A DNA stretch of 20,434 nucleotides from a virus, in IMG/VR virus record IMGVR_UViG_3300037070_002618, positions 1-20,434 of that record. One strand, 5' to 3'. This document shows positions 1 through 20,434 of this stretch, in pieces. Positions within the stretch are counted from its first letter, which is position 1; the number at the start of each line of letters is the position of its first letter. The notes beneath the pieces are model-generated. The model did not search any database and was not told where the DNA came from. It saw nothing but the letters and a program-made list of their open reading frames with translations. The position numbers and the translations under genes are program-made.

Positions 1-1
1 T

Positions 2-802
2 GTCTATAACCTGCTGGATGACATCCTCAAATTGGTGGGAGGCTCTGCCGAGGCCAGTTGGCTGCTGATGCGTAAGGGCTTCGTGATTAACCTCGAAAAC
101 GACATGGCGATGAGTGTCGAAGAGTCTGACGCATTGGAAGAGCAAATCGATGAATATGCTCATGGCCTACGCCGCTTTATGAAAACGCGCGGCGTCACCG
201 TCAGCGACCTCGGCAGCGAAGTGGTTGACCCATCCGGCCCCTTTAGCGTCATCATCGGGCTGATTTCAGCCGCCACCGGCATCCCGCAGCGCATCCTCCT
301 CGGCTCAGAGCGTGGCGAGCTAGCCTCATCACAGGACGCGTCGAATTGGGCGGGGGCCATTGCTAGCCGCCAACTCAACTTTGCCGAGCCAACGATCCTA
401 CGCCCGCTAATTGACCGCCTGATGGCGTGGGGAGCCTTACCGAGACCGCAGGCTGCTGATGGACGCTATACGGTCATTTGGGATCCGCTGTTTGAACTCA
501 ACGACCAGGAACGCGCCCTGATTGGCGTTACCTGGGCCGATGCCATCCAAAAGCTCGCATCCGTCTATGGCGAGCCACCCATCACGATGGAGGAATACCG
601 CGGCGACTTTACGCCCTTCCCCGGCGAGTTGCCGGTGACGGCCATAGAGCCTGTGCCACCCCGAACTATTCCCGCCAACCTGCCTGGAGAGGATGTACTT
701 AAGCAAGTCGCCGATGTCGTGGGCAATGCCGGCTACAGTGGCCCGGAAGCGTACGCGTTGGTCAACGCAGCGGCGCGGCTGATTGCAAGGAATGGCGCAT
801 GA
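2..802 (+). CDS. Phage portal protein, DUF1073-like (5'-truncated by window edge)
   Basis: The reading frame is open from base 2, so the start lies outside the window; 266 C-terminal residues are visible. Portal proteins form the dodecameric ring at one capsid vertex, through which DNA is packaged and to which the tail attaches. The assignment rests on the pattern of the visible half: an acidic/helical stretch, then a segment resembling 'SAATGIPQRILLGSERGEL' followed by a SSQDASNW stretch, which is characteristic of DUF1073-type portals, then a helical region and a Pro-rich C terminus. Position upstream of head-morphogenesis, protease and capsid genes agrees. The stop overlaps the next start (ATGA at 799-802). 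The family is known from pattern recognition, not a search; an unrelated portal clade is possible, a non-portal is unlikely. Confidence 0.8.
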   Translation, partial: VYNLLDDILKLVGGSAEASWLLMRKGFVINLENDMAMSVEESDALEEQIDEYAHGLRRFMKTRGVTVSDLGSEVVDPSGPFSVIIGLISAATGIPQRILLGSERGELASSQDASNWAGAIASRQLNFAEPTILRPLIDRLMAWGALPRPQAADGRYTVIWDPLFELNDQERALIGVTWADAIQKLASVYGEPPITMEEYRGDFTPFPGELPVTAIEPVPPRTIPANLPGEDVLKQVADVVGNAGYSGPEAYALVNAAARLIARNGA

Positions 803-1068
803 CTCGAAACAAAAGTGGTGCTGATACTCGCTTTGTTGCATGGCAGCACGGACAAGAGCTTACTGTTTCGATATGCGCGCGCCAGTGGGACGCTATCATC
901 AAAATTGTCGATCAGAAAACACAAACTGAAATGTCATTCGAGTTTAGCCTAAATGATGCAGAGGAAATGGCAGAATTCTTGAATCGTGAGATTAAGTCAA
1001 GGCGAGGACAATCTCTAACAAAATTTGAAGAGTTGAAAGAGAAAATGAAAGACGATATCGAAGAATGA
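799..1068 (+). CDS. Small hypothetical protein between portal and head genes
   Basis: This encodes 89 residues and starts with an ATGA overlap on the portal stop. It ends at TGA overlapping the next ATG (ATGA at 1065-1068), so it is translationally embedded in the operon. The protein has a beta-rich first half (RFVAWQHGQELTVSICARQW, then a strand-like segment) and a helical, highly charged C terminus rich in Lys and Glu ending KDDIEE. No signal peptide, membrane segment or cysteine motif is seen. I do not recognise the family. Its base composition is clearly more AT-rich than the portal and head genes around it, with many AAA/GAA codons, which suggests later acquisition as a cargo gene. That history is inference. 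Confidence 0.7.
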   Translation: MTRNKSGADTRFVAWQHGQELTVSICARQWDAIIKIVDQKTQTEMSFEFSLNDAEEMAEFLNREIKSRRGQSLTKFEELKEKMKDDIEE

Positions 1069-1340
1069 CCCCAGAACAACTCGCCAAGTGGGCCGAATCG
1101 CAAATCCAAGCCCTCATCAGCATCGGCTTTGACGCCATCGAAGCCGAGCGTAGCGTCAACTGGGTTATCACGCATTTGCCGCCTGGGGCTGATCCAAGGA
1201 CGTACATATTCCCGGCTGAAACGTTGAATGAACCGTTAGACGAGGCCGCTGTAAATGACGCCAGACAAGATTGGTACGCTTCCAGCGCAATTCCGGCAAA
1301 ATACAAAAGGCTTTTGGATGCGAGAGAGCGTAGTAGCTAA
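1065..1340 (+). CDS. Conserved-looking phage head-region protein of unknown function
   Basis: The 91-residue protein starts with ATG inside an ATGA overlap. It is mostly helical at the N terminus (EQLAKWAESQIQALISIGFDAIEAE), followed by a 'LPPGADPRTYIFPAE' segment and a C terminus with WYASSAIPAKYKRLLDA. I recall short proteins of this pattern beside portal and head-morphogenesis genes in other tailed phages, but no function is known to me. It overlaps the following head-morphogenesis gene in another frame: by 23 bases if that gene starts at 1318, or by 86 if it starts at 1255. It could be a portal accessory or head-assembly protein; this is inference from position only. Confidence 0.75.
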   Translation: MTPEQLAKWAESQIQALISIGFDAIEAERSVNWVITHLPPGADPRTYIFPAETLNEPLDEAAVNDARQDWYASSAIPAKYKRLLDARERSS

Positions 1341-2007
1341 CGCGTCACCCTTGCCTGGCTATACCTTTGACAGCAAGTCGGGAAGATACCGCTCAAACGC
1401 CACGGGCCGCTACGTCGCCCGTCCTGACATCCTCTTGTTGCTCGAAGCCCAGATTAACGGCAGCGAAGAGCGCATGAACGCCCTGACGCTGGCGGTGATG
1501 GAGGAGCTGATCACGCCCGCCGTCTGGCAGGAACTCACGCGTACGGAAGTCAAGCGTCAGGTGCTTCAGCAGGCGGCCCTTGGTTCAGGCGGCTGGGATC
1601 GCATTTCGCAGGCCGCCTATGGCCGCGCCGGGTCAGACCTGCGCCAACTCTATGCCCAGATTAGCGGCACGGCGCGGGATATTGCAGATAGCCAGGTGAG
1701 CATGGCGCAAGCGCAAGCCAGGGCCAATGAGTATGCCGGGCATGGGCGCAGCCACTTCTATGAGGCCGAGCGTGAGACGATACAGCCAAGCGCCAGCAAC
1801 ATGGTGCTAATTGAGCGGCGTATGTTGAGCGCCGGCGGCAAAGTGTGCAAGGATTGCGTTTCGTTCTACGAACGGGGCTGGCAGCCGTATGGCTCGCTGC
1901 CTGTGCCTGGCGCAGATAGCGTATGCCGGGGAAATTGCCGCTGCCGTCTGACTATCATCGAAGTTGAAGCCAGCGAAATGGCTGATTGGCTTGGTACGAA
2001 AAGATGA
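1318..2007 (+). CDS. Phage minor head / head morphogenesis protein with C-terminal cysteine cluster
   Basis: The protein has 229 residues from the ATG at 1318, chosen because AAAGG lies 7 nt upstream and the overlap with the previous gene is short; an ATG at 1255 would add 21 residues with a poorer ribosome site. The N terminus has the pattern YTFDSKSGRYRSNATGRYV, which I associate with phage head proteins, followed by long helices. The C terminus holds a metal-binding-like set: C177-x2-C180, then C203, C207 and C209 in the VCRGNCRC stretch, preceded by a 'PVPGADS' turn. This resembles the end of SPP1 gp7/Mu gpF-type minor head proteins. Such proteins sit inside the capsid near the portal and are often injected. 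Order after the portal and before the protease/scaffold agrees. Zinc binding is inferred. Confidence 0.7.
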   Translation: MRESVVANASPLPGYTFDSKSGRYRSNATGRYVARPDILLLLEAQINGSEERMNALTLAVMEELITPAVWQELTRTEVKRQVLQQAALGSGGWDRISQAAYGRAGSDLRQLYAQISGTARDIADSQVSMAQAQARANEYAGHGRSHFYEAERETIQPSASNMVLIERRMLSAGGKVCKDCVSFYERGWQPYGSLPVPGADSVCRGNCRCRLTIIEVEASEMADWLGTKR

Positions 2008-2198
2008 CAGAATCACGCGTACCATACCTAACAAAAGTTGTTGCACAAAACGATAAAAAGTGTGATACGATAATTGTCAACCGGGCCGACCTTGAAAAAG
2101 AGCATGGTTTGCTCATGGCCCGCTTGCACATGGTACGCCATCAATTAGGCTATCCGCCGCTGACCTTAAAAGAACAGCGCAGACTCGCAACTAAATAA
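2004..2198 (+). CDS. Small hypothetical protein at end of first head operon segment
   Basis: The start is the ATG at 2004, which overlaps the previous stop as ATGA and gives 64 residues; an upstream TTG at 1986 would add 6. The sequence is basic and helical (ADLEKEHGLLMARLHMVRHQLGYPPLTLKEQRRLATK), with no membrane segment or cysteine motif. It is probably a small structural or DNA-contacting accessory protein, but I do not recognise it. It is the last gene before the intrinsic terminator at 2223-2265. Base composition of its first half is AT-richer than the neighbouring head genes. Confidence 0.6.
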   Translation: MTESRVPYLTKVVAQNDKKCDTIIVNRADLEKEHGLLMARLHMVRHQLGYPPLTLKEQRRLATK

Positions 2199-2222
2199 TT
2201 CCGCCTCAAGAGGAAATCACAG

Positions 2223-2265
2223 GGCGCAATTCTGGAATCATCTTCCAGAACTGCGCCTTTTTTTT
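2223..2265 (+). terminator. Strong intrinsic (rho-independent) terminator
   Basis: The arms GGCGCAATTCTGGAA (2223-2237) and TTCCAGAACTGCGCC (2243-2257) pair over 15 positions with a single A-C mismatch around a 5-nt loop (TCATC). Eight T residues follow immediately (2258-2265). This is a textbook intrinsic terminator on the + strand and the only one I see in the + direction. It splits the head genes: portal and minor head protein upstream, protease/scaffold and capsid downstream. No clear promoter is visible in the 24 bases before the next ATG, so partial readthrough or antitermination is implied. Confidence 0.9.
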
Positions 2266-2289
2266 GTTGTTTTCTGGAGCGCCATCCCA

Positions 2290-3483
2290 ATGCTCACCTT
2301 GCAATTTTCCGGCAATGCCACGACAGGCCAGGTAAAAGAGATTACACACGGGGGCAGGCGTTATCTGGTTTCTCCTGTGGTGGCATTGCGTGAAGGCATT
2401 CTTAACGACACGTACGTGTCAGCCGCCGAGTTTAGCAAGTTCGCCTCTTCATGGCAGGGCAGACCCGTTCCCATTTCACATCCCAGGGCCGATGGCTTGC
2501 CCACCAGCGCCAACACGCCCGACATCTGGGCCACGGACGTACTAGGCCATTTCTGGAATGTAGCCGTTGACGGCGGCGCGCTCAAGGGCGAAATCTGGAT
2601 TGACCTCGACAAGGCGCAAACGATGGGCGAGCGCGCCGCTACCGTCATCAACCGCTTGCGGCAAGGCGGACAGATGGAAGTGTCAACCGGCTATTTCTGC
2701 GAGATGGAGGCAACGCCGGGAACCTATAACGGTGCGGCCTACGGCGGCATTGCTCGCAACATTCGCCCCGACCATTTGGCCTTGTTGCCGGATGAGATTG
2801 GCGCCTGTAGTTGGGCGGACGGCTGCGGTACGCCGCGTGTGAACAGCGAGTGCGGATGTCAGGAGCGATCTATGAGCGAAGAAACGCCGGCAGACGTGTC
2901 TGCCAACGAAAGAAATTTATTCGACAAATTTTTGGGATGGCTTGGCGGACAGAAGTCGCCAGAGGAAACAATTTTAGTGCACCAGGAGAGTGATATGAAC
3001 AAAGAACAGCTTATTGCCGGGCTGGTCGCCAATGCCAAATGCAAGTTTAGCAAGGACAAATTGCAGACTTGGGCCGAGGGCGACTTGCAAGTATTACAGG
3101 ACAGTTTGGGCGAGGCGGAACCTGTGGCAGAGCCTACACCTGAGCCGGAAGCGCCTCACGCTATCCACCGCCCAGAAACCGTGCCTACCCTGTCGCCGGA
3201 ACTAGAGGCGCGTCTGGCTGGGCTGGAAAGCCTGCTCAAGGGACTCAGCGCCAACAGCGACCGGGAGAAGGCGGAACTGGTCAGCGCCATCGTCGCCAAT
3301 AGCCACGGCGCCTGGAGCGAGGCCGATTTGATGCGCCATGACCTGCCCAAGCTGAACCAGGTTTATAGCAGCTATCTGCCGCGTGACTATTCCGGCAACG
3401 GCGGCGCCTGGCGCACCACTGACCCGGAAGAGGAAGAGCTACTTATGAAGTGGCCGGATGAGTTCAAGAAGTTGGGGGTCTAA
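2290..3483 (+). CDS. Capsid maturation protease (DUF2213-like) fused to scaffold
   Basis: The 397-residue protein starts at ATG 2290, with CTGGAG 10 nt upstream. Residues 1-190 resemble DUF2213 prohead proteases: a VSPVVALREGILN start, 'GRPVPISHPRA', a central 'STGYF' segment where a catalytic Ser could lie, and 'RPDHLALLPDEIGAC'. Residues 195-397 are low-complexity and acidic (Glu/Pro-rich near 280-300) and then helical, as expected of a scaffold. The protease would cut scaffold and capsid delta domains inside the procapsid. Two internal in-frame ATGs, each with AGGAG 6 nt upstream, suggest that the scaffold is also made separately. The fusion layout is like lambda gpC/Nu3, with an unrelated sequence. 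Catalytic residues were not verified. Confidence 0.8.
   Translation: MLTLQFSGNATTGQVKEITHGGRRYLVSPVVALREGILNDTYVSAAEFSKFASSWQGRPVPISHPRADGLPTSANTPDIWATDVLGHFWNVAVDGGALKGEIWIDLDKAQTMGERAATVINRLRQGGQMEVSTGYFCEMEATPGTYNGAAYGGIARNIRPDHLALLPDEIGACSWADGCGTPRVNSECGCQERSMSEETPADVSANERNLFDKFLGWLGGQKSPEETILVHQESDMNKEQLIAGLVANAKCKFSKDKLQTWAEGDLQVLQDSLGEAEPVAEPTPEPEAPHAIHRPETVPTLSPELEARLAGLESLLKGLSANSDREKAELVSAIVANSHGAWSEADLMRHDLPKLNQVYSSYLPRDYSGNGGAWRTTDPEEEELLMKWPDEFKKLGV
2872..3483 (+). CDS. Nested in-frame scaffold product 1 (internal start)
   Basis: An internal ATG at 2872 lies in the frame of the protease-scaffold gene (codon 195) and is preceded by AGGAG at 2861-2865 with a 6-nt spacer, as good a ribosome site as most true starts here. 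It would give a 203-residue protein beginning MSEETPADVSANER, starting exactly where the DUF2213-like domain ends. This is the arrangement by which lambda makes Nu3 scaffold from within gene C. That this start is used is inference; it may be one of two alternative starts together with the one at 2995. Confidence 0.45.
   Translation: MSEETPADVSANERNLFDKFLGWLGGQKSPEETILVHQESDMNKEQLIAGLVANAKCKFSKDKLQTWAEGDLQVLQDSLGEAEPVAEPTPEPEAPHAIHRPETVPTLSPELEARLAGLESLLKGLSANSDREKAELVSAIVANSHGAWSEADLMRHDLPKLNQVYSSYLPRDYSGNGGAWRTTDPEEEELLMKWPDEFKKLGV
2995..3483 (+). CDS. Nested in-frame scaffold product 2 (internal start)
   Basis: A second internal ATG at 2995 (codon 236 of the long protein) is preceded by AGGAG at 2984-2988 with a 6-nt spacer and reads MNKEQLIAGLVANAKCKFSK. 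It would give 162 residues: a small helical N-terminal domain, an acidic Pro/Glu linker, a heptad-like helix (LEARLAGLESLLKGL) and a C-terminal basic/acidic tail. The C-terminal helix and tail match what scaffolds use to contact the capsid protein. Use of this start is inferred from the ribosome site and known scaffold gene layouts. Confidence 0.5.
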   Translation: MNKEQLIAGLVANAKCKFSKDKLQTWAEGDLQVLQDSLGEAEPVAEPTPEPEAPHAIHRPETVPTLSPELEARLAGLESLLKGLSANSDREKAELVSAIVANSHGAWSEADLMRHDLPKLNQVYSSYLPRDYSGNGGAWRTTDPEEEELLMKWPDEFKKLGV

Positions 3484-3485
3484 TC

Positions 3486-3971
3486 ATGGCAAGCACCACA
3501 CCACACACGATTGTGCTGCGTTCCAACAATCCCGACAACGGTATGCAGCGCCCGATGGAGGCGCCTGTTCAGGCCGCCGCTACCATCAAGCCGGGCCAGT
3601 TGCTTGACTTTGGCACGACCAATACCGTCAAGCCGCACGCTACCGCTGTTGGCAACCGCAACGGCAACAAGGTAGCTCTTGATAACCTGTGGGCGACCGA
3701 TACCACCGTCGCCGCCATCGACGCCCCCTACACGGCAGGGCAGACATGCGCCTACGTTCATGCTGTGCCGGGCGATGTGCTTTACATGTGGCTCAAGACC
3801 GGCTCGAACATTGCCAAAGGCGCGGCGCTCGAATCGGCAGGCACCGGCGCTTTGCAAGTCGCGACGACGCCCGTCGCCGGCAGCGGCATCGATAATATCG
3901 TCGGCTATGCCGAGGAAGCGGTCAACAACGCTACCGGCTCTGATGGACGCATCCGCGTTCGGATGGCATAA
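3486..3971 (+). CDS. Head decoration protein
   Basis: The protein has 161 residues; ATG lies two bases after the previous stop, with GGGGG in TTGGGGGTC as ribosome site. It is Ala/Gly/Thr-rich and beta-rich with no membrane segment: 'IKPGQLLDFGTTNTVKPHAT' near the N terminus, a GDVLYMWLKTGSNIAKGAALES stretch in the middle, and a C-terminal 'IVGYAEEAVNNAT' plus basic end. This pattern (pay-load G-x-ALES segment, 'VGYAEEAVN') is that of phage head decoration proteins that trimerise on the mature capsid and stabilise it. Position directly before the major capsid gene agrees. Assignment is by pattern; the protein could alternatively be a capsid-associated fibre base. Confidence 0.8.
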   Translation: MASTTPHTIVLRSNNPDNGMQRPMEAPVQAAATIKPGQLLDFGTTNTVKPHATAVGNRNGNKVALDNLWATDTTVAAIDAPYTAGQTCAYVHAVPGDVLYMWLKTGSNIAKGAALESAGTGALQVATTPVAGSGIDNIVGYAEEAVNNATGSDGRIRVRMA

Positions 3972-3981
3972 GGGAGAGATC

Positions 3982-5013
3982 ATGCCAAATTCAAATCTTC
4001 AGGTTCTCGACCTTAATTCGAGTGCAGGACAACAAGCCATCCTCGGCGGACGGCCCACCGTCAACAAGCGTACCGGCGCCGTCACCATTACCTCGGGGCG
4101 TGGGCTGCACGCCAATTCAGCCTTACGCAGCACGGAATGGGCGGAGCTGGACAGCCAAATTGTCGCCGCCGCCTTGCCACCCTTGCGCCTCACCAATCTA
4201 CTGGTCAGCCGCGGCCTAACACGGCGTCTTGGCAGCCTCGGCACCATCATCGCCCAGTACAACCAAATCGGTGAGATGACAGCAGCCAGCGCCACCATCC
4301 GCGGCCATGCCTCAGTGGAAAAAGACCTGGCTGACTTCACGATTGCCGGCGTACCCGTGCCGGTCGTGGCCAAGGAGTTTGAGCTGGATGAGCGTCTACT
4401 GCAATCCAGCCGCATGTTGGGCGACGGCCTCGATGTGGCCAACGCCGCCGCTGCCGCCCGCGTTGTGGCCGAAAAGATTGAGGATATGCTGATCTTAGGC
4501 GATACCTCGATCAACATCCTCGGCCAAACCATCTACGGCCTCACCACTCATCCCAACCGCAACACCGGCACAGCGACATCCTTTGGCGGCGGCGACTGGG
4601 CGACCGCCGGCAATGCCGTCAAGACGATTGCCGGCATGATTGGCGCTGCTCAGGCCGATGGCTACTATGGGCCGTATGGCATTTTCGCCTCGGCTACGCA
4701 GTTCAATGAAGCCGCCTTTATCTATGACACCGATGGTAGCGGCGATACACCGCGTGACCGCATCCTGCGGATGCAAGGCGTTGTCGCCTATGAGCAGATT
4801 CCGCAATTAGCCGATGGCACGGTGCTACTGGTGCAGCTCACCTCAGACGTTGTACAGATTGCCTTTGTACCCGGCTACTTCCCCTCGACAACACGTGAGT
4901 GGGTCAGTGGCGACCGTATGCTCAACAGCTTTAAGGTGCTGGCCGTGACCACGCCGATTGTCAAGGGTAGCGCCGGCGCCAGAAGTGGCGTCGTTCACGC
5001 AACAGGAGCCTGA
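3982..5013 (+). CDS. Major capsid protein, HK97 fold (encapsulin-like subgroup)
   Basis: The protein has 343 residues from ATG 3982, with GGGAGAG a few bases upstream; the frame is open much further 5' (to 3679), but that part overlaps the decoration gene and lacks a ribosome site. The N-terminal arm is short and Ser/Thr-rich. The middle shows the 'VPVPVVAKEFELDERLL' strand followed by a helix with 'VVAEKIEDMLILGDTS', and then 'IYGLTTHPNR', features shared by HK97-fold capsid proteins close to encapsulins (the ED-x2-I-x-G helix end). The C-terminal half has a 'DTPRDRIL' loop and an 'FVPGYFPSTTREW' strand. There is no clear cleaved delta domain, so the scaffold is probably the separate protease-fused protein upstream. 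Confidence 0.88.
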   Translation: MPNSNLQVLDLNSSAGQQAILGGRPTVNKRTGAVTITSGRGLHANSALRSTEWAELDSQIVAAALPPLRLTNLLVSRGLTRRLGSLGTIIAQYNQIGEMTAASATIRGHASVEKDLADFTIAGVPVPVVAKEFELDERLLQSSRMLGDGLDVANAAAAARVVAEKIEDMLILGDTSINILGQTIYGLTTHPNRNTGTATSFGGGDWATAGNAVKTIAGMIGAAQADGYYGPYGIFASATQFNEAAFIYDTDGSGDTPRDRILRMQGVVAYEQIPQLADGTVLLVQLTSDVVQIAFVPGYFPSTTREWVSGDRMLNSFKVLAVTTPIVKGSAGARSGVVHATGA

Positions 5014-5015
5014 AC

Positions 5016-5345
5016 ATGGAACAATCAGAACGCAAGCCGCGCCATGTGGCGCGTAGCTCACAGCCAAAAGAAGAAGAAACATCAACCTACCGCGTCAAGG
5101 AAGGGCAGACGTGGGGCACCAATCCTGAGTTGGAAGCCGGTGACACGGTGGAACTGACCGAAGCCGAGGCCGCCGGCTTTGAAGATAAGTTAGAGCCTGT
5201 GGGTGGCGCCGCTAAAGCCGCGGCGGATGCTCGTGCCGCGCAATTGCCCGCCGGCGCCGTTTCTGCCACGACAGAGACGGTCTCACCGCCTGTGGTCGAT
5301 GATAGTCAGGCGACGGGTTCCCCACGCGTGCCAAAGCGCAATTAA
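5016..5345 (+). CDS. Small acidic protein after major capsid gene
   Basis: The protein has 109 residues. ATG is two bases after the capsid stop, with AGGAG in CAACAGGAGCC upstream. The N-terminal third is charged and probably disordered. A compact middle segment (YRVKEGQTWGTNPELEAGDTVELTEAEAAGFEDKLEPV) resembles the short domain found in small proteins beside capsid genes, in which 'GDxVELTxxEA' precedes a helix. The C terminus is an Ala/Thr/Ser/Pro-rich disordered tail ending in basic residues. It may be a head-completion or capsid-vertex protein; no function is known to me. It is likely co-translated with the capsid gene. Confidence 0.65.
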   Translation: MEQSERKPRHVARSSQPKEEETSTYRVKEGQTWGTNPELEAGDTVELTEAEAAGFEDKLEPVGGAAKAAADARAAQLPAGAVSATTETVSPPVVDDSQATGSPRVPKRN

Positions 5346-5348
5346 GCC

Positions 5349-5735
5349 ATGTACGGAAGCATAGAAGGCGTACGCGCGCTCGTGCCGGCCAATGAATCGA
5401 TCCCGCTCTCGGCGCCGATTGGTCAATGGCTGGGCGAAGGCGCGGCGATTATCGACCGCTATTTTCTCAGCGCAGGCTATGGCGCACCCGTGGCCGGCTC
5501 TGTGCCGTTCTACCCGGAATTGGTCGGCCTCAACAATTTGTTCGCCGCCGCTTATGTCAAGCGCGCCGTCAACATCGAGGTGGCGGGCGGCTTTGAGCAA
5601 CTGCCCACCAGCGAGGTATGGCTGCGCGATTTTTATAGGCGGCTCGAAACATTGGTGGGCGCAGACCTGACCGCAGTAACGGGCATCGTCGTCACGAGCG
5701 GAACCACGCAAGGCTCCATCTTTAGTGTGTACTAA
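5349..5735 (+). CDS. Head-tail connector / adaptor protein (DUF1320 or gp6-like)
   Basis: The protein has 128 residues. It begins MYGSIEGVRALVPANESIPLS and continues with 'IGQWLGEGAAIIDRYFLSAGYGAPVA', a long helix (LNNLFAAAYVKRAVNIEV) and a second helix around WLRDFYRRLETLV. This layout, a short N-terminal segment, a helix ending in 'IDxYL-x3-GY-x2-P' and then a helix with an Ala-rich core, is that of head-completion adaptors that dock under the portal ring (HK97 gp6, Mu gp36/DUF1320). Order just before a gp10-like and a tail-terminator-like gene supports it. The ribosome site is weak (spacing of only 3 bases from the previous stop), so translation is probably coupled. Confidence 0.72.
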   Translation: MYGSIEGVRALVPANESIPLSAPIGQWLGEGAAIIDRYFLSAGYGAPVAGSVPFYPELVGLNNLFAAAYVKRAVNIEVAGGFEQLPTSEVWLRDFYRRLETLVGADLTAVTGIVVTSGTTQGSIFSVY

Positions 5736-5737
5736 TC

Positions 5738-6139
5738 ATGTCAGTACAGATTAGCGTTGACAGCCGCGCCGTCCATCAAATGTTGGGGCGCGCCCCAACT
5801 CAGATCAACAGAGCCATGTACGATGGCATGGTAGACGCTACCACGCTGCTAATTGGCTTGGCGCGCCGCTATCCGCCGCCGCGTGCAGGCTCTACCTACG
5901 TGCGTACCTACAATCTGATGCGGAGTTGGAGCAGGATGGTGACAGGCACTGTGCAGAGCCTACAGGGTGTGGTGAGCAGCAATAGCGCCACGGCGCCCTA
6001 CAACCGCTACGTGATGAGCAGGGCTAGCCAAGCCATGATCCACCGTGGACGCTGGGCTACCGTTGAAGATATTGCCGAACAAAGCCAGGCGACGATAAAT
6101 GCCATCTTTGACGCCAGGTTACAAGGGGCGATCCGATAA
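5738..6139 (+). CDS. HK97 gp10-like neck / tail-completion protein
   Basis: The protein has 133 residues. The N terminus has a beta strand (VQISVDSRAVHQML), then a long amphipathic helix (INRAMYDGMVDATTLLIGLARRYPPPRAGSTYVRT), then the 'LMRSWSRMV' segment and 'GVVSSNSATAPYNRYVMS'. These are the features of the HK97 gp10 family: a helix, a Pro-rich turn with basic residues, a 'R/L-x2-SW' strand and a 'Y-x2-YV' strand. A C-terminal helix follows. The family forms the head-tail joining ring between connector and tail terminator. It follows the adaptor gene with a two-base gap and ends directly at the next ATG. Confidence 0.75.
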   Translation: MSVQISVDSRAVHQMLGRAPTQINRAMYDGMVDATTLLIGLARRYPPPRAGSTYVRTYNLMRSWSRMVTGTVQSLQGVVSSNSATAPYNRYVMSRASQAMIHRGRWATVEDIAEQSQATINAIFDARLQGAIR

Positions 6140-6592
6140 ATGGCGCAGGTCAACGATATTGCCCAGGCTTTACTTACGGTACTGTCAGCCAACATTGCCG
6201 ATATTGACCGCTCCTCCAAGGATAGCTACGAGCCGGCGGTGGACAGCCAGAAGATCGCCCTGATTGCCGTACCCTTTCGCCAAGCTGACACCTATGAGTG
6301 GGCCGACCTCAGCGGCACGAAGCTGCTTTGCCGCCATACCATCAGCCTCGAATTCTGGGTGCGGCTGCCAAACGAGGCGAACGGCATTGCCACGGCCATG
6401 CAGCGCGGGCGTGATATTGGCTTGCAGGCGGCTGTGGTCATTGCCGCCCATGACGGCGAGGGCTATCAGCTGGAGCCGGATGCGGCCATGATGGAGGTGG
6501 CGGTCGATGATGCCATCCTCAATTTGAATGGCCCGGTCTATTTGCGGGCGCGTATGGGCGTGCGTGTAAGGCAAGAAATCGAGGTGAGTTAG
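6140..6592 (+). CDS. Tail terminator-like minor tail protein
   Basis: The protein has 150 residues; ATG follows the previous TAA without gap, with AAGGGG about 10 bases upstream. The sequence starts with a helix (VNDIAQALLTVLSANIADID), followed by strands including TISLEFWVRLPNEANG, then a helix with 'ATAMQRGRDIGLQAAVVIA' and a C-terminal strand pair ending VYLRARMGVRVRQEIEV. This helix-strand-helix-strand order matches tail terminator proteins (lambda gpU/HK97 gp10-neighbour type), which cap the tail tube before head joining. Position between the gp10-like gene and the tube genes is the usual one. The family was assigned from fold-like pattern and synteny only. Confidence 0.65.
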   Translation: MAQVNDIAQALLTVLSANIADIDRSSKDSYEPAVDSQKIALIAVPFRQADTYEWADLSGTKLLCRHTISLEFWVRLPNEANGIATAMQRGRDIGLQAAVVIAAHDGEGYQLEPDAAMMEVAVDDAILNLNGPVYLRARMGVRVRQEIEVS

Positions 6593-7323
6593 TGGCCGTC
6601 AGAGGAACATTAGCCAGACTGCTGGTGGATCAATGGGATTTTAGCTGCGAAACATCCGCTATCGACCTGACATTGGCGATTAGCGAAGAGGATATCACGA
6701 GCCTGTGCGACACGGCTGCGGCCTATGCGCCCACCTTAGCCGCCTTCACGATTGAGCATAACGGCTACATGAAAACGCCGCTGGGCATTGCCGGCAGCAT
6801 TGAGCAGGAGATGAACGCCCGTATGGGTGTGCAGGGCAGCTATGTGGCGGCCCTATTTGGCACGGATGTACCCTTCTGCCCGGTCTATGTGCTGGACAAT
6901 ACCTTTGGCGCCACCATGACGATTGAGGCGCCGGCGACGGGCATCCTCACGCTGAGCGGCGCCTGGGGACAGGGGCAGGGCGGGCATAGAGGCTATCGTA
7001 TGTTTGACGGCGTAGCGAGCGCCACCGGCAACCAGACGCCGGGCGATTGGGGCGTCGTCGGTACGCAGGGCGGCGAAGCCTATTTGTTCCTGCGAGAGGT
7101 GACGGGCAGCTTAGGCAGCGCCACGGTCACGGTGAGCCATAGCACAAGCTCAGGCGGTACCTATACGGTACTCGGCACCTTTACGCTGACCGCCGTCGGC
7201 GCCTATGAAATTAACTTTACGGGGACGGTCAACCGCTGGCTACGCCTGGCCATTACCAGCATGGGCGGCGCCACGGCATTGGATATGATGGCGTGCGCTT
7301 GCGTGCGTGGCGTCACAGAATAA
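6592..7323 (+). CDS. Tail-tube-like protein with C-terminal beta-sandwich domain
   Basis: The protein has 243 residues from a GTG that overlaps the previous stop (TAGTG), with GAGGTG 5 nt upstream. Residues 1-110 look like a tail-tube domain: 'LLVDQWDFSCETSAIDLTL' followed by 'ITSLCDTAAAYAPTLAAFTIEHNGYM', the strand/loop/strand pattern seen in siphophage tube proteins. Residues about 150-243 form a separate beta-rich domain (SATVTVSHSTSSGG, then VNRWLRLAITSMGG) similar to the beta-sandwich add-ons on tail tubes and fibres. It precedes a second, shorter tube-like gene. It could be the main tube protein or a minor tube/decorated variant. Confidence 0.65.
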   Translation: MAVRGTLARLLVDQWDFSCETSAIDLTLAISEEDITSLCDTAAAYAPTLAAFTIEHNGYMKTPLGIAGSIEQEMNARMGVQGSYVAALFGTDVPFCPVYVLDNTFGATMTIEAPATGILTLSGAWGQGQGGHRGYRMFDGVASATGNQTPGDWGVVGTQGGEAYLFLREVTGSLGSATVTVSHSTSSGGTYTVLGTFTLTAVGAYEINFTGTVNRWLRLAITSMGGATALDMMACACVRGVTE

Positions 7324-7339
7324 TCAACAGGAGAGAACT

Positions 7340-7744
7340 ATGGCAGCAATTAAGGGAGCCGGCAATTGCGTCGTCACGTATAACGCAATTCCTCTTTCGC
7401 CGTACATCAACAGCGCCGATATGACCAATACGATTGCAGAACTAGAGGCGACAGTCCTGACCAGTACGGCAGAGCAAACTATTGCAGGACTTGGCAGTTA
7501 TGAGATGCAACTCGATGGCGATTGGGACATAGCACTAGACAACGCCCTGGGGACGGATAGTATCAGCGGCACATTACGGACGGCGAGTATCAAATATGGC
7601 AGCGGGGCAGGGGCGATGGTGACGTATACGTGGGCGACCAACGCCTTTATCACCTCCTACAACATCACCACAGCGGCCAATGAGAAGATTGGCTTTAGCG
7701 CCACGCTGCGGCTGAACAATGCGCCAACCAGGGCGGTAACGTAA
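7340..7744 (+). CDS. Major tail tube-like protein
   Basis: The protein has 134 residues from ATG 7340, which has AGGAGAG 5-6 nt upstream (CAACAGGAGAGAACT); an upstream in-frame GTG at 7307 would overlap the previous gene and has no comparable site. The sequence pattern is that of tail tubes: 'IPLSPYINSADMTNTIAELEATVLTS', then 'AGLGSYEMQLDGDWDIALDNAL', then strands ending 'ISYN..GFSATLRLNNAP'. The strong ribosome site fits a highly expressed structural protein, and the gene directly precedes the frameshifted assembly chaperone, as in lambda (V-G-GT-H order). The stop overlaps the next ATG as TAATG. Confidence 0.75.
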   Translation: MAAIKGAGNCVVTYNAIPLSPYINSADMTNTIAELEATVLTSTAEQTIAGLGSYEMQLDGDWDIALDNALGTDSISGTLRTASIKYGSGAGAMVTYTWATNAFITSYNITTAANEKIGFSATLRLNNAPTRAVT

Positions 7745-8115
7745 TGCGCTACGAGTGTGATGATCCGCTCTTTGCCGGGGACTTTATCGAATTTAGCGAT
7801 ACGTTTAGCCGTGCAGAGCAGCGGGCGCTAAATGTTGAATCAGCGCGTGATGAGGCGGCTTTCTTAGATTTGCTGCGCCCGAAAATCAAGGCGTTGCATC
7901 TGAGTTGCATTGATGCCGAGGCTATTACGCGGCGGGAGGATTTTACGTCGGAACGCACCGAGGCGATGGACTTGCGCCTCTTTGGTTGGTTTGCCGTGGT
8001 GTGGGTGAGGCATCTACGCGGGTTATTAGACCTGGGAAACGCGTTAGGGCGGAACTCGTCGGCTATCTCCGTAGCGATCCGGGAGACCGCCCTGCCGAAC
8101 CTGAACCACTCCTAG
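7744..8115 (+). CDS. Tail assembly chaperone, zero-frame product (gpG-like)
   Basis: The protein has 123 residues, starting ATG in TAATG overlap with the tube gene. It is helical and acidic in the first half (DTFSRAEQRALNVESARDEAAFLDLLRPKIKAL). A long hydrophobic/basic helix (LRLFGWFAVVWVRHLRGLLDL) comes before the slippery site. It is located between tail tube and tape measure, the usual place of the gpG/gpGT pair, which binds the tape measure and recruits tube subunits. At GGGAAAC (8034-8040) a fraction of ribosomes should shift to the -1 frame and make the longer product. If they do not shift, 25 further residues follow before TAG at 8113-8115. Confidence 0.78.
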   Translation: MRYECDDPLFAGDFIEFSDTFSRAEQRALNVESARDEAAFLDLLRPKIKALHLSCIDAEAITRREDFTSERTEAMDLRLFGWFAVVWVRHLRGLLDLGNALGRNSSAISVAIRETALPNLNHS

Positions 8116-8330
8116 ACGCTTGGCTCTTAGACCTGTTCCCAGGCCGCACGCTTGAGGAGCTTGACGAGATGGACTTAAACCGCCTGTACCGGGCCAAAAT
8201 TGCGGCGCGGATGCAAGCGGTTGAGGGACGGCGTAAGCGGTTCTTGGAGGGCAAGCTCAAAAGCAAGGATATTGAGGCTGATGAGTGGAAGCTAATCGTT
8301 GCGATGGATGAATGGGCGCAGGAGGATTAG
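7744..8330 (+). CDS. Tail assembly chaperone, -1 frameshift fusion (gpGT-like)
   Basis: Reading zero frame from 7744 to 8040, then -1 from C8040, gives a 195-residue fusion: 99 residues of the gpG-like part followed by 96 residues beginning RVRAELVGYLRSDPGDR and ending VAMDEWAQED at TAG 8328-8330. The -1 extension is helical and charged (LDEMDLNRLYRAKIAARMQAVEGRRKRF), with no good ribosome site or start of its own near the junction, which is why I read it as a frameshift extension. The junction is GGGAAAC in the phase G.GGA.AAC, followed after 5 nt by a GC-rich stem. In lambda the T extension binds the tape measure. The fusion is inferred, not observed. Confidence 0.75.
8034..8103 (+). promoter_or_regulatory. 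Programmed -1 ribosomal frameshift signal
   Basis: The heptamer GGGAAAC (8034-8040) lies in the phase G GGA AAC, so both tRNAs can re-pair one base back (GGG, AAA). It differs from the lambda G/T site GGGAAAG only in the last base. Five bases downstream starts AGGGCGG (8046-8052), which pairs perfectly with CCGCCCT (8097-8103). The 44-nt loop holds smaller inverted repeats, so a branched stem or pseudoknot is possible. The zero frame has a stop at 8113 and the -1 frame is open to 8330. Confidence 0.82.
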
Positions 8331-8827
8331 AGCTTTCCGCTACAGGATGCAATCACATATTCGCCTGTCGATTTCGTCTCATAGGTCAGGATGTCATCGA
8401 CAAAGATTTGGCAGGAGATCGTCGTAAAGTTCTCGTCATTTTGCACGGAGAGATAGAGGAAGTCGCCGCGCTGAGCCGTGCGTGAATCAATCGTTACGGT
8501 TGTTGAGTTACTACAAGCACTGACATCTTTTTGCGCCGTGCCATTGGGCATTTTATAGGTAGTGCCAATGCTGTGGCAGCCGGATTGCAAGACGGAGACT
8601 TTATAGACAACTTCATGGGCATCGGCATTGACAGATTGAGAGAAATCATAGGTTTCAACGGGCTTCCTCGCCGGCAGCCTGCTCTTACCTGTTGCTGTGG
8701 TCAGCGTGTGGCCGTTATAGCCCGGGAGCCCACTGGGCGCAGCCTTCTGGCTAGCAGTGGCATAGGTCGCCAACACAAAGACAAACAAGCCAATAACGAC
8801 AAGAACGGCAATCATAAACGGTTTCAC
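8327..8827 (-). CDS. Membrane-anchored cargo protein with MmpS-like beta domain
   Basis: The protein has 166 residues on the minus strand. The start is GTG (8827-8825) directly after the stop of the upstream minus gene, chosen because MKPFMIAVLVVIG then parallels MKTFGIIALLVIG of that gene; an ATG at 8815 is the alternative. One N-terminal membrane helix (residues 4-24) is followed by an Ala/Pro/Gly linker and a beta domain from about 75. That domain contains VVYKVSV, a SRTAQRGDFLYLSVQNDENFT run, CQIFVDD and EYVIASCSG, resembling MmpS-like/accessory beta-sandwich domains common in bacterial surface proteins. It has four Cys residues that could pair. It lies antisense inside the tail operon; its TAA overlaps the chaperone TAG (TTAG, 8327-8330). 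A role in superinfection exclusion or host-surface alteration is inference. Confidence 0.7.
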   Translation of the reverse strand: MKPFMIAVLVVIGLFVFVLATYATASQKAAPSGLPGYNGHTLTTATGKSRLPARKPVETYDFSQSVNADAHEVVYKVSVLQSGCHSIGTTYKMPNGTAQKDVSACSNSTTVTIDSRTAQRGDFLYLSVQNDENFTTISCQIFVDDILTYETKSTGEYVIASCSGKL

Positions 8828-9172
8828 TTAGTACACCCACTTGGCATTGACGTAACCCGTCACTTTATTGCAGTTCAGCAAATAGAAGCTCATGTGGATA
8901 CCTTCGATTACAACAGGCTTTGCGTCTCGCAATTTTATGCACTTTAGTCCATCGGGAAATTCAGTGACTTGGCCTTCATCGCCTGGCCCAACGCGTTCAA
9001 ACATTTGCACGATGGAGTTACCGGGGGCGGCTTTGAGGTATACGGAGTTCTGATTGCGTGACGTGACCTGCGGAGCGGACGCAACTGTAACAGGATGGGC
9101 GTCTTGATACGTCATGGCGACAAACCAGGCCATACCAATGACGAGTAGAGCGATGATACCGAACGTTTTCAT
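8828..9172 (-). CDS. Membrane-anchored cargo protein with SH3-like domain
   Basis: The protein has 114 residues on the minus strand, from ATG 9172-9170. The frame is open further upstream, but that part crosses the leader hairpin, so I take MKTFGIIALLVIGMAWFVAMTY as start: an N-terminal membrane helix with a short basic N-terminus. The upstream AGGAAAG (9190-9184) has an 11-nt spacer, which is long. After a Ser/Thr/Gln linker, residues about 45-114 look like a bacterial SH3-type barrel (VYLKAAPGNSIVQMFERVGPGDEGQV, ending YVNAKWVY), expected outside the membrane. It forms a two-gene cassette with the next minus gene, sharing a similar anchor. Function is unknown; surface/exclusion roles are inference. 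Confidence 0.7.
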   Translation of the reverse strand: MKTFGIIALLVIGMAWFVAMTYQDAHPVTVASAPQVTSRNQNSVYLKAAPGNSIVQMFERVGPGDEGQVTEFPDGLKCIKLRDAKPVVIEGIHMSFYLLNCNKVTGYVNAKWVY

Positions 9173-9201
9173 TTTTGAACATTCTTTCCTGAAATAAAAA
9201 A

Positions 9202-9256
9202 CTCCTACCGGAGTGACCGTGCAGCTTGTCGAAGGCGCGTGGGTCTCCAGTAGGAG
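9202..9256 (-). promoter_or_regulatory. Leader hairpin with terminator-like U tract (possible attenuator)
   Basis: On the minus strand CTCCTACTGGAG (9256-9245) pairs over 12 positions with CTCCGGTAGGAG (9213-9202), with a single G-U pair, and is followed directly by six T (9201-9196). The 31-nt loop contains the palindrome-like CTTCGACAAGCT. It has the form of an intrinsic terminator but lies between the predicted promoter and the ribosome site of the cargo gene, and the predicted transcript start falls at its first bases. An attenuator, a 5' stabilising hairpin or a small terminated RNA are the options. Confidence 0.6.
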
Positions 9257-9262
9257 CAAACA

Positions 9263-9291
9263 ACCATATCAAATTGAGTACTGCCGGTCAA
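9263..9291 (-). promoter_or_regulatory. Predicted sigma70-like promoter for reverse-strand cargo cassette
   Basis: On the minus strand, TTGACC (9291-9286) and TATGGT (9268-9263) are separated by 17 bases. The -35 matches the consensus at 5 of 6 positions and the -10 at 4 of 6. The start of transcription is expected near 9257, right at the leader hairpin. It would drive both cargo genes independently of the phage late operon, as is typical of lysogenic-conversion genes. Confidence 0.55.
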
Positions 9292-9390
9292 TTTACTGCA
9301 CCTTCGACGTAGAGCAGCATACACGCTATTGTTTGTGAAAATTATGTCACATTCCTTGCTCTTTGAGCCGGTTCCGAACAGAGATAAATC

Positions 9391-11670
9391 ATGCCAGCCA
9401 GCAGCAAACTACAAATTCTGATCGAAGCCAAGAACAATAGTTCCGCGGGCATCAAGTCGGCAGAGTCAGACCTCAAAGGGCTTGATAAAGCCGCCAGCAA
9501 CATAAGCGGCGGCTTAGGCGGCCTGGCGGGTGCGGCGGGCGTGGCCGGCATTGCCGCCTTGGGTGCGGCGGCGGTCGGTGCTGCCATTGACATGGCCAAG
9601 GGCGCAGCCGAGGCAGAACGCCTCGGCGTAGCCTTTGACAACTTAGCAGGGCAAGCGGGGCAAGCCGGTGATGAGATGCTCTCCGCCATGCAAGAGGCGG
9701 CGCATGGAACCATCTCCAATGCCGAGCTAATGGCCTCCGCCAACCGCGCCATGTTGCTAGGCGTGGCTGATTCTGCTGAGGAAATGGCGCAACTCTTGGA
9801 GGTAGCGGGCGCGCGTGGCAAGGCGATGGGCGAAAGCACAGCGCAAGCCTTTAGCGACCTTGTGACCGGCATCGGGCGTATGTCCCCGATGATCTTGGAT
9901 AACCTCGGCATCACCGTAGACGCCGTTGCCGCCAATGAAGCCTATGCCAGAAGCATCGGCACGACGGCTGAGAAGTTGACCGACGCCGAAAAGAAACAGG
10001 CATTACTCAATGCCGTCATTGCTGACAGCACGCAAATCATTCAGGACAACAAAGCCGCCGGCGAGGATGCCGCCTCCAACTATGAGCGTATGGATGCGGC
10101 GCTGCAAAACGCCAAAGATGCATTAGGCCAACTCTTTAGTCCGGCAATTGCGGCGATTGCTCAGACGTTGGCCGATGCGGTGAGCCAGGTTACGCAGCAT
10201 GTCGAGGAGATGGGCAAGTCAAACAATCTGGCCGAATTGGGATATACCGCCGAAACGGCCTCGCTTGCGATTATAGGCATAACCCACGAATTAGAGTTTT
10301 TGGCGCAACAAGAGGAAGAACTAGCGGCAGCGCATCAGAAGGGATCGGCGGATTGGAACGAGTTGCAAGCCGACATCCAGGCGACAACCGCCCACCTAGC
10401 CGAAATCAAGGGCGCTACGCTTGCCTATAACCAGGCGTTGCTAGAAGCCGATGCCTCGCTGGTCAAGCAGGATCACGATACGGTGATTGCTGACCTTGCG
10501 CTCGGCCATCTGACGACGACGATTGGCGCCGTTGCGAGCGCCCTACCCGGCGCGGCCTTGCAGGCGGAGCATTTCGCCAGCGTACTGGCACAACTCAAAG
10601 CGCAATCCGATGCCACCTCCGCCGCCCTTGCCGGCATTGCCTCCGCTGCCGTGGGGGCCGTTCATTCGGCTGCCAGCGCCGCCGTGGGGCTGATGCCTGC
10701 CAGCGAAATTGCCCGCATCTATGGCGAGAATACCAAGAAGATTAGCGAACAAGTCAAGGTCATGCACGATGTCGGCATGAGCCAGGATGAAATCGACTTC
10801 AAAACGCAGGAGATGGCGAAGAAGGCATCCTTGCCTTTCGACTTGGCCGTCGAAGCGGCGCGTGAGGCAGAGAAGGCCAATAACCACGTGGCCAAGAGCG
10901 TTGACGCCCTAAGTAAGGAATACAACGACCTCGAGGGTAAGGTATCCAGCGTCTTACAAGCGGCGCTTGACCCTGGCGTCGGGGTTGACCCGCAAAAAAT
11001 ACTGGAGGGCATGGGCTTTCCGCGTGAGGACGCCATCAACGAGAACGCCCGCCGCTTGGCCGACATTGCCGCCAATGGGCTGAAGGATCAGGACTGGTTG
11101 GGCGAATTCCGTAACGAAGTGCCCGACATTTGGAACATGATCCGCCTGGCGCAGAACCCGCAGGAAGAAGCGGCGCGGCTGCTGCAAGACTTTCAGGACG
11201 GGCTATTGACCTCGCCGATTGACAAGGCCAAAGCCAAAGAGATTGTGCGTAGGCAGATTACGGGCGATCAGAACATGGCGGCGTTGGCCACCGAAATCGC
11301 TACCGAGTTGGCCGCTGAGATGGGCATCCCCATGCAGCAGGCATTGGCAGCGGCACAGGGGACGCTAGGCGGCGGTACGGGCATGGGGACGGAGGCGGCG
11401 ACGACCTTTGCCGATGGCGCAGCGGCGGCACTGGATGAGGGCAACGGCGGCGGCGCTTTTGTCACCAAGTTTACTGAGCAGATGAAGGCTAGCTACAACC
11501 TGCTCTCGCAAGCGGGCAAGGATGCCGGCAAGATGTGGGGGGCCAACTTTCTGGAAGTGGTGGGCGAGAATGTGCCGCCGGCATTGGTCAAGATACTGGT
11601 TGAATTGACGACTCCGGGTGTTATTGCGGCATTGGCGCAGAAGGGCAGCTTGACGGGGGCAACGCCATGA
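9391..11670 (+). CDS. Tail tape measure protein
   Basis: The protein has 759 residues. After a short beta-like start (KLQILIEAKNNSSAGIKSAESDLKGLDKAAS) comes a Gly/Ala-rich hydrophobic segment (about residues 37-68), then long helices to the end, e.g. 'AFDNLAGQAGQAGDEMLSAMQEA' and 'EARLAELLEVAGARGKAMGES'-type coiled stretches. A second Ala-rich membrane-like region lies around residues 375-430. Both the opening and the repetitive helices are characteristic of siphophage tape measures, which set tail length and may form a channel on DNA ejection. At 759 residues it predicts a tail of roughly 110 nm if the usual 0.15 nm per residue holds. The ribosome site is weak (AGAGAT), and the gene follows the cargo cassette with a 218-base gap. 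Confidence 0.88.
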   Translation: MPASSKLQILIEAKNNSSAGIKSAESDLKGLDKAASNISGGLGGLAGAAGVAGIAALGAAAVGAAIDMAKGAAEAERLGVAFDNLAGQAGQAGDEMLSAMQEAAHGTISNAELMASANRAMLLGVADSAEEMAQLLEVAGARGKAMGESTAQAFSDLVTGIGRMSPMILDNLGITVDAVAANEAYARSIGTTAEKLTDAEKKQALLNAVIADSTQIIQDNKAAGEDAASNYERMDAALQNAKDALGQLFSPAIAAIAQTLADAVSQVTQHVEEMGKSNNLAELGYTAETASLAIIGITHELEFLAQQEEELAAAHQKGSADWNELQADIQATTAHLAEIKGATLAYNQALLEADASLVKQDHDTVIADLALGHLTTTIGAVASALPGAALQAEHFASVLAQLKAQSDATSAALAGIASAAVGAVHSAASAAVGLMPASEIARIYGENTKKISEQVKVMHDVGMSQDEIDFKTQEMAKKASLPFDLAVEAAREAEKANNHVAKSVDALSKEYNDLEGKVSSVLQAALDPGVGVDPQKILEGMGFPREDAINENARRLADIAANGLKDQDWLGEFRNEVPDIWNMIRLAQNPQEEAARLLQDFQDGLLTSPIDKAKAKEIVRRQITGDQNMAALATEIATELAAEMGIPMQQALAAAQGTLGGGTGMGTEAATTFADGAAAALDEGNGGGAFVTKFTEQMKASYNLLSQAGKDAGKMWGANFLEVVGENVPPALVKILVELTTPGVIAALAQKGSLTGATP

Positions 11671-11936
11671 CAGCAGGGCGATTTCCAGGTGAGCCAAAGC
11701 TATTCAAAATTGTCTTTGAGGATATTGAGGAGACAAGGCATACCGATTTTGTTGTTGCCGTAACCATGCAGGATGCCATTGATTTTGCCTTGCAAGTCTA
11801 CCGAGATGCCGATTCGATATGGGAGGAGTTGACCATAGATTCGCTCATTTCCGTTGAAAAGATAAGCGATGATTTCATCTTCACCAATCGAGCATTTGAA
11901 TACTATGACAAGACGGATAAAAAGGTGTCCGCCTAA
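11667..11936 (+). CDS. Small AT-richer hypothetical protein after tape measure
   Basis: The protein has 89 residues, starting in an ATGA overlap with the tape measure stop and ending in TAATG with the next gene. It looks like a small alpha/beta domain: a strand (KLFKIVFEDIEET), a strand (FVVAVTMQ), a helix (DAIDFALQVYRDA), then 'IWEELTIDSLISVEKIS' and a tail. The order of strand, strand, helix and the acidic character resemble small phage proteins of unknown function. The base composition is distinctly more AT-rich than the flanking tail genes, like the gene at 799-1068, suggesting a later insertion at a stop/start junction. I do not recognise a family. Confidence 0.65.
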   Translation: MTAGRFPGEPKLFKIVFEDIEETRHTDFVVAVTMQDAIDFALQVYRDADSIWEELTIDSLISVEKISDDFIFTNRAFEYYDKTDKKVSA

Positions 11937-12304
11937 TGGCCGTCGCGACCATACCCGTGCTTGGCGGTACGACACTGCCCGCACCCAAAGAGCAGACCTA
12001 TCGCCGCCTTTATCGGGGCGGTACGCTGATGATGGCGGACGGCAGCATCGTACATGACCTCGTAGACGCCAACGCCCGCCACCAATTTCGTTTGGAATGG
12101 GTCTATCTGTCCAGTACGCAACTGACGACGATACAGACGGCCTTTGACGGCATTAAGAACGCCACGGCGGTTTATACCAGCATCCGCAACATGACGCACA
12201 CGGTCACACGCACAGATGGCGGCGAGTTGGAAATAACGCCGGTGGTGACGGCAGGCGGCGACATCAAATTTAATGTGACGATGGAACTGGTCGAGGACTC
12301 ATGA
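11936..12304 (+). CDS. Distal tail / minor tail-like protein
   Basis: The protein has 122 residues, starting in TAATG. It is beta-rich: 'TYRRLYRGGTLMMADGSIVHDLVDANARHQFRLEWVYLSSTQLTTIQTAFDGIK' followed by 'SIRNMTHTVTRTDGGELEITPVVTAGGDIKFNVTMELVE'. The segment 'F-x-LEW-x-YLS-x2-Q' with the following helix and the last two strands are typical of the N-terminal ring domain of distal tail or minor tail proteins (tube-like fold), and the C-terminal 'v-MELVE' is a common ending in this group. It lies between tape measure and hub as expected. The last codon's TGA overlaps an ATG (ATGA, 12301-12304) that opens a micro-ORF across the repeat element. Confidence 0.65.
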   Translation: MAVATIPVLGGTTLPAPKEQTYRRLYRGGTLMMADGSIVHDLVDANARHQFRLEWVYLSSTQLTTIQTAFDGIKNATAVYTSIRNMTHTVTRTDGGELEITPVVTAGGDIKFNVTMELVEDS

Positions 12305-12396
12305 AGGCTGTTAGCTGTTGGCTGTTAGCTGTTAGCCGGAAAAAGCTGTTAGCCAACAGCCTACCGCCAACAGCCAACAGCCAAGGAACGAAGTGA
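12301..12396 (+). CDS. 31-codon micro-ORF running through the gene-less repeat element
   Basis: The ATG at 12301 overlaps the previous stop as ATGA. The frame MKAVSCWLLAVSRKKLLANS... is then open across the whole repeat element and stops at TGA 12394-12396, four bases before the ATG of the hub gene. The encoded peptide is a translation of the heptamer repeats and has no recognisable domain. Its value may be in keeping ribosomes on the message between two coupled genes rather than in the peptide. Whether it is translated is unknown. Confidence 0.3.
   Translation: MKAVSCWLLAVSRKKLLANSLPPTANSQGTK
12306..12383. repeat. Gene-less copy of the GCTGTTR inverted-repeat element (MITE-like)
   Basis: Four tandem heptamers GCTGTTR (12307-12334) plus GCC are followed by a spacer (CGGAAAAA), one more GCTGTTA (12345-12351), GC and four inverted heptamers of the form CAACAGC, the second degenerate (CTACCGC), ending at 12382. 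The first 31 bases pair with the last 31 at 26 positions, so it can form a long hairpin in DNA or RNA. The right half has the same order as the right end of the larger element at 14918-15394 (single forward heptamer, then four reverse ones). It lies exactly between the stop of the distal tail gene and the hub gene. Confidence 0.85.
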
Positions 12397-12400
12397 CGCC

Positions 12401-13921
12401 ATGCCGCGTACCATCGCCTTTGACCTGCGCGTGGATTGGGGGTTGGACGGGTCATTCGTCAATGAATCTGCCCGCCTCGTGGCCGCCAATGGCTCAGTAC
12501 GGCTAGCGGCGCCGGAGTCGGGCATCAGCAACCCACGCGGGACGGTTGACCAATGCACGATTACGCTCAACAACACGGACGGGCGCTTTAGCCCCTTGCT
12601 GACCAGTGGGCCATTGTATGCCGATATTGGCGGCGGTGGCGCTTACCATGCGCCGATGTACCTGCGCGTGAGCATCGACGGTGGCACGAGCTATAGCCGT
12701 GTCTTTACGGGTGTGCTGAAGATACCGCGTGAGGGGCCGCCTTATCCGGGTGTGGCGGCGACGGTAGAGATTGACTGTCGCAGCCGTGATGAGATATTGC
12801 TCAACAAGCGGCTGAGTACGCCCATCGCTACCTTTCGCAGCCTGCATGACGGCGGGGCCAGCGAAGCCAATATCATCCTGAACTGGCTCAACCAGGCAGG
12901 CATCCCTAGCGGCGAAACGGCAATCGATTGGGGGCTGGTCATCATCCCTTGGGCATGGCTGGATGACGAGTCACCCGTGGAGGATATCTGGCAGTTGGCG
13001 GCGGCAGCCGGCGGGCGCTTTTACTGCGACCAGGATGGCATATTCCGCTATGAGAACATGACGCACTGGCTCTTTGCGCCGCACACGACGAGCCAGGAAA
13101 CGCTGACCAAAGCCAGCTATAGCCAGATGGATGGGCCAGCCTATGATGACCGTGAACTCTATAACGGCGTGACCGTGATTGCCAGCCCACGTGACCAGTT
13201 GGTTGTGGGGCCATTGTGGAGCGCCGGGCAGGTAGTCACCATCCCGGCAGGCGGCACAAAGGCAATGACGGCCAAGCTCAGACAACCCGCCTACCAGGTT
13301 AATGCCGTCAGCTACACGGCCATCAGCGGCAGCGGGCGCAACATGAGCAGCGTGATTGGCGTGTCGATGGTTCAGTACGCCCAACGTGTCGAGCTGACGA
13401 TTACCAATAGCGATAGCGTCTATGCGGCGGAGTTGCTCGATTTGAGCCTGGTCGGTGTCAGCGTCAACGGCGCGCCGACGGTGGAGGAAACACGCCTCAG
13501 CTCCAACGCTTTTTGGACGAGCTTTGCTGATGCACGACCGGGGCGCACGCGGCTGTTACGCGGCAGTAGCTATGTGCAGACACAGGCACAGGCGGCGATG
13601 CTGGCTGAGTTTTTGCGGGATAGGTACCAGTTGCCGCGGCTATCTTGGGTTTTGCGCGGCGTACCTGGCGATCCTTTTCGTCGCCTGGGCGACCGCGTGA
13701 CGGTGGCCAATGCCGATGCGATGACGGCGAACAGGGATGGGTTTATTACTGGGTTGGCGTGGCGGTGCAGCAACAAAGGCTTCAATCAGGACATTGAGCT
13801 ATTGGATGCCGGCAACCCGTCCGATGGTACGGGGCTATTTCAGAGCAGCACGTACTTCGTAATCGGCAGTAATGCGCTTGGCTCTGGCGCTGGTTCTAAT
13901 CACGGGCAGTTGTTCTATTAA
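12401..13921 (+). CDS. Baseplate hub / tail-associated protein
   Basis: The protein has 506 residues; ATG is preceded by AAGGAACGAAG (AAGGA, about 14 bases) and lies just after the repeat element. It opens with 'VDWGLDGSFVNESARLV', a strand-rich region with 'NPRGTVDQCTITLNNTDGRFSPLL' and 'PMYLRVSIDGGTSYSRVFTGVLK', typical of the hub domain N terminus of siphophage tail tips (gp27/gpL-like beta barrels). Residues about 165-250 include 'PVEDIWQLAAAAGGRFYCDQDGIFRYENM', a characteristic hub segment. The C terminus has 'LGDRVTVANADAMTANRDGFITGLAWRCSNKGFNQDIELLDA', another known hub motif. It would sit at the tail tip and connect tube and fibre. No peptidase or lysozyme motif is seen. Confidence 0.75.
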   Translation: MPRTIAFDLRVDWGLDGSFVNESARLVAANGSVRLAAPESGISNPRGTVDQCTITLNNTDGRFSPLLTSGPLYADIGGGGAYHAPMYLRVSIDGGTSYSRVFTGVLKIPREGPPYPGVAATVEIDCRSRDEILLNKRLSTPIATFRSLHDGGASEANIILNWLNQAGIPSGETAIDWGLVIIPWAWLDDESPVEDIWQLAAAAGGRFYCDQDGIFRYENMTHWLFAPHTTSQETLTKASYSQMDGPAYDDRELYNGVTVIASPRDQLVVGPLWSAGQVVTIPAGGTKAMTAKLRQPAYQVNAVSYTAISGSGRNMSSVIGVSMVQYAQRVELTITNSDSVYAAELLDLSLVGVSVNGAPTVEETRLSSNAFWTSFADARPGRTRLLRGSSYVQTQAQAAMLAEFLRDRYQLPRLSWVLRGVPGDPFRRLGDRVTVANADAMTANRDGFITGLAWRCSNKGFNQDIELLDAGNPSDGTGLFQSSTYFVIGSNALGSGAGSNHGQLFY

Positions 13922-13929
13922 GGGAAATC

Positions 13930-14553
13930 ATGCCGTACGTCGCAATCCCGAATTTCACTGACAACACAAACCTATCAGCCAGCGCGCTCAATACCCTGAG
14001 CAGCAACCAAGCGTTTTTGTACGCCGTGGCCAACAATGCCAATGCGCCCTTTAACAGCTTCAGGGCGGTTCATGTGACGTTGGACAGGAACGTGATGGAG
14101 TGGAAGATACGCCATCGCTGCAACTTCCTGCACTGGAAAATCAACGCTGACGGCAATTGGCAGCGGGCGCGCATCTGGTACAACGGCGTCAAGCTGGCCG
14201 ACTCCCCGGTCGGGTTGGCGTGGACAGGCGTTTACAACCTGGCGAGCTGGGCAGGATTGCCTGACTTACTCGGCGCCTGGGCCAGTGGCCAATCCTATAG
14301 CAATGATGTGGACAGCGACAACGATGACGGCCATAAGGTGACGCAGGGCGGGCAGTATTACCGCTGCAAGCTCTCGCATACGTCAGCGGCGGGCAACCAG
14401 CCGGGCGTGGGCGCATCGTGGGCAACCTATTGGGATTTGCTGACCTTGCCGAGCGTGGGCAGCATCTGTTCAACGTGGATGTACGTCCAGTTTGCGACCG
14501 GTCACGAAATCGGCGTCGAGTACATATTGGAAACGGATAGCGTGAGCTTCTAA
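13930..14553 (+). CDS. Tail-tip structural protein with CBM5/12-like carbohydrate-binding module
   Basis: The protein has 207 residues from ATG 13930, with AAGGGA 4-5 bases upstream. The N terminus (YVAIPNFTDNTNLSASALNTLSSNQAFLYAVANN) is a segment often found on phage tail proteins that attach to the hub or fibre. Residues about 117-175 look like a chitin/cellulose-binding type 5/12 module: W117-x4-SY, then 'DDGHKVTQGGQYYRCKLSHTS', and W164-x3-W168. These aromatic positions and the 'V-x3-G-x2-Y-x-C' strand are the family pattern. It probably binds host surface glycan. The stop is TAA within TAATG of the next gene. Confidence 0.68.
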   Translation: MPYVAIPNFTDNTNLSASALNTLSSNQAFLYAVANNANAPFNSFRAVHVTLDRNVMEWKIRHRCNFLHWKINADGNWQRARIWYNGVKLADSPVGLAWTGVYNLASWAGLPDLLGAWASGQSYSNDVDSDNDDGHKVTQGGQYYRCKLSHTSAAGNQPGVGASWATYWDLLTLPSVGSICSTWMYVQFATGHEIGVEYILETDSVSF

Positions 14554-14915
14554 TGGCCTATAGCGTACCGCCACAGTGGGCGCATTTGGAATACCCCACC
14601 GCCGCCAAAATGAACCTCTACAAGGACGGCCTTGACGCCGCCTATGCCTTGACCGGCAGCGCCAAAATCCAGGTGGCCGTCTGTATGCGCATGGCAACGG
14701 TACAGGGCTATTACTTCGTCAACCGCTGGCGTTGGCTGATCTATCTAGGCTCCGCACGTATCGACGACCCGGCCGGCGTCAGTGACGAGGTGAGCTTGCC
14801 GGACAATGGCGGCTGGTCTGCCTATGACCTGCTGCAGGTAGATTGGCTCTACCCCGGCAAGCTCTACCAGGTGCAAGAGGCGATGTGCTGCTTTGAGGAT
14901 TATGAGGGCTTTTGA
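14553..14915 (+). CDS. Small tail-tip protein, partner of the preceding gene
   Basis: The protein has 120 residues, starting in a TAATG overlap. The N terminus SVPPQWAHLEYPTAAKMNLYKDGLDAAYAL resembles the opening of the preceding protein and of other phage proteins with a 'P-x-(W/F)-x6-TA-x3-N' segment, which I read as an attachment segment to the tail tip. A beta-rich C-terminal half (KIQVAVCMRMATVQGYYFVNRWRWLIYLGSARIDDP, then YDLLQVDWLYPGKLYQVQEAMCCF) follows, rich in aromatics. No carbohydrate module pattern is present. The stop TGA at 14913-14915 is immediately followed by the repeat element, and an ATG at 14915 with GAGGG upstream begins an 11-codon ORF into it. Confidence 0.65.
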   Translation: MAYSVPPQWAHLEYPTAAKMNLYKDGLDAAYALTGSAKIQVAVCMRMATVQGYYFVNRWRWLIYLGSARIDDPAGVSDEVSLPDNGGWSAYDLLQVDWLYPGKLYQVQEAMCCFEDYEGF

Positions 14916-14921
14916 TGGCTG

Positions 14922-15299
14922 TTAGCTGTTGGCTGTTGGCTGTTGGCTAACAGCAGAGAGAAACGAGCGAAGACGACGTAAGAGCGATTGGCACTGCTCA
15001 CGCAATTCTTGCATTTGTTCGCTAGTAATGTAGCCAAGCTGTTGGGCAATGAGGAGTTGGGTATCTACTTCAGCAGCCGAGCCGATAGCGATACGCAGAT
15101 GACGACCCAGGATAGGGTCTGTTCGCTGGGCATAGCCTTCAGCAATATTGGAGGGAATTGATACTGCGGCTCGTTGAATCTGGCTCGTTAGGCCGAACCG
15201 TTCGTCGGGTGGAAATTGTCGAGTGGATTGATAGATTGCAGTGACAAATCGAATGCCATCTTGCCACACTTCTAAGTCACGATATTCTTTGGTTGCCAT
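14922..15299 (-). CDS. Four-helix-bundle protein, 23S rRNA intervening-sequence (IVP/TIGR02436) family
   Basis: The protein has 125 residues on the minus strand. Start ATG 15299-15297 has AGGAAAG (15312-15306) with a 6-nt spacer; the frame is open further upstream through the repeat, but homologues begin near MATKEYRDLEVWQDG. Features in order: 'LEVWQDGIRFVTAIYQSTRQFP', 'ERFGLTSQIQRAAVSIPSNIAEG' (the family signature), 'RHLRIAIGSAAEVDTQLLIAQQLGYI', and a last helix LREQCQSLLRRLRSFL. It forms a pentameric four-helix bundle in known structures; the family includes Avd, which helps reverse transcriptase in diversity-generating retroelements. The last residues QQPTANS and the stop are encoded by the heptamer repeat itself. 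Nucleic-acid binding is known for relatives; its role here is unknown. Confidence 0.85.
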   Translation of the reverse strand: MATKEYRDLEVWQDGIRFVTAIYQSTRQFPPDERFGLTSQIQRAAVSIPSNIAEGYAQRTDPILGRHLRIAIGSAAEVDTQLLIAQQLGYITSEQMQELREQCQSLLRRLRSFLSAVSQQPTANS

Positions 15300-15338
15300 G
15301 AGGTGCTTTCCTATGTTAGCGACGATGTTTACTCGTGT

Positions 15339-15347
15339 AGTATACCA
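15339..15347 (-). promoter_or_regulatory. Extended -10 promoter inside the IVP element
   Basis: On the minus strand TGGTATACT (15347-15339) is a TGN-extended -10 box with 5 of 6 matches to TATAAT, 39 bases upstream of the ATG of the four-helix-bundle gene. No good -35 is visible in the repeat upstream, as is common for extended -10 promoters. The element would thus express its gene against the phage late transcription. Confidence 0.5.
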
Positions 15348-15400
15348 TATTTCCGGCTGTCTGGCTAACAGCCAACAGCCAACAGCCAACGGCCTCTAAA

Positions 15401-18400
15401 ATGCCTAAGGATATTAGCGAACGCATCATAGATAGCCCCTTCGCACCGGTCACAGGCCGCGGCGGTAGCGTCATCATTGGCGGCGGGGGTGGTGGGGGAG
15501 GTGGCGGCGGCGCTACCAATCTGGACGGTCTGACCGATGTAACCATTACCGCGCCGGTTAACGGGCAAGTGCCGACCTACAACAGCGGGTCGGGGCAGTG
15601 GGTGAATGCGGCGCCGGCAGCGATGGTGGCGCATGCGCTCAGCGGCAGCTTCCATACCGGCCTGCTCGATTGGAGCAAGGTTGACACCGCAGGCTCGAAT
15701 CTGACCGACATTACTACACGCCTTCATGTGGATCTGCAGGGCATGACGCCCAACGACCATCACGACCATGTTCACCCCCTGATCGGTACGGACAGCGACG
15801 GGGTAATGCAGCACACAGCTACGGGCCTAACGAACGGGTGGGTGGTCAGAGCCAATGGGCCAACGGCCTTTGCTTGGGGGCAACTGAGGCATACCGAGAT
15901 TGACCCGACCAGTATTTTGCCTGACCAGCACCACCCATTCATGCATGACATCATCGCCAACGTGCCGGGCTTTGGCACAGCGCACACGGTGACGGGGGCC
16001 GACTTTACCGTGGTCGGTGTGCATCCGGCTGACACGCTGGCGCTACTGCCTACATCCTCCGCTCCAGGGGCGGCGGTCAGCATCCTCAAAACCGATGCCA
16101 ATGGCGCTATCCAACTGGATACCAATTTGCTGTATGTGGACGGGGCCAACAACTGGATTGGCATTAACCGCACACCCAGCGGGGCTACGCTGGATGTAAT
16201 CGCCTCTGCCAATGCTGACCACACGCAGCGTATCAAGCAAAAGAGCGGGCAGACGGGGCGCATGTGGCGCATTGAGGATTTGAGCGGCAATGAGCTGATT
16301 GTCCTGGACAGCGTGGGCAATTTGCAGAGCGGGCGGCCCGGCTTCGTGTCGGGGCTGACCGGCTGGCAGATTACGCCGCAGGGCAACGCCGAATTTAACA
16401 ATATTTGGGCCAGGGGCGAATTGCACGCCACCGTATTCGTCAAAGATGAGATCCATGCGACCGGCGGCACCTTTATGGTGGCGACGGCGGGCGTACTGCA
16501 CGATGACGCCCAGATTGATTCATCAACGGTCGATGATGATGTACTGGTGGTCTATAGCACACCGGCTGGGGCGGGTGTACCGTTACAGGTAGTAACGACG
16601 AGCGGCACGTTTACCGGCAACGAACTACACGTCATCGGCATTCGCAACATCATCAATGTCAACGACCCACCATCGGGGCCAGGCTTCTACTTCCAGCCGG
16701 GCGACATTATCCGCAGCAAGACCGAGGTGCCAACGGGCGTCACCGACTTTTGGCTGGAGATCAATAGCGCCGTGCAGAACAGCGGCTACAGCAGCTACAG
16801 CGTCTTTAAGCGCAGTGGCACAGACGGCACATTGCCCAAGGGCGCGGCGCTTGTCTCGTATGGGCGTGAAGGCGACGGGCGTATCCTCATGACGAGCGAT
16901 TTGAATTACGCCCCGTACATTGACGTATTCACGACCGGGCCAAATGTATGGACGGGTGACGCTGGGGCTATCGTGCCACGGATGCGGATGGGGCGTCTTG
17001 ACGGCATCGGCTTGCCCGGTGTCAGCGGCGTCACGCAGTACGGCATGATTGCCGGCAAGGATTTGTCAGACGCCAATAGCGGCTATCTAATTGCCTCCAA
17101 TCTGCAATTCAGCCTCTACAAAATCAACATCCGTCTTAACAATGGCACAAACGATACAGGGCTATGGACGCCGGACGGCAATCTATTCCTGGGGACAAAC
17201 ATTGGCGGCGATCCTGTCAACAGTCCCAACCTTACCACAACGGGCTTTCGGGTTTATACGACGGGCGGATTGGGCGCCAGTCCCGGCGATGTCATCATCG
17301 GCAATGAGGCTACCGACAATTATCTAAAATGGTCACAGGTAAGCGGCGTGTTGACGGTGCATGGGCAGTTGTTAGTAGGCGGCGGCGGCGGCGCTGTGAC
17401 ATCTACCTATGTCGATGCCAAGGACGTGGAGTATGACGCCAAGGCCAATCTTTCACCGACGGGCTATGCCGGTATCGCCCAAGCTGCCGCACAGGTCTAT
17501 GGCGACGCTCGCCGCATCGTCGGCGTCGCCGGCAGTTGGGACAGTACGGGGGCGACAACGATTCGCTGGGGAACAAAGGCGGCGGGCGCGGTCGCTCTCA
17601 CTGCCACCTTTGGCAATAACAGCACGCGCACGATTGCCGACCACGCCGCAGCATCGGTCACGGTCAGCACGCGTACCTATCTCTTTGTCAACACGTCGGG
17701 TAGCGGCACCATGACGATGCTGACGACGACTAATGCTTCCTTGGTGGCGGCCTCGGCCAACAATGTGCTGATTGCCGTGGTTGACCCTGGCGACAGCTTG
17801 ACCAAACGGTGCAGCATTACGGTAGTAGCGGGCAGCACGTTTATGAGCGGGAGCAATATCTTCACGGGCAGTATTGTGGCGGCCAACATTGCGACCGGGA
17901 CGATTACCGCCAATGAGATTTTAGGCGGCACCTTGACCATGACCGAGATGGCGCCGGATGTGTCAACCGCCATGACAGCGGCAGGGTCAAGCGGGCGTGA
18001 CCAGGCGCAGACGTACGGCGATGCCAGACGCGTCACGGGTGTCAGCGGCACCTGGACGGTGATCGACGGCGACACGATTAGCTGGACGGGCGTCTCGGTC
18101 AAGTTTGCCAATGGTTCGGCGCGCGCCATCGCCGCCTCGGGAGGCAATTACACCTTTAGCTCGACAGGACGTTGGTATCTCTTTGTCGATATGGGGGCGG
18201 GTTCGCTGACGATGGTGGGCGGCGGCAGCCCCTCGACCAGCATCAATGCCGTGCCGCTCAATGGTGTCCTGATTGCCGTCGTCGATACCTACGCCACAGG
18301 CAAGGCCTCGATCAACATCGTGGCCGGCAGCACGTACATTTCGGGCGGCAACATTGTGGCGCAGAGCATCAGGTCGACTGAGATTGTGGCCAACACGCTG

Positions 18401-19510
18401 ACGTTGGGCAACATGGCGCCGGATGTGACGGGGGCCATCACGGACGCCCAAACTGCCGGCGATGACGCTGCTCTCGCTGCCTCCGACAATAAGATTTACG
18501 CTGATCAGCGCCGTTTGATTAATGTTGGCGGTTCATTTGTAGGCGTCAATGGCAACACCGTTTCATGGGGATCGCCCACTCCGTTACAGGCGAACTTTGC
18601 CAATGGCAGTGTCAGAACCATCACGGCGCAAACCAATGTGGGCCTCTCTCCTGCGGGTCGTTGGTATTTCTATGTAAATGTAGGTAGCGGTTCAGGCACG
18701 CTGGCGATGCAGACGCCGACGCGCACGCTGGGCGCTCTCGGTGTCAATGATGTGCTGATCGCCGTGGTGGATACCAGTACATTGGGGCCAACGCCTGTGG
18801 CGTCGATCAGCATCGTGGGAGGAAGCACGTACATTTCGGGTGGCAACATCATGACAGGCAGTATTGTCACCAGCAACCTAGCCGCCACGCAGATTACAGC
18901 CGACAAGTTGCAGGTCAACGACTTATCGGCCATCGGCGGTTCTGGTGCCGTCAACACAGGGTCGCTGGCGGTCGATGGCAGTTTGTCGATGAACACGACG
19001 GGCAAGTTCTATTCGGGAACCAAGACCACTTTTAACAAGACTCCCGTAGAGGCGGGTTTCTTCCTCGGCTGGGACACAGGGGCTGGTACTTCTGCCTACA
19101 AGTTCAAGGTGGGTGATATAACGAAGGCGGAGTTTAGCTGGGATGGCAATTCGATGGCGGTTTCAGGAAGCCAACCGCTTGTAATCAATAACCTGAGCAA
19201 TGGGGTAGTCCTCGATATGCGCGGGCCAGCCGGACAATCGGGAACCCTGTCCATGCTGGCGACAGGCAGACTCACCTCGTCAAGGGACACCGAAGCGCCG
19301 CAAGTGTGGGCGAATAAGTTTATTCAAACGGGGACAACCTTGCAGATTCAAGCGTCGCGCACCATTACCAGCATAACCAATCCTCCCGATGGAGGACTCG
19401 CCGGTGAGATTTGTTGGGACGGCCAATACTTATATCTCTGCGTCGCTACAAATACCTGGCGTCGCATACCCCTGTTTTACACCGTAAACCCGGCTGCCTG
19501 GTGGGCATGA
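15401..19510 (+). CDS. Long tail fibre / receptor-binding protein
   Basis: The protein has 1369 residues from ATG 15401. There is no Shine-Dalgarno in the 20 bases upstream, which belong to the inserted element. The N terminus has an 11-Gly run (about residues 28-38) followed by 'LDGLTDVTI..PVNGQVPTYN', a known fibre attachment motif, then His-rich linkers (DHHDHVHP; DQHHPFMHDI). The middle is beta-rich. From about residue 700 there are three degenerate repeats starting 'YGDARRI', 'YGDARRV' and 'YADQRRL' (residues 700, 872, 1033), each ending with 'GSTYISGGNI' and a 'SI..T.I.A..L' triple-helix-like turn. The C terminus (GEICWDGQYLYLCVATNTWRRIPL) is a frequent end of phage fibres. It likely forms a trimer at the tail tip and binds the host surface. 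Confidence 0.82.
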   Translation: MPKDISERIIDSPFAPVTGRGGSVIIGGGGGGGGGGGATNLDGLTDVTITAPVNGQVPTYNSGSGQWVNAAPAAMVAHALSGSFHTGLLDWSKVDTAGSNLTDITTRLHVDLQGMTPNDHHDHVHPLIGTDSDGVMQHTATGLTNGWVVRANGPTAFAWGQLRHTEIDPTSILPDQHHPFMHDIIANVPGFGTAHTVTGADFTVVGVHPADTLALLPTSSAPGAAVSILKTDANGAIQLDTNLLYVDGANNWIGINRTPSGATLDVIASANADHTQRIKQKSGQTGRMWRIEDLSGNELIVLDSVGNLQSGRPGFVSGLTGWQITPQGNAEFNNIWARGELHATVFVKDEIHATGGTFMVATAGVLHDDAQIDSSTVDDDVLVVYSTPAGAGVPLQVVTTSGTFTGNELHVIGIRNIINVNDPPSGPGFYFQPGDIIRSKTEVPTGVTDFWLEINSAVQNSGYSSYSVFKRSGTDGTLPKGAALVSYGREGDGRILMTSDLNYAPYIDVFTTGPNVWTGDAGAIVPRMRMGRLDGIGLPGVSGVTQYGMIAGKDLSDANSGYLIASNLQFSLYKINIRLNNGTNDTGLWTPDGNLFLGTNIGGDPVNSPNLTTTGFRVYTTGGLGASPGDVIIGNEATDNYLKWSQVSGVLTVHGQLLVGGGGGAVTSTYVDAKDVEYDAKANLSPTGYAGIAQAAAQVYGDARRIVGVAGSWDSTGATTIRWGTKAAGAVALTATFGNNSTRTIADHAAASVTVSTRTYLFVNTSGSGTMTMLTTTNASLVAASANNVLIAVVDPGDSLTKRCSITVVAGSTFMSGSNIFTGSIVAANIATGTITANEILGGTLTMTEMAPDVSTAMTAAGSSGRDQAQTYGDARRVTGVSGTWTVIDGDTISWTGVSVKFANGSARAIAASGGNYTFSSTGRWYLFVDMGAGSLTMVGGGSPSTSINAVPLNGVLIAVVDTYATGKASINIVAGSTYISGGNIVAQSIRSTEIVANTLTLGNMAPDVTGAITDAQTAGDDAALAASDNKIYADQRRLINVGGSFVGVNGNTVSWGSPTPLQANFANGSVRTITAQTNVGLSPAGRWYFYVNVGSGSGTLAMQTPTRTLGALGVNDVLIAVVDTSTLGPTPVASISIVGGSTYISGGNIMTGSIVTSNLAATQITADKLQVNDLSAIGGSGAVNTGSLAVDGSLSMNTTGKFYSGTKTTFNKTPVEAGFFLGWDTGAGTSAYKFKVGDITKAEFSWDGNSMAVSGSQPLVINNLSNGVVLDMRGPAGQSGTLSMLATGRLTSSRDTEAPQVWANKFIQTGTTLQIQASRTITSITNPPDGGLAGEICWDGQYLYLCVATNTWRRIPLFYTVNPAAWWA
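17498..18950 (+). repeat. Three degenerate ~160-170-residue repeats in the tail fibre
   Basis: Units begin at 17498, 18014 and 18497 (residues 700, 872, 1033), with spacing of 172 and 161 codons. Each has 'Y-x-D-x-RR', a glycine strand (GVAGSW, GVSGTW, NVGGSF), 'VSW/IRW-G', 'NGS-x-R-x-I', 'RWYLFV' or equivalent, 'NxVLIAVVD' and 'GSTYISGGNI'. Identity at DNA level is low except around these motifs, so the repeats are old. Such units usually make beta-prism or shaft segments in fibres. Confidence 0.75.
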
Positions 19511-19623
19511 GTACTGCTGCCCAAGCGGCGGCGGAAACAAGGAGGCTATTATCGCTATTTCATTCTTACAACCACCTGGTGACGGCGGCGCTTAGGGTAT
19601 ATGTTTCCATCTTTTTCGCTTGA
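19507..19623 (+). CDS. Tiny ORF after the fibre, possibly truncated by the HNH insertion
   Basis: The ORF starts in an ATGA overlap with the fibre stop (the same coupling used elsewhere in this operon) and encodes 38 residues, MSTAAQAAAETRRLLSLFHSYNHLVTAALR.... The first 29 residues are an Ala-rich amphipathic helix like the N termini of small tail accessory proteins. The remaining residues read into the 3' end of the opposite-strand HNH gene (its stop is at 19594-19592). It may be a real small gene, or the 5' stub of a gene cut by the HNH insertion. No family is recognised. Confidence 0.4.
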   Translation: MSTAAQAAAETRRLLSLFHSYNHLVTAALRVYVSIFFA

Positions 19624-20251
19624 CAATATCGCTGATGGTTGTAGGAGTTACGTGATATTGGTCGGCAAGTTTTTTTTGAGTTGACCCTAATGAGACATCG
19701 TGACGGATTTGCCTGACGGCTTCATCAGTCAATTTGGCAATAGGATTCTGTTCGCCAGGTTTGCTCACGTAGCGTCCGCGCCCTTTCTTCTCCTTGTCGT
19801 GCATATTATCGGAGTTAGTGCCAAGAAACAGATGATTCGGATTCACACAGCCAGGGACATCGCAACGATGCAGAACAAACAACCCGTCAGGGATAGGGCC
19901 AATGTGTATTTGCCAGGAAAAGCGGTGCGTTCCAATCATCCGTGTTCCATCATGAATGACGCCGTATCCAAAATTGTGTTTTGCGCCTTGCCAAAGCCAA
20001 CACTTGTCGGGGGCATCCCGTTTGACGTACTTCCAGAAGCGGGTGATGGGATCAATGATCCGTGGAGGGCTGTCATTATGGCCACGTATAAAGCAGATTG
20101 GTTGGCCCTTAATCCAGCCATTTCCTTTGTGACTTCGTTTCGCTATCGTCGTGGGTTGCCCACATCCGCACATACACAAGCCGGATGGATTGGGGCCATC
20201 TTGAGGGAATTCAAATTGAGGTTGGGTAAATTTTGGGGTATGCTTCGACAC
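19592..20251 (-). CDS. HNH homing endonuclease-like protein with C-terminal helix-turn-helix
   Basis: The protein has 219 residues on the minus strand from GTG (20251-20249), chosen because AAGGAGG (20266-20260) lies 8 bases upstream; the frame is open to an ATG at 20374, which would add 41 residues crossing the leader. The N-terminal 'CMCGCGQPT..IAKRS' plus 'GWIKGQPICFIRGHN' (C26, C28, C30) is a known small zinc-finger-like domain of phage HNH proteins. The nuclease core follows: 'CWLWQGAK', 'HRFSW', H128-R-C, 'CVNPNHL' (N137, H140) and 'GTNSDN'. A C-terminal HTH (AVRQIRHDVSLGSTQKKLADQYHVTPTTISDIVKRKRW) contacts DNA. It would cut an unoccupied junction and promote its own spread. It is between two structural genes, opposite strand. 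Confidence 0.85.
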   Translation of the reverse strand: MSKHTPKFTQPQFEFPQDGPNPSGLCMCGCGQPTTIAKRSHKGNGWIKGQPICFIRGHNDSPPRIIDPITRFWKYVKRDAPDKCWLWQGAKHNFGYGVIHDGTRMIGTHRFSWQIHIGPIPDGLFVLHRCDVPGCVNPNHLFLGTNSDNMHDKEKKGRGRYVSKPGEQNPIAKLTDEAVRQIRHDVSLGSTQKKLADQYHVTPTTISDIVKRKRWKHIP

Positions 20252-20282
20252 GTCGATTTCCTCCTTGTAGGAATCGGCCACG

Positions 20283-20310
20283 CCACGGGCTGTTAGAAGC
20301 AGCGCCGTGG
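20283..20310. promoter_or_regulatory. Stable hairpin in the HNH gene leader
   Basis: CCACGGGCTG (20283-20292) and CAGCGCCGTGG (20300-20310) form a 10-bp stem with one bulged G and a 7-nt loop (TTAGAAG); a further G-C pair extends it at 20282/20311. It lies between the predicted minus-strand promoter and the HNH ribosome site, without a T tract, so it is not an intrinsic terminator. It could limit translation or be a cleavage-recognition structure of the HNH protein; both are inference. Confidence 0.5.
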
Positions 20311-20322
20311 CAATTCTATTGG

Positions 20323-20340
20323 TGGTTATATTATACCACG
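20323..20340 (-). promoter_or_regulatory. Extended -10 promoter with near-palindrome upstream of HNH gene
   Basis: On the minus strand TGGTATAAT (20338-20330) is a perfect TGN-extended consensus -10. A weak -35 (TGGCCA, 16-base spacer) lies upstream. The -10 sits inside the near-palindrome GTGGTTATATTATACCAC (20323-20340), which could be an operator for a dimeric repressor. It is the best promoter in the window. Confidence 0.65.
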
Positions 20341-20350
20341 AGGAGGACTT

Positions 20351-20434
20351 GTGGCCATATCGTTTTTGATGCAACAGGCGCTCAGCACAGCGCCGGACTT
20401 TAACGCACAGACCAATGCCATCGTGCAGCGAGAC
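20351..20434 (+). CDS. Start of next structural gene (3'-truncated by window edge)
   Basis: GTG at 20351 has AGGAGG (20341-20346) four bases upstream and opens a frame MAISFLMQQALSTAPDFNAQTNAIVQRD that is still open at the end of the window (28 codons). An in-frame ATG at 20369 is the alternative. Too little is visible to assign a family; being the gene after the tail fibre it is most likely another tail protein or the first gene of the lysis/late end. Its ribosome site overlaps the start side of the HNH promoter palindrome. Confidence 0.6.
   Translation, partial: MAISFLMQQALSTAPDFNAQTNAIVQRD

Follow-up and report, generated by a model that had tools for sequence, protein, structure and literature searches.

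The insert that separates two tail-region genes of a viral contig is a small mobile element, and it represents a real class of mobile elements. Probably it is a heptamer-ended element for which the four-helix-bundle protein that it encodes would serve as the mobility factor, the joining activity would be borrowed, and the hairpin formed in the transcript would be cut by RNase III. The evidence for mobility comes from empty sites in a phage relative and in plasmids, from a gene-less copy in the same phage, and from heptamer arrays that flank the same gene family on plasmids and chromosomes of several bacterial phyla.

The element in the phage tail operon

The source record (IMGVR_UViG_3300037070_002618) is a 20.4-kb viral contig and a fragment; by "the window" we refer to this whole stretch of 20,434 nucleotides. 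The structural module around the element encodes a portal, a major tail protein and a tail protein (PHROGs), and the 479-bp insert lies between a tail-region stop codon (14913-14915) and the next tail-region start (15401) (Table 1). A first-pass annotation of the sequence had described inverted ends of 31 nt with 28 identities. This description was confirmed, since positions 14917-14947 and the reverse complement of 15364-15394 are identical at 28/31 positions, whereas the best inverted 31-mer had 23 identities when this 1.1 kb was randomised 40 times under a first-order Markov (dinucleotide) model. The GCTGTTR motif is found 26 times in the window, where 5.5 occurrences are expected, and its main clusters are located at 12307-12381 and 14918-15386.

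Table 1. Features of the gene-bearing and gene-less elements in the window.
Feature	Coordinates	Strand	Remarks
Whole gene-bearing element	14916..15394		Empty in relative L142; inverted arrays
Left GCTGTTR tandem array, at the 3' end of the element gene	14917..14948	+	
PF05635/TIGR02436 four-helix-bundle gene	14922..15299	-	ATG at 15299
Possible extended -10 promoter, overlapping the right array	15339..15367	-	Weak
Right GCTGTTR tandem array, reverse complement of the left, 5' of the gene	15364..15394	-	
Gene-less element, near-perfect hairpin between two other tail-region genes	12305..12384		GCTGTTR heptamers

The annotation had also placed a single minus-strand gene of the TIGR02436 family between the ends, with its stop codon within the left repeat, and both statements hold. 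The product matches PF05635 (1.1e-36) and TIGR02436 (8.9e-36), it is the only gene of the element, and no catalytic gene is present inside. Because the ORF ends at 14922, the left array contains the stop codon and encodes the final residues. The protein is related to one of solved structure, 2GSC (1.6e-28), and the solved relative is a pentameric ring. Regarding the extended -10 promoter proposed for this gene, the site is present (TG before TATACT, 9/12), but chance alone would give 0.5 such sites in this region. The predicted RNA fold of the element reaches -191.7 kcal/mol (z -3.9) and contains a long terminal stem. No relative of the protein was found among GenBank phages at E 1e-5, and Anaerolineales as the phage host are suggested only through protein relatives.

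In addition, the same phage carries a gene-less twin (Table 1), absent from the first-pass annotation, in which GCTGTTR presents the same inverted layout as in the gene-bearing element. Its predicted fold reaches -43.5 kcal/mol (z -4.2), and its site is empty in four relatives (L142, L143, L144 and L146).

Other features of the window should be mentioned. An HNH_3 endonuclease gene (PF13392, 3.2e-12; PHROG HNH families) occupies 19592-20374 on the minus strand, antisense to the tail operon, and is possibly another selfish gene. Two tandem minus-strand ORFs (8327-8827 and 8828-9259), antisense among the tail genes, have signal-peptide-like starts and gave no Pfam match. The overlapping ORFs 7744-8115 and 7986-8330 precede a tape-measure-like gene, a layout typically seen in tail assembly chaperone pairs with a frameshift.

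Empty sites, junctions and derived copies

The phage relative L142, whose neighbouring tail protein is 86% identical, is devoid of both insertions. At one of the two sites its sequence reads GAAGATAGCTAATGCC, and the genes on either side of the other site overlap as TAATG. Seven further comparisons between filled and empty sites were obtained in closely related cyanobacterial (Nostocales) plasmids; these events are few and all cyanobacterial, and junctions compared at 85-92% identity are not readable to the base. The claim of an insertion, which would have failed if all homologous phages carried the gene in place, is thus sustained by a relative that is empty twice and by the seven plasmid comparisons.

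Site A is filled in plasmids of Trichormus and Scytonema and empty in ~97%-identical plasmids of Nostoc carneum and Tolypothrix, and its junctions repeat GTAATTAA with one mismatch. At site B three Nostoc plasmids are filled and three are empty, with TTCTA repeated, and at site C, ~300 bp from site B on one plasmid, another element, with units resembling GGGAAAA, is inserted. Filled and empty versions were also found of sites E, F, G and H, where ~12, 8, 25-30 and 45 bp of the target, respectively, had been replaced, while the comparison of site D (cmr2/cmr3, PCC 7003 vs 7002) gave no junction. The target change therefore spans from 5-8 bp duplicated (sites A and B) to ~45 bp lost (site H). 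A fixed target duplication was rejected, since the junctions vary and the flanks of 57 elements present no general duplication. Targeting of hairpins or terminators as a general rule was likewise rejected (flank complementarity 4.17 vs 3.98 shuffled, 57 elements). Insertions are located between the genes of operons, as in cas6/cas4, cmr2/cmr3 and nrdB/nrdA; the first two correspond to elements L064 and L065.

Derived copies were also found. Locus L076 carries a 182-bp heptamer-ended insert within the bundle gene, i.e. a nested insertion, and L342 is an internal-deletion copy that retains its two ends but is missing most of the gene. In the close relatives L062 and L069 the array copy number differs by whole units. 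Similarly to L076, the bundle gene of L002 is interrupted at 3140-3225 by a gene-less heptamer insert that bears the units of its host element.

Heptamer arrays around related genes

According to the annotation, a lack of heptamer arrays around this gene family elsewhere would have counted against the proposal. GCTGTTR itself does not accompany the family: inverted GCTGTTR arrays with gene-size or hairpin-size spacing were found in no scanned viral contig outside this record, and the GCTGTTR arrays in 35 other viral stretches stand without a bundle gene, so that it is the arrangement, and not this heptamer, that is tied to the gene. Arrays of other heptamers, however, border the gene in several phyla. 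In two viral contigs whose protein is 53% identical, the gene is surrounded by CTGCGGA and its complement, and an Acidobacteriota relative has AAGTGAY units. Among the best-scoring gene matches of each group, which are not a random draw, period-7 arrays were detected within 150 bp in 40/56 flanks of the 28 full Anaerolineales loci, at 27/46 flanks in Acidobacteriota and at 27/54 in Verrucomicrobiota, by a simple periodicity score that misses degenerate arrays. In the Anaerolineales flanks other periods gave at most 2 arrays, and period 7 gave 4 at 500 bp and 1 at 1000 bp. HEPN genes taken as controls had arrays in 0/44 flanks (Anaerolineales) and, in a second control, in 0/22.

The two ends of one element match each other, and the heptamer sequence varies by locus. 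Each end was complementary to its own partner in 26/28 (Anaerolineales), 21/23 (Acidobacteriota) and 22/27 (Verrucomicrobiota) loci, and this complementarity far exceeds that of shuffled pairs. The unit consensus is weak, approximately RGYNRNW in gene sense (2.66 bits vs 2.1-2.45 shuffled). The unit length is not strictly fixed, as a minority of elements have units of 8 or 9 nt instead of 7 (L201, L205, L207, L208 and L231), most of them still inverted at the ends. The search against Rfam at the gathering score gave nothing in 20 loci. At L005 (986-1307), a T-box leader (RF00230; its 64.7 bits fall short of the gathering score, 93) has a gene-less heptamer array in a stem-loop and stands upstream of a gene-bearing element.

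The bundle gene is under purifying selection, copies at different sites showing a dS of ~1 and a dN/dS of 0.10-0.15. Furthermore, arrays are common only in the sampled genomes with the gene, and the sampled genomes without it are nearly array-free: there were 46 period-7 arrays in 716 kb from six Anaerolineales genomes that carry it vs 2 in 400 kb from five that do not (Poisson probability 2e-9). One genome carries 22 copies of the gene; of the arrays in the 396 kb sampled from it, the majority lack a gene, and the heptamer again varies by locus. Taken together, the empty sites in L142 and in the plasmids and the cross-phylum arrays support the earlier proposal of a selfish unit without a transposase.

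Relation to known intervening sequences and repeats

The closest known system is the intervening sequence (IVS) of Coxiella burnetii, which has 428 nt, is located in helix 45 of the 23S rRNA and carries an S23p gene and a 28-bp terminal stem (PMC4990558). It also contains tandem heptamers in strain-dependent number, and RNase III cuts at the first repeat (PMC4990558). Both elements share a homologous gene, a size of ~430-480 nt, a terminal stem (28 bp in Coxiella vs 31 in the phage) and gene-adjacent tandem heptamers of variable copy number; the Coxiella unit, GACAGAT, is near the RGYNRNW consensus, with A at the second position. The analogy with rRNA intervening sequences is thus stronger than the first-pass annotation had it. 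However, the phage element lies antisense in a protein-coding operon and not in an rRNA helix, its mobility is shown by empty sites, and a gene-less twin is present in the same genome. Of the features that define an IVS, it has the IVP/S23p protein and the long end stem and lacks the rRNA location; by location it is not an IVS, but it may work like one. Because the anatomy is the same, the Coxiella IVS looks like one niche of the element class. It should be noted that Coxiella S23p seems not to be produced (PMC4990558), which counts against the explanation proposed below. A mobile origin of IVS has already been proposed in the literature.

STRR heptamers of cyanobacteria, TAACTGA of Beggiatoaceae (PMC4679880) and GGGNATC of Xanthomonas and Nostoc (PMC4692102) are likewise tandem heptamers scattered between genes and, like the arrays of the phage element, they sometimes form inverted pairs. 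In the portions of these reports available to us they are described without a gene, a mobility mechanism or a link to a bundle protein (PMC4679880, PMC4692102), and the TAACTGA and GGGNATC repeats are probably gene-less forms. IVP genes have also been noted in cas loci (PMC3936711, PMC10910872), which fits insertion, and the elements found here between cas genes (L064 and L065) may explain those reports. In the open-access literature we found no paper that joins heptamers, bundle gene and mobility; an earlier description in subscription papers or preprints is possible.

Alternative explanations

REP hairpins are passengers of their RAYTs. In a similar manner, the element could be carried passively by Y1 (REP/IS200-like) tyrosine transposases acting in trans, the bundle protein merely regulating or protecting the hairpin; we consider this rather unlikely, although it is the best of the alternatives. 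REP/RAYT elements and MITEs are likewise short hairpins with gene-less copies that rely on a trans factor. In contrast, the phage element has no transposase and is built of tandem 7-nt units whose sequence is element-specific, and the heptamer elements make no fixed target duplication. In even draws of 60-100 genomes, the bundle gene was present in 66/101 Anaerolineales, 31/60 Acidobacteriota and 41/59 Verrucomicrobiota. Y1 genes were commoner in carriers in the three groups: 56/66 vs 14/35 non-carriers (odds ratio 8.4), 25/31 vs 10/29 (7.9) and 32/41 vs 7/18 (5.6), respectively, and the link persists within genome-size classes (p 0.0006, 0.004 and 0.04). The reverse-transcriptase and DDE controls, given below, show no significant link. 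On the other hand, no Y1 gene was detected in 10/66, 6/31 and 9/41 carriers (15-22%; 25 in total), most genomes being drafts, so that the association is a lead and not a proof. Moreover, target deletions of 12-45 bp are atypical of Y1 enzymes, and HEPN co-occurs with the bundle gene (p 0.018), so lineage effects may lie behind the Y1 link.

Copying of the RNA by a reverse transcriptase in trans is improbable. Such a process would resemble that of Avd in diversity-generating retroelements, which is a homologous four-helix-bundle protein (PHROG 3206 matches the element protein at 1.7e-5), and irregular target duplications and deletions would be the product of target-primed synthesis. However, RVT_1 presented no association (19/66 carriers vs 12/35 non-carriers in Anaerolineales), which leaves a reverse-transcriptase helper without statistical support, and none was detected in the genome that has 22 copies. 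The scan of window genes, which covered a subset on a contig that is itself a fragment, gave no reverse transcriptase. A DDE-type insertion sequence or MITE was rejected, PF05635 being the only gene and the junctions ranging from an 8-bp duplication to a 45-bp loss with no fixed duplication; this irregularity speaks against a standard DDE transposase. DDE_Tnp_1 was slightly commoner in carriers (35/66 vs 13/35), a difference that is not significant (p 0.15).

Even less probable is that the heptamers are cis-regulatory repeats with the bundle protein as regulator, movement being incidental through recombination between repeats. Published heptamers are mostly situated just 5' of start codons, with a translational role proposed (PMC4679880), and several 5' arrays resemble ribosome-binding sites (AGGAG before ATG). 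Nevertheless, the gene is enclosed by arrays in inverted orientation, there are both empty sites and nested copies, and units vary among the elements of one genome. Finally, an old resident phage gene whose flanking repeats grew in place by slippage would agree with the whole-unit change between L062 and L069, but relatives without the insert, the inverted orientation of one array to the other and the same arrangement in unrelated genomes leave this idea almost no probability.

Proposed mechanism and significance

For the heptamer-ended mobile element, we propose that the bundle protein, a pentameric ring in the solved relative, would recognise the folded heptamer hairpin and act as the element's own mobility factor. 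Cutting and joining would be borrowed from the host; the leading candidate for both would be a tyrosine transposase of the Y1 type that works on single-stranded hairpins, and the second, break repair. In the transcript, the ends would pair over ~31-43 bp, and RNase III would excise the hairpin and split the flanking messages, as for rRNA intervening sequences, a removal that would render the insertion tolerable. Points against this model are the lack of a catalytic gene in the element, the variable target changes and the carriers in which no Y1 gene was detected.

A bolder version can be put forward tentatively, as a possibility that we hold to be less probable than its converse. It supposes a transposase-less class in which the four-helix-bundle ring, together with host replication or repair, moves hairpins with tandem ends of 7-9-nt units. 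In this version, one end would serve as the template for the other, which would renew the tandem ends and maintain their complementarity. If true, this version would account for intervening sequences in rRNA, for the heptamer repeats of cyanobacteria and for the so-called CRISPR-linked IVP genes.

To our knowledge, 23S rRNA intervening sequences have been studied for decades without an explained origin, and tandem heptamers have been catalogued in many genomes without a cause. The results presented here tie both to one protein family. Since the gene is present in 66/101, 31/60 and 41/59 of the genomes drawn, an abundant element class seems to have been overlooked. With the pairs of filled and empty sites, the old question of the mobility of intervening sequences is now directly testable.
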